From NCBI RefSeq assembly GCF_026016445.1, contig NZ_CP096147.1:904501-968500 (forward strand): a DNA stretch of 64,000 nt, given 5' to 3'. A program made the translations under genes and the position numbers. The notes under the pieces are model-generated. The model had not been told where the DNA came from, did no database searches, and saw only the letters and a list, made by a program, of their open reading frames with translations. Origin of the DNA: Cognatishimia activa (lineage in GTDB: Bacteria > Pseudomonadota > Alphaproteobacteria > Rhodobacterales > Rhodobacteraceae). Below are positions 1 to 64,000 of the stretch, in pieces; the stretch's first letter is position 1; each line of letters starts with the position of its first letter.

Positions 1-503
1 AGGTCTTCTTCGCCGTCAAACAGGAATGCCAATGCAAAGGCACCATCGAGACGCGATAGTGTTGTTCGCGCGGCCGTTACCGGGTCTTGGCCTTGCTCCA
101 GATACATCTGGGTCAACAAAGCGACGGTTTCTGTATCGGTTTCGGTGACAAATTTGATGCCTGCGGCAGCCAGTTCTTCGCGCAGTTCGCGGAAGTTTTC
201 GATAATGCCGTTGTGCACGACAGCCACCGGGCCAGCCTGATGTGGGTGGGCATTGTCGACAGACGGCGCACCATGGGTGGCCCAGCGGGTGTGGCCGATG
301 CCGGATTTACCCGGAAGCGGGTTATGCACCAATGTGTCTGACAAATTCACAAGTTTGCCAACGGCGCGACGGCGGCCCAGTTTACCTTCATGTACGGTCG
401 CAATACCCGCGCTGTCGTAGCCGCGGTATTCAAGGCGTTTAAGCGCTTCCACCAGCAATGGGGAGGCTTCGTGGCTCCCAAGAACTCCAACAATTCCGCA
501 CAT
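1..503 (-). CDS. glmS: Glutamine--fructose-6-phosphate aminotransferase, N-terminal part (GlmS)
   Basis: Makes glucosamine-6-phosphate from fructose-6-phosphate and glutamine, the first step to UDP-GlcNAc for peptidoglycan and lipopolysaccharide. The reading begins MCGIVGVLG, so Cys2 is the N-terminal nucleophile of the class II glutaminase domain; RGYDSAG, GHTRWATHG and the HNGIIEN block follow in the family order. Only about 167 residues are inside the window and the sugar isomerase domains lie beyond base 1. The start codon shares one base with the glmU stop (TAATG), so the two genes are one translationally coupled operon with glmU upstream. Confidence 0.96.
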   Translation of the reverse strand, partial: MCGIVGVLGSHEASPLLVEALKRLEYRGYDSAGIATVHEGKLGRRRAVGKLVNLSDTLVHNPLPGKSGIGHTRWATHGAPSVDNAHPHQAGPVAVVHNGIIENFRELREELAAAGIKFVTETDTETVALLTQMYLEQGQDPVTAARTTLSRLDGAFALAFLFDGEED

Positions 504-1858
504 TATTCTTTACCTTTAACTTGCTTGGCCTTCTTGGCGCGCAACATTTCAAACAATTTTCGGGCCATATTTGGCTTATTCACCTGCTGTGCCCGCGCAA
601 GCGCAAGTGCGCCGTCTTCGACGGGCTTGGTCACCACGGAGCCACTTGCAGTCATCGCGTCATCGCCGACAGACACCGGCGCTACCAGCATTGTATTGGA
701 ACCGATGAAGGCGTTTTTACCGATGGTGGTTTTGTGTTTCATCACCCCGTCATAGTTGCAGGTGATGGTGCCGGCGCCGATATTGGCCTTCTCGCCGACC
801 TGAGCGTCACCGATATAAGACAGGTGGTTAACCTTCGCGCCCTCGTCGATGATGGCGTTTTTGGTTTCAACGAAGTTTCCGATCTTTACGTCTTCGGCCA
901 GTTCTGTGCCCGGGCGCAGTCTTGCGTAGGGGCCGACAATACCACCGCGAGACACGTGTGCGCCTTCCAGATGGCTGAAGGCTCGGATGCGCACGCCACT
1001 TTCAACAGTCACATCAGGGCCAAAGAACACGTTTGGTTCAATAACGGTATCGCGTCCAATGACGGTGTCAAAGCTCAGCCAGACAGAGTTTGGATCAACA
1101 AAGGTAACCCCGTCAGCCATTAATTCTCCGCGTGCACGTGTTTGGAAGGCGGCCTCTGCTTCAGCCAAATGAGAGCGAGAATTCACACCCATTGTTTCGC
1201 TTTCGTCACAGGAGACAGCGGTGGCAGTCAGGCCCTTGTCGCGCGCTGCTTTGACCACATCGGTGAGGTAATATTCACCAGAGGCATTGTCGTTGTTTGT
1301 CGCGTCCAGGAGATCAAACAACACGGAGCTTTTGGCCAGCATAACGCCACTATTACAGAAGCTTATGTTGCGAATGTCATCTCTGGCGTCGGCATATTCA
1401 ACGATTGCTTCAAGCATATCGCCGTCCATTACAAGGCGACCGTATTTTTCAGATGTGTCTGCTTCAAAACCCAACACGACAACAGCGTGACTGGCTCGCG
1501 CTTTGACCATGTTTTCCAGTGTTTCAGGTCGAACAAAAGGCGTGTCGCCATAAAGCACAATGATATCGCCATCAAAGTCTTTGAGCGCCTCACGGGTCAT
1601 CATGACCGCATGGCCGGTGCCGTTTTGCTCTTCCTGCAAAACAACCTGCGCTTCGGGATCATAGGCCTTAGCCGCTGCCTCAACCGCATCTGCGCCATGA
1701 CCGGCAACAACAACTGTGCGTTCAGGGTTCAGTGTCGCGCCTGCCTTCATCGCATGCACGAGCATTGGGGCACCCGCAATCTCATGCAAAACCTTCGGCA
1801 TGTCAGAATTCATCCGGGTGCCTTTGCCTGCGGCAAGGATGACGAGGGCGATGCTCAT
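503..1858 (-). CDS. glmU: Bifunctional UDP-GlcNAc pyrophosphorylase / glucosamine-1-phosphate N-acetyltransferase (GlmU)
   Basis: Cytoplasmic enzyme that acetylates glucosamine-1-phosphate and couples it to UTP, giving UDP-GlcNAc. The start at 1858 gives a 451-residue protein beginning MSIALVILAAGKGTRM, the nucleotidyltransferase signature (LAAGxGTRM...PKVLH). A longer frame upstream has no family-like sequence. The C-terminal half shows hexapeptide left-handed beta-helix spacing, with the acetyltransferase blocks GNFVETKNA and GAGTITCNYDG. Length is normal for the family. It is the first gene of the glmU-glmS unit; the divergent HAD gene starts 136 bases away, so the gap must hold both promoters. 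Confidence 0.97.
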   Translation of the reverse strand: MSIALVILAAGKGTRMNSDMPKVLHEIAGAPMLVHAMKAGATLNPERTVVVAGHGADAVEAAAKAYDPEAQVVLQEEQNGTGHAVMMTREALKDFDGDIIVLYGDTPFVRPETLENMVKARASHAVVVLGFEADTSEKYGRLVMDGDMLEAIVEYADARDDIRNISFCNSGVMLAKSSVLFDLLDATNNDNASGEYYLTDVVKAARDKGLTATAVSCDESETMGVNSRSHLAEAEAAFQTRARGELMADGVTFVDPNSVWLSFDTVIGRDTVIEPNVFFGPDVTVESGVRIRAFSHLEGAHVSRGGIVGPYARLRPGTELAEDVKIGNFVETKNAIIDEGAKVNHLSYIGDAQVGEKANIGAGTITCNYDGVMKHKTTIGKNAFIGSNTMLVAPVSVGDDAMTASGSVVTKPVEDGALALARAQQVNKPNMARKLFEMLRAKKAKQVKGKE

Positions 1859-1994
1859 AATGATTTCTCTTTGTAATTCATTTCCGCACGTTTTATCCGG
1901 TTGATTGTAACGCGCAAGTGGCGAAACCATCAAAGAAGGTTGCGACTTGTAACAGCGGTGGCGGGATTTCGCCCCGCAAGGAGGAGCGAGCAGC

Positions 1995-2669
1995 ATGAAA
2001 TCAGTTATCTTTGATCTTGATGGTACCTTGGCAGACACTTCAGGTGACCTATTGGCGGCTGCAAATCATTGCTTCCGGGACATGGGATTTGGCGATGTTC
2101 TGACTCATGGCCCAGACAGTGGCGTTGCCCTGCGTGGTGGAAAGTTCATGCTGACAACCGGTCTGAAGCGTGTCGAGGCTTATGAAGAAGCCAAAGTTGA
2201 TGCCTATTACCCTATGCTGCTTGAGGCATATGGAGCCGCGATCTCGCAACAAACGACGCTCTATCCGGGAGCGATGGAAGCTGTCGAGATGCTGAAATCG
2301 CAGGGATATGCCGTTGGGATTTGCACAAATAAGCCTGAAAACCTTGCGCATCAGTTGTTGGAAGAGCTTGGCGTGCTGTCCGCTTTCGGCTCGCTTGTGG
2401 GTGCCAATACATTGCCAGTGCGCAAGCCAGACCCAGCGCCGCTTTTTGAAGCTGTAAAGAGATTGAATTGCGACCCCAGGCAATGTCTGCTGGTTGGTGA
2501 CAGCGACACGGATCGGAATACAGCAAAAGCAGCGGATGTTCCGTCGGTTCTGGTGACCTTTGGCCCAAGCGGAGAAGATATGGCTGCTCTGGAGCCAGAG
2601 GCGCTACTCGAAGATTTTGCGGCTTTGCCAAGTGTCGTTCAGGCATTGCTTGGGCCGGCTAAGTCTTAA
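1995..2669 (+). CDS. gph: HAD-superfamily phosphatase, phosphoglycolate phosphatase-like (Gph)
   Basis: A 224-residue HAD hydrolase. Motif I is FDLDGTLADT near residues 5-14 (nucleophile Asp and acid/base Asp). A helical cap follows, then a CTNK motif II region, and motif III/IV is LVGDSDTD near residue 164. This pattern fits 2-phosphoglycolate phosphatases, which salvage phosphoglycolate from DNA repair or oxygenation reactions, but HAD substrate specificity cannot be read from sequence alone. The start is supported by a strong AAGGAGG ribosome binding site 10 bases upstream. It is divergent from glmU. Confidence 0.85.
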   Translation: MKSVIFDLDGTLADTSGDLLAAANHCFRDMGFGDVLTHGPDSGVALRGGKFMLTTGLKRVEAYEEAKVDAYYPMLLEAYGAAISQQTTLYPGAMEAVEMLKSQGYAVGICTNKPENLAHQLLEELGVLSAFGSLVGANTLPVRKPDPAPLFEAVKRLNCDPRQCLLVGDSDTDRNTAKAADVPSVLVTFGPSGEDMAALEPEALLEDFAALPSVVQALLGPAKS

Positions 2670-2753
2670 GCGCGCCGTAAATCTGGATTTCAATAATTTG
2701 AATAAAACCTTGGAGGCGTTGACGCCCTAGGGGCAAACCCACAGAGTGACCCA

Positions 2754-3947
2754 ATGACAGAGATATTCACCGGCAATTTCACCCAGCAAGAACCCATTCC
2801 TGAAGAGGGTATTCAAGCTGCTATCGAGGTTATGCGGTCTGGCCGCATCCACCGCTATAACGTCGCAGAGGGCGAAGATGGCGAGACAGCTTTGTTGGAA
2901 AAGGAATTTGCCGATCAGCTGGGTGTGAAATATTGTCTCGCCGTCGCTTCTGGCGGTTATGCCATGGGGGCTGCTTTGCGCGCCATGGGCGTGGTCCCGG
3001 GCGCGCGGGTTTTGACAAATGCTTTCACGCTGGCCCCAGTGCCTGGAGCGATTGCATCTGTCGGCGCGGTGCCTGTTTTTGTGGGTGTGACCGAGGATTT
3101 GGTCATCGATCTGGACGATCTCGCGGCCAAGGCCGATCAAGCGGATGTGCTGATGCTTTCGCATATGCGCGGGCATCTTTGCGATATGGATCGCCTGATG
3201 ACGATTTGTGAGGCCAACAATCTCCGTGTCATCGAAGACTGTGCTCATACCATGGGGGCAAGCTGGCGGGGCAAGCCTTCCGGGCTATGGGGCGACATGG
3301 CCTGCTATTCGACACAGACCTATAAACATGTGAATTCGGGCGAGGGTGGTTTGCTGGTCTCAAACGACCCAGAGTTGATGGCGCGTGCGACGATCCTCTC
3401 AGGATCTTACATGCTTTACGGTCGCCATCTGGCTGCGCCGGAACCCGAAGTTTTTGAAAAGGTGAAATACCATACGCCGAACGTTTCTGGCCGTATGGAT
3501 CACCTGCGTGCGTCCATTCTGCGCCCTCAGCTGCGCAATCTGGAAGCGCAGTGCGAAGCCTGGAATCTGCGATATCGCACTGTCGATGAGGGCATCGCGG
3601 AAACGCCGGGGCTCACTCGGATCAACCGCCCTGAAGAAGAATTCTATGTCGGATCCTCGATCCAGTTCCTGCTTTTGGACTGGGACGAGGCCAAAATCCA
3701 CGAGGTGATTGCGCGGTGTGGCAAACGTGGTGTCGAACTCAAGTGGTTTGGTGGCAAAGAGCCGGTCGCCTTTACGTCGCGCTACGACAGTTGGCGTTAT
3801 GCGCCGTCAGAACCGATGCCGAAAAGTGACCGCGTTCTGAAAGGCGTGATCGACATGCGCATTCCTCTGACATTCACAGTGGAAGATTGCGCCTTGATTG
3901 CCCGGATCATCAAAGCTGAGGTCAGCGCTGTTTTTCAGGGCGCCTGA
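2754..3947 (+). CDS. DegT/DnrJ/EryC1/StrS family PLP-dependent aminotransferase
   Basis: A 397-residue fold-type I enzyme. The substrate-site stretch VIEDCAHTMGA (near residues 162-172) and the block QTYKHVNSGEGG, with the lysine that should bind PLP, are the two diagnostic DegT family motifs. Members usually transaminate keto-sugar nucleotides for surface polysaccharides; others act on non-sugar ketones. No sugar-nucleotide genes are adjacent, so the substrate is open. The gene is convergent with the EamA transporter, and the two 3' ends overlap by 13 bases. Confidence 0.85.
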   Translation: MTEIFTGNFTQQEPIPEEGIQAAIEVMRSGRIHRYNVAEGEDGETALLEKEFADQLGVKYCLAVASGGYAMGAALRAMGVVPGARVLTNAFTLAPVPGAIASVGAVPVFVGVTEDLVIDLDDLAAKADQADVLMLSHMRGHLCDMDRLMTICEANNLRVIEDCAHTMGASWRGKPSGLWGDMACYSTQTYKHVNSGEGGLLVSNDPELMARATILSGSYMLYGRHLAAPEPEVFEKVKYHTPNVSGRMDHLRASILRPQLRNLEAQCEAWNLRYRTVDEGIAETPGLTRINRPEEEFYVGSSIQFLLLDWDEAKIHEVIARCGKRGVELKWFGGKEPVAFTSRYDSWRYAPSEPMPKSDRVLKGVIDMRIPLTFTVEDCALIARIIKAEVSAVFQGA

Positions 3948-4816
3948 CGGCGTTTTGCGGCAGGCAGGCTGACCGTTTCAATAAAGAATGTGCCGACGAT
4001 CATCACGGCACCGATCCATTGCACCAGTCCAAGCCGTTCTTCTGGTAGGAAAATCGAGGCTGAGATCACGGCGACCAGCACTTCGGACATCATCAACAGT
4101 CCTGCACGGCCCGGAAAGACATGTTTCTGGGCCCAGAAAATCGCAAAAGCGCTTGGGATGAAGACCAGCAGGGACACTGCAGATGCGATTGGCAAGCTAC
4201 GTGTGATTAGGCTCAGACTTGGCCACTCCACGCCCATAACTGCGGCAATGCCGATACCCAGCAGCGTGATGGTCAAAAACTGAGCGCCTGTCATCGCGCG
4301 TAATGGCAGCTCTGGGCTGCGTTTGATCAAAACTGCGGCGACAGCCCAAGCAAAGCCCGATGCTAATGCAAAGGCGTCGCCGAGGTTGAAGCCATTTTGC
4401 TCGCTTGTTCCAACAAGCAGGGCAACACCGCTGAGGCCAATGCCTATGGCAAGCCACCTGCGCCAAGTCACGCGTTCTGACAGGACAATGATACTGATCA
4501 GCGTTGACCAGATCGGGGTCAGATAAAACAGCAATGTGGCGCGCACGACTGAGCCATAGACGATACCCGCAGAATAAAGTCCAAAGCCAAGGCCTGCGAT
4601 GACGCCAACGTAAAGCGCGCGCATGGCGTTTGGCTGTTTTGGGCCAAAGCCAAAGGCGGCGATCAGCATGACGATGGCAGGGGCCAGATTCAGTGACACC
4701 ATCGCCATCATCCCATGCATGCCCTGCGCTTCCAGATAATAAAGCGGTACCCAGTATAGGCCCCAGACAGAGGTCGCGCCGACCAATGTCAGGGAAGCGA
4801 GGGTTTGGGTCTGCAT
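3935..4816 (-). CDS. EamA/DMT-family transporter
   Basis: A 293-residue inner-membrane protein with about ten hydrophobic segments arranged as two EamA repeats, the drug/metabolite transporter layout. The first repeat includes TSVWGLYWVPLYYLE and the second FALASGFAWAVAAVLIKRS. Such proteins commonly export amino acids or other small metabolites; nothing in the sequence fixes the substrate. It overlaps the 3' end of the aminotransferase gene tail to tail, so no separate terminator lies between them. Confidence 0.87.
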   Translation of the reverse strand: MQTQTLASLTLVGATSVWGLYWVPLYYLEAQGMHGMMAMVSLNLAPAIVMLIAAFGFGPKQPNAMRALYVGVIAGLGFGLYSAGIVYGSVVRATLLFYLTPIWSTLISIIVLSERVTWRRWLAIGIGLSGVALLVGTSEQNGFNLGDAFALASGFAWAVAAVLIKRSPELPLRAMTGAQFLTITLLGIGIAAVMGVEWPSLSLITRSLPIASAVSLLVFIPSAFAIFWAQKHVFPGRAGLLMMSEVLVAVISASIFLPEERLGLVQWIGAVMIVGTFFIETVSLPAAKRRQAP

Positions 4817-4990
4817 GGTTTCATTGCCTCAATTGATCTGGTTTGACTTGTGTCAGCCAATAACTAGTGGAGTGAATCCATTTGGGAGGCAATCGATTTT
4901 CTGTCGGAGATAGCGGCGCGCTGCAGAAAGAACGTCGCGTCGCAAATACCTCGACAGACTTGATCGCGAGCTGGGCACTCCTGTATGAAA

Positions 4991-5004
4991 TGAACAAACG
5001 TTCA
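4991..5004. promoter_or_regulatory. Palindromic operator candidate upstream of ivd
   Basis: TGAAC-AAAC-GTTCA is a perfect 5-bp inverted repeat with a 4-base spacer, ending 15 bases before the ivd start codon. Dyads of the type TGAAC-n-GTTCA are common operators of TetR-family repressors that control acyl-CoA and branched-chain amino acid genes. No regulator gene is next to it, so the assignment is an inference. Confidence 0.45.
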
Positions 5005-5019
5005 ATAACGGGGTTGCCC

Positions 5020-6183
5020 ATGTTTATGCACACAATGAATTTCGATCTTGGCGAAGAGGTCAACGCACTGCGCGAGATGGTGCATCGTTGGGCGCAAGAT
5101 CGTGTGCGCCCCATCGCGCAAGAGGTTGATGAGAAAAACGAATTTCCGGCTGAACTATGGAAAGAAATGGGTGAGCTGGGCTTGTTAGGCGTGACTGTTC
5201 CAGAAGAGTTCGGCGGCGCGGGTATGAGCTATCTGGCGCATGTGATTGTAACCGAAGAACTGGCGCGGGCCTCTGCTTCTGTGTCTTTGTCTTACGGTGC
5301 ACACTCCAACCTTTGCGTGAACCAGATAAAGCTGAATGGTAGTGCGGAGCAGAAAGCAAAGTATCTGCCGAAGTTGGTTTCTGGTGAAGCCGTGGGTGCA
5401 CTGGCGATGTCTGAAACCGGCGCGGGGTCTGATGTTGTTTCCATGAAGCTACGGGCCGAAAAGAAAAACGACCGCTACGTGCTAAACGGCAACAAATTCT
5501 GGATCACCAATGGTCCGGACGCCGACACTCTGGTTGTCTATGCAAAGACCGATCCTGATGCCGGTTCCAAAGGCATCACGGCCTTTATCATCGAAAAGGA
5601 GATGGCAGGCTTCTCGACTTCCAAACATTTCGACAAACTGGGCATGCGTGGCTCAAACACAGCGGAACTGATTTTTGAAGACGTCGAAGTGCCGTTTGAG
5701 AACGTGCTGGGTGAAGAGGGGCGCGGGGTGCGCGTTCTGATGTCCGGTTTGGATTATGAACGGGTTGTTCTCTCAGGGATCGGTACCGGCATCATGGCGG
5801 CTTGCCTGGATGAGGTGATGCCTTATCTGGCAGAGCGTAAGCAGTTTGGCCGTCCAATAGGCGACTTCCAACTGATGCAGGCCAAGATCGCGGACATGTA
5901 TACCAAAATGAACTCGGCGCGCGCCTACACCTACGAGGTCGCAAAGGCCTGTGATCGGGGGCAGGTGACTCGTCAGGACGCGGCGGCCTGTGTGCTTTAT
6001 GCTTCTGAAGAAGCCATGGTCGTGGCGCACCAAGCAGTGCAGTCCATGGGAGGCACGGGCTTCATGAATGAAACCCCGGTCAGCCGTATTTTCCGTGATG
6101 CCAAGCTGATGGAGATTGGCGCGGGCACCAGCGAAATTCGCCGGATGCTGATAGGACGCGAGCTGATGGGTAAGATGGCTTAG
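5020..6183 (+). CDS. ivd: Isovaleryl-CoA dehydrogenase (Ivd/LiuA)
   Basis: FAD enzyme of leucine catabolism that oxidises isovaleryl-CoA to 3-methylcrotonyl-CoA and passes electrons to ETF. The chosen start gives 387 residues beginning [14 protein letters not shown], the usual family length; in-frame codons further upstream add unrelated sequence. Acyl-CoA dehydrogenase signatures are [13 protein letters not shown] and [20 protein letters not shown]. An active-site Glu of the isovaleryl type is expected in the central helix near the [16 protein letters not shown] stretch. It is the first gene of a six-gene leucine operon, which together with the operon content identifies the substrate. Confidence 0.93.
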
Positions 6184-6217
6184 GCCTCAAAGAAATGAAT
6201 TTTCAGGAGGTTACGCC

Positions 6218-7822
6218 ATGAAGTTGAATTCTGCGGCGATGCCATCATCCGAAGGCTTTAAAGCCAATGTAGCGGGCCACCTTGCGGCACTGCAGGTGGT
6301 CTCCGAGGTCGCGCAGGCTGCGGCTTTGGGCGGTGGAGAACGCTCTCGTGAGCGCCACATCAGCCGTGGTAAAATGCTGCCGCGCGAACGCGTGGCCAAC
6401 TTGCTCGATGCTGGCTCTCCTTTTCTGGAAGTCGGTGCGACGGCGGCCCATGGCATGTACGACGGCGCTGCCCCTTGTGCGGGTGTAGTGGCGGGGATTG
6501 GTCGCGTGCATGGCCAAGAGGTGATGGTGGTCTGTAACGACGCGACTGTGAAGGGCGGCACTTATTATCCACTGACGGTCAAAAAGCACCTACGTGCTCA
6601 AGAGATCGCCGAGGAATGCAACCTCCCCTGCATCTACTTGGTGGACAGCGGTGGGGCGAACCTCCCCAATCAGGATGAGGTTTTCCCCGACCGCGATCAT
6701 TTTGGCCGGATTTTCTACAATCAGGCGCGGATGAGTGCGAAGGGCATTCCGCAGATTGCCGTGGTGATGGGGTCCTGTACCGCGGGCGGCGCCTATGTGC
6801 CAGCGATGTCCGATGTAACCATCATTGTGAAAGAGCAGGGCACAATTTTCTTGGCCGGTCCTCCACTAGTGAAAGCGGCGACGGGTGAGGTTGTGTCCGC
6901 TGAAGACCTTGGTGGCGGTGATGTGCACACGCGCCTGTCTGGGGTGGCAGATTATCTGGCGGAAGATGATGCTCACGCGCTGGCGTTAGCACGTCGAGCG
7001 GTACAGAGTTTGAACCGTGAAAAACCATCAACGGTTCGCTGGGAAAGCCCGGAAGAGCCAGCCTATGATCCGACTGAGATTCTGGGTGTTGTGCCTGCTG
7101 ATCTGCGCACGCCATATGACATTCGCGAAGTGATTGCACGGGTGGTGGATGGCAGCCGGTTTGATGAGTTCAAACCACGTTTTGGCGAAACATTGGTGAC
7201 TGGCTTTGCTCATGTCAAAGGCTGCCCGGTTGGGATCGTAGCCAACAACGGTGTCTTGTTCAGCGAAGCTGCGATTAAGGGTGCGCACTTCGTGGAGCTA
7301 TGCTCGCAACGCAATATCCCATTGGTTTTCCTGCAAAATATCACGGGGTTCATGGTTGGCCGAAAATACGAAAGCGAAGGCATTGCGCGCCATGGCGCGA
7401 AGATGGTGACCGCTGTGGCCTCTACCAACGTCCCGAAGATCACCATGCTGGTTGGCGGTTCCTTTGGTGCTGGCAACTACGGGATGGCCGGGCGCGCTTA
7501 TTCCCCGCGTTTCCTCTGGACCTGGCCGAACTCAAGGATTTCCGTGATGGGCGGCGAGCAGGCCGCAGGGGTTCTCGCTACGGTGAAGCGCGATGCTATT
7601 GAGCGTCAGGGTGGCACTTGGTCCGCAGATGAGGAAGCGGCCTTCAAGCAGCCCACAATCGATATGTTCGAAGAACAGAGCCACCCGCTTTATGCCTCGG
7701 CACGTCTTTGGGATGACGGGATCGTGGACCCTCGCAAGACACGGGACGTTCTGGCGTTGTCGCTAAGCGCGTCGCTCTGTGCGCCGATTGAGCCAACGAA
7801 ATTTGGGGTATTCCGGATGTAA
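6218..7822 (+). CDS. mccB: 3-Methylcrotonyl-CoA carboxylase, carboxyltransferase (beta) subunit
   Basis: A 534-residue biotin-dependent carboxyltransferase that moves CO2 from carboxybiotin to 3-methylcrotonyl-CoA. Family blocks are [13 protein letters not shown] near residues 140-152, [15 protein letters not shown], the oxyanion region [12 protein letters not shown] and the [12 protein letters not shown] stretch. The combination with GGANLPNQ...FPDR is that of MccB rather than PccB. An AGGAGG ribosome binding site lies 7-12 bases before the ATG. It sits between ivd and mccA, with a GC-rich repeat element in the 105-base gap before mccA. Confidence 0.95.
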
Positions 7823-7830
7823 GCAGGCTA

Positions 7831-7904
7831 GGGGGGTAGCCCCCAGAAGCAGACAAGCTGGGGGCCTGCCCCCAGACCCCCGGAGTACTTTGACAAAGAA
7901 GAAG
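7831..7904 (+). repeat. GC-rich hairpin plus conserved tail: dispersed intergenic repeat, copy 1
   Basis: Between mccB and mccA lie a GGGGG-GTAG-CCCCC hairpin (7831-7844) and a second one, CTGGGGGC-CT-GCCCCCAG (7858-7875). A tail at 7883-7904 follows, reading GAGTACTTTGA then CAAAGAAGAAG. The tail nearly matches the one after another hairpin at 31195-31217. I recall hairpin plus GGAGTATTT...AAGAAG elements as widespread in Rhodobacteraceae intergenic DNA. Inside an operon such a hairpin could act in RNA processing or attenuation between mccB and mccA. Confidence 0.6.
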
Positions 7905-7927
7905 ATCAAGGCCTGAGGAGGCTGCCG

Positions 7928-9865
7928 ATGTTTGACAAGATTTTGATCGCCAACCGTGGCGAAATTGCCTGCCGCGTGATGGAGACAGCGCGCGATCTGG
8001 GAGTGAAGACCGTTGCCGTTTATTCTGATGCTGATGCGGGTTCGAAACACGTCGCGATGGCGGATGAGGCGGTGCATATTGGCGGGTCGGCTCCGGCGGA
8101 TAGCTATTTGAAAGGTGACGTCATCATTCAGGCGGCTTTGGACACGGGCGCGCAAGCTATTCACCCAGGCTACGGATTTTTGTCTGAAAACCCCGAGTTT
8201 GTGGATTCGGTTGAGGCGGCGGGTCTGACGTTTATTGGGCCGTCAGCCAAGGCCATTCGGGCAATGGGTCTGAAGGATGCGGCCAAGGTATTAATGCACG
8301 AGGCGGGTGTGCCCGTCGTGCCGGGGTACCATGGCGAAAATCAAGATGCGGCCTATCTGCAAGCGCAGGCGGAGGAGATAGGCTATCCTGTTTTGATCAA
8401 AGCAGTTGCTGGTGGTGGTGGCAAAGGCATGCGCCTTGTCGAGGCTTCATCTGAATTTGCGGATGCTTTGGCTTCGGCTCAGAACGAGGCGACAACCGCC
8501 TTTGGCAACCCGGATGTTCTGATCGAAAAATACATCCAGCAGCCACGCCATATAGAGGTGCAGGTTTTTGGCGATGGCCAGACAGCAGTGCATCTTTTTG
8601 AGCGCGATTGTTCTTTGCAGCGCCGCCACCAGAAGGTCATCGAAGAGGCGCCTGCGCCGGATATGCCTTTGGATGTGCGCGAAGCCATGGGGCAGGCGGG
8701 AGTCCGTGCAGCTGAGGCCATCGGTTACAAAGGCGCAGGCACGGTAGAGTTCATCGTGGATGGCTCTGACGGGCTGCGCGCGGATGGGTTCTGGTTTATG
8801 GAAATGAACACGCGTTTGCAGGTGGAGCACCCGGTGACTGAGCTGATCACCGGCGTAGATCTGGTGGAATGGCAACTGCGTGTGGCCTCTGGGGAGCCAA
8901 TTCCTGTTGCGCAGGAAGACCTAAGCATCAAAGGCTGGGCGTTTGAATCTCGTCTCTATGCCGAGGATGTGCCGAAAGGGTTTTTGCCAGCGACGGGCAC
9001 GCTGAGCCATCTGGCCTTCCCGGAAGGTTGCCGCGCCGATAGTGGTGTGCGGAGCGGGGATACGATCAGCCCGTTTTATGATCCGATGATCGCGAAGGTC
9101 ATCGTGCATGGGCCATCCCGTTCAGCTGCACTCTCAAAAATGCGTCAGGCTTTGGCGGGCTGCGAAGTGGCCGGTACTGTGACCAACCTAGAGTTTCTTG
9201 GCGCGCTTTGTGCGCATGAGGGATTTGCGAAAGGCGACGTCGATACGGGTTTGATTGCGCGGGACATTGATGTGTTGACGGCGTCGGAATCGGTTTCAGC
9301 TGAGATCACCGCGCAGGCCGCTTTGGCCGTGGCAGGTGTCTTGGATCAGCCTGCGGATACGCTTGGATTTGTGCTTTGGCGTCCGTTGCGCCATTCGGTC
9401 TATCTGCGCCGGGATGAAGAAGAAATCACGGCGAAGATCAAATTCCTCTCGGCAGATGAAGTCGCAGTTGAGCTGGGTAATGTTGAAGTCACAGGGACAC
9501 GCACCCCGAAAGGCTGGCGTATGGGTGGCAAGTTGGTTGCCCCTGCAGTTGTTGCGAATGGCGAAGTCACGGTCTTTGAGAACTATGGCGTTGCCTTTGA
9601 AGTGGTTGATCTGCTGGATAAATCCGCTGCTGTTGGTGCAGCCGGAAATATCATCGAAGCGCCAATGCCGGGGCTGGTGAAGGCTGTCTTTGTTGAGGCC
9701 GGTCAGACCGTTACAGAAGGCGATCGACTTGCAATTTTGGAAGCCATGAAAATGGAGCACTCCCTCTTGGCGGCGCGCGATGGTACGGTTGCTGAGGTGC
9801 TGGCAGTGGCCGGTGGACAGGTCGAGGCCGGTGCGGCTCTGATCAGGCTTGAGGATGAGGAATAA
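7928..9865 (+). CDS. mccA: 3-Methylcrotonyl-CoA carboxylase, biotin carboxylase/BCCP (alpha) subunit
   Basis: A 645-residue protein that carboxylates its own biotin with ATP and bicarbonate for MccB. The N-terminal biotin carboxylase domain starts FDKILIANRGEIACRVM; the ATP-grasp glycine loop is AGGGGKGMR near residues 163-171, and EMNTRLQVEHPVTE is the active-site block. The C-terminal BCCP domain ends with EAMKMEHS, whose second lysine-flanked Met motif marks the biotinylated Lys near residue 610. The BirA encoded at 31229 would modify it. A GAGGAGG ribosome binding site precedes the ATG, and the gene is 3 bases from the GST gene. Confidence 0.95.
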   Translation: MFDKILIANRGEIACRVMETARDLGVKTVAVYSDADAGSKHVAMADEAVHIGGSAPADSYLKGDVIIQAALDTGAQAIHPGYGFLSENPEFVDSVEAAGLTFIGPSAKAIRAMGLKDAAKVLMHEAGVPVVPGYHGENQDAAYLQAQAEEIGYPVLIKAVAGGGGKGMRLVEASSEFADALASAQNEATTAFGNPDVLIEKYIQQPRHIEVQVFGDGQTAVHLFERDCSLQRRHQKVIEEAPAPDMPLDVREAMGQAGVRAAEAIGYKGAGTVEFIVDGSDGLRADGFWFMEMNTRLQVEHPVTELITGVDLVEWQLRVASGEPIPVAQEDLSIKGWAFESRLYAEDVPKGFLPATGTLSHLAFPEGCRADSGVRSGDTISPFYDPMIAKVIVHGPSRSAALSKMRQALAGCEVAGTVTNLEFLGALCAHEGFAKGDVDTGLIARDIDVLTASESVSAEITAQAALAVAGVLDQPADTLGFVLWRPLRHSVYLRRDEEEITAKIKFLSADEVAVELGNVEVTGTRTPKGWRMGGKLVAPAVVANGEVTVFENYGVAFEVVDLLDKSAAVGAAGNIIEAPMPGLVKAVFVEAGQTVTEGDRLAILEAMKMEHSLLAARDGTVAEVLAVAGGQVEAGAALIRLEDEE

Positions 9866-9868
9866 AGT

Positions 9869-10531
9869 ATGATCACGCTTCACCATGTGGCGGCGTCCCG
9901 TTCGTTTCGCACGCTTTGGCTTTTGGAAGAGCTGGGGCTGCCCTATGCGGTGAAACACTATAAGATCCGCGATGGATCCTTGCGTGATCCGGCGTTTCTG
10001 GAAATATCACCTGCTGGGCGTGTGCCTGCGCTGGAAATTGACGGGAAGGTCATTTTCGAAAGCCAGGCGATTACGCAGTATCTCTGTGAATCACGCTCAC
10101 TTGCAGGGCTGGCACCGAAACAGGATGAACCAGAACGGGTGGAGTACCTGCAATGGCTGGCTTTCGCAGAAACACAAGCCAGCATCATCGCGTCGCTGAA
10201 TTTACAGATGGTATTTTTGCGCCCGCCTGCGAAGCCCTCTGTGGTGGTTCTTAAACTGGAAATTGCGCGATTGGCAGCGACGCTGAAGCCGCTCGAAGAG
10301 GTTTTGGACGCGCAGAATTGGCTCCTTGCAGGTGGGTTTTCTGCGGCCGATACGATGCTGGGGTTCAACCTGTTTGCGGTTCAGTATTTTGTGGACCTGT
10401 CAGCCTTCCCGAATATCCGCGCCTATATGGAGCACATGGAGGAGCGGCCCGCGTTTAAGCGCGCGCGTGCGAACGATGGTGATCAGGAATTCTACGACAA
10501 ACCGTTCTATGCGCCTGAGGATTATGCCTGA
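9869..10531 (+). CDS. Glutathione S-transferase family protein
   Basis: A 220-residue cytosolic GST. The N-terminal thioredoxin-like domain has the ASRSFRTLWLLEELGLPY start, the cis-proline region GRVPALE near residues 46-52, and the FESQAITQYL glutathione-binding turn. The C-terminal domain is all-helical. It starts 3 bases after mccA and ends against hmgL, so it is part of the leucine operon. GSTs inside liu clusters may detoxify or dispose of reactive enoyl-CoA by-products, but that role is an inference. Confidence 0.9.
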   Translation: MITLHHVAASRSFRTLWLLEELGLPYAVKHYKIRDGSLRDPAFLEISPAGRVPALEIDGKVIFESQAITQYLCESRSLAGLAPKQDEPERVEYLQWLAFAETQASIIASLNLQMVFLRPPAKPSVVVLKLEIARLAATLKPLEEVLDAQNWLLAGGFSAADTMLGFNLFAVQYFVDLSAFPNIRAYMEHMEERPAFKRARANDGDQEFYDKPFYAPEDYA

Positions 10532-10532
10532 G

Positions 10533-11390
10533 ATGTCTGAATTCGTTGAGATTTTTGAAGTCGGCCCGCGGGATGGTTTGCAAAACGAAAAGGTGGAGAT
10601 CAATACGGAAGCCAAGGTGGCTTTGGTTGACCTGCTAAGCTCTGCAGGCTTCAAGCGCATTGAAGTTGCGAGCTTTGTATCCCCGAAATGGGTGCCGCAA
10701 ATGGCGGATTCAGCGGATGTACTGGCGGGGATCACGCGTAAGGTAGGCATTTCCTATGCGGCGCTGACGCCGAACAAAACGGGGTTTGAGCGGGCATTAG
10801 ACGCGCGGGCGGATGAGATTGCGATTTTTGCCTCTGCATCTGAAGGGTTCTCCAAGGCCAATATCAATGCGACGATCACCGAGAGCCTGGAGCGTTTTGA
10901 ATCCATAGCCGAAGCGGCCAAAGTGGCAGGCATACCAATGCGGGGATATGTCAGCTGCGTCACTGACTGTCCGTATGACGGTAAAACGGATCCAGCGGAT
11001 GTTGCGCGCGTGGCGAAAGCTTTATTTGACTTGGGCTGCTACGAGATTTCATTGGGCGATACCATCGGGCAGGGTACGCCAGACAGTATTGGCGCCATGT
11101 TGAAAGCGGTGACCAATGTGATCCCCGCGGAGCGCCTTGCGGGGCATTATCATGATACTTCTGGACGGGCGCTTGAAAACATCGAAGCCTCGCTGGATTT
11201 TGGTGTACGGGTCTTTGATGCGGCTGTGGGGGGGCTTGGCGGGTGTCCTTATGCGCCAGGGGCTGCAGGCAACGTCGCCACCGAAGCGGTTGATGCGCGT
11301 TTGAAAGCGCTTGGATATGAAACCGGCTTGGACGCCGAAGTGATCGGAAAAGCCGCCGAAATGGCGCGGGCCATGCGGGCAGGGAGCTAG
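10533..11390 (+). CDS. mvaB: Hydroxymethylglutaryl-CoA lyase
   Basis: Cleaves HMG-CoA to acetoacetate and acetyl-CoA, the last step of leucine degradation. The N-terminus EIFEVGPRDGLQNE is the HMG-CoA lyase signature with the metal-binding Asp. Other blocks are ASFVSPKWVPQMAD, SLGDTIGQGTP and the C-terminal GLGGCPYAPGAAGN with the catalytic Cys loop. The start at 10533 gives 285 residues. An ATG at 10524, overlapping the GST stop, is the alternative and sits closer to the GAGG at 10516. The TIM-barrel length is normal for bacterial enzymes. Confidence 0.94.
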   Translation: MSEFVEIFEVGPRDGLQNEKVEINTEAKVALVDLLSSAGFKRIEVASFVSPKWVPQMADSADVLAGITRKVGISYAALTPNKTGFERALDARADEIAIFASASEGFSKANINATITESLERFESIAEAAKVAGIPMRGYVSCVTDCPYDGKTDPADVARVAKALFDLGCYEISLGDTIGQGTPDSIGAMLKAVTNVIPAERLAGHYHDTSGRALENIEASLDFGVRVFDAAVGGLGGCPYAPGAAGNVATEAVDARLKALGYETGLDAEVIGKAAEMARAMRAGS

Positions 11391-11394
11391 GACC

Positions 11395-12177
11395 ATGTAT
11401 AATACAATCTCGATTGGCGTTGATATGCGTGGTGTCGCCACTCTGACTCTGGATCGGGTGGAAAAGCACAATGCAATGTCAGCAGAGATGATGCGTGAAC
11501 TGACAGAAGCTGCGCATACGCTGGGCGCCGATAAATCTGTGCGTGTGGTTGTCCTGACCGGGGCAGGGAAATCCTTCTGTGCTGGCGGTGACCTTGCGTG
11601 GATGAAAGAGCAGATGGCGGCTGACCCGGAAACTCGGTTTATCGAGGCGCGCAAGCTTGCTGAGATGTTGCAGGCGTTGAATACCCTGCCAAAGCCGCTG
11701 ATAGGCCGTTTGCAGGGCAATGCCTTTGGTGGTGGCGTCGGTTTAGCTTCTGTTTGCGATGTCGCCATCGGTGTGGAAAGCTTATCCATGGGTTTGACAG
11801 AAACCCGTTTGGGCCTGATCCCGGCCACCATCGGTCCCTATGTTTTGTCTCGTATGGGCGAGGCCATGGCGCGTCGGGTCTTTATGTCTGCGCGCCTTTT
11901 TGGTGCAGAGGAAGCGGTCTCGTTGGGTTTGCTGGCGAAAGCCGTGCCCGCAGACGCACTGGATGCATCAGTCGAAGCCGAAGTGAAACCCTACCTAGCT
12001 TGCGCCCCAGAAGCCGTTGCGCGGGCCAAGGCTCTGGCACGCCGTCTGGGACCACGGATCGACGATGAGGTGATCGATCATACCATAGGGGAATTGGTTG
12101 CCTGCTGGGATGGGGATGAAGCCAAAGAAGGGGTCAGCGCCTTCTTTGAAAAGCGCAAAGCAAGCTGGAATTCTTAA
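11395..12177 (+). CDS. liuC: Enoyl-CoA hydratase family, probable methylglutaconyl-CoA hydratase (LiuC)
   Basis: A 260-residue crotonase-fold enzyme, inferred to hydrate 3-methylglutaconyl-CoA to HMG-CoA, between MccAB and HMG-CoA lyase. The crotonase oxyanion blocks GAGKSFCAGGDLAWM (near residues 58-72) and GNAFGGGVGLASVCDVAIG (near 108-126) are present, followed by the SLGLLAKAVP stretch. The specific substrate comes from operon context. It is the last gene; a hairpin with a weak T-rich tail follows at 12181. Confidence 0.9.
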   Translation: MYNTISIGVDMRGVATLTLDRVEKHNAMSAEMMRELTEAAHTLGADKSVRVVVLTGAGKSFCAGGDLAWMKEQMAADPETRFIEARKLAEMLQALNTLPKPLIGRLQGNAFGGGVGLASVCDVAIGVESLSMGLTETRLGLIPATIGPYVLSRMGEAMARRVFMSARLFGAEEAVSLGLLAKAVPADALDASVEAEVKPYLACAPEAVARAKALARRLGPRIDDEVIDHTIGELVACWDGDEAKEGVSAFFEKRKASWNS

Positions 12178-12180
12178 AGC

Positions 12181-12210
12181 AAGGGTCGGAGGTTTCCGAT
12201 CCTTCTTCGT
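12181..12210 (+). terminator. Weak intrinsic terminator after the leucine operon
   Basis: AAGGGTCGGA and TCCGATCCTT (12181-12190 and 12195-12204) pair over ten positions with one G-T wobble around a 4-base loop. A short CTTCGTT tail follows rather than a clean T run. It begins 3 bases after the liuC stop, the expected place for the operon terminator. Confidence 0.5.
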
Positions 12211-12543
12211 TAGGGATGAGTCGCACAAATTGGCGAAAAATTCTGCCTGAACGCTAAATATAGGCCGCGGCTGAAAAAGAATCTCATACGATTTCCTGTA
12301 AATTCTGCGTGAAAGAGCAGAAATTTTTTTACATTTTATGTCTCGAAAGGGGCTTTAAGGCTTTGTGAGCTTAAAGAATCTGACAGGTGCGACACATGTG
12401 CCTATTGCGACTCGTTAAATGCGCAAGGATACGGGCGGATTTGGTTGACCATCTCCTAAGGCATAACTACAACCGTCAGGACTATACAGCTATTTGAATT
12501 GCCGCTGGATTCCTTGAATTGGGCCGCATGAAAGGAGCCACCT
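12211..12543 (+). promoter_or_regulatory. Promoter region of the nuo operon
   Basis: No gene is visible in this 333-base AT-richer gap. The best sigma-70-like candidate is TTGACC at 12445-12450 and TACAAC at 12468-12473, with a 17-base spacer. This would place the transcript start about 65 bases before nuoA. A T-rich stretch near 12325-12342 and the inverted ACACATGTG at 12393 could be further control sites. No sharper operator was recognised. Confidence 0.4.
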
Positions 12544-14034
<1,491 letters not shown>

Positions 14035-14038
<4 letters not shown>

Positions 14039-14214
14039 GCTCGATCGGATATCTGATCATGGCGGCTCTGACCTTTGTGCCGTTCTGGATCTTCCTGCCA
14101 AAGTTCAATCTGCCGTCTTGGTTTGCGATTTTCTCGCTCACACCATTCACGGTGATCCCACTTCTTTGGGTAATGGCATTCCGTGACAAAATTAAAATTC
14201 CGGGGATCGACTAA
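14035..14214 (+). CDS. Small membrane protein between nuoC and nuoD (59 aa)
   Basis: This frame starts with an ATG that overlaps the nuoC stop (ATGA) and ends with a TAA that shares a base with the nuoD ATG (TAATG). It reads [20 protein letters not shown], then [20 protein letters not shown] and [19 protein letters not shown]. Two hydrophobic stretches, about residues 5-20 and 28-47, are followed by a basic tail, as in a two-helix inner-membrane protein. AGGGGAGAAAGC lies before the ATG. Exact stop-start coupling on both sides argues for real translation. I recognise no family; accessory or assembly roles for complex I are inference. Confidence 0.8.
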
Positions 14215-15437
14215 TGGACGGCTCCAAATTTGATGACGGCAGCGTTGACGCGCTGCAGGGCGAACAGAAAATTCGCAATTTCAACCTGAACTTCGGCCCA
14301 CAACACCCTGCGGCGCATGGTGTTTTGCGTTTGGTGCTTGAGCTTGATGGTGAGATCGTGGAACGCTGCGATCCCCACGTAGGACTACTGCATCGCGGTA
14401 CCGAAAAGCTGATGGAAAGCCGCACATATCTACAGAACCTGCCGTACTTTGACCGGCTGGATTATGTGGCTCCGATGAATCAGGAACACGCTTGGTGCTT
14501 GGCAATCGAGAAGCTGACAGGCACCGAAGTCCCACGCCGTGGCCAGTTAATCCGCGTGCTGTTCTGCGAAATAGGTCGTGTGCTGAACCACCTGATGAAC
14601 GTGACCACACAGGCGATGGATGTTGGTGCGTTGACACCTCCGCTCTGGGGCTTTGAAGATCGCGAGAAGCTGATGATCTTCTACGAACGGGCTTGTGGTG
14701 CGCGTCTTCACGCGAACTACTTCCGTCCGGGTGGGGTGCATCAGGATATTGATGACAAACTGGTTGATGACATCGAGGAATGGGCAATCACATTCCCAGA
14801 ACGTCTGGATGACATCGATGGGTTGCTGACTGAAAACCGCATTTTCAAGCAACGCAACGTAGATATTGGCGTCGTCACTCCTGATGACGTGCACGAATGG
14901 GGCTTTTCCGGCGTGATGGCGCGTTCTGCCGGGCTGGCATGGGATTTGCGCCGTGCTCAGCCATATGAGTGCTACGACGAGTTTGAATTCCAGGTGCCGG
15001 TTGGCAAAAACGGTGACTGCTATGACCGCTACCTGATGCGCATGGAAGAGATGCGTCAGTCGGTTTCGATCATCCGCCAGGCCATCGTGAAGCTGCGTGA
15101 AGCGACCGGCGACGTGCTGGCGCGAGGCAAAATCACACCGCCGAAGCGCAGCGAAATGAAAACGTCCATGGAAAGCCTGATCCATCACTTCAAGCTTTAT
15201 ACCGAAGGTTTCCACGTGCCTGCGGGCGAAGTTTACTGCGCGGTCGAAGCGCCAAAAGGCGAGTTTGGCGTTTACCTGGTGGCTGATGGCACCAACAAGC
15301 CGTATCGCAGCAAAATCCGCGCGCCGGGCTATGCGCATCTGCAAGCCATGGACCACATTTCCAAAGGCCACCAGCTGGCTGATGTCGCTGCCATCATCGG
15401 CACCATGGACATCGTGTTTGGGGAGATCGACCGCTAA
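14214..15437 (+). CDS. nuoD: NADH-quinone oxidoreductase subunit D
   Basis: A 407-residue 49-kDa-type subunit that forms the quinone pocket with NuoB. It opens with the family block [23 protein letters not shown], with the His-containing quinone loop, and continues with [12 protein letters not shown] and [13 protein letters not shown]. The C-terminus VFGEIDR is canonical. The start shares its A with the stop of the small membrane gene. The stop in turn shares a base with nuoE (TAATG). Confidence 0.97.
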
Positions 15438-16546
15438 TGCTCCGCCGTCTTTATCACGAACAACCGGATAGTTTCACCTTCACTCCGGCGAACCAAGCTT
15501 GGGCTGAAGCGCAGATCACTAAGTATCCTGAGGGCCGTCAGGCCTCTGCTGTGATCCCACTTTTGTGGCGCGCGCAGGAGCAGGAGGGCTGGGTCACGAA
15601 GCCAGCGATCGAGTATATCGCGGACATGCTGGATATGGCCTATATTCGGGTGCTGGAAGTCACGTCTTTCTACTTTATGTTTCAGATGCAACCTGTTGGT
15701 TCCGTTGCGCATTTGCAGATTTGCGGAACCACTTCCTGCATGATTTGTGGCGCTGAAGATCTGATTGCGGTTTGTAAAGAAAAGATTGCTGCCAACCCTC
15801 ATGAGCTTTCTGCAGATGGCAAGTTTAGCTGGGAAGAGGTGGAATGTCTGGGTGCTTGTACAAACGCCCCGATGGCGCAGATCGGTAAAGACTATTACGA
15901 GGACCTGACTGCAGACGGTCTCGCCAAAATGATCGATGAGATGGCGGCGGGCAATGTGCCTGTGCCGGGGCCTCAGAACGGGCGTTATGCGGCAGAGCCT
16001 TTGTCTGGGCTGACATCGCTGACCGAATTTGATAGCGGCAAGACGCAGTATAACGCATCGGCACAGCTGGCAACTGATCTGGGTGACAGCATCAAGCGGA
16101 TCGATGGTTCTGAAGTGCCTTTGACGACACCTTGGATTGGTAAAGACGGCAAGGTTGCTGGCCGGGATACGGCTGAGCCTACACCTAAGGCGCCTGCGCC
16201 AGCAAAACCTGCTGTGAAGCAGGCGGAAGAGGCTAAGAAAGCCGAAAAGCCAGCCAAGAAACCTGCTGCGAAAAAGCCGGCTAAGAAAGCGACTGATTCA
16301 GGTACAGATGATCTGAAAGAACTGAAAGGCGTCGGACCTGCACTTGAGAAAAAGCTGCATGACGCAGGCGTGACAAGCTTTGCGCAAATCGCAGCCTGGG
16401 GTGCAGATGATATCGCTGAGATGGACGACAAACTGTCGTTCAAAGGGCGCATTGAGCGTGATGGATGGATCGAACAAGCAAAGAAACTCGCGGCAGGTGA
16501 AGCCACAGAGTTTTCCAAGAAAGTCAAAAAAGGTGACGTTTATTAA
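15437..16546 (+). CDS. nuoE: NADH-quinone oxidoreductase subunit E with C-terminal helix-hairpin-helix-like extension
   Basis: The first 170 or so residues are the thioredoxin-like 24-kDa subunit. [2Fe-2S] N1a ligands are in [11 protein letters not shown] and [13 protein letters not shown]. The protein is 369 residues, about twice the core length. After an Ala/Pro/Lys-rich linker, histone-H1-like near residues 250-288, comes a compact domain (about 293-352) starting [17 protein letters not shown]. This has the GVG turn of helix-hairpin-helix folds. About 50 of 60 residues match the same domain in the next protein. Long NuoE proteins occur in Rhodobacterales; the tail's role is unknown to me. 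Confidence 0.95.
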
Positions 16547-16571
16547 CAAGTTCTGAAACGGGGGAAATGCA

Positions 16572-17147
16572 ATGGGACAAACAGATCAAAACAAAACGTG
16601 CAGCGCAGTGTGCTGGGTGATAGCGGCGGTATTGGGGATAATCCTCTTTTTCCTGCTTACACCGGCTGTGGCGTTCTTGATTGCATTAATCCTTGCGGTG
16701 GTGGCGGTGTTTGTTTTGGCGATGCTGTTTAAGAAGTTTTTTTGCAGCAACGCGCCTGAAGCGGTTGAAGCGGCACCCGCACCAGCTCCGGCTTCTCCAG
16801 CACCTGAGCCAGCTCCTGCACCGGAGCCTGAGGTAGAGGCGGTTGCGACCGCAGCCGAGCCCGCTGCCGAAGAAGCTCCTGCCGAAGAGGCGGCTCCGAT
16901 GGAAGAGGACAAACCATCTGCTCCGGCAGCGGCAGCGAGTGCCGGTGCAGCGGATAATTTGAAATTACTGAAAGGCGTGGGACCTGCGCTGGAGAAAAAA
17001 CTGCATGCGGCCGGAGTGACAAGCTTTGCGCAGATTGCAGCTTGGGGCCCAGAAGATGTGGCAGAGATGGACGATAAACTATCGTTCAAAGGTCGCATCG
17101 ATCGGGACAATTGGATTGGTCAGGCGAAAGACCTGGCTGGGAAGTAA
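16572..17147 (+). CDS. Membrane-anchored protein with the NuoE-type helix-hairpin-helix domain
   Basis: A 191-residue protein of three parts. Residues about 13-53 are strongly hydrophobic (one or two helices, [20 protein letters not shown] onward). Residues about 60-122 are a Pro/Ala/Glu-rich acidic linker. Residues about 127-191 are a domain starting [16 protein letters not shown], nearly identical to the NuoE tail. The shared domain suggests duplication within the operon and a role at the membrane near complex I. GGGGAAATGCA precedes the ATG. The domain resembles nucleic-acid-binding HhH folds, but binding DNA here would be surprising and is unproven. Confidence 0.85.
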
Positions 17148-17192
17148 AAGAAACTGTCGCGTCCTTCGGGGCGCGTCGTGAAACGGCGGAAT

Positions 17193-17420
17193 ATGACGGG
17201 AACCGAAAGAGATCAGCTGCTGGCGCGCAAAGGGCGCATGCTGAGCCTTGTGATTGCAGGGACGTTGATCATCTGGATGCTTCTGCAAGTCATTTCACCA
17301 ATGATTGGACTGCCGGGGCGTTTTGCTCTGCTGTTTGATTTCGCGGCGATGGCGGCGCTGGTTTGGGCGCTGGTCAATGTTTATCAGCTCTGGCGCGCGC
17401 GCCGGGAAGAAGAAGGGTAA
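17193..17420 (+). CDS. DUF5337-type small membrane protein in the nuo operon
   Basis: A 75-residue protein beginning MTGTERDQLLARKGRMLSLV with two hydrophobic helices, about residues 17-36 and 44-64, and a basic end WRARREEEG. The layout (ARKGR...SLVIAGT...ALVWALVNVYQLWRARR) is what I remember for DUF5337 proteins of Rhodobacteraceae, which sit in nuo clusters. GGCGGA lies just upstream of this ATG; a GTG at 17178 would add five residues. The role is unknown; the position before nuoF suggests a complex I accessory function. Confidence 0.78.
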   Translation: MTGTERDQLLARKGRMLSLVIAGTLIIWMLLQVISPMIGLPGRFALLFDFAAMAALVWALVNVYQLWRARREEEG

Positions 17421-17426
17421 AACGGG

Positions 17427-18725
17427 ATGCTCAAAGATCAGGACCGTATCTTTACCAACCTCTATGGCATGCACGAGCGCACGCTTGCGGGCGCGAAGCA
17501 GCGTGGCCATTGGGATGGCACGGCGGGCATCATCGAAAAAGGTCGCGACTGGATCATCGACAATATGAAGGCCTCTGGCCTGCGTGGTCGCGGCGGCGCG
17601 GGCTTCCCGACGGGGTTGAAGTGGTCCTTCATGCCGAAGGAAAGCGATGGACGCCCCGCGTATTTGGTGATCAACGCAGATGAATCCGAGCCAGGCACCT
17701 GTAAAGACCGCGAGATCATGCGCCATGATCCGCATACGCTGATCGAAGGGGCCTTAATTGCCTCCTTCGCGATGAATGCCCACACCTGCTACATCTACCT
17801 GCGCGGCGAATATATCCGCGAGCGCGAGGCGCTGCAGGCCGCCATCGACGAATGTTATGACGCGGGTCTTCTGGGTCGCAATGCCGCCGGTTCCGGTTGG
17901 GACTTTGACGTCTTCCTGCACCATGGCGCAGGGGCTTATATCTGCGGCGAAGAAACGGCTCTGATTGAAAGCCTTGAAGGCAAAAAGGGCATGCCGCGCA
18001 TGAAACCGCCTTTCCCAGCGGGCGCAGGTCTTTATGGCTGCCCAACCACCGTGAACAACGTTGAATCCATCGCCGTTGTACCAACCATCCTGCGCCGCGG
18101 GGCCGAATGGTTTGCGGGCTTTGGTCGCGCGAACAATGCGGGCACCAAACTCTTTGCGATTTCGGGCCATGTGAACAACCCATGTGTGGTCGAAGAGGCC
18201 ATGTCGATTTCATTCGAAGAGCTGATCGAGAAACACTGCGGTGGCATTCGCGGTGGCTGGGACAATCTTCTGGCGGTCATTCCGGGTGGGTCTTCCGTGC
18301 CTTGCGTGCGGGGTGAAAACATGCGCGATGCGACCATGGATTTTGATTACCTGCGCAATGAGCTGGGGTCGGGCCTTGGTACTGCTGCCGTGATCGTCAT
18401 GGACAAGCAGACCGATATCATCAAAGCGATCTGGCGTCTTTCAAAGTTCTACAAACACGAAAGCTGCGGTCAGTGTACTCCGTGCCGTGAAGGCACCGGG
18501 TGGATGATGCGCGTGATGGACCGTCTGGTGAAAGGCGAGGCCGATATTGAAGAAATCGACATGCTTTGGGATGTGACCAAGCAAGTTGAAGGCCACACCA
18601 TCTGCGCGCTTGGCGATGCAGCAGCTTGGCCAATTCAAGGTCTCATTCGTAATTTCCGCGAAGAGATTGAAGATCGCATTAAATCAATAAAGACAGGTCG
18701 CGTTTCAGCGATTGCAGCGGAGTAA
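17427..18725 (+). CDS. nuoF: NADH-quinone oxidoreductase subunit F
   Basis: A 432-residue NADH-binding 51-kDa subunit. The FMN/NADH site is [15 protein letters not shown] near residues 54-68, with [15 protein letters not shown] following. Ligands of [4Fe-4S] N3 are in [12 protein letters not shown] and the later [12 protein letters not shown]. It starts 6 bases after the DUF5337-type gene and ends 5 bases before a lipoprotein-like gene. Confidence 0.97.
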
Positions 18726-18730
18726 TTCCT

Positions 18731-19201
18731 TTGAAGAGCATTTCAATTTCCTTGGTGATCAGTTTTGCGGTTTTGGCGGGATGCCAAACCACAACCAACG
18801 GAGATACCGTGTCGTCAGCCTCTCAATGGAAGCAGGCGCAGGAGGTACGTAGTGCTAAGCTCAATTCACCAGCGCGACTGCGGTTTTCTGCATTGACAGA
18901 CGAAGAAGGGTTCGCTGCATTTGCAGTCGCTGCCCATATTTTTGAACGTTGTGACGGCATGGAGGTCAGTAAATTTGCTCAAGAATATGCACGTCCAACG
19001 TTCAACCGAGCAGCTGTTTTCAAAGGCAAAGATAAGGTCGCGGCTGCATTTGAACGTGCAAAAGCAAATTTTGCTGCAAAGTATGGCAAGCCACTCATTT
19101 CAGACGCCAACCATTGTGATGCGGCGCAAAGAGAGATCAAGGAACAAACCGCCGCGAGCTTCTTCTTTGATACTTCGAATACTGGGGCAGCAAATTCATG
19201 A
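18731..19201 (+). CDS. Putative lipoprotein, distant relative of the DUF5333-type protein nearby
   Basis: A 156-residue frame starting with TTG, with GGAG 8 bases upstream. The signal MKSISISLVISFAVLAGC has a lipobox (VLAGC), predicting an acylated Cys18. The mature part has two more Cys; VAAHIFERC and NHCDAAQREI align by eye with IADEIRNTC and [10 protein letters not shown] in the protein at 19712. This suggests paralogy and a possible disulfide. It overlaps the next gene by four bases. Composition is AT-richer than the nuo genes. No function can be assigned. Confidence 0.68.
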   Translation: MKSISISLVISFAVLAGCQTTTNGDTVSSASQWKQAQEVRSAKLNSPARLRFSALTDEEGFAAFAVAAHIFERCDGMEVSKFAQEYARPTFNRAAVFKGKDKVAAAFERAKANFAAKYGKPLISDANHCDAAQREIKEQTAASFFFDTSNTGAANS

Positions 19202-19533
19202 ACATTCGTGTTGTAATATCAATCGGACTGGTTGCATTGATGGCAACTTCGGCCTGTTCGCGCTTGAAGAAGGATGATGGGGTGCGGTTTGACGGACAGA
19301 AGTTCCGCATAAAAGCCTCCAAGGTCGACAAAGACGATCGGAGCCGCTTTGTGACGTCGGCCGCTCCGGCTTCAAAATCTTTGGACGGTGCGCGCGAGGC
19401 TGCAGCTTATGGCGGTACCGAATATTGCATCGCGCAGTATGGCACTTCTCTGATTGCTTGGGCCCACGGTCCAGAGGATGATCCAAAATTTGATGGCGAC
19501 CGTTTGGTGCTGGAAGGACAGTGCAAACCGTGA
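19198..19533 (+). CDS. Putative lipoprotein of unknown function
   Basis: A 111-residue frame whose ATG overlaps the preceding stop by four bases. The leader MNIRVVISIGLVALMATSAC ends in a TSAC lipobox-like site, so acylation at Cys20 is possible. The mature part has the segment DGQKFRIKASKVDKDDRSRF and a paired Cys at EYCIAQYG and EGQCKP near the end. I recognise no family. It is followed by a 178-base gap with two hairpins. Confidence 0.65.
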   Translation: MNIRVVISIGLVALMATSACSRLKKDDGVRFDGQKFRIKASKVDKDDRSRFVTSAAPASKSLDGAREAAAYGGTEYCIAQYGTSLIAWAHGPEDDPKFDGDRLVLEGQCKP

Positions 19534-19539
19534 TCCAGC

Positions 19540-19615
19540 CATCGGCATATCCGGGGCCGTGCAATGTGCGGGGCCCAGCCGATGATCGGCAAAACTGCGC
19601 TGATTTCAGCGCAGT
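19540..19615 (+). other. Two consecutive RNA hairpins inside the nuo operon
   Basis: The first pairs CATCGGC (19540-19546) with GCCGATG (19578-19584), with an inner stem GGGCC (19554-19558)/GGCCC (19572-19576). The second is a perfect dyad ACTGCGCTGA-TT-TCAGCGCAGT (19594-19615). Neither is followed by a T run, so they are not classical terminators. They fill the longest gap inside the operon, between the second lipoprotein gene and the DUF5333-type gene. Processing, stability or attenuation are possible roles. Confidence 0.5.
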
Positions 19616-19711
19616 AGGGGCGTGTTATTGCATAACAGCCTCCCAAATCCCTGATCTAGACCAGAGCGGGTGCTTTTTGAGCGCCTCTTTTGGCATGAAC
19701 GGAGATTTGAC

Positions 19712-20122
19712 ATGCGTATGATTATGATTGCGGGCCTTGTGGCCACCACTTTGATGTCCTCGACCGGTATTGCTCAGGCAAAACGGCCTTTGGAAGAGGT
19801 GTCCAGCATCACCGATGGCCTGCTTTGGATTGGTATTGCAGATGAGATCCGCAACACCTGCCCAAGCATTTCGGCGCGGATGTTCCGGGCGCTTAATCGC
19901 ATCAACAGCATCCACAACGAAGCCAAGTCGCTTGGCTACACCAAAGATGAAATCGAAACCTTCCGCACAAGCGATGCCAATAAGGCAGAGTTGCGCCGCA
20001 GAGGCGAGGCCTATCTCGCGGCCAATGGCGTGAAGTTTGATGATCCCGAAACCTATTGTGCAGCTGGACGCGCGGAAATCGCAAAATCTAGCCAGATCGG
20101 CACGCTTTTAAGGGCGAACTAA
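19712..20122 (+). CDS. DUF5333-type secreted protein
   Basis: A 136-residue protein starting [19 protein letters not shown] with predicted signal peptidase cleavage after AQA (residue 23 or so). The pattern [22 protein letters not shown]...[20 protein letters not shown] matches what I remember of DUF5333 proteins, which are encoded before nuoG in Rhodobacteraceae. Two Cys, 66 residues apart, could form a disulfide. GGAG is 7-8 bases before the chosen ATG; an upstream TTG is less likely. The periplasmic role is unknown. It ends 2 bases before nuoG. Confidence 0.78.
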
Positions 20123-20124
20123 CT

Positions 20125-22143
20125 ATGTCTGACCTACGCAAGATCAACATTGACGGGACCGAAGTGGAAGTCGACGGCGCGATGACGCTGATCCAGGCCT
20201 GTGAAGAGGCCGGGGTCGAGGTTCCGCGCTTCTGCTACCACGAACGTCTGTCCATCGCGGGCAACTGCCGGATGTGTCTTGTTGAGGTCGTGGGCGGCCC
20301 GCCAAAACCAGCCGCGTCTTGCGCGATGCAGGTGCGGGATTTGCGTCCCGGTCCTGAAGGGCAGGCGCCAGTTGTCAAAACCAACTCGCCTATGGTGAAG
20401 AAAGCCCGCGAAGGTGTGATGGAGTTCATGCTGATCAACCACCCGCTGGATTGCCCGATCTGCGACCAGGGTGGTGAGTGTGATCTACAGGATCAGGCGA
20501 TGGCTTATGGCTTGGCGGGTACGCGTTTCAAAGAAGCAAAGCGCGCAGTGGATGATCTGGACCTTGGTCCGCTAGTCTCAACCACCATGACCCGCTGTAT
20601 TTCCTGCACCCGCTGCGTGCGTTTCACCACGGAAATCGCGGGCATCACCCAGATGGGCCAGACCGGTCGCGGCGAAGATGCCGAGATCACCAGCTATCTG
20701 AACCAGACCTTGGACAGCAACCTGCAGGGCAATATTATCGACCTCTGCCCAGTTGGTGCGCTGACCTCCAAACCTTACGCCTTTACCGCGCGCCCGTGGG
20801 AGCTGACCAAGACAGAAACCATCGACGTGATGGATGCTCTGGGCTCTAACATTCGTGTGGACACGAAGGGTCGCGAAGTGATGCGCATTCTTCCGCGTAA
20901 CCATGATGGCGTGAATGAAGAGTGGATTTCAGACAAGACCCGCTTTGTCTGGGACGGGTTGCGTCGTCAGCGTTTGGATCGCCCGTATGTGCGCGAAAAC
21001 GGCAAGCTGCGTCCGGCCACATGGGGCGAAGCGCTGAGCAAAGCCGCCGAAGCCATGAAGGGCAGGAAAGTTGCGGGTCTGATTGGTGATCTTGTCTCCA
21101 CCGAAGCGGCATACGCCCTAAAAGCGTTGGTTGAAGGGCAGGGCGGTAAAGTCGAATGCCGTACTGACAATGCGCGTCTGCCGATTGGGAACCGTTCTGG
21201 TTACGTTGGCACGGCTTCTGTAGAAGACATCGACAGCGCGAAAGCGATCATGCTGATCGGCACCAACCCAGAAGTCGAAGCACCGGTTCTGAACGCGCGC
21301 ATCCGCAAGGCGTGGCTGAATGGCGCGAAGATCGGCGTGGTCGGTCCGAAATTGGATCTGTCTTACGAATACTTCCACATCGGCGAAGATCGCAAAGCGC
21401 TGGAAGGACTGCTTGGCCCGAACACGAAAGACGCACTAGGCAAAGACACTCTGGTTATTCTCGGGCAGGGCGCGATTGGTGAAGCAGACGGTCTGGCTGT
21501 ACTGGCGCATGCTCAGAAATTTGCCGAGATGACGGAAAGCAAGTTCCTTGTTCTGCACACAGCAGCATCTCGTGTCGGCGCAATGGACGTGGGCGCGGTG
21601 ACCGAAGGTGGCATGCTGGCCGCGACCGAGGGTGCTGAAGTCATCTTTAATCTGGGCGCAGACGAAGTTGAAATCGATGCAGGACCGTTTGTGATCTACC
21701 AAGGCTCTCATGGCGATCGGGGTGCAAACCGCGCTGACGTGATCCTGCCAGCGGCGGCTTACACGGAAGAGAACGGTCTCTTCGTGAACACCGAGGGTCG
21801 CCCACAGCTCGCGATGCGTGCGAATTTTGCGCCGGGTGAAGCCAAGGAAAACTGGGCGATCCTGAGGGCGCTTTCTGCGGAACTCGGCGAAGCATTGCCC
21901 TATGATAGCCTTGCGCAGCTGCGCACTGCCATTATCAAAGAAGTTCCGCACCTGAAGAAGGTCGACCAAGTCATTGAAAATGAATGGCAACCTTTGGAGC
22001 TTGATAAGCTCGGCGATGCGACTTTCCGCACCTCTATCAAAGACTTCTACCTGACAAACCCAATCGCCCGCGCGAGCACATTGATGGCGGAACTCTCTGC
22101 CAACGCCAAAGCGCGTAGCGAAACCAAGATCGCAGCGGAGTAA
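20125..22143 (+). CDS. nuoG: NADH-quinone oxidoreductase subunit G
   Basis: A 672-residue 75-kDa-type subunit. The N-terminal ferredoxin-like domain has the [2Fe-2S] N1b ligands in [15 protein letters not shown] and AASC. A His-ligated [4Fe-4S] site is at [17 protein letters not shown], and a further cluster at [11 protein letters not shown] with LCPVGALT. The C-terminal half is molybdopterin-oxidoreductase-like. The length matches the mitochondrial/alphaproteobacterial type, much shorter than the enterobacterial form of about 900 residues. Confidence 0.97.
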
Positions 22144-22151
22144 GTCACAGA

Positions 22152-22562
22152 ATGCGCACCTTCCTTCATATCGCAGCAACGACACTGGCAGCCGCCAGCC
22201 TGTCGGCCTGCGCAATGCAGGATGAAGGCGTTGCGCGTGACAATCTGGCGTTTGATCCAACTTACCAAAGCGTGCGCACAGACCTGCTGGACGGTGATCT
22301 TGTGAACTTCCACGTGGAAATGACCGGCGCGCGCAATGGCGCTGATGTTCATGCCTATGCGGAATGCGCTGCCGCGCAATATGCACTGATCCGGGGCTAC
22401 GGGTTTGCGCGCCATGTGCGCACAACAATTGAAACTCAGGGCGATGCCTGGAGCGGGGATGCGGTTTACACCATCTCTGCCGCGCTGCCCCGTGGTTTGA
22501 AAACCATCGACGCCGAAGTCGTGGTCTCAAACTGCGCAGAAAATAGAATACCGACGGTGTGA
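22152..22562 (+). CDS. Putative lipoprotein of unknown function between nuoG and nuoH
   Basis: A 136-residue protein; the leader MRTFLHIAATTLAAASLSAC ends in an LSAC lipobox, giving acylated Cys20. The mature domain has paired Cys at ECAAAQYALIRGYGFARHVRT and SNCAENR near the C-terminus, suggesting a small disulfide-stabilised periplasmic domain. It is 8 bases after nuoG and 6 before nuoH, so it is cotranscribed. No family recognised. Confidence 0.72.
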   Translation: MRTFLHIAATTLAAASLSACAMQDEGVARDNLAFDPTYQSVRTDLLDGDLVNFHVEMTGARNGADVHAYAECAAAQYALIRGYGFARHVRTTIETQGDAWSGDAVYTISAALPRGLKTIDAEVVVSNCAENRIPTV

Positions 22563-22568
22563 GGACCT

Positions 22569-23606
22569 ATGGCTGACTTCTTTACCACCCCCCTCGGACT
22601 AGGCGTCCTGATCATCGCGCAAGTATTGGCCGTTGTTGGCTTTGTGATGGTCTCGCTTCTGTTCCTTGTTTACGGGGACCGCAAGATCTGGGCGGCTGTG
22701 CAAATGCGGCGCGGACCAAACGTGGTTGGCGCTTGGGGCTTGCTCCAGACCGTGGCTGACGCGCTGAAATACATCGTGAAAGAGATCGTGGTGCCTGCGG
22801 GGGCGGACAAAACAGTCTTCCTGCTTGCGCCGCTGACATCCTTTGTTCTGGCGATGATCGCCTGGGCCGTGATCCCGTTCAACGATGGCTGGGTACTGTC
22901 CGACATCAACGTGGCGATCCTCTATGTTTTCGCGGTCTCTTCGCTGGAAGTCTACGGCGTGATCATGGGCGGTTGGGCATCGAACTCGAAGTACCCTTTC
23001 CTTGGCTCTCTGCGCTCTGCGGCGCAGATGATTTCTTACGAGGTTTCCATCGGTCTGATCATCATCGGCGTGATCATCACCACTGGGTCTATGAACTTCG
23101 GTGACATCGTAAAGGCACAGGACGGCGACTATGGCTTCTTCAGCTGGTACTGGCTGCCACACTTCCCGATGGTCTTCCTGTTCTTTATCAGCGCCTTGGC
23201 GGAAACCAACCGCCCGCCGTTCGACCTGCCAGAAGCGGAATCCGAACTCGTTGCAGGTTACCAAGTAGAGTATTCCTCCACACCGTTCCTGCTGTTCATG
23301 GCCGGTGAATATATCGCCATCTTCCTGATGTGCGCGTTGACATCGCTCCTGTTCTTCGGTGGTTGGCTCTCCCCAATCCCAGGTCTGCCAGATGGCGTGC
23401 TGTGGATGGTTGGCAAAATGGCCTGCTTCTTCTTCATCTTCGCGATGGTGAAGGCGATCACGCCACGCTACCGTTATGACCAGCTGATGCGCATCGGTTG
23501 GAAGGTCTTCCTGCCGCTGTCGCTCGTTTGGGTGGTCGTAGTGGCATTCCTCGCAAAATTCGAAGCCTTCGGCGGTGCATATGCACGCTGGGCGATTGGA
23601 GGCTGA
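22569..23606 (+). CDS. nuoH: NADH-quinone oxidoreductase subunit H
   Basis: A 345-residue membrane subunit (ND1) joining the arms and lining the quinone channel, with about eight helices. Signatures are [22 protein letters not shown] near residues 35-56 and [28 protein letters not shown]. An [20 protein letters not shown] stretch closes the protein. GAGGACCT precedes the ATG. Confidence 0.97.
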
Positions 23607-23609
23607 TCG

Positions 23610-24191
23610 GTGCGAATGGGTTTTCAAATACCTATAGCAGTGCTGGTATCGCTGTTGTCCGCGTCCATTGGTTTTGCGAAAACGCCAAGGGAAGCGATGC
23701 AGTCGCTTTGCCCGACGGAAGTGCATGACCTAGAATCTAAGTTTAACGGTGCCGAGAACTATGCATCGGTTGATGACAATCCTGCGGTCCAAAACTTTTG
23801 GTCTCAGAATTTTGCGATTGATGTAGAAAATGATAGCCCGATTGTTGATCCGGTTTCGCAAGGCATTACAGCCGTTGGGGTAATCGCTAATTTTGGGATT
23901 GTTTCTGCTGCTCGCAAACTGGATGAAGTGAGCAGAGAAGATCATCAAAACGCGGACATCTTAGAGGTGCAGATCGCAATGCTTGATTGTGTGAGTTCCA
24001 AGTCAAAAGAACTCCCGCTTTCGGCAAACGTTGTCCTACAAGCTCTAGAATTCTGTGGGTATCGTGAAACCCTTGCTGAATTTGAAACAGTTTTTAGGTC
24101 TGGAAACTCGCAGGGTTTGAACTGGCGGCAAATCCTTGATGAAAATCTAAAGGATGACGATCGATGCCAAGCAGCACGAAAGGCAATCTAA
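23610..24191 (+). CDS. Secreted protein of unknown function between nuoH and nuoI
   Basis: A 193-residue frame. GTG at 23610 is preferred because GGAGG lies 7 bases upstream; ATG at 23616 is the alternative. The leader [20 protein letters not shown] ends near GFAK, a likely type I cleavage site. Mature Cys residues occur in SLCPTE, LDCVSS, EFCGYRE and [10 protein letters not shown]. The ending CxAARKAI recalls the ends of the DUF5333-type proteins in this operon, but the rest does not align by eye. It is AT-richer than the flanking nuo genes. Confidence 0.68.
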
Positions 24192-24192
24192 C

Positions 24193-24687
24193 ATGACCCA
24201 AATCGACTACACCCGCGCTGCCAAATATTTCCTGCTGGCGGATTTCGTCAAAGGCTTCAAGCTGGGTTTCAAATATTTCTTTGCCCCTAAAGCGACGCTG
24301 AACTACCCGCATGAAAAGGGGCCGCTTAGCCCACGTTTCCGTGGTGAACATGCGCTGCGCCGCTATCCAAATGGCGAAGAGCGCTGCATTGCCTGCAAAC
24401 TCTGCGAGGCGATCTGCCCGGCACAGGCCATCACCATTGACGCGGAACCACGCGAAGATGGCAGCCGCCGCACCACGCGTTATGACATCGACATGACCAA
24501 ATGCATCTACTGCGGTTTCTGCCAGGAAGCCTGCCCGGTGGATGCGATTGTCGAAGGTCCAAACTTTGAATTCGCGACCGAAACCCGGGAAGAACTGTTC
24601 TATGACAAGGAAAAACTCCTTGAGAACGGCGAACGCTGGGAAGCCGAGATCGCACGCAACCTAGAACTGGATGCACCTTACCGATGA
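24193..24687 (+). CDS. nuoI: NADH-quinone oxidoreductase subunit I
   Basis: A 164-residue 8Fe ferredoxin-like subunit. The two cluster motifs [12 protein letters not shown] (N6a) and [12 protein letters not shown] (N6b) are complete. The start [21 protein letters not shown] is the alphaproteobacterial form; upstream in-frame residues lie in the previous gene. The stop overlaps the next gene by four bases. Confidence 0.97.
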
Positions 24688-25091
24688 CCGACTCTTCAAA
24701 CCCGTTCGAAAAAATGATCCAGCAGTATCAGGATATGGCGAAATCGCTGAATCCTGCGCTGGAGTCCTTCACCCCGAAAGGGTTTGAAAAGCTGATGCCT
24801 ACGATGCCCAAGGACATGATGGAAATGTTCTTTGGCAACACGCTGAACAAAGACGGTTTGGACGCAAAGACCCGTTTGCTGTTGACCTTAGGCGCTTTGA
24901 CTGTGCTGGGCGGGCAGGCTGAGGCGCAGGTGCGTTTGACCGTGAAGCACTTGCTGGAAGCAGGTGCGACGAAACAAGAGATTGTCGAAACCATCGGCCA
25001 GATGTCGATGTTTGCAGGCATTCCAGCCATGACCAAAGTGATGGAACTCGCGCAAGAGGTCATGGACGCAAGCGAGGAAGACGACACATGA
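24684..25091 (+). CDS. Carboxymuconolactone decarboxylase-like (AhpD-type fold) protein in the nuo operon
   Basis: A 135-residue protein. Residues about 57-130 ([20 protein letters not shown]...[29 protein letters not shown]) follow the CMD family pattern. The CxxC redox motif of AhpD proteins is absent, so peroxiredoxin-type activity is not expected. The N-terminal 50 residues ([19 protein letters not shown]) look like an extra helical segment. It overlaps nuoI and nuoJ by four bases each. A role linked to complex I is inferred only from tight coupling. Confidence 0.82.
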
Positions 25092-25696
25092 CAATTGCAG
25101 CTCTGGCATTTTATCTTTTTGCCTTCTGCGTGATAGCAGGCGGTCTGCTGACCGTGATCAGCAAGAACCCGGTGCATTCCGTGCTTTGGCTGATCCTGGC
25201 CTTCATCAGCTCGGCTGGCTTGTTTGTTCTGCTCGGCGCTGAATTCGTCGCGATGCTTCTGATCATCGTCTACGTGGGCGCGGTGGCCGTGCTCTTCCTG
25301 TTTGTCGTCATGATGCTGGATGTAGACTTTGCCGAACTCAAAGCGGGCATGGCGCAATATATGCCCATCGCGATCCTGATTGGGGTGGTTTTGCTAATGC
25401 AATTCGGTCTGGCCTTTGGCTCTTGGACCGAAGCAGAGCAAGCCGCGAGCCTGCGTGAAGCCGTTGCGCCGGAAGGTGTGGAAAATACCGCCGCATTGGG
25501 TCTGCTTATTTACGACCAATACTTCCTTCTGTTCCAACTTGCCGGGCTGATCCTGCTGGTCGCGATGATCGGTGCGATTGTCCTAACCATCCGTCACCGC
25601 CGCGACGTGAAGCGCCAGAACGTGCTGGAGCAGATGTGGCGTGATCCAGCGGATGCGATGGAACTGAAAGACATTAAACCGGGGCAGGGCCTGTAA
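25088..25696 (+). CDS. nuoJ: NADH-quinone oxidoreductase subunit J
   Basis: A 202-residue membrane subunit (ND6) with five hydrophobic helices. The characteristic [21 protein letters not shown] and the [23 protein letters not shown] helix with its pi-bulge region are clear. The start overlaps the CMD-like gene (ATGA). The 37 bases before nuoK contain no gene. Confidence 0.97.
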
Positions 25697-25733
25697 GGGC
25701 CTCACGGAAGAAGAAAGACCGAGGGACATACTA

Positions 25734-26039
25734 ATGATCGGACTTGAACATTACCTGACGGTGGCGGCGACGCTTTTCGTCATCGGCATTTTCGGGCTTT
25801 TCCTGAACCGGAAGAACGTCATCATCCTTTTGATGTCGATCGAACTGATGCTGCTGGCGGTGAACATCAACCTTGTGGCCTTCTCAAGCTTCCTTGGGGA
25901 TCTGGTGGGGCAGGTTTTCACACTCTTCGTTCTGACCGTGGCCGCCGCTGAGGCCGCCATTGGCCTAGCGATCCTTGTCAGCTTCTTCCGCAACCGTGGC
26001 ACTATCGCGGTTGAAGACGTCAACGTGATGAAAGGCTAA
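25734..26039 (+). CDS. nuoK: NADH-quinone oxidoreductase subunit K
   Basis: A 101-residue three-helix subunit (ND4L). Membrane-embedded Glu residues needed for proton transfer are visible in [20 protein letters not shown] and [16 protein letters not shown]. The length is canonical. It begins [18 protein letters not shown]. Confidence 0.97.
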
Positions 26040-26045
26040 TCGAGC

Positions 26046-28118
26046 ATGGAAACGATCATCCTCTTTGCGCCTCTCGTCGGGGCCATCATTGCAGGCTTCG
26101 GGTGGCGCTATATCGGCGAAGCCGCAGCGCAATATGTGACGACGGGGCTTCTGTTCCTTGCTGCACTGCTGTCTTGGATTGTGTTCTTCACACATGGGTC
26201 TGAAACGCAGCAGATACATATTCTGGATTTCATCCAATCCGGCACGCTGGACACCAGCTGGTCGATCCGTCTGGATCGCCTGACCTCGACCATGCTGATC
26301 GTTGTGACGACTGTGTCTGCACTCGTACACCTCTACAGCTTCGGCTACATGGCGCACGACGAGAATTTCTCGGAAGATCAGCACTATAAGGCGCGTTTCT
26401 TCGCCTACTTGAGCTTCTTTACCTTCGCCATGCTGATGCTGGTGACCGCAGATAACCTCGTTCAGATGTTCTTTGGATGGGAAGGCGTGGGCGTCGCGTC
26501 CTACTTGCTGATTGGCTTCTACTGGAAGAAACAAAGCGCTGGTGCCGCAGCGATCAAAGCCTTTGTGGTGAACCGGGTTGGTGACTTCGGCTTTGCGCTG
26601 GGTATCTTCGGTCTCTTCATGCTGACGGATAGCATTGACTTTGATGTGATCTTTGCCTCCGCGCCGGAACTCGCTGAAACAACCATCCGCTTCCTCTGGA
26701 CAGACTGGAACGCCGCAAACTTGCTGGCCTTCCTGCTGTTTGTCGGCGCGATGGGGAAATCGGCGCAGCTGATCCTGCACACATGGTTGCCGGACGCGAT
26801 GGAAGGCCCGACACCGGTGTCGGCCCTGATCCACGCCGCGACAATGGTGACCGCAGGTGTCTTCCTTGTGTGCCGCATGTCTCCACTGATGGAGTTCGCG
26901 CCGGAAGCTACCGCTTTCATCACTTTCCTCGGTGCGACCACCGCTTTCTTCGCGGCAACCGTTGGCCTCGTGCAGAACGACATCAAACGCGTGATTGCCT
27001 ATTCGACCTGTTCTCAACTGGGGTACATGTTCGTAGCAGCTGGCGTCGGTGTTTACTCGGTCGCGATGTTCCACCTTTTCACGCACGCCTTCTTTAAAGC
27101 CATGCTCTTCTTGGGCGCTGGTTCCGTGATCCACGGCATGCACCACGAGCAGGACATGCGGAACTACGGCGGGTTGCGTAAGAAACTGCCGTATACTTTC
27201 TGGGCCATGATGATCGGTACTTTCGCGATCACCGGCGTGGGTATTCCGCTGTCTGGCTGGATCGGTTTTGCAGGCTTTGCCTCCAAAGATGCGGTGATTG
27301 AATCCGCTTTCGCAGCGACCAATGGCGGCTATGCCTTCTGGATGCTTGTAATCGCGGCGCTCTTCACCAGCTTCTACAGCTGGCGCCTGATTTTCCTGAC
27401 CTTCTACGGTAAACCACGTGGTGACAAACACACCCACGATCATGCGCATGAAAGCCCACGCGTTATGCTGATCCCGCTGGGCGCTTTGGCAGTCGGTGCG
27501 GTCTTTGCCGGCGCAATCTGGTATTCAAGCTTCTTTGGCAAAACCAATGAGGTCGTGAAATTCTTCGGCGGCCACTATGAAGAGCCAGCAAAGGAACTGG
27601 CAGCATCCGTCGCTGAGGCTAATCCGAAAGCCTCCAAGCTGAAATACGTCATGGCGGGTGAACCGGGTGAGGCGGCGATTTATATGGCGCCAGAAAACAC
27701 CATCCTGCACGAAGCGCACTATGTGCCAACGTGGGTGAAGCTCTCACCGTTTATCTCGATGCTGCTTGGGTTTGTGGTTGCCCTCTGGTTCTACATCTGG
27801 AACCCAGCGATGCCGCGGATTATGGCGGACAACATGCGTCCGCTTTATATGTTCTTGCTGAACAAATGGTACTTTGACGAGATCTACGATTTCCTTTTCG
27901 TCCGTCCTGCCAATGCACTCGGCCGTTTCCTGTGGAAACGTGGCGATGGCAATGTGATTGACGGGTCTCTGAACGGGATCGCCATGGGCATCGTGCCTTT
28001 CTTCACTAGGCTCGCCGGCCGGGCGCAGTCTGGCTATATCTTCACCTATGCCTTTGCGATGGTGATCGGGATTGTGGTTCTGATCACTTGGATGACGCTC
28101 GCGGGAGGAGCGCACTGA
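26046..28118 (+). CDS. nuoL: NADH-quinone oxidoreductase subunit L
   Basis: A 690-residue antiporter-like subunit (ND5) with about 16 helices, including the long lateral helix expected at the C-terminus. The [19 protein letters not shown] block carries the key Glu. [33 protein letters not shown] is the family signature, and [18 protein letters not shown] holds the central Lys. A shared base links it to nuoM (TGATG). Confidence 0.97.
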
Positions 28119-29665
28119 TGGATAACCTTCTTTCCATTGTCACGTTTATCCCCGCGATTGCGGCGGCGATCCTGCTGATCTTTTTACCGGGCGGAGAAAG
28201 CGAAACCTCTGCGCGCAACGCCAAATGGGTGGCGTTGATTGCGACAGTCATCACATTCCTGGTGTCGCTGTTTATCCTAGCGGAATTTGATCCCAACGAC
28301 ACAGGCATGCAGTTCGTTGAAGAGCGCGACTGGCTGCTGGGTCTGAAATACAAACTGGGTGTCGACGGTATTTCGGTACTCTTCGTGATGCTGACAACCT
28401 TCATGATGCCGCTGACGATTGCAGCATCCTGGGACGTCAAGGTCCGCGTCAAAGAATATCTGATCGCCTTCCTACTGCTGGAAACGCTGATGCTCGGCGT
28501 CTTCATGGCGCTGGATCTGGTGCTGTTTTATTTGTTCTTCGAAGCAGGCCTCATTCCGATGTTCCTGATCATCGGTATCTGGGGGGGCGCAAACCGCATC
28601 TATGCGAGCTTTAAGTTCTTCCTCTACACCTTCCTTGGCTCTGTCCTGATGCTGGTGGCGATGGTCGCGATGTTTGCGGATGCGGGCACAACCGATATCC
28701 CGACGCTGATGAACCACACCTTCAGCTTTGAGAGCTTTGATATTCTGGGCATTCACATCGTGGGCGGTTTACAGACATTGCTGTTCCTTGCGTTCTTCGC
28801 AAGCTTCGCCGTGAAGATGCCGATGTGGCCGGTGCACACATGGTTGCCAGACGCGCACGTTCAGGCGCCAACTGCGGGCTCCGTGGTTCTGGCGGCAATC
28901 TTGCTGAAAATGGGCGGCTACGGCTTCCTGCGCTTCAGCCTGCCGATGTTCCCGGTGGGCGCAGAAGTGCTGACTGATCTGGTCCTCTGGATGTCCGCGA
29001 TTGCGATTGTCTACACATCGCTGGTGGCGCTGGTACAGGAAGACATGAAGAAGCTCATTGCTTATTCCTCGGTCGCACACATGGGTTACGTGACCATGGG
29101 TATCTTTGCAGCGAACCAACAGGGCATCGACGGTGCGATCTTCCAGATGCTGAGCCACGGCTTCATCTCTGGCGCGCTCTTCCTGTGTGTGGGCGTGATT
29201 TACGACCGGATGCACACGCGTGAGATCGACGCCTACGGTGGTCTTGTGAATCGCATGCCAGCTTATGCGCTGATCTTCATGTTCTTCACCATGGCGAACG
29301 TCGGCCTGCCGGGCACCTCTGGGTTTGTCGGTGAATTCCTGACCCTGATGGGGGCATTTAAAGCCAACACATGGGTGGCGGCGATTGCTACATCCGGCGT
29401 GATCTTGTCAGCGGCTTATGCGCTGTGGCTCTATCGTCGCGTCGTGATGGGCGACCTCATCAAAGAGAGCCTGAAGACCATCAAAGACATGACCGCGCGC
29501 GAGAAGTGGATCTTTGCACCGCTTGTCGCCATGACACTCTTGCTGGGTGTCTACCCGGCGCTGGTCACGGACATCATTGGCCCTTCGGTTGAAGCGCTGA
29601 TCAACAATTACGAAACCGCCTTGGCGCAGTCCCCGACTGCGACCCAAGTTGCAGCGGCACACTGA
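28118..29665 (+). CDS. nuoM: NADH-quinone oxidoreductase subunit M
   Basis: A 515-residue antiporter-like subunit (ND4). The start at 28118 overlaps the nuoL stop and has GGGAGGAG upstream; earlier in-frame codons lie inside nuo[18 protein letters not shown] (channel Glu), [24 protein letters not shown] and [18 protein letters not shown] are the expected blocks. The nuoN start follows 14 bases after the stop. Confidence 0.97.
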
Positions 29666-29679
29666 GGGAGCGTTCCACG

Positions 29680-31128
29680 ATGATCTCTGCTGATCTGAAT
29701 ATCATCCTGCCGGAAATCCTTTTGGCTGTGTATGCGATGATCGCTCTTGTCGGGGCGGTCTACACCGGCAAGGACGCGCTTGCGCCTTTACTGACATGGG
29801 TAACCGCTGCGTTTCTTGCGGCCATCGGCGTCTGGATTGGCCTGAATGGAGAGGGTACAAACATCGCCTTCAACGGCATGTTCCAGGACGACGGTTTTGC
29901 ACGGTTTGCCAAGGTGACGATCCTGCTCTCCGCAGCCGCTGTGCTGGTCATGAGTCAGGAGTATATGCAGCGCCGTGGCCTGTTGCGTTTTGAGTACCCT
30001 TTGCTTGTCGTGCTGGCGGTTGTCGGCATGATGATGATGGTCTCCGCAGGCGACCTGATGGCGCTTTACATGGGTCTTGAGCTGCAATCGCTGTCGCTTT
30101 ACGTGATTGCCTCTTTGCGTCGGGATTCAGTGAAATCCACTGAGGCCGGCATGAAGTACTTTGTGCTTGGCGCGCTGTCCTCGGGTCTGCTGCTCTACGG
30201 TTCCTCGCTGGTTTACGGCTTTGCAGGCACCACAAATTTCGCAGGCATTATTCAGGCAGCGGGTGAGGGACATACCTCTTTGGGGCTTCTGTTTGGTCTC
30301 ACGTTCATCGTGTCTGGTCTGGCGTTCAAAGTCTCTGCGGTTCCATTCCACATGTGGACTCCTGATGTTTACGAAGGTGCGCCAACACCGATCACAGCAT
30401 TCTTTGCGACGGCACCTAAGATGGCGGCGATGGCGCTCTTTGCACGGGTTGTCCATGATGCCTTTGGCGGCGTTGTCGGCGACTGGCAGCAGATCGTAGC
30501 GGCGCTTTCTGTGCTCTCCATGTTCCTTGGTGCCGTGGCCGCGATTGGCCAGAAAGACATCAAACGTCTGATGGCTTATTCGTCCATTGCGCATATGGGC
30601 TACGCGTTGATGGGCCTCGCGGCTGGCACAGCCTTTGGCGTGCAGGCGATGCTGATCTACATGGCGATCTACGTCACCATGAATGTCGGCACCTTTGCCT
30701 TCATCCTTTCCATGTCACGTGACGGTCAGCCTGTCACAAATATTGACGCGCTGAATATGTATTCCAGACGCGAGCCAGGCAAAGCGCTGGCAGTTCTGGT
30801 GCTGATGTTCTCGTTGGCAGGGGTTCCGCCACTGGTGGGTTTCTTTGGCAAATTCTACGCGTTGCGTGCCGCCTATGATGCGGGTCTCGCCTGGCTGGCC
30901 ATTGCCGGTGTGATTGCGTCTGTGATCGGCGCCTTCTACTACCTGCGCATCGTCTTCTACATGTATTTTGGCGATGAAGGTGAAGCTTTGGACAAGGACC
31001 GTAGCCCAGTGCTTTATGCCATGCTTATGGGCTCTGCTGCGGTGATTGGTTTGGCTTGGCTGCCGGGCTTAAATCTTCTGGGTGTCGAAAGCATTGCAGA
31101 GACAGCCGCAGCGGCGCTTTTGAACTAA
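29680..31128 (+). CDS. nuoN: NADH-quinone oxidoreductase subunit N
   Basis: A 482-residue antiporter-like subunit (ND2). The [21 protein letters not shown] block, [29 protein letters not shown] and [22 protein letters not shown] carry the conserved acidic and Lys residues. It is the last nuo gene, followed by a strong intrinsic terminator. Confidence 0.97.
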
Positions 31129-31149
31129 GCCTGCAGAATTGGACGAATT

Positions 31150-31176
31150 GGCGCGCCTTTTAGGCGCGTCTTTTTG
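31150..31176 (+). terminator. Intrinsic terminator of the nuo operon
   Basis: GCGCGCCT (31151-31158) pairs with AGGCGCGT (31162-31169) around a TTT loop and is followed by CTTTTTG. It lies 22 bases after the nuoN stop and ends the operon. Confidence 0.85.
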
Positions 31177-31182
31177 TTAAGA

Positions 31183-31217
31183 TGCCTTCGGCAAGAGTAT
31201 TTATAGCAAAGAAGAAG
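31183..31217 (+). repeat. Dispersed intergenic repeat, copy 2
   Basis: A short TGCC-TTC-GGCA hairpin (31183-31193) is followed by a tail at 31195-31217, GAGTATTTATAG then CAAAGAAGAAG. This nearly matches the tail at 7883-7904. It lies directly upstream of birA, ending 11 bases before its ATG, so its AAGAAG end may overlap the ribosome binding region. Confidence 0.55.
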
Positions 31218-31228
31218 CAGGGAAATTG

Positions 31229-31981
31229 ATGACAGACTGGCCAGTGGGATATGGGCGTCGGGTTTTGGCGGAAGTGGATAGCACCAATGCTGAAGCCGCA
31301 CGGATTGCGCCGACTTTGGCCGGGCCTGAATGGATTTTGGGGCTGCGTCAGACCTCTGGCCGGGGGCGCCGGGGCCGCGATTGGCGTTCCCAAGATGGGA
31401 ATTTCGCCGCAACCTTGGTGATGCAGCCAAAAGAGGCACCTGACGTAATTGCGCTGCGCAGTTTCGTTGCTTCTCTGGCGCTCTTCGATGCGTTTGTGGC
31501 GGTGACAGCTCGGCCAGAGGCCTTTTCATTGAAATGGCCCAATGATGTCCTGCTGAATGGGGGGAAGGTTGCGGGCATTCTGCTTGAGAGCGCTGGCTTT
31601 GCCGGCGGTATGCCCAGCCATATCGCGATTGGGATTGGAGTGAACCTGGCACACGCCCCTGATGCATCTCAACTTGAAGCCACGGCCACGCGGCCTGTGT
31701 CACTGCTCTCTGAATGTGGTGCGCCAGTGTCTCCGGAGGAGTTTCTGGAGGTGCTCGCGCCTGCCTATGCGCATTGGGAACATCAATTTGTGACCTATGG
31801 ATTTGAACCCATTCGCACGGCTTGGATTGCCCGTGCGGCGCGTATTGGCGAGGTGATCACCGCGCGCACCATGCGAGAGGAGTTTGTGGGTACCTTTGAC
31901 ACAGTGGACAAATCCGGCAATCTGGTGTTGAAGACCGCCCAAGGCCCCGTGTCGATCCCGGCGGCAGATATCTTTTTCTAA
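31229..31981 (+). CDS. birA: Biotin--[acetyl-CoA-carboxylase] ligase (BirA, catalytic type)
   Basis: A 250-residue class I biotin protein ligase that joins biotin to carboxylase BCCP lysines, including MccA at 7928. Residues about 44-51 give the biotinyl-AMP loop GRGRRGRDW; SLKWPNDVLLNGGKVAGILLE is the catalytic block. There is no N-terminal DNA-binding domain, so it is not a repressor. ATG at 31229 is preferred over the TTG just before it. The close spacing with coaX and rnj suggests one operon. Confidence 0.93.
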   Translation: MTDWPVGYGRRVLAEVDSTNAEAARIAPTLAGPEWILGLRQTSGRGRRGRDWRSQDGNFAATLVMQPKEAPDVIALRSFVASLALFDAFVAVTARPEAFSLKWPNDVLLNGGKVAGILLESAGFAGGMPSHIAIGIGVNLAHAPDASQLEATATRPVSLLSECGAPVSPEEFLEVLAPAYAHWEHQFVTYGFEPIRTAWIARAARIGEVITARTMREEFVGTFDTVDKSGNLVLKTAQGPVSIPAADIFF

Positions 31982-31992
31982 GGCAGGTGCCC

Positions 31993-32763
31993 ATGCTTCT
32001 GGCGATTGACTGCGGTAACACCAATACGGTTTTTTCGATCTGGGACGGGGAGAAATTTCTCTGCACCCTGCGCACATCTACGCATCATGCGCGCACAGCG
32101 GATGCCTATTTCACCTGGTTCTCGACGCTGATCAATCACTACGGGATCAAGCTTGATATTCAGGATGTGATTATCTCCTCGACTGTGCCGCGGGTGGTGT
32201 TTAATCTGCGAGTCTTTGCGGATCGCTTTTTTGGCTGCCGTCCGCTGGTTGTGGGCAAGCCTGATTGTTTGCTGCCTGTGGATGTCCGCGTCGATGAGGG
32301 CACGCAGGTTGGGCCAGACCGCCTGGTGAATACGGTTGCTGGTTTTGATCGCCATGGCGGCGATTTGATCCTTGTTGATTTCGGGACAGCCACCACATTT
32401 GACGTTGTGGCCAAAGACGGGGCTTACATTGGCGGCGTGATTGCGCCCGGTGTGAACCTTAGCCTTGAGGCGTTGCACCAAGCCGCGGCGGCCTTGCCGC
32501 ATATCGATATTGCCAAGCCGCAAAAGGTCATTGGCACCAATACCGTTGAATGTATGCAATCAGGCGTTTTCTGGGGCTATGTGGGCCTTGTGCGCGAGAT
32601 TTGCGACCGGATCAAAGCCGAACGTGACCGGCCAATGAAAGTGATTTCTACGGGGGGGCTCGCCCCGTTGTTCCAACAGAGCTACGCGTTGTTTGACGCG
32701 TTTGAAGATGACTTAACGATGCACGGTCTGACCGTGATTCATCAACATAATAAGGACAACTGA
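31993..32763 (+). CDS. coaX: Type III pantothenate kinase
   Basis: Phosphorylates pantothenate in the first step of coenzyme A synthesis. The 256-residue protein begins MLLAIDCGNTNTVFSIWDG, the ASKHA-fold phosphate 1 motif. GPDRLVNTVAGFD and the metal/substrate block DFGTATTFDVV follow, with STGGLAPLF later. AAGGCAGG precedes the ATG; a GTG six bases earlier is less likely. The birA-coaX-rnj order is common in alphaproteobacteria. Confidence 0.95.
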   Translation: MLLAIDCGNTNTVFSIWDGEKFLCTLRTSTHHARTADAYFTWFSTLINHYGIKLDIQDVIISSTVPRVVFNLRVFADRFFGCRPLVVGKPDCLLPVDVRVDEGTQVGPDRLVNTVAGFDRHGGDLILVDFGTATTFDVVAKDGAYIGGVIAPGVNLSLEALHQAAAALPHIDIAKPQKVIGTNTVECMQSGVFWGYVGLVREICDRIKAERDRPMKVISTGGLAPLFQQSYALFDAFEDDLTMHGLTVIHQHNKDN

Positions 32764-32769
32764 CGTAAA

Positions 32770-34437
32770 ATGAGCAGTGACCGTTTGATCTACCTGCCTC
32801 TTGGAGGGGCGGGTGAAATTGGTATGAACGCCTATGTCTATGGCTTTGGGCCGCAGGGCGAAGAACGCCTGATCCTGGTTGATCTGGGTGTGACGTTTTC
32901 TGATATGGAGACGACTCCTGGCGTAGACCTGATTTTCCCAGACATGACCTGGCTGATTGAGAACAAAGAGCGCCTTGAAGCGATATATATTACTCACGGC
33001 CATGAAGACCACATCGGAGCCATAGGACAGTTCTGGGAAAAGCTTGGCGCCCCTGTCTATGCGCGTGCCTTCACAGCCAACCTTGCGCGCCACAAAATGC
33101 GCGATCAGGGCCAACCTGAAGAGGCCATTCGCACCGTATCGGCTTGGCCGGAAACCACAGATGCAGGTCCGTTCAAAGTGGGTTTCCTGCCGATTTCGCA
33201 TTCCATCCCGGAAAGCGCGGCTTTGGTGATCGATAGCCCAGACGGGCGTGTCATTCACACAGGTGATTTCAAGCTGGACGAAACACCGATTGTTGGCGAG
33301 CCATTTGATCCGGAGCTTTGGTCTTCTGTCGCAAAACAAGGCGTGAAGGCGCTGGTATGTGATTCAACCAATGTGTTCTCACGCCATGCCGGGCGCTCTG
33401 AAGCAGACGTTGGACCAGAGATCGAAAAGCTCGTCGCCGCGGCTCCGCAGATGGTTGTCGCCACAACCTTCGCCTCTAACGTCGCACGCGTCAAAACTTT
33501 GGCAGAAGCTGGCGAACGGGCAGGGCGCTCCATTTGCCTTATGGGTCGTGCGATGCGCCGCATGGTGGAAGCCGCCATTGAAACCGGTGTGTTGAGCGAT
33601 TTCCCCAAAGTGGTCAGCCCGGAAGATGCGAACAACATTCCGCGCGAAAACCTGATGTTGCTTGCGACTGGCTCTCAAGGCGAACGCCGCGCTGCGTCGG
33701 CGCAACTCGCACGCGGCAAACATAATGGGATCACGCTGAAAGAAGGCGATCTGTTCCTCTTCAGTTCAAAAACCATTCCGGGTAACGAAAAAGGTGTAAT
33801 CCGCATCATCAACCAATTCTCCGAACGCGGTGTGGATGTTGTGGATGACAGTTCTGGTCTTTATCACGTCTCTGGCCACGCAAACCGCCCAGATCTGGAG
33901 CGTATGCATGACATTGTGAACCCGCAAATGGTGATCCCAATGCATGGTGAACACCGCCATTTGCGCGAACATGCGAAGCTTGCCGAAAGCAAAGGTCGCC
34001 AGAGCGCTGTGGCTGTGAATGGCACCATGCTCGATCTGTCAGGCAATGAGCCGAAAGTGACCGAGTTTGTGGAAACAGGGCGCACCTATCTGGATGGTTC
34101 TGTGAAAATCGGCGCGCTGGATGGGGTTGTTCGCGATCGCATCCGTATGGCGCTGAATGGCCATGTGATTGTGAATGTCATTCTTGATGAAGATGACGAG
34201 CCACTGGGAGAGCCATGGGTCGAACTGATGGGCCTGCCTGAGCAGGGCAGCAGCTTTGCGCCGCTGGTCGATGTGCTGGAGGAAGACCTGAGCCAGTTCC
34301 TTGGTCGCGCGGGTCAAAAGACGCTGGCCGATGACGACAAGCTGGAAGAAGGTTTGCGGCGTGTTGCTCGTAATTCTGCACGTGATGAGATCGGCAAAAA
34401 GCCGGAAGCGACGGTGATTATTAGTCGGTTGAGTTGA
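32770..34437 (+). CDS. rnj: Ribonuclease J
   Basis: A 555-residue metallo-beta-lactamase/beta-CASP RNase with 5' exonuclease and endonuclease activity in mRNA turnover and rRNA maturation. YITHGHEDHIGAI is the zinc motif; further metal ligands are in HTGDFKLD and the beta-CASP HVSGHANRPDLERMHD. A C-terminal domain follows from about residue 450. It begins 6 bases after coaX. Confidence 0.95.
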   Translation: MSSDRLIYLPLGGAGEIGMNAYVYGFGPQGEERLILVDLGVTFSDMETTPGVDLIFPDMTWLIENKERLEAIYITHGHEDHIGAIGQFWEKLGAPVYARAFTANLARHKMRDQGQPEEAIRTVSAWPETTDAGPFKVGFLPISHSIPESAALVIDSPDGRVIHTGDFKLDETPIVGEPFDPELWSSVAKQGVKALVCDSTNVFSRHAGRSEADVGPEIEKLVAAAPQMVVATTFASNVARVKTLAEAGERAGRSICLMGRAMRRMVEAAIETGVLSDFPKVVSPEDANNIPRENLMLLATGSQGERRAASAQLARGKHNGITLKEGDLFLFSSKTIPGNEKGVIRIINQFSERGVDVVDDSSGLYHVSGHANRPDLERMHDIVNPQMVIPMHGEHRHLREHAKLAESKGRQSAVAVNGTMLDLSGNEPKVTEFVETGRTYLDGSVKIGALDGVVRDRIRMALNGHVIVNVILDEDDEPLGEPWVELMGLPEQGSSFAPLVDVLEEDLSQFLGRAGQKTLADDDKLEEGLRRVARNSARDEIGKKPEATVIISRLS

Positions 34438-34466
34438 TTGCAGGGCGGGGTTTCACCCATCCAATA

Positions 34467-34919
34467 TCACTTAACCACTCGCGCATCTGTCAGCCGAAAA
34501 AGCTGCGATGTGTATTTGTCGCCAACGTATTCCAATTGCCCCTCAACCGTGATCTGCGCGAACTCCCCGGTTTCGGGGATTTTGCGTTTCAGGATTACCT
34601 CTAAGACAGGCCCATAGCCCTCACCATTGCCGCAAAACGGACAGTCTTGAGGATCGTTCACTAATAGGAATGTATCGAAATAGGCCTGTGCCTGAGTAGG
34701 GACAACAAATCCCCTTACCGTCAGGGGCATGCCATCTTCGAGTGATGCAGGATATGTCTTTTTCCAAGTAAAATCAGACTGTTCCAGAGACATGGCCTGA
34801 GAGAACTCGTTCCAGATCATCTCTGGGGACTCGGCGTGGCCATGCGTTGACACGCCAAGGATAAGCGCGAAAAAACCGACAAAGATTTGCCAATTTAAAT
34901 CTCGTTTGACCGACTGCAC
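34467..34919 (-). CDS. Secreted protein of unknown function with a CPFCG motif
   Basis: A 150-residue frame with a GTG start and a signal sequence QIFVGFFALILGVSTHGHAE, cleaved near residue 29. The mature part has the redox- or metal-like motif CPFCGNGEGYGP near residues 93-104 and an OB-like run of short strands (EITVEGQLEYVGDKYTSQLF-type pattern). It may bind metal or a disulfide partner; I do not recognise the family. It converges on rnj, with 29 bases between the stops. Confidence 0.68.
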   Translation of the reverse strand: MQSVKRDLNWQIFVGFFALILGVSTHGHAESPEMIWNEFSQAMSLEQSDFTWKKTYPASLEDGMPLTVRGFVVPTQAQAYFDTFLLVNDPQDCPFCGNGEGYGPVLEVILKRKIPETGEFAQITVEGQLEYVGDKYTSQLFRLTDARVVK

Positions 34920-34987
34920 CAGATCCTATTCCTCTCAGAGCTTTGGTGTGATTTTCTCAGATGTACCGTTACATGCAAGTGCGCATG

Positions 34988-35016
34988 CAAAAACGCGCCG
35001 GAATGGCCGGCGCGTT
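34988..35016 (-). terminator. Intrinsic terminator of rhlE
   Basis: AACGCGCCGG (34992-35001) and CCGGCGCGTT (35007-35016) form a perfect 10-bp stem with a 5-base loop. On the minus strand the stem ends in TTTTTGC, the T run of a strong terminator. It lies 33 bases downstream of the rhlE stop. Confidence 0.9.
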
Positions 35017-35048
35017 GCGTTGTGTTGAAAAGGTCGAAACCGCTGCGC

Positions 35049-36401
35049 TTAGCTCGCGCGACGCTCTTCAAAGCTAAGGGCAATAAAGCTCGGCAGGTGA
35101 TCACCCATGCCAATCACTGGCGCGTCATTGTCGCGACCACGTCCACCCCGTCCGCGAGAGCGGCTACGGTTGGATTTAGTGTCAGATTTCTCCGGCGTCG
35201 GCGCTGCTTCAGGCTTGTCTTCAACCTTGCTGCGGGCTTTGCGCTCCGCGGGCTTTACTGGGTTTTCGATCCGCGGGATTTCTTTCTGGATCAGTGATTC
35301 CACCGCGGCAAATTGCTTTTCATCACGCGGGGAGCAGATCATTACGGCCTTGCCGCTGCGCCCTGCGCGGCCCGTCCGGCCAATGCGGTGAACGTAGTCT
35401 TCGGCATGGCCCGGCACGTCGAAGTTGAAGACATGCGTCACATCAGGGATATCCAGACCACGCGCCGCAACATCGGAGGCGACAAGGAATTGCAGCTCAC
35501 CATTGCGGAAGGCATCGAGGGTCTTCATGCGCTGGGACTGATCGAGATCGCCGTGAATTGGCGCTGCGTTCAGACCATATTTCTTCATCGACTTCGCACA
35601 GATATCGACATCGGTCTTACGGTTACAGAAGATGATCGCGTTGGTGCAGGCATCGCCTTCCAGTTTGATCAGCTCGCGCAGAACCTTGCGCTTTTCGCTG
35701 CCTTCGCGGTCACGGCGGGAGGCTTTGAACATGACAACACCTTGCTCGATGTTCTCAGAAGCTGTTGCTTGACGCGCAACTTCCACCCGAACAGGGGCGG
35801 AGAGGAAGGTGTTTGTGATGCGCTCAATCTCTGGCGCCATTGTGGCCGAGAAGAAAAGCGTTTGGCGTGTGAAAGGTGTGAGGCCGAAAATGCGTTCAAT
35901 ATCAGGGATAAAGCCCATATCGAGCATACGGTCGGCTTCATCGACAACCATGACTTTCACGTCAGACAGGATCAGTTTGCCACGCTCAAAATGGTCCAGA
36001 AGGCGACCCGGAGTGGCTATTAAGACGTCAACACCCTTGTCGATGATGGCTTCCTGTTCCTTGAAACTGACGCCGCCGATCAATAGCGCTTTGGTCAGTT
36101 TCAGGTGTTTGGTGTAAGCGTCGAAGTTTTCTGCCACCTGGGCTGCCAATTCACGCGTTGGGCACAAAACCAAGCTGCGCGGCATCCGGGCGCGGGCGCG
36201 GCCGCGGGCCAAAAGCGATATCATTGGTAGAGTGAAGCTAGCGGTTTTACCGGTGCCAGTTTGTGCGATCCCCAAAACGTCTTTGCCTTCTAGGGCCGGG
36301 GGGATTGCGCCTGCTTGAATGGGTGTTGGGCTTTCATAGCCCGCTTCTTCAACGGCTTTGAGAACTTTTTTGTTCAGATTCAGGTCTGCGAACTTTGTCA
36401 T
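35049..36401 (-). CDS. rhlE: DEAD-box ATP-dependent RNA helicase (RhlE type)
   Basis: A 450-residue helicase acting in RNA turnover or ribosome assembly. In order: the Q motif FADLNLNKKVLKAVEEAGYESPTPIQ (shown by its F, G and Q), AQTGTGKT (motif I), PTRELAAQ, ATPGRLLD, VVDEADRMLD (motif II), FFSAT (III), and HRIGRTGRAG (VI). The C-terminal tail of about 75 residues is Lys/Arg/Gly-rich, ending near the RSRSRGRGGRGRDN stretch, and probably binds RNA. The start MTKFADLNLN was chosen over an upstream in-frame codon lacking family sequence. Confidence 0.94.
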   Translation of the reverse strand: MTKFADLNLNKKVLKAVEEAGYESPTPIQAGAIPPALEGKDVLGIAQTGTGKTASFTLPMISLLARGRARARMPRSLVLCPTRELAAQVAENFDAYTKHLKLTKALLIGGVSFKEQEAIIDKGVDVLIATPGRLLDHFERGKLILSDVKVMVVDEADRMLDMGFIPDIERIFGLTPFTRQTLFFSATMAPEIERITNTFLSAPVRVEVARQATASENIEQGVVMFKASRRDREGSEKRKVLRELIKLEGDACTNAIIFCNRKTDVDICAKSMKKYGLNAAPIHGDLDQSQRMKTLDAFRNGELQFLVASDVAARGLDIPDVTHVFNFDVPGHAEDYVHRIGRTGRAGRSGKAVMICSPRDEKQFAAVESLIQKEIPRIENPVKPAERKARSKVEDKPEAAPTPEKSDTKSNRSRSRGRGGRGRDNDAPVIGMGDHLPSFIALSFEERRAS

Positions 36402-36585
36402 GTGTGTCCGTGGTTTACGGACAATTCGCGCCCGTAGCATCTGGGTGGATCGAGCCCGTATGGCCCCGCGTTACAACGCTGTTTTGATCCTTGGATGCCC
36501 CCATAAAGCATTCAGTATGATGCGTCAACGAAAGGTGATTTCAACTCGCGCGATGGGAGAAATTGTTCACAAATTAGAAACAAAT

Positions 36586-37545
36586 TCAGGAAAAGTCAGG
36601 AAAGTGTTTTTCACATTTCGCTGTAAGATCAAGCTGATACTCGCGCAGATAGCCATGATCTGCCAGCACTTCGCGCAATCGAGGCGTTGCCCAACAGACT
36701 TCTTCATAGAAGGCACGCAGGTTTTCATTGCCTCCTTCGGTCAAGGCTGTGAACAACTGGTGGCGCTGCACGCGGCCAGAAGCTGGGTTCAAAGACTGTT
36801 CCAATTCAGCTCTGTAAGAGCCTCTCGACAATCGAAACTCCATGATCTTCAGCCATTTCTCCCAGCTCTGGATATGGGTGTGGCATAGTTCGATCGCCTC
36901 ACTGGTCACATCCTCGACCTGCTGTTCTTTGTTTTCAAAGATGCGGTGAATGCCGAACTTAGCCTCCTGCATTCCAGTCCGGGCAAAGATTTTCCCAACG
37001 ACGTGGCTGACAAAACCGCTTTTCAGAACGCCGCCAAACTGCGGATAGAACAGATGTTCCAGCTGTTTGCCCTTTGGCCCACCCGGCAGTTTGGCTTTGC
37101 AGTAGGTGACAGAAGGATCAAGGTCGTCCCGATCATCAGTGCCCAGCGATTCACAAGGCAACATGCGCAGCACTCGGGTGTCTGGGGCTGCATCGGCTAA
37201 AATGTCCGAGATCGATTCTTTCGCGCAGATGAATTCATCCACATCGATATGCGCCACCCAGTCCAGATGTTGAGCGCGGCGGTAGTAATAAGAGGCGTTG
37301 CGCACCTGACGTACCTGATGTTTGACCGGTCGACGCCCAATGGTTTTCTCCCAGTGGGCTTGGTCTGTCAGGATGCATTTGATTTTGGGATGCTTAGACA
37401 ACACTTCAGCGGTCGCTTCGTTACAATCATCCAGAAAGATGGTGATGTCATCAGCGCCGAGATCGAGGTGATAGGCCGCAAACTCCAATACATCTTTTGT
37501 CGGCGCTTTGATGGTTGCGACAATCCCCCAGGTTGGACGGCTCAC
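36586..37545 (-). CDS. Glycosyltransferase family 2-like protein
   Basis: A 319-residue protein beginning MSRPTWGIVATIKAPTKDVL. Residues about 9-130 follow the Roseobacter-type glycosyltransferase 2 pattern: EFAAYHLDLGADDITIFLDD, and the DxD-like metal site AHIDVDEFICA near residues 97-107. The length and lack of membrane helices suggest a soluble enzyme acting on surface glycans. It follows a larger paralogue with a four-base overlap, so the two are one operon. Confidence 0.82.
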   Translation of the reverse strand: MSRPTWGIVATIKAPTKDVLEFAAYHLDLGADDITIFLDDCNEATAEVLSKHPKIKCILTDQAHWEKTIGRRPVKHQVRQVRNASYYYRRAQHLDWVAHIDVDEFICAKESISDILADAAPDTRVLRMLPCESLGTDDRDDLDPSVTYCKAKLPGGPKGKQLEHLFYPQFGGVLKSGFVSHVVGKIFARTGMQEAKFGIHRIFENKEQQVEDVTSEAIELCHTHIQSWEKWLKIMEFRLSRGSYRAELEQSLNPASGRVQRHQLFTALTEGGNENLRAFYEEVCWATPRLREVLADHGYLREYQLDLTAKCEKHFPDFS

Positions 37546-39236
37546 TTTGCGATCTCCTGAATAAGATCTTCAATCTTTTCATCTAGCTTTAAATCGATGC
37601 GTCGCAAATCGCCGGCGTCTTCCAGAGCGGCCAGAACTTCCGGTCGTGCTTTTGCGATCTCATTGAAGAAATCTTCGAGTTCCGTGCTTTCCCCATCCAT
37701 ATCAAGGGTTTCAAGGGTCGCACGGATATCAACATTGCCATCGGAACGTCGCGCATACCCCTGATCAAGGCGGCGTGGCATCTGGTTCAGGAAACTTGAA
37801 AGACTGTCCGCGTGGTCATGCGCCACAACAAGATCTTCGGGCGTAAAGCCGTTGGTGGCGGCGCGTTTTTCGTATTTGATCCCGAAATTTACGACGCGGA
37901 CATTTGGAATTTTCGCGCGAATGAACAATCTGGGATCAGCTGGGCCGAGCATCAGGTTTGCCACGTAAGGGCTGTAGACTGGATAGAGGCGGTTTTTCTC
38001 TGCTTTTGAAAGGGTCCATTCCTTTGCCGGTGGGCGAAAGGCGTCCATACTGCCAGCAAATTTTTCAACCACAGACAGATTCAGAAACGCCGCATCCGCC
38101 GGTATTTCAGCGAGGATTTCTGGAATAGGGCGATCTGGGACCAAAAACTCATCTGTGTCGAGCATCGCGAGCCAATCCAGAGAGACTTTCCTGCGAGCGC
38201 GATTGAAATAGAATGCCTTTCGGGCATTGCGTCCGGGCAGGCGTTCCTTTTGGTCCTGGGAGATCACGCTTTCATCAGCTACAATTACCAAAATCTTAGG
38301 ATGGTGGGAAAGTTCAATCGGCAGTGCCTCTGCATCCTCTCCGAAAAGCACAACCTGATCCGCCCCAAGATCGATGTGATGAGCTGCAAAGGCCACAGCT
38401 TTATCTAAGTCTTCATTGACGGTCGCGACCACACCCCAAGTGATTTTGCTCGGGTCACGTTTGACATTCCCGGGCGGTACGGGAATGGGGTGCTGGTTCT
38501 TGTTTTCAAGGGTCTGGATGCGCTCACCTGACATGATGCGCAGGCGTCGAAAGAGCGTGCCTGGGTCCGTGTTGATTGCGTCCAAGAGATGCTTGGCCAG
38601 AGGTTCAATCACCGGGTCTTCGCCGCTTTCTTTCCAGATGCGACTGAGAATGGCAGCATCCAGGCCACCGCCTTTGAGCGAGTAAGCTGGAATTCCCAAC
38701 GGCAAGTCAGCGCCATATTTGTGCTCGGTTGAGTAGGCTTCCTGAGGTGGTTTGCCAGAATAAAGCCTCTCGAATTCATAGAGTTTCATCATGGAAAACA
38801 GGAGAGATAGCGAACGCCCTGTCTGTCGTTGGGCTTCATTTGCGCCGTGATCGCCAAACGTCATAACTGCAGAGACAAGCCAGCGGAGGGGAAGTCGCCT
38901 TAAGAAGAAGTCGCCATGTTCGGCCCAGAGTTTTTGGAAGAGCGCAGGCGTGTGATCGGGAAAGCCATCTTTACGCAAGTTGGCGATGACCAGACCATGA
39001 AGGGCGAGAAGCTCAGGCTGGCCCTCAAACTCGCTTTGCAGGCGCCAGCGTTTGACCGCATAGGTGCTGCCATTGTCGGGCTTATCAGGAATTGTGACCT
39101 GCGTGCGCAGCGGCGTCAGATCTTCGTCCAGAGAAGGCAGTGCCTCTCCTGCAGCGAATTCCAGGGGCGCGGTACGTCCTTGAATGCGCTTTAGAAGCGC
39201 ATCGTAACCGCCTTGATATGTTTCACTTTTTACCAT
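37542..39236 (-). CDS. Large glycosyltransferase family 2-like protein with N-terminal extension
   Basis: A 564-residue protein. The C-terminal part from about residue 265 (KITWGVVATVNEDLDKAVAF, HHIDLGADQVVLFGED, LAMLDTDEFLVPD) matches the smaller neighbour, with a DxD-like DTDEF. The N-terminal 260 residues are mainly helical with no recognised motif. The start MVKSETYQGGYDALL was chosen because the preceding in-frame residues look random. The tandem pair probably arose by duplication. Confidence 0.8.
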   Translation of the reverse strand: MVKSETYQGGYDALLKRIQGRTAPLEFAAGEALPSLDEDLTPLRTQVTIPDKPDNGSTYAVKRWRLQSEFEGQPELLALHGLVIANLRKDGFPDHTPALFQKLWAEHGDFFLRRLPLRWLVSAVMTFGDHGANEAQRQTGRSLSLLFSMMKLYEFERLYSGKPPQEAYSTEHKYGADLPLGIPAYSLKGGGLDAAILSRIWKESGEDPVIEPLAKHLLDAINTDPGTLFRRLRIMSGERIQTLENKNQHPIPVPPGNVKRDPSKITWGVVATVNEDLDKAVAFAAHHIDLGADQVVLFGEDAEALPIELSHHPKILVIVADESVISQDQKERLPGRNARKAFYFNRARRKVSLDWLAMLDTDEFLVPDRPIPEILAEIPADAAFLNLSVVEKFAGSMDAFRPPAKEWTLSKAEKNRLYPVYSPYVANLMLGPADPRLFIRAKIPNVRVVNFGIKYEKRAATNGFTPEDLVVAHDHADSLSSFLNQMPRRLDQGYARRSDGNVDIRATLETLDMDGESTELEDFFNEIAKARPEVLAALEDAGDLRRIDLKLDEKIEDLIQEIAK

Positions 39237-39290
39237 CTGCTCGCGTGGGCTGCTGTTATGCCAGCCCACGTTGCACTGCGGTGGGACTGG

Positions 39291-40898
39291 TTAGACCATC
39301 ATCTCCTTTGTAGCGGTCAATTTGACGTCTGGGTAGTTCCTACCAACACGGTCAATATCCCACTGCAAACGGGTCAGATAAACGATGTCACCATCATGGT
39401 CATAAGAGATGTGCTGCTTGTTGGCGTCAGCAAACTTTTCCACTGCCGCCTTGTCACCGCTGACCCAGCGGGCAGAGGTGAACTGGCTGGCTTCAAAGCG
39501 CACTGGCAGGCCGTATTCCAGTTCAATCCGGCTGGCGAGCACTTCAAACTGAAGCGCACCAACAACGCCCACGATGAAACCAGAACCGATCGACGGTTTG
39601 AAGACCTTCGCAGCCCCTTCTTCAGCGAACTGCATCAGCGCCTTTTCAAGGTGCTTTGCTTTCATCGGGTCGCCTGCGCGCACGCCTTGCAAGAGTTCCG
39701 GCGCGAAGGACGGAATACCTGTGACGCGGATCGCTTCGCCCTCGGTCAACGTATCGCCGATACGCAGCTGGCCGTGGTTTGGAATACCAATGATATCGCC
39801 TGCCCAGGCCTCTTCGGCGAGTTCCCGGTCAGAGGCCAGGAAGAGCACTGGATTGGAGATTGCCATTGGCTTTTTGGTGCGGACATGTGTGAGCTTCATA
39901 CCGCGTTTGAAGTGGCCCGACGCCATGCGCACAAAAGCCACACGGTCGCGGTGTTTCGGGTCCATATTCGCTTGAACCTTAAAGACAAAGCCCGCGACCT
40001 TCTTTTCTTCCGGTGAAATTTTACGCGGAGAAGCGGTTTGGACTTGCGGTTCAGGACCGTAGTTCGCGATGCCGTGCATCAGCTCCTGCACACCAAATGA
40101 ATTGATCGCAGAGCCGAACCAAATCGGCGTCATGTGACCTTCAAGAACTGATTGCGGATCAAGCTGCGGCAGCAGTTCTTTCGCCATCTCTACTTCTTCG
40201 AGGAACTTCTCAAGTAGATCAGCTGGCACGTGCTCGGCCAATTTCGGATCATCGAGCCCGGAAATTTCGACCGTTTCCGCAACCTTGTTTCGATCTGCGC
40301 GGTCCATCAGTTCCAGCCGGTCGCGCAAAAGGTCGTAACAGCCGATGAAATCACGGCCCACACCGATGGGCCAAGAAGCAGGGGTTACGTCAATCGCGAG
40401 GTTTTCCTGAATCTCATCAATGATGTCAAAAGTATCGCGGCTTTCACGGTCCATCTTGTTACAGAAGGTCAGGATTGGCAGATCACGTAGACGGCAGACT
40501 TCAAAGAGTTTCTGCGTCTGGCTTTCAACACCTTTCGCACCGTCAATTACCATGACCGCCGCGTCCACTGCTGTCAGCGTTCGATAGGTGTCTTCCGAGA
40601 AGTCAGAGTGACCCGGTGTATCCACCAGATTGAAGCGGAAGTTGTTGAAATCAAAGGACATCGCGGAGGCAGAAACCGAAATCCCGCGGTCCTGTTCCAT
40701 TTTCATAAAGTCCGACCGCGTCCGGCGGGCTTCACCTTTCGCGCGCACCTGACCCGCCATCTGAATCGCGCCACCATAAAGGAGGAACTTTTCAGTCAGA
40801 GTGGTTTTACCAGCGTCCGGGTGCGAGATGATCGCAAAGGTGCGACGGCGCGCAATTTCGGGCGGCAATTCTGGGCGGTTTGATGCGGTATTCGACAT
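39291..40898 (-). CDS. prfC: Peptide chain release factor 3
   Basis: A 535-residue translational GTPase that recycles RF1/RF2 after peptide release. G1 is SHPDAGKTT (residues 21-29), G2 lies in the RGISVSAS region, G3 is DTPGHSDF, and G4 is NKMD. The C-terminal PVRFEASQF...WDIDRVGRNYPDVKL is RF3-like rather than EF-G-like. No neighbour forms an obvious operon with it. Confidence 0.96.
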   Translation of the reverse strand: MSNTASNRPELPPEIARRRTFAIISHPDAGKTTLTEKFLLYGGAIQMAGQVRAKGEARRTRSDFMKMEQDRGISVSASAMSFDFNNFRFNLVDTPGHSDFSEDTYRTLTAVDAAVMVIDGAKGVESQTQKLFEVCRLRDLPILTFCNKMDRESRDTFDIIDEIQENLAIDVTPASWPIGVGRDFIGCYDLLRDRLELMDRADRNKVAETVEISGLDDPKLAEHVPADLLEKFLEEVEMAKELLPQLDPQSVLEGHMTPIWFGSAINSFGVQELMHGIANYGPEPQVQTASPRKISPEEKKVAGFVFKVQANMDPKHRDRVAFVRMASGHFKRGMKLTHVRTKKPMAISNPVLFLASDRELAEEAWAGDIIGIPNHGQLRIGDTLTEGEAIRVTGIPSFAPELLQGVRAGDPMKAKHLEKALMQFAEEGAAKVFKPSIGSGFIVGVVGALQFEVLASRIELEYGLPVRFEASQFTSARWVSGDKAAVEKFADANKQHISYDHDGDIVYLTRLQWDIDRVGRNYPDVKLTATKEMMV

Positions 40899-40946
40899 GA
40901 GCGCGCATATAGCGCTCAGGTGCTATTGGCGCAATGGGGGATGGTG

Positions 40947-41969
40947 TTACCGAGATGAAGCGCGGCGCAGAAGATTGGCGGCGTTCTTATTCAGCAACAG
41001 GCGTTCGTTGAGCTCAACTGCCAGAGATTCCGGGTTTGAAAGGCCCGGTTGGCTGTTCCTGAACTTTTCACCCAAGGCCTTTGGCAAAACGGATTCTGTC
41101 TTGTCATCGACCAGCATGGTTTCTGCTGCGATACCCTCGGCAAAAATGATGTGATGATCATCAAACAACAGCTGAAAATACTCTACAAAGCCACCGTTTT
41201 GCACGTAAACGCTATCGCCATTCAGCAGATAGCGCGCCTTGATCATCACCTCGGCGCGTCCAGCGTTCAGCTTGTCCTCGCGTTGGTACACAAAGAGGCG
41301 GTGGTCGGGGTTTACCAACAGGTCGTTGAGATTGTTCAAGGCGCCTGCCTTGATCACAATCGGAGCAAATGGGCCCATAGCGCGCACTGTGGAACGCCCA
41401 ATCCAGCGCACTTCCTGCGCGCCAGCATCACGTGTCAAAACCTTATCGCCAACAGAAAGCTGTTCAACCGGCTTTTGAATACCATTGGCCATCGTGACAT
41501 GCGTGCCACGTGTGAACGAAACGCAATTCGTCAGCGCCAAGCGGCGATGCGCATTTTCACGGTCAATGCCGACCAGCGTGTAGGCCATCTTTGGATTGAT
41601 CGGGGCAAAAGCGTGCAGATAGATGTCAGCAACATTGCCGCCTTCGTCGACTTCCACCAAAATGAGTGCTTCGACGGTGTCGCCCGAAGACTGCATCAAT
41701 GTGATGCTGCAATCGAGGTATAACGTTGCAAACGGGCGACCGACGGATGAGGTTTCACTAATGGCAAATGAGCCGTCGTCACTTGGCCGCATGGCCAATA
41801 CAGTCGGGTAGGCACCTTGGCGCAGCTCATAAAGATCATCCAGCATCAGCTCTGCCGCAAATGACAGCGCGTCACCTTCGTTGGCGCCATTCACCACGCG
41901 GAAATCAGCTGCCCGAAAAACCGGAAGCTGTTGTCCTTTGCGATCCTGTTGCGGCACTGCTTGTGTCAT
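40947..41969 (-). CDS. Hint (Hedgehog/intein) domain protein with Ser at the nucleophile position
   Basis: A 340-residue protein. The Hint domain runs from about residue 150: VSFTRGTHVTMANGIQKPVEQL, VGDKVLTRD, VRWIGR, VNPDHRLFV, HHIIFAEGIAAETM. Rhodobacterales Hint proteins usually have CFxxGT at the start of the domain; here the residue just before FTRGT is Ser, with a Cys two residues earlier. The N-terminal 145 residues are strand-rich and of unknown function. ATG at 41969 has GAGGA 7 bases upstream. Many relatives are secreted and may self-cleave, which is inference here. Confidence 0.8.
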   Translation of the reverse strand: MTQAVPQQDRKGQQLPVFRAADFRVVNGANEGDALSFAAELMLDDLYELRQGAYPTVLAMRPSDDGSFAISETSSVGRPFATLYLDCSITLMQSSGDTVEALILVEVDEGGNVADIYLHAFAPINPKMAYTLVGIDRENAHRRLALTNCVSFTRGTHVTMANGIQKPVEQLSVGDKVLTRDAGAQEVRWIGRSTVRAMGPFAPIVIKAGALNNLNDLLVNPDHRLFVYQREDKLNAGRAEVMIKARYLLNGDSVYVQNGGFVEYFQLLFDDHHIIFAEGIAAETMLVDDKTESVLPKALGEKFRNSQPGLSNPESLAVELNERLLLNKNAANLLRRASSR

Positions 41970-42112
41970 GCCCGATCCTCTGTCTTGAGCTTTTGCCTTG
42001 CTTTCCATCAGTTCTGCTGACCAATTATGGCAACAAGAGGGATCGGCCTCGGCAATTTGCTGGCGGTTACGTGAAAATCCGGCGAAGTTAATCAGAAATA
42101 GGGGAGCCAGAG

Positions 42113-42892
42113 ATGGATCTTGGAATCGCAGGGAAAAAGGCGCTGGTTTGCGCAAGCTCAAAAGGTCTGGGACTGGGCTGTGCAGAGGCTTTGGCAGAAG
42201 CGGGCGTTGATCTGGTCATGAATGCGCGCGGTGCAGAGGCTTTAGAAGCTGCCGCCGCTGATATCCGCTCGCGATTTGGCGTTTCTGTTCAAACGGTTGC
42301 AGCTGATGTCTCCACCGAAGACGGCCAGAAGGCAGTGCTAGATGCATCTGAGGGCGTCGATATTCTGGTGACCAACGCTGGTGGCCCGCCTCCGGGCATG
42401 TGGACGGATTGGGACCGCGAGGATTTCATCAAGGCGCTTGATGCCAATATGCTGGCACCGATTGCTCTGATGAAGACGCTGCTGCCAGGTATGATCGACA
42501 AAGGCTGGGGGCGAGTGGTGAATATCACTTCTGTCTCTGTGAAAGCGCCCATTCCTGTGCTGGGTCTGTCCAACTCCGCACGAGCCGGTCTTACAGGCTA
42601 TGTGGCAGGGACAGCGCGTCAGGTCGCAGGAAAAGGCGTGACCATTAACAACCTGCAGCCGGGTATTCACGCGACGGATCGTGCTGTGTCTCTGGATACC
42701 GGCGCAAGTCAGGCGCAGGGTATTTCCTATGAAGAGGCGCAGTCACAGCGTTATGCCAGCATACCGGCAGGCCGCTATGGCACGCGGCAAGAGTTTGGCG
42801 CGACCTGTGCATTCCTCTGTTCGCAGCACGCGGGTTTTATCGTCGGGCAGAACGTTCTGCTGGATGGCGGCGCAACAAACACAACAATGTAA
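42113..42892 (+). CDS. SDR-family oxidoreductase lacking the usual Tyr-x3-Lys
   Basis: A 259-residue Rossmann-fold protein. The cofactor loop is CASSKGLGLGCAEALAEAG (TGxxxGxG-like, residues 13-31), and NAGGPPPG is the NNAG equivalent. At the catalytic place the sequence is ITSVSVKAPIPVLGLSNSARAGL. The Ser is present, but the positions of Tyr and Lys are Ser and Arg. The C-terminal GQNVLLDGGATN is normal. Length is typical. A known subgroup of SDRs with LSNSARAGL shares this, so the activity may differ from classical ketoreductases. Confidence 0.85.
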   Translation: MDLGIAGKKALVCASSKGLGLGCAEALAEAGVDLVMNARGAEALEAAAADIRSRFGVSVQTVAADVSTEDGQKAVLDASEGVDILVTNAGGPPPGMWTDWDREDFIKALDANMLAPIALMKTLLPGMIDKGWGRVVNITSVSVKAPIPVLGLSNSARAGLTGYVAGTARQVAGKGVTINNLQPGIHATDRAVSLDTGASQAQGISYEEAQSQRYASIPAGRYGTRQEFGATCAFLCSQHAGFIVGQNVLLDGGATNTTM

Positions 42893-42909
42893 TGGCAAGG
42901 GGTACGGGT

Positions 42910-44034
42910 GTGACACAGGGGTTTTCGCTGGCAGATCAGCTGTTTAACGAAAGCAGTATTGGTGATTTGGCGGCTGAGTTTGCTGCTGGTGTGGATGGGT
43001 TTGATGCCGAAGGTTTTACGAAAGAGGTACTCAGCCGCTTTCCAGATCAAGCGCTTCTTGAGCGGCTGGAGTGGATTGTAGATTGCCTTGAAACGCGTCT
43101 TTCAGACGATTTCACCATCATGGCGGATCAGCTCGAGGCTGCGATGATCCCCGAACTTGATCCCACCCGTACTGATGATGATTTTGGTCGTTTCATCCAC
43201 GCACCACCGGGCTATCTGGCAGTGCGCCATGGGCTGGAAAACCACCGTGATCGCGCCCTTGATCTGATCTATGAGAACACCAAGCGGTTTTCGATGGAAT
43301 GGCCCATTCGGCCTTTCCTGAACCGTTGGCCAGAAGAGACCATGGCGCGGTTGAAGGACTGGGCGACGGATGACAACTACCATGTGCGCAGACTTGTGTC
43401 TGAGGGTACGCGGCCCAAACTGCCTTGGGCTAAGAAGCTTGACATGGATGTGCCGGAACCGCTGCCGCTCCTTGATGTGCTGCATGCGGACCCCACACGC
43501 TATGTGACACGATCAGTCGCTAACCATCTGAATGATATTGCGAAAACTCACCCGGATTTGGTGGTTGATACGCTGAAGGCCTGGAACAAGGCGGGTAAGC
43601 AAGACCCGAAAGAACTGGATTGGATGACCCGCCACGCCCTGCGGACGTTAATCAAACAGGGGCATGTTGGGGCGATGGACTTACTGGGGTTCAAAGCAGA
43701 TGCTCCGGTCACGCTGAAACGGCTTTCGCTAGACAGTGACAAGGTTATCGCGGGCGAGGCACTGCAGTTTGAACTCGACCTGGAGGCCTCCGAAGAAAGC
43801 CCGGTTATCATCGACTATGTGATCCATTTCCAGAAAGCTGGTGGAAAGGTCTCTCCCAAGGTGTTCAAGCTGAAACAGGCCGTGTTGAAGGCAGGTAAGG
43901 CGCAATCATTTGCCAAGAAACATGTGCTGAAGGCCAATGCGACCACGTTCAAACTCTTTCCCGGCGCGCATAAGATCGTCATTCAAGTAAATGGGCGACA
44001 CTTGGGCGAGGCGGATTTCGAAGTTTCGATTTGA
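42910..44034 (+). CDS. DNA alkylation repair protein, HEAT-repeat (AlkC/AlkD-like) type
   Basis: About 374 residues of helical repeats: WATDDNYHVRRLVSEGTRPKLPW, RYVTRSVANHLNDIAKTHPDLV and HALRTLIKQGHVGAMDLLGF match HEAT-like repeats of AlkC/AlkD-type alkylpurine DNA glycosylases. A C-terminal beta-sandwich-like domain follows from about residue 270. GTG at 42910 is preferred, as AAGGGG lies 7 bases upstream and the protein then starts MTQGFSLADQLFN. An ATG at 42892, fused to the SDR stop (TAATG), is the alternative. It would excise alkylated bases. Confidence 0.82.
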   Translation: MTQGFSLADQLFNESSIGDLAAEFAAGVDGFDAEGFTKEVLSRFPDQALLERLEWIVDCLETRLSDDFTIMADQLEAAMIPELDPTRTDDDFGRFIHAPPGYLAVRHGLENHRDRALDLIYENTKRFSMEWPIRPFLNRWPEETMARLKDWATDDNYHVRRLVSEGTRPKLPWAKKLDMDVPEPLPLLDVLHADPTRYVTRSVANHLNDIAKTHPDLVVDTLKAWNKAGKQDPKELDWMTRHALRTLIKQGHVGAMDLLGFKADAPVTLKRLSLDSDKVIAGEALQFELDLEASEESPVIIDYVIHFQKAGGKVSPKVFKLKQAVLKAGKAQSFAKKHVLKANATTFKLFPGAHKIVIQVNGRHLGEADFEVSI

Positions 44035-44133
44035 CCTGTCGATGTCGGCACCCTGATGAGAAAAGCCTCGATCTTCACTGACGCGCCTTCACAATCCCGT
44101 GGGAAGGCAACACGGTGCTGGTTTGCGCAAATC

Positions 44134-44173
44134 TGTCCTGTTAGGCCGATCTAAACGACCGAAATACAGGACA
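44134..44173 (+). promoter_or_regulatory. Inverted repeat covering the symporter ribosome binding site
   Basis: TGTCCTGT (44134-44141) is repeated in inverse as ACAGGACA (44166-44173), with 24 bases between. The second arm contains the AGGA ribosome binding site, 7 bases from the ATG at 44179. Pairing would hide it, so translational control is possible; it could also be a protein operator. Confidence 0.45.
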
Positions 44174-44178
44174 AAACC

Positions 44179-45555
44179 ATGCAGGCCACCGCCGTTATCG
44201 CCATTTTCGCCTTTATCATATTGGCGAGTCTCTACGTCGCACCACGTCGCGCCAGTATTGAAGGGTTTTTCTCTGGATCAGGCGCAGAAGGCCGGGCACC
44301 GGGCCTTTGGACCTTGGTGCTGAGTCAGGTGACAACATGGATTTTTGCGCGCTCCTTAATGAACGCGGCCATCCTTGGTTTCTTCTACGGCATTGCCGGT
44401 GTTCTGGCCTATGCGGCTTACTACGGCTCGTTTCTGACAGGTGGTTTCATCATTGGCCGCATGCGTGCCAAAGGTGCTCGGTCGGTTCAAGACTGGCTGA
44501 CGGACCAATTCGGCTCAGTCGGGACGGGCTGCTACAACCTTGTCATCGCCCTACGTCTTTTGTCCGAGGTCTTTGCGAACCTGATCGTCGTCGGCCTGAT
44601 TTTCTCGGCTGCTCTGCCCGGGGTTGGTTTTGCCGAAGTCGGCAGCATTCTGATCGTTGGTCTTTTGGCTTTAGCCTATTCTGCTTGGGGTGGGCTGAGT
44701 GCAGCTTTGAAAACCGACGTGATGCAGATGTCTCTTTTCTTGGTGGTTTTCGCCGCAGCATTCTTAGCGTTGGTGCTGAGCCCAGGCTTTAGCCTTGGTG
44801 CAGTACTCACCGCAGAAGGTGCGTCAGGCCAGTATAATGGTTGGATCCTGCTTCTGGTCGCCTTACTGCAAGTCTTTTCCTATCCAGTGCATGACCCGGT
44901 CATGATGGATCGAGGTTTCATTGCAGATGAAGATACTACGCGTAAAAGCTTCATTCACGCCTTCTGGATTTCTGCGCTCTGCATAATCGCCTTTGGTTTC
45001 TTTGGCATTCAGGCCGCCTTGGAGGGCGCTGACTACGAAGGCGAGCTGATCGGCACTTGGGCGACCATCTTGCCGGCATGGGTCTTTGTTCTGCTCTTGG
45101 TATCTTTGCTGGTCTCTGCACTTTCAACGCTGGACAGCGCTTTGTCCTCTGCAGCACGACTGGTGGTTGAAGAACTACGCCTTGCGCCCAAAACCTTGAA
45201 TGGTGGCCGTATGGCGATGGTTGTCTTTGCTGTGGCAGGCGGTGCGTTGACGCTTTGGGGCAACCAATCGCTCTTTGATGCTGTTGCTGTTTCCGGCACT
45301 GCAAGCATGTTCCTGACGCCAGTGATTGTCGCGGCTCTGCTTGGCAATCGTATAGTGCCGCAATGGGCTTATCTCGTAAGCTTCGCGGTTGCGATGCTGG
45401 GCGCTGTTGCTTACTTCCTGCGTGGCAATGAACTTGTTGCTGCGATCCTGGTGGAGGGTCACAAATACGAACAGCTCCTGCAGATCTGTGTTGTCGTTCT
45501 GGTGATCGGTTTTGGCGCGGTTCTTCTAGGATCTCGCAGGGTTGATGCCCAATAA
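44179..45555 (+). CDS. Sodium:solute symporter family transporter
   Basis: A 458-residue inner-membrane protein with about 13 hydrophobic helices in the LeuT-like SSS pattern. IEGFFSGSGAEGRAPGLWTL near residues 23-42 is the first conserved loop. The region VSALSTLDSALSSAARLVVEEL, with adjacent Ser/Thr, fits the sodium-site helix of the family. The substrate is unknown. It lies upstream of an orphan ABC ATPase and the presumed sulfoquinovose genes, so solute uptake for that pathway is a possibility only. Confidence 0.85.
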   Translation: MQATAVIAIFAFIILASLYVAPRRASIEGFFSGSGAEGRAPGLWTLVLSQVTTWIFARSLMNAAILGFFYGIAGVLAYAAYYGSFLTGGFIIGRMRAKGARSVQDWLTDQFGSVGTGCYNLVIALRLLSEVFANLIVVGLIFSAALPGVGFAEVGSILIVGLLALAYSAWGGLSAALKTDVMQMSLFLVVFAAAFLALVLSPGFSLGAVLTAEGASGQYNGWILLLVALLQVFSYPVHDPVMMDRGFIADEDTTRKSFIHAFWISALCIIAFGFFGIQAALEGADYEGELIGTWATILPAWVFVLLLVSLLVSALSTLDSALSSAARLVVEELRLAPKTLNGGRMAMVVFAVAGGALTLWGNQSLFDAVAVSGTASMFLTPVIVAALLGNRIVPQWAYLVSFAVAMLGAVAYFLRGNELVAAILVEGHKYEQLLQICVVVLVIGFGAVLLGSRRVDAQ

Positions 45556-45579
45556 GGGGACTGCTACACCCATGCAAAA

Positions 45580-45598
45580 CCCGATGATTTTCATCGGG
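45580..45598. other. Perfect hairpin just before the ABC ATPase gene
   Basis: CCCGATGA-TTT-TCATCGGG forms an 8-bp stem with a 3-base loop. It ends 3 bases before the ATG at 45601 and begins 25 bases after the symporter stop. On the plus strand no T run follows. On the minus strand it would run into TTTTG. It may end symporter transcripts or hinder use of the first start codon. Confidence 0.5.
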
Positions 45599-45600
45599 CA

Positions 45601-46719
45601 ATGCATGAGGCCCACGTGAGCGCAGACCCCGTTTTAAAAACGCCCCCTCGGCTGGAAGTCCGAAATCTATTTCGCAGCTTTGGCGCTCGAAACGTTGTGG
45701 ATGGGGTCTCGCTTAGCATCGAACCGGGACAGGTGACCTGCCTTTTGGGGCCATCAGGCTGCGGAAAATCTACAACTTTGCGCATGATTGCTGGCGTGGA
45801 TATGCAAAGCCGTGGCGAAATTTACGTTGATGGCAACCTCATCTGCGACACTGTTTTTCGCATCCCTCCTGAGCGTCGCCAAATTGGTCTGATGTTCCAA
45901 GACTTCGCGCTTTTCCCGCACATGAGTGTTGCAGACAATGTGGCATTCGGTTTGAAAGATGGTGCTGAAAACAAACGAAAGCGTGTGGAAGAACTGCTTG
46001 AAAAGGTGGGGCTTTCTTGGGCGATCGACGAGTCGTCGCATCACCTTTCGGGCGGTGAACAGCAGCGTGTTGCACTTGCCAGAGCCTTGGCTCCAAGGCC
46101 GCGTATCATGCTGATGGATGAGCCGTTCTCGGGGCTTGATAACCGATTGCGCGATGGCATTCGCGATGAGACTTTGGCGCTGCTCAAAGAGGAGGACACT
46201 GCTGTTCTTCTTGTGACTCACGAGCCAGAAGAAGCGTTGCGTATGGCAGATGAAATTGCATTGATGCGCAACGGTAAGATCGTGCAGCAGGGGTCGCCTT
46301 ACAATATCTACCATGCTCCGGTTGACCGTGATGCGATGGCATTTTTCAGCGACATCAATATTATCTGTGGGCGCAGTAATGGGGCGATGACGCAGACCCT
46401 GTTTGGCGAATTTCTGACACCGGGAATCGCTGAGGGAACTGACGTTGAAATCGCCATTCGCCCACAGCATTTGCACTTGGATTTCTATCGCGATGGGTCC
46501 GGAATGAATCCGACAGAAGCCTTTGGTCAGGCTGCCGTTGGTAAAGTAGAACGGGCCCGTTTTATGGGAACCGAGAGCTTGCTAGAAATGCGCATGGAAG
46601 CAGATGGCACCTTGCTGAAAGCGACGGTGCCAAATGTGCTCCTGCCGCCGATTGGTACGCGATTCATGCTCTCATTCAGGCGCAATCGATGTTTTGTATT
46701 CCCAGTGAAATCACAGTAG
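45601..46719 (+). CDS. ABC transporter ATP-binding protein, FbpC/PotA type
   Basis: A 372-residue importer ATPase. Walker A GPSGCGKSTT, Q-loop FQDFALFPH, signature LSGGEQQRVALARALA, Walker B IMLMDEP and H-loop VTHEPEEALRMAD are complete. A C-terminal TOBE-like domain follows from about residue 245, as in iron(III), polyamine and sugar importers. No permease or binding protein lies beside it, so it is an orphan. The first ATG sits directly behind a hairpin. A GTG at 45616 with GAGG 5 bases upstream is an equally good start. Confidence 0.87.
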   Translation: MHEAHVSADPVLKTPPRLEVRNLFRSFGARNVVDGVSLSIEPGQVTCLLGPSGCGKSTTLRMIAGVDMQSRGEIYVDGNLICDTVFRIPPERRQIGLMFQDFALFPHMSVADNVAFGLKDGAENKRKRVEELLEKVGLSWAIDESSHHLSGGEQQRVALARALAPRPRIMLMDEPFSGLDNRLRDGIRDETLALLKEEDTAVLLVTHEPEEALRMADEIALMRNGKIVQQGSPYNIYHAPVDRDAMAFFSDINIICGRSNGAMTQTLFGEFLTPGIAEGTDVEIAIRPQHLHLDFYRDGSGMNPTEAFGQAAVGKVERARFMGTESLLEMRMEADGTLLKATVPNVLLPPIGTRFMLSFRRNRCFVFPVKSQ

Positions 46720-46729
46720 CGGAAGCCAA

Positions 46730-47233
46730 TTAGGCCTGCGTGAACACGCCGTGTTTGCCGCCGAAGAAAGCCAGCCCATCACCTTCGCGCATCTCTGCGC
46801 GAATGACTTCACCAAGAATGATGCGGTGATCGCCGCCTTCAAATTTGGCTGACTGTTTACACTCAAAACGTGCCAGTGTGTTGCGTAGCAAAGGCACGCC
46901 TTCAGCGCTGATATCGTGCTCGATATCTTTCAGCGCAAATGCATCTTTTGCAAAGCCCCAGCAGAGCGCTTCCTGATCAGCACCCAGCACATGAATGGCG
47001 TAGTGCTGAGCCGTATCAAAATAGGGGAAGCGACGAGAGGTTTTGCTGGGCGACCAGAGCACCATCGGCGGATCAAGCGACACAGAGGTAAAGCTATTGG
47101 CCGTGATGCCAACAGGGCCGTCCTCGGACATCGCTGTAACAACGGTCACGCCGGTAGCGAAACGCCCGAAGGCGTCGCGCAGAAGGCGGGTGTTGTCTGC
47201 GTCAGGTGCGAAACTGGTCACAGGTGCATTCAT
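46730..47233 (-). CDS. smoA: Flavin reductase, probable SmoA of a sulfoquinovose monooxygenase system
   Basis: A 167-residue flavin reductase-like protein: ATGVTVVTAMSEDGPVGITANSFTSVSLDPPMVLWSPSK is the FMN-binding N-terminal block, and GGDHRIILGEVI the C-terminal strand. Such enzymes supply reduced FMN to two-component monooxygenases, here the SsuD-like protein two genes upstream. The ATG is fused to the aldo-keto reductase stop (TGATG) and has GGAAG 7 bases before it. The sulfosugar role rests on the three-gene set, not on this protein alone. Confidence 0.82.
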   Translation of the reverse strand: MNAPVTSFAPDADNTRLLRDAFGRFATGVTVVTAMSEDGPVGITANSFTSVSLDPPMVLWSPSKTSRRFPYFDTAQHYAIHVLGADQEALCWGFAKDAFALKDIEHDISAEGVPLLRNTLARFECKQSAKFEGGDHRIILGEVIRAEMREGDGLAFFGGKHGVFTQA

Positions 47234-48123
47234 CACGGAACTTCCTTACCCAATGCTGCCTCGTAGAGCCGGTACCAGCTCTCGCGGTCAAGTTGCACTT
47301 TCAATGCGTCAGAAATACGACCGATCCGGTCCAAGTTATTGGTGCCCATCACAGGTAGTATTTTTGCTGGATGAGCCAAGAGGAAAGCGACAGCAACAGC
47401 CGCGCGATCTACGCCAAAGGCATTGGCGATCTCATCCATAACAGTACCAGCCTGTCCTGTGTCAGACATCAAACTACCGCCACCCAGAGGGGACCAAGCC
47501 ATAATCGCATTGTCCTGACGCTGGTGGAAGGCCAGATCACCATTGGTGAATGGGCTGATTTCTCCCAGAGAGATTTCAATCTGGTTGGTGACCAGTTTGG
47601 TCTTCATCGCAGACTGCAGCAGCTCCCAATCCCAAGGGCGGAAGTTTGAGACACCCACGTTGCGCACCTTGCCTGAGGCCACCATATCATCCAGCGCAGC
47701 GCCGGTTTCATTATGGTCCATCAGCGGGTCAGGGCGGTGGATCAGCAACAGATCGATGTGATCAATACCCATGTCCTGAAGGGAATGATCCACGGACTTC
47801 TCGATATGCGCACGAGAGGTGTCGTAGTATTTCACCTTTGCATCGGAATAGCGGCCCATCGGAGCGACAATGTCGCATTTGGTGACGATTTCCATTTGAT
47901 CCCGTAGTGCAGGATTTGCCTTAAGCGCGCCACCTAGGACCGCTTCGGCAACGTAACCGCCATAGATGTCAGCTTGATCAAAGGTGGTGATGCCCTGTTC
48001 CAGACAAGACTGGATTTTCGCCTCAACATGAGCCGGTGACGTGTCGGTGTCATCACCCAGACGCCACATGCCATAGACAATGCGGCTCATTTCGAGGGAT
48101 GGGGATAGTTTGACGCGATCCAT
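47233..48123 (-). CDS. smoB: YdhF-like aldo-keto reductase, probable 6-oxo-glucose reductase (SmoB)
   Basis: A 296-residue TIM-barrel AKR. Catalytic residues are visible as the Asp/Tyr in FDQADIYGGY (near residues 48-57), Lys in VTKCD and His in LLIHRPDPLMD. NVGVSNFRPWDW and PVMGTNNLDRIGRI complete the NADPH site. It resembles E. coli YdhF. In the sulfo-SMO pathway SmoB reduces 6-oxo-glucose, left after sulfite release, to glucose. The start shares a base with the monooxygenase stop, so coupling is tight. Confidence 0.82.
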   Translation of the reverse strand: MDRVKLSPSLEMSRIVYGMWRLGDDTDTSPAHVEAKIQSCLEQGITTFDQADIYGGYVAEAVLGGALKANPALRDQMEIVTKCDIVAPMGRYSDAKVKYYDTSRAHIEKSVDHSLQDMGIDHIDLLLIHRPDPLMDHNETGAALDDMVASGKVRNVGVSNFRPWDWELLQSAMKTKLVTNQIEISLGEISPFTNGDLAFHQRQDNAIMAWSPLGGGSLMSDTGQAGTVMDEIANAFGVDRAAVAVAFLLAHPAKILPVMGTNNLDRIGRISDALKVQLDRESWYRLYEAALGKEVP

Positions 48124-49280
48124 TAGCGGCGCACTCCGTTACCAAGTGGTGTTGCTGGGGTTCCGGCAGGCACGCGGCCATACTCATGCGGCAAAGAGCA
48201 TGTCTTGAGATTTGGCAATACGCGCGCGCCGAAGTGTTTCGCTTCGTCGATATGCGGATAGCCCGAGAAGATAAAGGCGCGAATGCCCATCTTTTGATAT
48301 TCTTCGATCTTGCTCATGACCTGATCGGTGGAACCCACGAGGGCTGCGCCACAGCCAGAACGCGCACGGCCTACGCCTGTCCAGAGGTTCGGTTCGATAT
48401 AGCCGAACTTATCTGCCAGCTCGCGGTTCTTGGCTTGGTGGCTGACGCCCAAAGAGGTGCTGTCGAGCGCGCGTTCGCGGATCATGCGGCCATATTCGTC
48501 GTCCAGCTTGGACACGATGTAATCCGCGTATTCGCGTGCTTCCGCTTCGGTGTCACGCACAATCATGTGCACGCGTAGGCCATAGTCGAGCGTGCGGTCG
48601 TATTTCTCAGCAACAGAATGCACCGCTTTCATACGACCAGCCAACTCGTCCATTTTTTCTGGCCACATCAGGTAGACGTCGCAGTGCTGGCCGCAAAGCT
48701 CCAGCGCCGCAGGGGAGTAGCCACCGAAATACAACAGCGGACCGCCGTTTTGCTGGTAAGGGCGCACCGGATCGGTTGTCAGGCCTTTGAAGTTATAAAC
48801 TTCGCCTTCGTAGTTGATCTCATCCTGTGTCCAGGCCTGTTTCAGGATTTCCACCACTTCACGGGACCGCTGATAGCGGTAGTTGCTGTCTTCTTTCTGC
48901 CCCGGGAAGTCAGAGCTGATGATATTGATTGTCAGGCGACCCTGCAGCATGTGATCCAGCGTCGCCACAGTACGGGCGAGCATGATTGGCTGCATCTCAC
49001 CACAGCGTACAGCCGCGAGGAGGTTGATTTTGTCGGTGATCGGCGCGCAGCCTGCGACAAAGGAGAGGGTGTCTTGGCCAACCTGATAAGACGATGGGCA
49101 TAGAATATTCCGGAAACCCTGTTCCTCAGCGACTTTCACGATGTCCGAGCAGTGCTCCCAAGAGCTGCGCAACTCACCTTCTGGCACACCCAAAAACTGG
49201 TAATCGTCTGAGCACAAAGCCGAAAACCAAGAGACTTCCGCCGCCTGTAGATCAGGGGATGTAATCGGAACCACTGTCAT
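48123..49280 (-). CDS. smoC: SsuD-like FMNH2-dependent monooxygenase, probable sulfoquinovose monooxygenase (SmoC)
   Basis: A 385-residue luciferase-fold enzyme. The blocks LYFGGYSPAALELCGQHCDVYLMW, LRVHMIVRDTEAEA, PNLWTGVGRARSGCGAALVGS and FIFSGYPHIDEAKHF follow E. coli SsuD closely, so a sulfonate is the likely substrate. In the sulfo-SMO pathway SmoC uses O2 and FMNH2 to split sulfoquinovose into 6-oxo-glucose and sulfite. It is the first gene of the minus-strand trio. Plain alkanesulfonate use is the alternative, but the AKR partner favours a sugar sulfonate. Confidence 0.85.
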   Translation of the reverse strand: MTVVPITSPDLQAAEVSWFSALCSDDYQFLGVPEGELRSSWEHCSDIVKVAEEQGFRNILCPSSYQVGQDTLSFVAGCAPITDKINLLAAVRCGEMQPIMLARTVATLDHMLQGRLTINIISSDFPGQKEDSNYRYQRSREVVEILKQAWTQDEINYEGEVYNFKGLTTDPVRPYQQNGGPLLYFGGYSPAALELCGQHCDVYLMWPEKMDELAGRMKAVHSVAEKYDRTLDYGLRVHMIVRDTEAEAREYADYIVSKLDDEYGRMIRERALDSTSLGVSHQAKNRELADKFGYIEPNLWTGVGRARSGCGAALVGSTDQVMSKIEEYQKMGIRAFIFSGYPHIDEAKHFGARVLPNLKTCSLPHEYGRVPAGTPATPLGNGVRR

Positions 49281-49333
49281 TTTTATTCCTTTGGGTTGCC
49301 ATCGCTTTCGTCTTAGTTAAACATCCAAATAAA

Positions 49334-49400
49334 GGTGCATCAATGGTGTATCAATTTTTTCTACCGCTCCTCTGACTCAGCGAAAGGGCTGTATCAATTT
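49334..49400. promoter_or_regulatory. Direct repeats in the smoC/gntR divergent promoter
   Basis: Three copies of a GGTGYATCAAT-like motif: GGTGCATCAAT (49334-49344), GGTGTATCAAT (49345-49355) and GGCTGTATCAATTT (49387-49400). The first two are one helical turn apart, and the third overlaps the gntR start codon about four turns further on. They are the natural candidate operators of the GntR protein encoded here. Confidence 0.55.
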
Positions 49401-50103
49401 GTCCAACCAGAAGCGCAACGCACTGCCGGTCTATGTGCAGATCGCCGAGCTGATCATCCGTGATGTCAGTTCTGGTCGGCTCAGCCATGGCGACCGGCTC
49501 CCGCCGGAGCGAGAGATGGCAGCAGAGTTTAACACCTCTGTCGGCACGCTGCGCAAGGCGCTGGCTGAGCTGACAAATAAAGGACTTTTGGAGCGAATTC
49601 AGGGCTCTGGGAATTACATCAAAACAGGGCAGGTGCGGGACAGCGTCTATGGCATGTTCCGACTGGAATTGCCGGAAGGCGGTGGTCTGCCAAGGGCTGA
49701 TTTGCTGTCCGTTGAGACCCTGCCAAAGCCGGATCATCTGCCGGTATTTGGCTATGCTGAACGGGGGGCTCGCATCCGCCGTCTACGCTACCTGAATGAT
49801 ACAATTATCGCTGTTGAGGAAATCTGGCTCGACGAATCGGCGGGGCAGGTCACGAAAGATGCTCTGTCTGATTCCCTTTATCGCTACTATCAGAAGCAGC
49901 TTGGCTTCTGGATCACGCGCGCCGAAGACCGCGTCAGCATCAATGAAGTGCCCCGCTGGGCACCCGAAACTTTCACGAAAACTCCGGGCACTCCGGTCGG
50001 CTATATTGAGCGTTTCAGCTGGGCTGATCGCGATTTACCGATCGAGTTTTCCCGAACTTGGTTTGATACAGACCAGGCCCTGTATGTGCAGCGCCTGAAG
50101 TAA
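49399..50103 (+). CDS. GntR/HutC-family transcriptional regulator of the sulfosugar cluster
   Basis: A 234-residue regulator. Residues about 8-75 form the winged helix: PVYVQIAELIIRDVSSGRLSHGDRLPPEREMA and TSVGTLRKALAELTNKGLLERIQGSGNYI. A UTRA ligand domain follows (residues about 95-232, GARIRRLRYLNDTIIAVEEIW, PIEFSRTWFDTDQALYV). UTRA domains bind sugars and phospho-sugars. The start is a TTG with AAGGG 10 bases upstream. No in-frame ATG precedes the DNA-binding domain. It shares a stop-start region with the next gene. Confidence 0.9.
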   Translation: MSNQKRNALPVYVQIAELIIRDVSSGRLSHGDRLPPEREMAAEFNTSVGTLRKALAELTNKGLLERIQGSGNYIKTGQVRDSVYGMFRLELPEGGGLPRADLLSVETLPKPDHLPVFGYAERGARIRRLRYLNDTIIAVEEIWLDESAGQVTKDALSDSLYRYYQKQLGFWITRAEDRVSINEVPRWAPETFTKTPGTPVGYIERFSWADRDLPIEFSRTWFDTDQALYVQRLK

Positions 50104-50114
50104 TGGAGACATCA

Positions 50115-51206
50115 ATGGACCGTATCATCAATTACGGCATCATCGGTTGCGGCATGATGGGGCAGGAACACATGCGCAATATCGCGTTGCTGGAAGGCGC
50201 GCGCGTGGCGGCGATCTTCGAACCCAATGAGATCATGGCCAACGCCGCTAAGGCGATTGAGCCCAATGCCGCGCTGTGCGCGAGCCTTGAAGAGCTTCTG
50301 GATCGTGATGATCTGGACTGTCTTTTGGTGGTTTCCCCAAACCACATGCACGTGCCTCAGCTGGAAGTGATTGCTGCGCGCAACCCATTGCCGTTGTTGA
50401 TGGAAAAGCCGTTGTTCACGGATCCAGCGGATGAGGAAAAGCTGCTTGCTTTCAAAGAATCCTATCCGGCCCCAATCTGGGTTGCGATGGAATATCGTTA
50501 TATGCCAGCGATCCAGTCTTTCCTTGAGGAAGCGCAAAAGGCGACTGGTGGCGTCAAGATGCTGACCATACGCGAGCACCGTTTCCCATTCTTGCAAAAG
50601 GTTGGCAACTGGAACCGCTTCAATCGCAATTCCGGCGGGACGTTGGTGGAAAAGTGCTGCCATTTCTTTGATCTGATGCGTCTGATCGTTGGCTCTGATC
50701 CGGTGCGGATCATGGCAAGCGCCGGCCAGGAGGTGAACCATCTGGATGAAAATTACGATGGAGAGGTATCAGATATTTGGGATAGCGCCTATGTCATCGT
50801 AGATTTCGAAAACGGCGCCCGCGGGATGCTGGAGCTTTGCATGTACGCGGAAGGCAGTAAGTTTCAGGAAGAAATCAGCGCCGTTGGACCTGAGGGTAAA
50901 ATCGAAGCGTTTGTCCCCGGGCCGGGGCGTTTCTGGCCAACACATCTGGGCGAACCACCCGTGTCTCAGGTGATCATCAGCCCCCGCAGCCCGAAAGGGC
51001 CTCAGATGGTTGAGGTTCCCGTGGATCCAACGCTTCTGGAGGCTGGAGATCACAACGGATCGACCTTCTATCAGCACGTGAAATTCCTTGAGGTTGTGCG
51101 CGGTGAAGGCGTGCCAGAGGTCTCATTGATGGATGGCGTGCATGCCGTGAAAATGGGGCTCTTGGCGCAGGAATCCGCAACAGACGGTACAACAAAATCG
51201 TTCTAG
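50115..51206 (+). CDS. Gfo/Idh/MocA-family protein, candidate NAD-dependent sulfoquinovosidase
   Basis: A 363-residue protein with an N-terminal NAD-binding fold (YGIIGCGMMGQEHMRN, GxGxxG) and the family Lys motif LLMEKPLFTD near residues 94-103. A substrate block, NSGGTLVEKCCHFFDLMRL, holds the His-x3-Asp region. The ATG at 50115 has GGAG 6 bases upstream and is preferred over ATG 50103. I recall a GH188 family of NAD-dependent sulfoquinovosidases, from MocA-like proteins, in Roseobacter sulfosugar clusters lacking a classical SQase. No GH31 enzyme is here. A sugar dehydrogenase role is the alternative. Confidence 0.8.
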   Translation: MDRIINYGIIGCGMMGQEHMRNIALLEGARVAAIFEPNEIMANAAKAIEPNAALCASLEELLDRDDLDCLLVVSPNHMHVPQLEVIAARNPLPLLMEKPLFTDPADEEKLLAFKESYPAPIWVAMEYRYMPAIQSFLEEAQKATGGVKMLTIREHRFPFLQKVGNWNRFNRNSGGTLVEKCCHFFDLMRLIVGSDPVRIMASAGQEVNHLDENYDGEVSDIWDSAYVIVDFENGARGMLELCMYAEGSKFQEEISAVGPEGKIEAFVPGPGRFWPTHLGEPPVSQVIISPRSPKGPQMVEVPVDPTLLEAGDHNGSTFYQHVKFLEVVRGEGVPEVSLMDGVHAVKMGLLAQESATDGTTKSF

Positions 51207-51271
51207 TCTGAGCCTGGAGTTGAAATGAAGAAGCTCGTGCAAGTGATTGCGCGGGCTTTCTTTTCTTTGGT

Positions 51272-52489
51272 TTAATGTGTGAGTTCTTCAGTTGGCCGTA
51301 GCACCAGCCAAATCAGCGCGCCACCTGCGAGCACCAAGAACGGTGCCATAGCAAGGTTCACAGCCGTCCAGCCCTGTACCGCGTCACCGCCAGAGCAGTT
51401 CATCAGACCTCCTGAGGCCAGCGAAGCCACCGTGACACCACCAAAGACAATCAGATCGTTCATACCCTGCATCTTACCCCGCTCATGTGGTTCATGAGAC
51501 ATAGTGAGCATCGTGGTCGCGCCGATGAAGCCAAAGTTCCAACCGACCCCCAGCAGGATCAAAGCGATAAAGAAGTTTTCCAGCGCCACGTCTTGCAGCG
51601 CGACAGCTCCGGCGCCTGCAAGAATTAAAAGACCCGCGGCGACGATTTTCTCAACACCAAATCGCGCGATCAGGTGCCCCGTGAAGAACGACGGTGCAAA
51701 CATCGCCAGAACGTGGCCGCTGACCACATCGGCAGCATTGTCTTGTGAATAGCCACAGCCCACGACCGCCAATGGTGTGGAGGTCATCATCAGGTTCATC
51801 AGAGCGTAAGAAACTGTTGCGCAGATCACGGCCACTGCAATGCGTGGGGTAGTGATCAGCTCCCAACGGCTGCGAGACGGGCGGTCGCCTTCTTTGGGTT
51901 GCTCGGGAAGGGGGATGTCTAGGAAGGCAAAGAGGCCCATACCGACCAGGTTCAGAACCAAGACAGCTGCATAGGTGCCCATGAAGGGGATCACGAATGC
52001 ATCTGCGGTCACTTTCACCAGCTGTGGGCCAAAGACCGCAGCAGCAAGTCCGCCAGCCATAACGTATGAGATCGCTTTCGGGCGGAAGGCGTCAGAGGCG
52101 CTATCTGCAGCAGCAAAACGATAAAAACCGTGTGCGCTCATATAGATACCGGTGAACAGGCTGCCGACGAGAAAGAGTGCAAAGCTGCTTGTGTAAAGCG
52201 CATAGGCGCCAACGGCGGCGCCAATAATGCCACCCGTCGCGCCCACAAAGAAGCCAGCGCGCCGGCCGTGTTTCTGCATAAAATTCGACATCGGCGTGGC
52301 CGAAAACATCGAGCCCAACACGATCAGAGAAATCGGCAATGTCGCAAAGCAGACGTTAGACGCCAAAGACTGTCCGGCAAGGCCGCCAATGGTGAAGATC
52401 ATTGGCATCTGAGCCCCGATAATGGCCTGCGCCAATACCAGAATGAATACGGTGCGCTTAGCGCGGCGATCATCAATCATTTGGGTCAT
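51272..52489 (-). CDS. MFS transporter
   Basis: A 405-residue permease with about twelve hydrophobic helices. It begins MTQMIDDRRAKRTVFILVLA. The MQKHGRRAGFFVGATGG loop is the MFS motif A equivalent, and the central loop around LPEQPKEGDRPSRSRW divides two halves. The ATG at 52489 is chosen over a TTG six bases earlier; no clear ribosome binding site is visible. It converges on the MocA gene. It could import sulfosugars, but its promoter and direction give no proof. Confidence 0.85.
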   Translation of the reverse strand: MTQMIDDRRAKRTVFILVLAQAIIGAQMPMIFTIGGLAGQSLASNVCFATLPISLIVLGSMFSATPMSNFMQKHGRRAGFFVGATGGIIGAAVGAYALYTSSFALFLVGSLFTGIYMSAHGFYRFAAADSASDAFRPKAISYVMAGGLAAAVFGPQLVKVTADAFVIPFMGTYAAVLVLNLVGMGLFAFLDIPLPEQPKEGDRPSRSRWELITTPRIAVAVICATVSYALMNLMMTSTPLAVVGCGYSQDNAADVVSGHVLAMFAPSFFTGHLIARFGVEKIVAAGLLILAGAGAVALQDVALENFFIALILLGVGWNFGFIGATTMLTMSHEPHERGKMQGMNDLIVFGGVTVASLASGGLMNCSGGDAVQGWTAVNLAMAPFLVLAGGALIWLVLRPTEELTH

Positions 52490-52539
52490 GCGCAATGGCT
52501 AGTCCCGTTCAGAGACTTTGAAAAGGGGATTGGTACAAT

Positions 52540-52570
52540 AAAGTGAACCAATTCGTTCACATTTCACTTT
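52540..52570. promoter_or_regulatory. Nested palindromic operator between MFS and alkA genes
   Basis: GTGAAC-CAATTC-GTTCAC (52543-52560) is a perfect 6-bp dyad of TetR-like type. An outer dyad AAAGTGAA (52540-52547)/TTCACTTT (52563-52570) overlaps it, so part of the site can pair in two ways. It lies in the divergent promoter, 51 bases from the MFS start. No regulator gene is adjacent. Confidence 0.5.
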
Positions 52571-52638
52571 CCGCATGAAACGGATTTGACAGGGGAACAT
52601 AGATCAGACCAGATGCGACCAGAAAGTTAGGGGTGAGT

Positions 52639-53268
52639 ATGGTTGGACGCATCATCAAAACGGAAGCCTGCGTTGCAGAGGGCGCGGCATGGTTGGCAGG
52701 CCAGGATGAACGTTTCCGACAGGCGCTGGAAATCACAGGCCCATTGCCCACACGTCTTCGAAAAGACGGATTTGATCAACTTTTAAGCGCCATTGTCTCT
52801 CAACAGGTCAGCGTAGCCGCCGCGCGTGCGATCTGGAAGCGGATGCGCGATGCGAAACTGACTGGTCCACGGAAGGTGATGTGGGCCACGGAAGAAGAAT
52901 TGCGCACTGTCGGATTAAGTCGCCAGAAAGTGCGTTATGCCAAGGCCCTGGCTGAAGCACGTATCAATTACAAAGACTTGCGCGACGCTCCAAACGCGGA
53001 AATCATTAAGACTCTGACCGAAGTCAGTGGCATCGGCATCTGGACCGCCGAGATCTATGCCATGTTCTCTCTAGGCCGCGCTGATGTCTTTGCACCCGGC
53101 GATCTGGCGCTTCAGGAAAGCGCGCGATTGCTATTTGATCTGCCCAAACGCCCAACCGAAAAACAACTACGCGTCATGGCGGAAGACTGGTCGCCATGGA
53201 GATCAGTTGCAGCGCGGCTCTTGTGGGCCTACTACCATGTGGCAAAAGACAGGGAAGGCATCGCATGA
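52639..53268 (+). CDS. alkA: DNA-3-methyladenine glycosylase 2 (AlkA-like)
   Basis: A 209-residue base-excision enzyme of the HhH-GPD superfamily that removes alkylated bases. DQLLSAIVSQQVSVAAARAIW and the hairpin LTEVSGIGIWTAEIYAMFSLG lead to the catalytic Asp region DVFAPGDLALQESARLL near residues 150-166. The N-terminal domain of full-length AlkA is missing, as in many alphaproteobacterial forms. ATG at 52639 has AGGGG 5 bases upstream. It overlaps the next gene (ATGA). Confidence 0.9.
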   Translation: MVGRIIKTEACVAEGAAWLAGQDERFRQALEITGPLPTRLRKDGFDQLLSAIVSQQVSVAAARAIWKRMRDAKLTGPRKVMWATEEELRTVGLSRQKVRYAKALAEARINYKDLRDAPNAEIIKTLTEVSGIGIWTAEIYAMFSLGRADVFAPGDLALQESARLLFDLPKRPTEKQLRVMAEDWSPWRSVAARLLWAYYHVAKDREGIA

Positions 53269-53930
53269 CTCGCGTTCTAAACACACTCCGCAAAGAACCG
53301 CTTTCGGGCGAAACCCGATCCGTTGTGGTGTTTCTGCATGGCTACGGTGCCAATGGGCAGGATTTAATCGGTCTGGCGGACCCACTGGCGGAACATCTGC
53401 CTGATACGCTTTTCCTGGCACCCGATGCGCCAGAAACCATTCCTGGCATGCCAATGGGGCTGCAATGGTTCCCGATCCCTTGGATTGATGGTTCGTCCGA
53501 GGAAGAAAGCGAACGCGGCATGATGGCAGCGGTCGAAGATCTGAACGCCTTCCTGGATGCGATGATGGTGGACGAGGATGTGCTGCCGGAACAGGTGGTG
53601 CTCTTTGGCTTTTCCCAAGGTACAATGATGTCGCTGCACGTGGCGCCACGTCGCGAAGATGAGGTTGCTGGCGTTGTGGCCTTCTCAGGTCGCTTGCTGC
53701 GTCCAGAGCTGTTGGCCGATGAAACCGTCAGCCGTCCTGCAGTGTTGCTGGTGCATGGCGATCAGGATGACGTTGTGCCGGTGCAATCCCTGCCGCAGGC
53801 GGCCGAAGCATTGCAGGAAGCCGGTTTCAAAGATGTCTTCGCGCACATCATGAAGGGCACAGCTCATGGCATCGCGCCAGATGGGCTGAGCGTTTCTCTG
53901 GCCTTTATGAGGGATAAGTTGGGGCTTTAA
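53265..53930 (+). CDS. Phospholipase/carboxylesterase family alpha/beta hydrolase
   Basis: A 221-residue esterase. VVVFLHGYGANGQDLIGLAD holds the oxyanion His-Gly, VVLFGFSQGTMMSLHVA the nucleophile Ser of GFSQG (near residue 118), LVHGDQDDVVPV the catalytic Asp and GTAHGIAPDGL the His. This is the acyl-protein thioesterase/carboxylesterase pattern. It overlaps alkA by four bases. Substrate is not known. Confidence 0.9.
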   Translation: MTRVLNTLRKEPLSGETRSVVVFLHGYGANGQDLIGLADPLAEHLPDTLFLAPDAPETIPGMPMGLQWFPIPWIDGSSEEESERGMMAAVEDLNAFLDAMMVDEDVLPEQVVLFGFSQGTMMSLHVAPRREDEVAGVVAFSGRLLRPELLADETVSRPAVLLVHGDQDDVVPVQSLPQAAEALQEAGFKDVFAHIMKGTAHGIAPDGLSVSLAFMRDKLGL

Positions 53931-54092
53931 CGTCTACTGGTCTCAACTTGATTAGGCCCAATGCGCGTTTGCCACAATTGGTCGCTTTGGGTGAACAATG
54001 ATAATCACTGTAACGTGACTTCCTCTGTTTGCGGGTGTTCTTTCATCCGTGTAGAAATATCTTTTTCGTTGTTGAGCGCTTCATGGATTAGA

Positions 54093-54115
54093 TTAAGTTT
54101 CACATTGAAACTTAA
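54093..54115. promoter_or_regulatory. Perfect 10-bp dyad, operator or hairpin
   Basis: TTAAGTTTCA-CAT-TGAAACTTAA is a perfect inverted repeat with 10-base arms and a 3-base spacer. AT-rich arms and a short spacer suit a dimeric regulator's operator better than an RNA hairpin. It is 162 bases past the esterase stop and belongs to no obvious promoter. Confidence 0.5.
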
Positions 54116-54320
54116 CGCCAACACACCAGAGAAAACAGATAATGAACATCCGAACCGGCGGTGCTCTTTAGCACATATTGGGGGCGAGTGCTAAAAAATC
54201 ATGTCAATCCACTATATATGGTGTCTATTGGTTTTTTTAAGGGCGCCAGACACAAAATGTGCGTTCTCGGTGTTTGAACCGAAAAAAGGATTCGACTCAA
54301 TTTTAGCCGTGTGATATCGA

Positions 54321-54357
54321 AAAAAAACACCGACGCAGCTGCAACTGCGTCGGTGTT
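54321..54357 (-). terminator. Terminator-like hairpin, T run on the minus strand
   Basis: AACACCGACGCAG (54326-54338) pairs perfectly with CTGCGTCGGTGTT (54345-54357) around CTGCAA. The plus strand has an A run just before the stem, so a minus-strand transcript would end in a T run after a 13-bp stem, the classic terminator. No minus-strand gene is seen upstream. It implies an antisense or small RNA entering from 54360-54700. Confidence 0.6.
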
Positions 54358-54452
54358 AACCAAAACCGGATAAACCGGATCGTTTTAGAAGCTTCTGTCT
54401 CACCTCATACGGTGACACGGGGCGTGAGGCAAGAAAAATCTGTAGCGGTCCG

Positions 54453-54477
54453 GTTTGTCCAAATACAAAGGACAAAC
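54453..54477 (+). promoter_or_regulatory. Dyad over the ribosome binding site of the small HTH gene
   Basis: GTTTGTCC (54453-54460) and GGACAAAC (54470-54477) are a perfect 8-bp inverted repeat with spacer AAATACAAA. The second arm includes the AAGGA ribosome binding site of the ATG at 54481. It may be an operator bound by the HTH protein itself, or an RNA hairpin hiding the site. Confidence 0.5.
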
Positions 54478-54480
54478 ACT

Positions 54481-54702
54481 ATGTTTGATGAAGACGGCTT
54501 GCCGCAAAATCCGAAGAAACCCAGTAAAACAGTGACTCTTGAGATGGCCAAAGAGATTTGGCGTTTGAAAAAAGAGGGACACTTGCAGAGCCGTATTGCT
54601 GCGGTTGTCGACGTGAACCCTGGGCGCGTTTCTGAAGTTCTAACGGGGAAAAAATTCCCCGAGGCTGGGCCTAACGGCAATCCGCAAGGGTCGCTGTTCT
54701 GA
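54481..54702 (+). CDS. Small helix-turn-helix protein (73 aa)
   Basis: A 73-residue protein. Residues about 17-55, TVTLEMAKEIWRLKKEGHLQ then SRIAAVVDVNPGRVSEVLTGKKF, form a helix-turn-helix like that of resolvase or Cro-type proteins. The rest is polar and disordered-looking. Small proteins of this form occur in Rhodobacteraceae; the target is unknown. AAGGA lies 8 bases before the ATG inside a dyad. A GC stem-loop follows at 54709. Confidence 0.8.
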   Translation: MFDEDGLPQNPKKPSKTVTLEMAKEIWRLKKEGHLQSRIAAVVDVNPGRVSEVLTGKKFPEAGPNGNPQGSLF

Positions 54703-54708
54703 TCATCT

Positions 54709-54734
54709 TTTTGGGCGGTTTGCGCCGCCCAAAA
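54709..54734. other. Stem-loop after the small HTH gene
   Basis: TTTTGGGCGG (54709-54718) pairs with CCGCCCAAAA (54725-54734) around a TTTGCG loop. It is symmetrical, so either strand can form it, but neither side has a separate T run. It starts 6 bases after the HTH stop and probably ends that transcript. Confidence 0.5.
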
Positions 54735-54955
54735 TCACCTCGAAATGGTGAGCTTTGTGCAAGTAATCATTACGAGGTGTGGTTCACTGGCGCGCGGCTT
54801 TCAGCAAATTCGCCCTACAGAGCGGAATTTGGGTGAGGTGATACCATGCTCAGCCCAGCTTACATCTCAATTATTGCGCGAACAAATCCTTCCTGCTATT
54901 TCTAGCCCCAGCAGAACGCCGGGTCCACGGCGCTGTTTACCCGTGAGTATAAGGA

Positions 54956-55204
54956 ATGAACTACCTGAAGTTCGCTGCCTATGAGCAGCAGCTGAAGTGG
55001 CTAGCGCTGGCATTAGGCCTCGCGAGCACGATCTCTATTGTCCAAGGCTGGCAATTGGCCGCGATGCTTTTTAGCCTGCCGTTCTGTCTGATTTGGATAT
55101 TTTGCGCATGGCTCAGGAACGAGCCGCAGCTGAAATACATAAACGTGATTTTTGCCGTTTTGTATGTTTATGGGATTGGTCGCTACTTTATCGTGACCAC
55201 CTGA
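54956..55204 (+). CDS. Small membrane protein (82 aa), unknown function
   Basis: An 82-residue frame, MNYLKFAAYEQQLKWLALAL onwards, with two to three hydrophobic helices (about residues 14-28, 33-49 and 60-78) divided by a polar loop WLRNEPQLKY. The ATG follows directly on AAGGA, which is closer than a normal ribosome binding site; an alternative start is not evident. The amphipathic start and aromatic-rich helices suggest a real inner-membrane protein. No family recognised. Confidence 0.6.
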   Translation: MNYLKFAAYEQQLKWLALALGLASTISIVQGWQLAAMLFSLPFCLIWIFCAWLRNEPQLKYINVIFAVLYVYGIGRYFIVTT

Positions 55205-55275
55205 ACAAACAGTCTGCCTGAAATCTAAGCTGTCACGCTATCGTTACGGAATCGCCTTAGCCAATCTGCAAAGAC

Positions 55276-55347
55276 ATATATCGTGGGGGTTGCCAAGGCG
55301 TTGCCGCGATATATAGTAGAGGTAGAGCTGGGCGGGACGTCCCGCCC
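55276..55347. promoter_or_regulatory. Two palindromes upstream of the HNH gene
   Basis: ATATATCG (55276-55283) is inverted at CGATATAT (55307-55314). Further on, GGGCGGGAC-GTCCCGCCC (55330-55347) is a perfect 18-base palindrome. They lie 44-115 bases before the HNH start. The first could be an operator; the second would make a strong hairpin in the leader. Confidence 0.5.
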
Positions 55348-55390
55348 GAATGCTGGAAAATCAGGCAGTTGGGCGGAGGTTGAGTCCCAA

Positions 55391-55975
55391 ATGGATGGCG
55401 ATTTCAGGACAGAGTTTGTACATCAGCCCGGTGGGTTGAAACAGCATCCTGCATTGGTGTTGAATGCGGATTATCGGCCGCTTTCCTATTATCCGCTATC
55501 ACTCTGGCCTTGGCAGGATGCGATCAAAGCGGTCTACATGGATCGGGTGGATATCGTCGCTGAATATGACACCTATGTGCACAGTCCGAGTACGCAGATC
55601 AAAATCCCCTCTGTTGTTGTTCTCAGAGATTACGTCAAACCAGTAAAGCGCGTGGCCTTCACGCGCTTTAATCTTTTTTTGCGGGATGAATTTCAATGTC
55701 AGTACTGTGGCGCCAAGGGTGACCTCACCTTTGACCATGTGGTGCCGCGTGCGGCCGGGGGTGTGACCAGTTGGGAAAATGTGGTGGCGGCGTGTAGCCC
55801 GTGCAATCTGAAGAAAGGCTCAAAGAGCTTGCAAAACACGCATTTGCAACTGCGCAAACCGCCGCGTCAGCCCCATGCAGAAGAATTGCGCAATATGGGG
55901 CGGAAATTCCCACCCAACTACCTGCACGATAGCTGGGTGGACTTCCTTTATTGGGATGCGGAGCTCGACGCTTAA
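55391..55975 (+). CDS. HNH endonuclease family protein
   Basis: A 194-residue protein. The zinc-bound HNH core is CQYCGAKGDLTFDHVVPRAAGGVTSWENVVAACSPCN near residues 105-140. It holds two CxxC pairs, the His of DHVVPR, Asn of WENVV, and a following His/Asn region. The N-terminal LVLNADYRPLSYYPLSLWPWQDAIKAVYMDRV is the conserved start of a chromosomal HNH family common in alphaproteobacteria and cyanobacteria. Upstream in-frame residues (from 55283) look random. GGAGG lies 11 bases before the ATG. The role is not established; it overlaps ocd tail to tail. Confidence 0.85.
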   Translation: MDGDFRTEFVHQPGGLKQHPALVLNADYRPLSYYPLSLWPWQDAIKAVYMDRVDIVAEYDTYVHSPSTQIKIPSVVVLRDYVKPVKRVAFTRFNLFLRDEFQCQYCGAKGDLTFDHVVPRAAGGVTSWENVVAACSPCNLKKGSKSLQNTHLQLRKPPRQPHAEELRNMGRKFPPNYLHDSWVDFLYWDAELDA

Positions 55976-57024
55976 GCGTCCACTTTAGACCGCTGCAACA
56001 TACCAAACAGATCGCGCGGATCATCCGGGTCTGCCAGCATGTCCAGCATATCCGCAAACTCAGTGCTCTTCACACGGTCGCGCACGTAACGCAGGGCTGA
56101 AAAGTCCTCGATCGCAAAGCCAACGCCATCAAAGAGGGTGATTTGCTTGTCATCCCGTCGACCAACTTTGGCGCCGGTGATAACTTCCCACATCTCGGTG
56201 ACTGGGAAGTCGTCTGCCATCTGCTGAATTTCACCTTCGATGCGAGTTTGTTCCGGGAATTCTACAAAAACATCGGCACGGTTCAGAATACCTGCCGCAA
56301 GTTCTGTCTTGCCCGGGCAGTCGCCGCCAATCGCGTTGATGTGCACACCTTCGCCAACCATGTTGTCGGTCAGAATGGTCGCGTTTTTCTTATCCGCTGT
56401 GCAGGTGGTCAGAATTTGAGCACCCTGCATGGCTTCTTCCGGTGTTGCGCATTTTACAACGGAGACACCCATGCCTTCCAAATTACGCGCACATTTTTCA
56501 GTTGCGGCTTTGTCGGTGTCGTAGAGGCGGACTTCTTCGATGCCGACAATGGCTTTCATCGCCAAGGTCTGGAATTCAGACTGCGCGCCGTTACCGATCA
56601 TGGCCATGGTTTTCGAACCCTTTGGCGCAAGGTGTTTTGCGACCATCGCAGAAGTTGCGGCGGTCCGAAGGGCGGTCAACAAAGTCATTTCGGTCAGAAG
56701 AACCGGGTAGCCCGTGTAAACATCTGCCAAAAGGCCGAAGGCCGTAACGGTTTGCAAACCCTCGGAGGTGTTTTTTGGGTGACCGTTTACATATTTGAAT
56801 CCGTAAGCCTCACCATCAGAGGTCGGCATCAATTCGATCACACCCACATCAGAGTGGCTCGCCACACGCGGGGTTTTGTCAAACAGCTCCCAGCGTTTGA
56901 AATCGTCTTCGATGTAGCCGGCAATCTCGGTCAGCATGGTTTCAATGCCGATATGGTGCACAAGGCGCATCATATTGTCGACGCTGACGAATGGGACGAG
57001 GGCTTTGTCAGAAGGTTGGGTCAT
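55972..57024 (-). CDS. ocd: Ornithine cyclodeaminase
   Basis: A 350-residue NAD-dependent enzyme converting ornithine to proline and ammonia. The mu-crystallin family blocks are LLTALRTAATSAMVAKHLAP, the Rossmann MAMIGNGAQSEFQ, VHINAIGGDCPGKTEL and EFPEQTRIEGEIQQ. Length fits the bacterial enzyme. Together with the arginase two genes upstream it gives an arginine-to-proline route. It overlaps the HNH gene by four bases. Confidence 0.93.
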   Translation of the reverse strand: MTQPSDKALVPFVSVDNMMRLVHHIGIETMLTEIAGYIEDDFKRWELFDKTPRVASHSDVGVIELMPTSDGEAYGFKYVNGHPKNTSEGLQTVTAFGLLADVYTGYPVLLTEMTLLTALRTAATSAMVAKHLAPKGSKTMAMIGNGAQSEFQTLAMKAIVGIEEVRLYDTDKAATEKCARNLEGMGVSVVKCATPEEAMQGAQILTTCTADKKNATILTDNMVGEGVHINAIGGDCPGKTELAAGILNRADVFVEFPEQTRIEGEIQQMADDFPVTEMWEVITGAKVGRRDDKQITLFDGVGFAIEDFSALRYVRDRVKSTEFADMLDMLADPDDPRDLFGMLQRSKVDA

Positions 57025-57035
57025 TTACGTATCCT

Positions 57036-57956
57036 TCAGGAAGAACGGCGTGTCAGGTGAATGCCTGCAATCATGCAGCGCACGGACCCGCCGGCAGTTT
57101 CGATGGTGGGGACGGAAAGGGGCAGGGGGTCTGCCGATTTTTCGATGATGGCAAGTTGATCCGAGCGCAAAGATTTCAAGGCGCGTGAGGACAGAGCCAA
57201 CCTGCGTTTATGACCCGTAAGCTCAATCGCATTGCCAGCGAATTCGCCAATCTGTTCATGGGTTAAGTCAATGACTTCGCAGCCAGATTCCTCAAGTCGG
57301 GTCGCCACCGTTCGGCGGCGTTCGGCGTCCACAATCATATCCAGACAGATCAAAGCGTAGTTGGTGCCAATGCCCATCAAAACATTGGTGTGATAGACAT
57401 CGCGGCCCTGCGCATCCTTGGCTTCAAAAGCGATCGGTTCGAAATTGAAATGCGTGCAGAAGCGTTCCAGGATTACTGGATCAGCGCGGTTGGATTTCAC
57501 AGTGTAAGCAATGCGCCCCATGTGATCGAGCACCATGGCACCAGTGCCTTCCAGCGCAAGGTTGTCGGCTTCCAGACCAGAATAATCGATCACATCCTGA
57601 ACACGGTATTCTGCCTTCAGCATTTCAATGACGTCGATCCGGCGCTCTAGGCGGCGGTTCTGTGCGAACATCGGATAGATCGCCACATGGCCACCGGCGT
57701 GGGTTGAGAACCAGTTGTTTGGAAACACGCTGTCTGGTGTTTCTGTTCCCGTGTCGTCAAAGACGTGCACGCGAATGCCGGCATCACCTAGATCAGCAAC
57801 TGCTTGGTCAAATTCAGCCAGAGCCGCTTCGGACGTTGCATCCATCGACCGATTGCTCAGCGTTTGAAATGCATTGTCATCCCGCGTTTCCGGGTTGCTG
57901 CAAAAATGGTGCGGGCGGATCATGACCACGGACTGTGGTGCTTGGATCGACTTCAT
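57036..57956 (-). CDS. ctlX: Citrulline utilization hydrolase type (CtlX) amidinotransferase-fold protein
   Basis: A 306-residue protein of the guanidino-group modifying fold. PDSVFPNNWFSTHAGG (near residues 72-87), AYTVKSNRAD, and the terminal GGSVRCMIAGIHL with the catalytic Cys are characteristic. CtlX proteins are thought to act on citrulline or arginine; exact chemistry is uncertain. It lies between ocd and rocF, with a four-base overlap to rocF, so it belongs to the arginine operon. Confidence 0.9.
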   Translation of the reverse strand: MKSIQAPQSVVMIRPHHFCSNPETRDDNAFQTLSNRSMDATSEAALAEFDQAVADLGDAGIRVHVFDDTGTETPDSVFPNNWFSTHAGGHVAIYPMFAQNRRLERRIDVIEMLKAEYRVQDVIDYSGLEADNLALEGTGAMVLDHMGRIAYTVKSNRADPVILERFCTHFNFEPIAFEAKDAQGRDVYHTNVLMGIGTNYALICLDMIVDAERRRTVATRLEESGCEVIDLTHEQIGEFAGNAIELTGHKRRLALSSRALKSLRSDQLAIIEKSADPLPLSVPTIETAGGSVRCMIAGIHLTRRSS

Positions 57957-58879
57957 AGGTGGCTCCGGGTTGGGCGATCAAAGATTTTTCGTCCGAGAGA
58001 AGAGGCGGCGAGATCGACCATTAAAGTCGCCGTGCGGCCACGCTCATCAAGGAAGGGGTTGAGTTCGACAAGATCAAGCGACGTCATCAAGCCACTGTCA
58101 TGCAGCATCTCCATGACCAAATGGGCCTCGCGGACTGTCGCGCCTCCGGGTACGGTGGTGCCGACGGCCGGGGCGACGCTTGGGTCCAGAAAGTCGACGT
58201 CCAGAGAAACGTGCAACATGCCATTCGCGTCTGAGACCCGTTTCAAGAATGCAGCGAGGGGCTTGGCTATTCCGCTTTCATCGATTTCCCGCATGTCATG
58301 GCGAAAGATTTCGCTGGCCATCAAGGCGTCGTGTTCTGCCTGATCGACAGAGCGCAAACCGATGATGCAGACATTTTCTTGTGGGACTGGGTTTTCGACC
58401 TTTGGAAATCCGTCAAAGCCATCACGACCCGTGAAATAGGCTACAGGTGTCCCATGAAGGTTGCCGGAATCTGTGGACGTCGGTGTGTGGTAGTCGCTGT
58501 GAGCATCCAGCCAAAGAACAAATTGTGGGCGGTTTTGTTTCTTAGCAAAGCGAGTTACGCCGGTGACCGTTCCGGCCGCCAAGCTGTGGTCTCCGCCCAG
58601 GAAAATGGGCAGCCCGTGTGGCATCGCTGCTTCTGCCGCGTCTGCTAACGCCTCTGTCCAGGCGATGGTTTCAGACCAAAAATGAACTTTCGCATCTGGC
58701 GGAGTTAGATTTCGTTCAGGACGAACCACATTGCCTTCATCGATCACTTTGTGGCCGAGCTCTTCCAGACTTTCGACCAAACCTGCTGTTCGATAAGCAT
58801 CGGGACCCATAAGGCAACCGCGTCGCTGTTTTCCTGAATCGACCGGAGCACCGATCAAGATACATGTGTGATGTGTCAT
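57953..58879 (-). CDS. rocF: Arginase
   Basis: A 308-residue manganese enzyme splitting arginine into ornithine and urea. Metal-site blocks are GGDHSLAAG, WLDAHSDYHTP, SLDVDFLDPSVAPAVGT and a GLMTSLDLVELNPFLD end. ATG at 58879 gives MTHHTCILIGAPVDSG; an upstream TTG adds non-family sequence. It is the first gene of rocF-ctlX-ocd, divergent from an Lrp-type regulator. Confidence 0.93.
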   Translation of the reverse strand: MTHHTCILIGAPVDSGKQRRGCLMGPDAYRTAGLVESLEELGHKVIDEGNVVRPERNLTPPDAKVHFWSETIAWTEALADAAEAAMPHGLPIFLGGDHSLAAGTVTGVTRFAKKQNRPQFVLWLDAHSDYHTPTSTDSGNLHGTPVAYFTGRDGFDGFPKVENPVPQENVCIIGLRSVDQAEHDALMASEIFRHDMREIDESGIAKPLAAFLKRVSDANGMLHVSLDVDFLDPSVAPAVGTTVPGGATVREAHLVMEMLHDSGLMTSLDLVELNPFLDERGRTATLMVDLAASSLGRKIFDRPTRSHL

Positions 58880-58948
58880 GTCTGAAGAAACCCCAAGATT
58901 CTTGAACTTCTCAATGATTGCAACCAATTCGGGTTGATTTTAAGATGG

Positions 58949-59006
58949 CAAAGTGGTCAAAATGGAAATAGTTATGCCAAAACGGAGATTGTTGGTGCCA
59001 AAATGG
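58949..59006. promoter_or_regulatory. CAAAAnGG repeat array between rocF and the Lrp-family gene
   Basis: Four direct copies of CAAARYGG-like sequence: CAAAGTGG (58949-58956), CAAAATGG (58958-58965), CAAAACGG (58978-58985) and CAAAATGG (58999-59006). The last three are 20 and 21 bases apart, two helical turns. Lrp proteins wrap DNA at such phased sites. The last copy covers the lrp start codon, suggesting autoregulation. Confidence 0.55.
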
Positions 59007-59428
59007 ACGATACGGATCGTGCTTTAATTTCTGCTCTGCGCCATGACGCAAGGGCGTCTTTGTCAGACCTTGCAGCGACGCTTGGCGTGTCACGTGCAAC
59101 AGTGCGCGGGCGTATAGAAAAGTTGAAAACCAGCGGCGATATCGTTGGCTTTAGTGTTGTCTTAAAAGAGGACGTTCAGACTGATCCAATCCGCGGGCTT
59201 ATGATGATACGGATCGAAGGGCGTGGGGCGGATCGTATTAAACGACAGTTACACGGCATGCCCGCGGTGCGCGCTGTGCATTCAACAAATGGCAAATGGG
59301 ATTTGATTGCAGAGCTGGGGACGGACACACTCGCCAGTTTTGACAGCGTGCTCAATCAGATCAGACGTTTGGAAGGCGTGTCCAACAGCGAGACCAACTT
59401 GCTGCTGGCCACGCGTAAACAGTCTTAA
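59003..59428 (+). CDS. Lrp/AsnC-family transcriptional regulator
   Basis: A 141-residue regulator. The N-terminal HTH is MDDTDRALISALRHDARASL then SDLAATLGVSRATVRGRIEKL, and a RAM ligand domain follows (residues about 62-138, with GKWDLIAELGTDTLASFDSVL). The divergent arginine operon suggests arginine or ornithine as effector. The start follows the family; the ribosome binding site is weak. It overlaps dsbB by four bases at the 3' ends. Confidence 0.9.
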   Translation: MDDTDRALISALRHDARASLSDLAATLGVSRATVRGRIEKLKTSGDIVGFSVVLKEDVQTDPIRGLMMIRIEGRGADRIKRQLHGMPAVRAVHSTNGKWDLIAELGTDTLASFDSVLNQIRRLEGVSNSETNLLLATRKQS

Positions 59429-59886
59429 TCAGACTTAATCGCGACCCAGAGCCAGCCCACAGCAAATGCGAATGACCCAAGAGCGTTTAGGTTCGCCATT
59501 GTGACGCCGAACATCTCCCAAGGGATTTCGTCGCAGCGGACAAGTGGCGCGTTCATGATCTGATCAAACAGCTCATCTGTGTTCAATCCACCAATGGAGG
59601 TCGACGTACAGGATGATGGGCCTTCCCATAGACCGCGCTCAACACCGGAATGAAAAATGCCGATACCCCCCGTGGTGAGCATGGCCGCTGCTCCGAGCCA
59701 CGCCAAAAGTCGGGCCTTCATCGCCAAAGCTAATCCGCCAATCGCAATGGCTGCGAAATGCGGGTAGCGCTGCCAATAGCACATTTTGCAGGGTGGGTAG
59801 CCGCCAATATATTGAAAGCCCCAGGCCGAAAGGATCATTGCCGCTGAGGCGAGGGTCAGCAGTAACGTCGCACTTTTACGGGTCAT
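59425..59886 (-). CDS. dsbB: Disulfide bond formation protein B (DsbB)
   Basis: A 153-residue inner-membrane protein with four helices that reoxidises DsbA and passes electrons to quinone. CKMCYWQRYPH has the first redox CxxC, and SSCTSTSIG with the later VRCDEIPW gives the second periplasmic pair, though spaced further apart than in E. coli. It overlaps yqaA by one base and is the downstream gene of that pair. Confidence 0.92.
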   Translation of the reverse strand: MTRKSATLLLTLASAAMILSAWGFQYIGGYPPCKMCYWQRYPHFAAIAIGGLALAMKARLLAWLGAAAMLTTGGIGIFHSGVERGLWEGPSSCTSTSIGGLNTDELFDQIMNAPLVRCDEIPWEMFGVTMANLNALGSFAFAVGWLWVAIKSD

Positions 59887-60464
59887 TACAGGAACCTCAC
59901 AGCCATAAATCCACCAAACAGCAGCGCAAGGAAAACGGTGAACATCAATCCAAGGCGCTTCTCAATAAAAGTGCGGATCGGGGCGCCAAATTTCCAGAGC
60001 AATGCAGCAACAATGAAGAACCGCAGTCCTCGTGCCAGGATGGATGTCGCGATGAAGGTCGCGATCGGCATGCCGGTCCACCCCGACATGATGGTGATCA
60101 CTTTATACGGGAATGGAGTGATGCCAGCTCCGAGCACGGCCCAGAACCCAAAGTCATTGAAGCGAGTATTGAACTCAGACATCGCATCCGCTTTGCCGAG
60201 ACTCGCAAGAATGGGCTGACCGATTTGCTCAAATGCGAATGAGCCGATCATGTAGCCCAAGACGCCACCGGCCACCGAGGAGACCATCGCAACCAAAGCG
60301 ATTAGCCATGCGCGATGAGGCGCGGCCAAGATCATCGGGATCATCATGATGTCCGGCGGAATGGGAAACACCGAGCTCTCAATAAAGCTCACAAAGGCCA
60401 GGGCCCAGAGGGCGCGCGGATGGTCCGCAAGTCGCATGGTCCAGTCGTAAAGGTTCTTGATCAT
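59886..60464 (-). CDS. YqaA family (DedA/SNARE-like) membrane protein
   Basis: A 192-residue inner-membrane protein. The family core is SSVFPIPPDIMMIPMILAAP then LIALVAMVSSVAGGVLGYMIG, with the Pro-rich turn ITPFPYKVITIMSGWTGMP. It resembles DedA/VTT proteins tied to lipid or membrane homeostasis. It is the first gene of the pair with dsbB. Confidence 0.9.
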   Translation of the reverse strand: MIKNLYDWTMRLADHPRALWALAFVSFIESSVFPIPPDIMMIPMILAAPHRAWLIALVAMVSSVAGGVLGYMIGSFAFEQIGQPILASLGKADAMSEFNTRFNDFGFWAVLGAGITPFPYKVITIMSGWTGMPIATFIATSILARGLRFFIVAALLWKFGAPIRTFIEKRLGLMFTVFLALLFGGFMAVRFL

Positions 60465-60935
60465 GGCTTCCTCAATCTGTCTTCGCCTGCGTGCGCCAGT
60501 TCAGAAAAGAGTGCAAGCGAAAACTCAAAAAACCAGGTCGATACCCTGATCGAGATCATTCATACACTTGATCGGTAATATTTAACATTAGGAGGAAAAT
60601 ATAATGGTTATAAAACAAATATTTATGATTGGTAGTTCATTTATAAAGTTAGAATTCGATTCATCAATATTGGTCTCTAAATATAGGTAATTAAAGGATC
60701 TGATACCCAAATCACCTCTGGTTACAAATCACTGCTAATGTGATCAATATAGTCCTCATTATAATGGATATTTAGAGTTGTTCACAGGATGCTTGTGGAT
60801 GAAGCTTATAATGTGAGTTTGAGCAATAGAAATTTCTTACTATGAATTAGGTCCAAAATTATTTTTGGAAATTTCTGAATTTTGGCGTTTTGCCTCTGGA
60901 CGCCCATGGGCCGCTTCGTTATCTCAACCGAACGT
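60465..60935. other. AT-rich region before tRNA-Leu
   Basis: A 471-base gap whose middle (about 60560-60890) is far more AT-rich than the rest of the window. It carries a 28-codon frame with an ideal ribosome binding site (60604-60690) and two near-matches to DnaA boxes (TTGTTCACA at 60778, TGTGGATGA at 60793). No other gene seen. It may be a remnant of earlier insertion next to the tRNA gene. Confidence 0.5.
60604..60690 (+). CDS. Possible 28-aa small protein with strong ribosome binding site
   Basis: ATG at 60604 with AGGAGG at 60590-60595, spacing 8. The product begins MVIKQIFMIGSSFIKLEFDS and ends SILVSKYR. It is hydrophobic and basic, of a size and form seen in small toxic or membrane peptides. 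Chance is possible in AT-rich DNA, but the ribosome binding site is the best in this region. Confidence 0.35.
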   Translation: MVIKQIFMIGSSFIKLEFDSSILVSKYR

Positions 60936-61019
60936 GCCCAAGTGGCGGAATGGTAGACGCAGGGGATTCAAAATCCCCCGCCGCGAGGCGTGCCGGTTCG
61001 AGTCCGGCCTTGGGTACCA
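60936..61019 (+). tRNA. tRNA-Leu (anticodon CAA)
   Basis: GCCCAAG (60936) pairs with CTTGGGT (61009-61015) as acceptor stem with a G-U at the end. The D arm lies around TGGCGGAATGGTAGACGC. The anticodon stem GGGGA...TCCCC holds loop TTCAAAA with anticodon CAA. The long variable arm CGCC-GCGA-GGCG and T arm GCCGG-TTCGAGT-CCGGC are typical of class II tRNA. CCA is encoded. A second 3' half lies at 63779, so this gene is the left end of an inserted element; its 3' half may be supplied by that element. Confidence 0.96.
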
Positions 61020-61404
61020 CCTTGTTTTTGCAGGGTTTTTCGTCAGAATCGAAACTGATTTTTCTCCTGAAATTGTAGTTGTAACTCGTCCGTAACTCAT
61101 TGGTATGAGTTACGAGGCCGATTTTCTGTTTTCTACTACACGTCTTGTGTTTGAGTGAATATTGACAACTATATGAAAAGAAATGATTAAACCCAGTTGG
61201 TTGCTCCTAATTTTTTTGTTCGATTGATTGACGCGGGGGATTGTTCCTCCTTAGAAAAGGTAACAAACTTTGCGGATTGTTGTGATTTTAGTACCGCCCT
61301 CAACTTTGGTTTTGTTGATTTAAGAAAAGATCTGGTACCCGCCCAGCGGCACGTTATTCAAAAAATAAGGTTTCAAAGCATTGAAAATTACGCAAGCAGC
61401 CGAG
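61020..61404. other. Left end region of the tRNA-Leu element
   Basis: A 385-base non-coding stretch. It holds the 13-base arm-type repeat GTAGTTGTAACTC (61075-61087), a hairpin CGTAACTCAT-TGGT-ATGAGTTACG (61091-61114) built from the same GTAACTC word, and a promoter candidate. TTGACA (61162-61167) is a consensus -35 box, and GATTAA (61185-61190) a weak -10 box at 17 bases. The KAP gene leader follows. Frames starting with TTG near 61197 lack support. Confidence 0.5.
61075..61114. repeat. Arm-type repeats at the left end of the element
   Basis: GTAACTC occurs directly at 61081-61087 and 61092-61098, and inverted (GAGTTAC) at 61107-61113. The first is part of GTAGTTGTAACTC, whose exact inverse lies at 63740-63752 by the right att site. 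Repeats of this sort flank attachment sites of tyrosine recombinases as arm-binding sites. Confidence 0.6.
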
Positions 61405-63684
61405 ATGGATCAAGAAGCCCAAGCTCTTGAGCTTTCTCGCCTGATCAAATCCGAAGGTCCAATTTCTAACTCTTCTGAAGATGAGCTGCGACGGCTGAGA
61501 TTTGCGAAACATATAGCTGATGCGCTTTCGCAAAAGAGTACCAACAGCGGTAGAGTTTTTGCGATAAGAGGTCGTTGGGGGGATGGTAAAACGTCTCTTA
61601 TGAACCTTGTCACGGAAAACTTGGAACGTGACGAATGGTTGCTATTTAATCCTTGGAGTTGGGGTGACAGCGACGCTATTGCTAAGGCCCTCTTTCAGGA
61701 AATTGCAAACAAACTGAATACCGGGCATTCAGAAAATGCTAAAAGGCGTGCGAAAGCGTTTCGGAGATATGGGCAAATCTTGACCCAAACGGGAGGCCCT
61801 CTGAAAGCCGTTGCTGAATCCAATACAATTCTGAGTTTGGTACTTGGAAGCGTAGCATTGGCTTCGTTGACGGGGGCGTTCGGGTTAGACGTTCCGAAAC
61901 TTGAGACTGCGGCAGTCGGATTTACCATTGCTGCCTTAACGGTTCCGATCTTAGGTGGACTACTAAGTTACATGGGAGCGGACAAATGGTCCGAGCCGGT
62001 AGAAGAAATCAAAGCTTCATTAAACGAAAGTCTGAAAAATCTTGACCGGCCGTTGATAGTATTTGTTGACGACATTGATCGGCTAGAAGAGGAGGAGATC
62101 AGATCGCTAATTCGGCAAGTAAAAGCGAATGCGAATTTCCCAAATCTAGTCTTTGTGTTGCTTCACCAGCAAAGCATTGTGGAAGCTGCGCTTGATCCAA
62201 TTGCAAATGGCAAGGGCCGGGATTTTCTCGAGAAAATTGTTCAAATGAGCTTTGATCTTCCAGCCGTTCCAAAGAGCACCGTCCACAGGATTTTTACTCG
62301 AGAGCTTTCGAAGTTGGCAAACCAATTTGCTAAGCAAGAAAATGGTTTCGAGGATGTTCGATGGGGCAATATGTTGATTGATTGCGTTCAGCCTTTCGTC
62401 AACAATCTACGTGATGCCAGAAGGTTAACATCCTCTTTGGCTATTCATTTGCCTCTTCATACAGAGGGTGAGTTTTTCGAAGTCAACATCATTGATTTAC
62501 TGGTTCTTGAAACGTTGAGGGTGTTCGAACCGGATTTTCACACTGAGCTGTTCGCCAATCAGGATTTGATTCTGGGATCGAACCGGTCTTCGAATGACGG
62601 GCGACGTGCTGAAATACGGGAGCAATTGGAAGATATTGTGGGATTGGTTAGGGATGAACTTCAACCTACTGCCCAAAGAGCTTTGAAACAGTTGTTTCCG
62701 CAAACGGAAAGCATTTTGGGCGGAAATATCTATGGGCCGGAATGGCACCAAGAATGGAATGCCTCAAAACGTGTTTGCAGCCCACGATATTTTCCAAAGT
62801 ATTTTGAGCTTCAAACGCCTCTCGGCGAGATCTCCCTTTCCGATTTTGAATTTTTTGTTTCCGTAAGCGGAGATGAAGAGAAACTGAAAGAGTTCATCGG
62901 AAGCATACGTAGCAAAGGTATGCTTGGTTCGCTTATTTCGATGATAGATGAATCGGTAGAGAGGCTGCCCGTCGGTAATGCTGCGGTACTTCTGCCTATG
63001 TTGTTCAAGATGGCAGAGGATAGCGTCGAAGAAGAGGGGCCGAGTATGTTCAATTCTAGCTACACGCAGGGTTGGCGAGCGGCGAGCTGGTACTTACGAT
63101 CCCTACCCGCAGAGGAACGAAGCCAACATGCGATTGACGCCCTGAGAAAAACAGGGGCGTTGCAAGTGGCATCGACGTTAATTCACTTAAACGATCCAGC
63201 CAGCCAAAGCGAAAATTCTTCCAACCGACTTGAACCAGCGTTGACAGCCGAGGAGTTGGATGGGTTAAAGCAAGAATGGCTGCATTTGGTTCGGCAATTA
63301 TCTGGAGACAGGGATAAGTTGCTGGAGCGAGACGACTTGATTTCCCTTCTTTTTAGATGGCGAGACTATTCTGGCGGTCTTACTGAACCGAAAACATGGG
63401 TCGATTCAGTCATAGATTCTGATGAGGGATTTTGCATGTTTCTCCGCAAGGCGACGTCAGTTGGATGGACCACCACAGTTGGCGACCGCGTTAGTAGAAA
63501 AACAGAAGGATTTGAAAAATCGACAATTTCTAACTTCATCGGGATTCATGAAGCGCTAGAACGCGCCGAACGACTGGCAGGAACTTCGATAGAAAAGCGG
63601 TTTTCTAGTGAGTTGGGGAACCTTCGTACCCATTTGGATCTTTGGTTACAGGAAGAGGAAAGCGAGGAAGATAGGCAACTGTAG
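61405..63684 (+). CDS. KAP-family P-loop NTPase, probable phage-defence cargo
   Basis: A 759-residue protein. Walker A is GRWGDGKT (residues 56-63), the typical FNPWSWGD stretch follows at 81-88, two hydrophobic helices (141-160 and about 168-190) interrupt the NTPase domain, and Walker B is IVFVDDIDRL near 218-227. This split by membrane helices is the KAP hallmark, as in PifA of plasmid F, which excludes T7. The C-terminal 450 residues are mostly helical with no motif I know. TTG at 61381, with AAGG about 10 bases upstream, is an alternative start. Base composition is lower in GC than the neighbours. It is the only large gene of the element. Confidence 0.88.
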   Translation: MDQEAQALELSRLIKSEGPISNSSEDELRRLRFAKHIADALSQKSTNSGRVFAIRGRWGDGKTSLMNLVTENLERDEWLLFNPWSWGDSDAIAKALFQEIANKLNTGHSENAKRRAKAFRRYGQILTQTGGPLKAVAESNTILSLVLGSVALASLTGAFGLDVPKLETAAVGFTIAALTVPILGGLLSYMGADKWSEPVEEIKASLNESLKNLDRPLIVFVDDIDRLEEEEIRSLIRQVKANANFPNLVFVLLHQQSIVEAALDPIANGKGRDFLEKIVQMSFDLPAVPKSTVHRIFTRELSKLANQFAKQENGFEDVRWGNMLIDCVQPFVNNLRDARRLTSSLAIHLPLHTEGEFFEVNIIDLLVLETLRVFEPDFHTELFANQDLILGSNRSSNDGRRAEIREQLEDIVGLVRDELQPTAQRALKQLFPQTESILGGNIYGPEWHQEWNASKRVCSPRYFPKYFELQTPLGEISLSDFEFFVSVSGDEEKLKEFIGSIRSKGMLGSLISMIDESVERLPVGNAAVLLPMLFKMAEDSVEEEGPSMFNSSYTQGWRAASWYLRSLPAEERSQHAIDALRKTGALQVASTLIHLNDPASQSENSSNRLEPALTAEELDGLKQEWLHLVRQLSGDRDKLLERDDLISLLFRWRDYSGGLTEPKTWVDSVIDSDEGFCMFLRKATSVGWTTTVGDRVSRKTEGFEKSTISNFIGIHEALERAERLAGTSIEKRFSSELGNLRTHLDLWLQEEESEEDRQL

Positions 63685-63739
63685 TCAGTTTTGTGAGATG
63701 TCTCTCTTCGCGAATTTGACAACGATGAATTCAATCCAT

Positions 63740-63752
63740 GAGTTACAACTAC
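63740..63752. repeat. Arm-type repeat at the right end of the element
   Basis: GAGTTACAACTAC is the exact inverse of GTAGTTGTAACTC at 61075-61087. It sits 55 bases after the KAP stop and 26 bases before the right tRNA fragment. Paired with the left copy it gives a symmetrical arrangement at both ends. Confidence 0.6.
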
Positions 63753-63778
63753 GTTGAAAAATAATGCTTTTCTCTGGT

Positions 63779-63833
63779 TTCAAAATCCCCCGTCCTAGCG
63801 GACGTGCCGGTTCGAGTCCGGCCTTGGGTACCA
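63779..63833 (+). pseudogene. 3' half of tRNA-Leu(CAA), right attachment site
   Basis: From the anticodon loop to CCA this repeats tRNA-Leu: TTCAAAATCCCCCG, then a variable arm CGTCC-TAGC-GGACG that differs from the intact gene's, then 31 identical bases. No 5' half precedes it, so it cannot make a tRNA. The strong terminator right after it shows it is the original 3' end of the host gene, pushed downstream by the insertion. Confidence 0.85.
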
Positions 63834-63834
63834 T

Positions 63835-63867
63835 AAAAAACGGGTGGCTTTGGCCACCCGTTTTTTT
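63835..63867. terminator. Bidirectional intrinsic terminator
   Basis: CGGGTGGC (63841-63848) and GCCACCCG (63853-63860) pair around TTTG, with an A run before and a T run after, so it works on both strands. It ends transcripts of the tRNA-Leu locus from the left and of the gene at 63878 from the right. Confidence 0.92.
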
Positions 63868-63877
63868 GTTTTCCCGG

Positions 63878-64000
63878 TCACTTATAGAGTATCGCTGCTT
63901 CGTGTTTCTGAGCCACACGACGAGCGGTTTGAAAGACCTCTGAAGGTCGGATCTGAAGCTCTGGGAAGAGTTCATAAATCTCCTCCCGCTGCGCGATATC
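63878..64000 (-). CDS. C-terminal end of an unidentified protein (partial)
   Basis: The last 40 codons of a minus-strand gene that continues past the window: DIAQREEIYELFPELQIRPS then EVFQTARRVAQKHEAAILYK and TGA. The composition is a normal protein and the stop lies 11 bases from the terminator that would serve it. Too little is present to name the family. Confidence 0.62.
   Translation of the reverse strand, partial: DIAQREEIYELFPELQIRPSEVFQTARRVAQKHEAAILYK

Follow-up and report, generated by a model that had tools for sequence, protein, structure and literature searches.

The window analysed here, a stretch of 64,000 nucleotides of Cognatishimia activa, carries towards its right end a complete tRNA-Leu(CAA) gene (60936-61019, forward strand), followed by one large gene and by a second tRNA-Leu 3′ half (63779-63833, forward strand). 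ARAGORN and Rfam detect a single complete tRNA-Leu(CAA) here, the right copy lacking a 5′ half, and a repeat search recovers two blocks shared between the copies, in agreement with the original prediction as to the tRNA, the blocks and their coordinates. Specifically, 16 of 17 bases match around the anticodon loop (60964-60980 versus 63776-63792), and all 31 bases are identical at the tRNA 3′ end (60989-61019 versus 63803-63833). The heptamer TTCAAAA, located in the anticodon loop of the left copy at 60967-60973, where it forms part of attL, recurs at 63779-63785 as part of attR, both on the forward strand, and the core-to-core distance delimits an inserted element of 2812 bp (60967-63778, forward strand). 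The intact tDNA stands at one end and the displaced fragment at the other, in the same orientation, and both attL and attR appear to be retained at the element ends. To the right of the displaced half follow a hairpin that resembles a terminator and belongs to the original tRNA gene (inverted repeat I6, 63835-63866, forward strand) and then a conserved downstream gene, the same one that is present at empty sites. Moreover, the GC content of the element is 0.453 versus 0.541 for the window, with at least 0.502 in every 2.3-kb block tested over the first 60.9 kb.

The variable arms of the two 3′ halves differ (CCGCCGCGAGGCG versus CCGTCCTAGCGGACG), and the two copies do not form one continuous repeat. 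Both versions occur as alleles elsewhere in the genus; in particular, the displaced half carries the allele TCCTAGCGGAC, as in G002, G003, G007 and G008. Since the two arms are different and each is a genus allele, the arrangement points to an insertion rather than to the tandem tRNA-Leu duplication that the original prediction had allowed for. Comparison with close relatives, which had been suggested at the same time, found the site empty: the tRNA-Leu(CAA) half is single-copy in all eight genomes of the same genus, in seven of which the usual downstream gene comes right after the tRNA with no insert, and the flanking genes are conserved genus-wide. The host genome, assembled as one contig, holds one pair of tRNA-Leu(CAA) halves and no adjoining element at present; TTCAAAATCCCC also stands at two other places of the genome, neither of them tRNA-like in appearance. 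A precise att-bounded insertion into tRNA-Leu(CAA), with the crossover within TTCAAAA, is almost certain. The cores, the rebuilt tRNA and the alleles all favour the prediction that integration was site-specific, took place at the anticodon loop and restored the 3′ half from the element, whereby the complete tRNA from its anticodon loop onward would be element-derived and the half at 63779-63833 would be the original one.

The single large gene of the element (61381-63684, forward strand) encodes a PifA-like P-loop NTPase of the KAP family, of 767 amino acids from a TTG start or 759 from an alternative ATG at 61405. The protein contains a Walker A motif (GRWGDGKT), a Walker B motif (IVFVDD) and two hydrophobic stretches. 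It matches PF07693 with the cut-off passed (E 9.4e-43) and the PADLOC PifA model PDLC02361 (E 1.5e-83, positions 5-714 of 720 in the model, residues 22-751), while NCBIfam gives a weak sub-cutoff match to QatA, and in the PDB about 40 residues match the sequences of three SAKe6 chains. By its similarity to PF07693 and PADLOC PifA, the cargo resembles a defence gene, as formerly suggested, and its product is probably a membrane-linked anti-phage ATPase conferring the benefit that keeps the element. No transfer genes are present in the element; shorter frames do occur, for example one of 77 codons at 61197-61430 (forward strand). The Pelagimonas protein P0002 (60% against the cargo), used as a query at E 1e-30, has matches in 2 of 394 family genomes, one being that of the window and the other reaching 24%. 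KAP homologues were found in 6 of 60 relatives' genomes, of which one is that of the window and the other five hold distant versions (25-40% identity over the listed pieces), in no phage records and in 98 plasmid records, with a best identity of 48%. Two plasmid regions that were read hold no comparable element; in one plasmid region, the KAP gene comes after a site-specific integrase gene. A search of genome contigs for relatives of the protein by peptide patterns returned 22 stretches, none of them confirmed.

The prediction that no recombinase gene lies inside the element is supported by the open reading frames, PF00589 and tblastn. In particular, the best tblastn match of eight integrases to the element has E = 0.17, PF00589 has no match within it, reverse frames in the 361-base left end do not exceed 62 codons, and the remaining large coding content is one ORF of 767 codons. 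In the rest of the genome, PF00589 matches one XerD-like protein, one XerC-like protein and an integrase of 580 aa encoded next to Tn7-like genes, so that none of these would fit now.

Repeats resembling the arm sites of tyrosine integrases lie at both ends of the element. On the left, site 1 (GTAGTTGTAACTC, 61075-61087, forward strand) has a 13-base perfect inverted copy at 63740-63752; the direct site 2 (GTAACTC, 61092-61098, forward strand) comes 11 bases after site 1, and site 3 (GAGTTAC, 61107-61113, reverse strand) is inverted. The right site (GAGTTACAACTAC, 63740-63752, reverse strand) is placed 39 bases before the right core, and the right end has no direct copy near -83. Counting both strands, four copies of GTAACTC lie no more than 100 bases from the right core or from the point where the rebuilt tRNA ends, and the remainder of the window has one. 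These copies and the 13-base inverted pair are consistent with the predicted arm-like sites, the repeat count by itself being weak support: when the ends of the window element were simulated 1000 times, some 7-mer equalled the observed count in 29 cases and, in a larger run, in 630 of 20000, the model having been trained on the ends themselves. For other elements, the same simulation gave, per 1000, 2 for G362, 14 for G182, 71 for G386, 73 for G337, 95 for G247, 112 for G388, 964 for G389 and 972 for G176, and among the empty-site controls an A-rich 7-mer was present three times in two of seven (440 and 429 per 1000 simulated). The ends of the window element give no alignment with the ends of other elements (z at most 2.8).

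The TTCAAAA site of tRNA-Leu(CAA) also hosts integrase-bearing islands in other genera. The integrases of five such elements are 55-60% identical, and in all six elements measured a distance of 81-114 nt separates the tRNA from the end of the integrase frame, a spot that is empty in the window element. Both tRNA halves lie on one contig in seven genomes; five of the seven intervals contain an integrase, and the two shortest (G000, 2.8 kb, and G388, 5.6 kb) have none. The right end of G388 resembles that of the integrase-bearing G362 (z 6.2), and its left end aligns weakly with G362 (z 2.0). In G362, an arm layout comparable to that of the window element is built on a different word, with two direct copies on the left and, on the right, a direct copy at -84 and an inverted one at -47. 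In addition, a 2.16-kb integrase-less interval with arm-like repeats at both ends occupies a tRNA-Pro-like site in the alphaproteobacterial MAG L094, in which an Rfam search found nothing.

The proposal that a helper moves the element is not borne out by the searches for such a partner. An integrase with GTAACTC arms was found neither in 394 family genomes nor among the matches listed in the viral scans, and the 20 matches of the genome-contig scan include no integrase-bearing tRNA-Leu island that has GTAACTC in two copies. Two contigs were rejected as helpers: L105, a match of the genome-contig scan, carries GTGACTC instead, and L101 (Pseudomonadales) contains GTAACTC and has no match to the eight integrases. 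Elements with the same ends and an integrase or other cargo, a search for which had likewise been suggested, did not emerge: the right-end pattern occurs in one of 394 family genomes, the window's own, and in 0 viral contigs, a match in L048 being due to chance, and the left end has no DNA relatives in the 394 family genomes beyond the window. Only one copy of the element is known. Tandem GTAACTC is present in 32 viral contigs, none of which has a T-loop within 160 bases upstream of it or an integrase of the clade, and two of which encode a distant integrase (21%, E 1e-11); L049, one of the 32, contains TTCAAAATCC. In the viral scan for tRNA-Leu halves (at least 120 stretches), 4 of the 121 matches listed have GTRACTC within 200 bases, and none of those listed has it twice near the half. 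The viral scan for tRNA plus arm yielded four contigs versus 0 for a control word; the genome-contig scan was run without a control word.

We propose, at roughly even odds, that the element is a non-autonomous, CIME-like 'hitcher', that is, a PifA-like KAP gene between attL and attR that is moved in trans. Another element of the cell would supply a tyrosine integrase belonging to the tRNA-Leu(CAA) clade seen in this family, which would bind the arms and exchange strands within the anticodon-loop TTCAAAA, inserting a circle of 2812 bp; the tRNA would be rebuilt with the 3′ half that the element brings, and the original one would be shifted to the right end. Phage packaging, a tandem arrangement with a larger island or some other route may have brought the DNA into the cell, and the anti-phage benefit of the PifA-like cargo would keep the element in its host. 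The least certain step is that the element is a complete minimal mobile unit and not the leftover of a larger island. If movement in trans were true, the arm word would represent a sequence handle pairing element with helper, and, if single-gene elements with arm sites do move in this way, defence genes would spread at very low coding cost. A rather speculative extension is that family-wide 'att cassettes' of 1-3 genes, sometimes defence-like, with core and arms and no recombinase, are shuffled in trans into tRNA-Leu(CAA) by any matching integrase, out of a diverse clade, that the cell contains. In that case the arm word would set the helper, in analogy with the oriT of mobilizable plasmids, the window and G388 elements would be members, and L094 would extend the group to another tRNA. 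The locus offers a clean test case, with sharp ends, one gene, eight empty relatives and an integrase clade at the site.

Integrase loss after the insertion is almost as likely as a unit moved in trans. According to this reading, to which we give somewhat less than an even chance, an autonomous island or prophage of greater size, with an integrase of the tRNA-Leu(CAA) clade, underwent an internal deletion that left its ends and one gene, and what remains would be unable to move until a helper came in. CIMEs are usually explained by decay in passages of PMC5704250, and MITEs and CALINs by the loss of genes in parts of PMC11389934; moreover, five of the seven contiguous family intervals at this tRNA do carry an integrase, and no cognate helper was found in the family genomes or in the viral and genome-contig scans. 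The deletion, however, would need to have started just past the left repeats and stopped before the cargo gene, leaving no integrase remnant by tblastn or in the reverse frames of the left 361 bases, while the 13-base arm copies stayed identical and the cargo gene intact, and integrase absence is comparably clean in G388.

Readings that dispense with an integrase fare worse. In the minimal-mobile-element concept, genes are swapped through homologous recombination in flanks that are conserved, and the flanking genes here are conserved across the genus, so that the insert might have arrived in this way with the tRNA half carried along. Nevertheless, such an exchange predicts neither junctions in the anticodon loop with a rebuilt tRNA nor arm-like repeats at both ends, which makes it very improbable. 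Even less credible is that a tandem tRNA-Leu duplication or an assembly artefact, with no insertion, gave one genome its two tRNA 3′ halves, as the variable arms differ and both occur in other genomes of the genus, a 5′ half is missing from the right copy, the intervening gene is unlike in composition, relatives hold a syntenic empty site and the genome is one contig.

The form of the element had originally been regarded as not known for Roseobacters, which is too strong, as att-bounded islands without integration genes are described as CIMEs in sections of PMC5704250 and PMC3146451. In particular, CIMEs keep attL and attR with integration and transfer genes absent (passages of PMC5704250), and 15 ssrA islands of Dehalococcoides without integration modules are suggested as possible CIMEs in a part of PMC3146451. 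The window element resembles both in having att sites without integration or transfer genes. Unlike CIMEs, which are mobilised by accretion with an adjacent element, it has one gene, is alone rather than in tandem and bears no sign of ICE or IME origin; its arm repeats at both ends are of the tyrosine-integrase style, whereas the Dehalococcoides islands use serine recombinases. The unusual part is the single-gene size together with arm-like sites at both ends. CALIN and integron cassettes are also mobile units needing an integrase in trans (part of PMC11389934), but the window element sits in a tRNA gene via a phage-type site. With phage satellites (PICIs, P4-like) it would share the need for a helper, differing in having one gene and no integrase. 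On the F plasmid, PifA is an abortive-infection factor against T7 (passage in PMC8594841); the cargo matches the PADLOC PifA model, but stands alone in an island. Islander demands an integrase between intact tDNA and fragment (section of PMC4383910): the window element has that tDNA layout and no integrase, and att-bounded intervals of this kind consequently go unreported by Islander. Finally, the tRNA-Leu(CAA) islands (G386, G247, G337, G362, G389, Poseidonocella L105 and IMG/VR L210) share the tRNA and the TTCAAAA core with the window element, but have an integrase beside the left end and arm words other than GTAACTC, L210 being compared by its right end and L105 by its left. The arm layout of the window element is complete in G362 and partly present where both ends of the other islands are available (G386, G247, G337 and G389), and, where both halves are on one contig, the islands measure 11 kb (G386), 36 kb (G247) and 58 kb (G389).

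The arrangement that the original prediction had described at the tRNA-Leu(CAA) gene, namely a complete tRNA, one large gene and a second tRNA 3' half joined to a terminator, is borne out by tRNA detection, ORF listing and repeat search. Specifically, the complete tRNA-Leu(CAA) (60936-61019, plus strand; ARAGORN and Rfam) is followed by 361 bases without a large gene, by a single plus-strand reading frame of 767 codons (61381-63684; ORF listing) and, after a gap of 94 bases, by a second plus-strand tRNA-Leu 3' half, which starts in the anticodon loop at 63779 and enters a terminator-like hairpin (63835-63866; inverted-repeat search). In the repeat search the 3' ends of the left and right copies are identical at 31 of 31 bases and their anticodon-loop regions at 16 of 17, and the distance from one TTCAAAA core to the other is 2812 bp. 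The GC content of the element is 0.453, versus 0.541 for the window. As separate observations, the intergenic stretch 5' of the tRNA gene (60536-60930) is AT-rich, with a GC content of 0.337, and the first bases of the element past the rebuilt tRNA (61020-61046) are alike by eye at 21 of 27 positions to 9671-9697 of the IMG/VR contig L210, apparently a chromosomal flank beyond a tRNA-Leu 3' half; this likeness might reflect a captured flank or a convergent hairpin.

Comparison within the genus is informative about the origin of this layout. Copies of the tRNA 3' half, counted by exact pattern in nine same-genus genomes including the window's own, are two in the latter and one in each of the other eight. 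In seven of these eight relatives the usual downstream gene, the same that lies 3' of the window's right half, directly follows the tRNA, so that the empty sites for which the original prediction proposed to look do occur; the eighth (G003) carries about 2.5 kb of different DNA 3' of the tRNA, with no second tRNA half and with synteny resuming beyond. A tandem duplication of tRNA-Leu, which would account for two halves with no insertion history, is contradicted by the single copy in the relatives and by the variable arms of the two halves, which are unlike each other. The left-half allele is present in G004 and G005, the right-half allele in G002, G003, G007 and G008, and G001 and G006 have other alleles. 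Because both of the window's alleles occur in the genus, direction can only be inferred: if the crossover took place in the anticodon loop, the element would have brought the left 3' half, and the right half would be the original. We regard it as close to certain that tyrosine-type recombination at the anticodon loop produced this att-bounded insertion.

Short repeats resembling integrase arm sites lie near both ends. The word GTAACTC occurs five times in the 64-kb window on either strand, and four of these occurrences lie no more than 100 bases from the end of the rebuilt tRNA or from the right core: two direct copies 11 bases apart (61081 and 61092), an inverted copy at 61107 and another at 63740, 39 bases before the right core; the fifth is at 58552, away from the ends. 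One pair of these repeats is identical over 13 bases, and a direct right copy of GTAACTC is absent from the element. When ends were simulated from a sequence model trained on the ends themselves and scored for any 7-mer reaching a given count, some 7-mer appeared four times in 29 of 1000 simulations (630 of 20000 in a second run); taken by itself, therefore, the repeat counts only as moderate evidence. Comparison with other tRNA-Leu(CAA) elements adds weight to the arm-site reading. In particular, the island of G362 carries four copies of a word of its own (2 of 1000 simulations), with two direct left copies 13 bases apart and right copies at -84 (direct) and -47 (inverted). Three of these four positions recur in G386 and G247 (71 and 95 of 1000) and in G337, which has one left copy (73 of 1000), and G389 has the left pair alone (964 of 1000), none of these being significant singly. 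G182, with a distantly related integrase, has one word four times (14 of 1000), and G176, with an integrase of another family, has no word above two copies. In two of seven empty-site controls an A-rich 7-mer is present in three copies (440 and 429 of 1000); the other five have no 7-mer in more than two.

The same tRNA hosts islands that carry integrases. A pattern for the tRNA half from loop to T-loop matches in 188 of 394 family genomes and is double in 13; in seven of these both halves share a contig, at intervals of 2.8 kb in the window's own genome, 5.6 kb in G388, 10 kb in G176, 11 kb in G386, 36 kb in G247, 42 kb in G182 and 58 kb in G389. Integrases of a single clade adjoin the tRNA in G386, G247 and G389 and are also found in L105 (Poseidonocella) and L210, five clade members being mutually 55-60% identical. 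In the six two-copy genomes with the copies on separate contigs, the clade integrase is present in G337 and G362, a tally that omits, wholly or partly, G110, G160, G171 and G296. In G247 (L085/L086) the islands are in tandem: just past the right tRNA half, at the edge of the available stretch, lies a second clade integrase of which the C-terminal portion is covered. In addition, a same-genus contig (L087, 250-1600; G007:C14) has a 390-aa integrase with Arm-DNA-bind_3 adjoining an isolated tRNA 3' fragment, probably another island.

Wherever the distance was measured (six elements of six), the integrase frame stops 81-114 nt short of the tRNA, a position that is empty of integrase in the window. 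Moreover, the element has no likeness to eight integrases (best E 0.17), in agreement with the predicted lack of a recombinase. A helper integrase may have moved the element as a minimal unit, a reading to which we give an even chance; that its own integrase was lost in place after insertion is possible as well, at somewhat less than an even chance. The helper proposed by the original prediction is kept as a reading, but no helper was found in the 394 family genomes, in the viral scans or among the 20 loci of a genome-contig scan. The right-end pattern GAGTYAC 25-45 bases before the core is present in 1 of the 394 family genomes, the window's own, and is absent from the viral contigs. A search for tandem GTRACTC at 60-90 bases past a tRNA T-loop returned those 20 genome-contig loci and four viral contigs, the viral scan giving none for a control word. 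The tRNA-Leu(CAA) cases among all these loci are L105, from a genus (Poseidonocella) of the same family as the window's host, which combines GTGACTC with a clade integrase, and L101 (Pseudomonadales), which has GTAACTC and no match to the eight integrases. Tandem GTAACTC is present in 32 viral contigs, all of which lack a clade integrase and a T-loop immediately before the repeat. In the host genome, PF00589 matches are confined to one XerD-like protein, one XerC-like protein (both below the NCBIfam cut-offs for XerD and XerC) and a 580-aa tyrosine integrase next to Tn7-like genes. This integrase has a sub-cutoff DUF6538 match and directly follows a Tn7-like cluster with TnsA-like, IS481-like transposase and ATPase genes, all sub-cutoff NCBIfam matches, and a 600-aa protein without NCBIfam match (L236, 8978-16325, at about 2.42 Mb).

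The cargo protein matches KAP_NTPase (E 9.4e-43) and, nearly full length, the PADLOC PifA model (E 1.5e-83), with Walker A GRWGDGKT, Walker B IVFVDD and hydrophobic stretches that begin near residues 150 and 177. Of the 7995 candidates scored, 513 are homologues, the best besides itself having 60% identity (Pelagimonas). According to PMC8594841, the PifA protein of F acts against T7 by abortive infection, with a narrow range in that study, whose authors consider that immunity may not be its main role; therefore, we only infer that the cargo could serve phage defence. The original term "defence gene" thus holds as likeness to PifA, but its functional part stays putative.

The kind of element is already known, although the original prediction knew of no description of this form for Roseobacters. 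Cis-mobilizable elements (CIMEs) keep attL and attR and have lost integration and transfer genes (PMC5704250), and 15 ssrA islands are reported to be without integration modules (PMC3146451); the window's element resembles CIMEs in having both att sites without integration genes. A single-gene version was not found described in the titles and abstract openings searched, subscription papers being mostly outside reach.

Two further intervals have no integrase. That of G388 (L250, G388:C22, about 459-6069), 5.6 kb in tRNA-Leu(CAA), encodes a subtilase, a protein with a sub-cutoff PAP2 match and a TPR protein, and has no match to the eight integrases. Its right end aligns locally with that of the integrase-bearing G362 island (z 6.2), with the words GACTCCCAC and GTGGGAG conserved, and its left end, which keeps a single inverted copy, gives a weak alignment (z 2.0). 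The other, in an alphaproteobacterial MAG (L253, G425:C19; also L094), spans 2.16 kb (about 8962-11142) between two 3' halves resembling tRNA-Pro(CGG), an assignment from our reading of the anticodon in L254. It has paired AAGTGACT repeats at each end, an ImmA/IrrE-like peptidase (PADLOC capP match) and a 321-aa protein of no assigned family; the DNA on its left carries an integrase gene. Finally, the 20 genome contigs that have tandem GTRACTC 60-90 bases past tRNA T-loops, as do the four viral contigs (together L093-L112 and L246-L249), belong to several phyla, and the repeat may represent an integrase arm motif that is widely shared.
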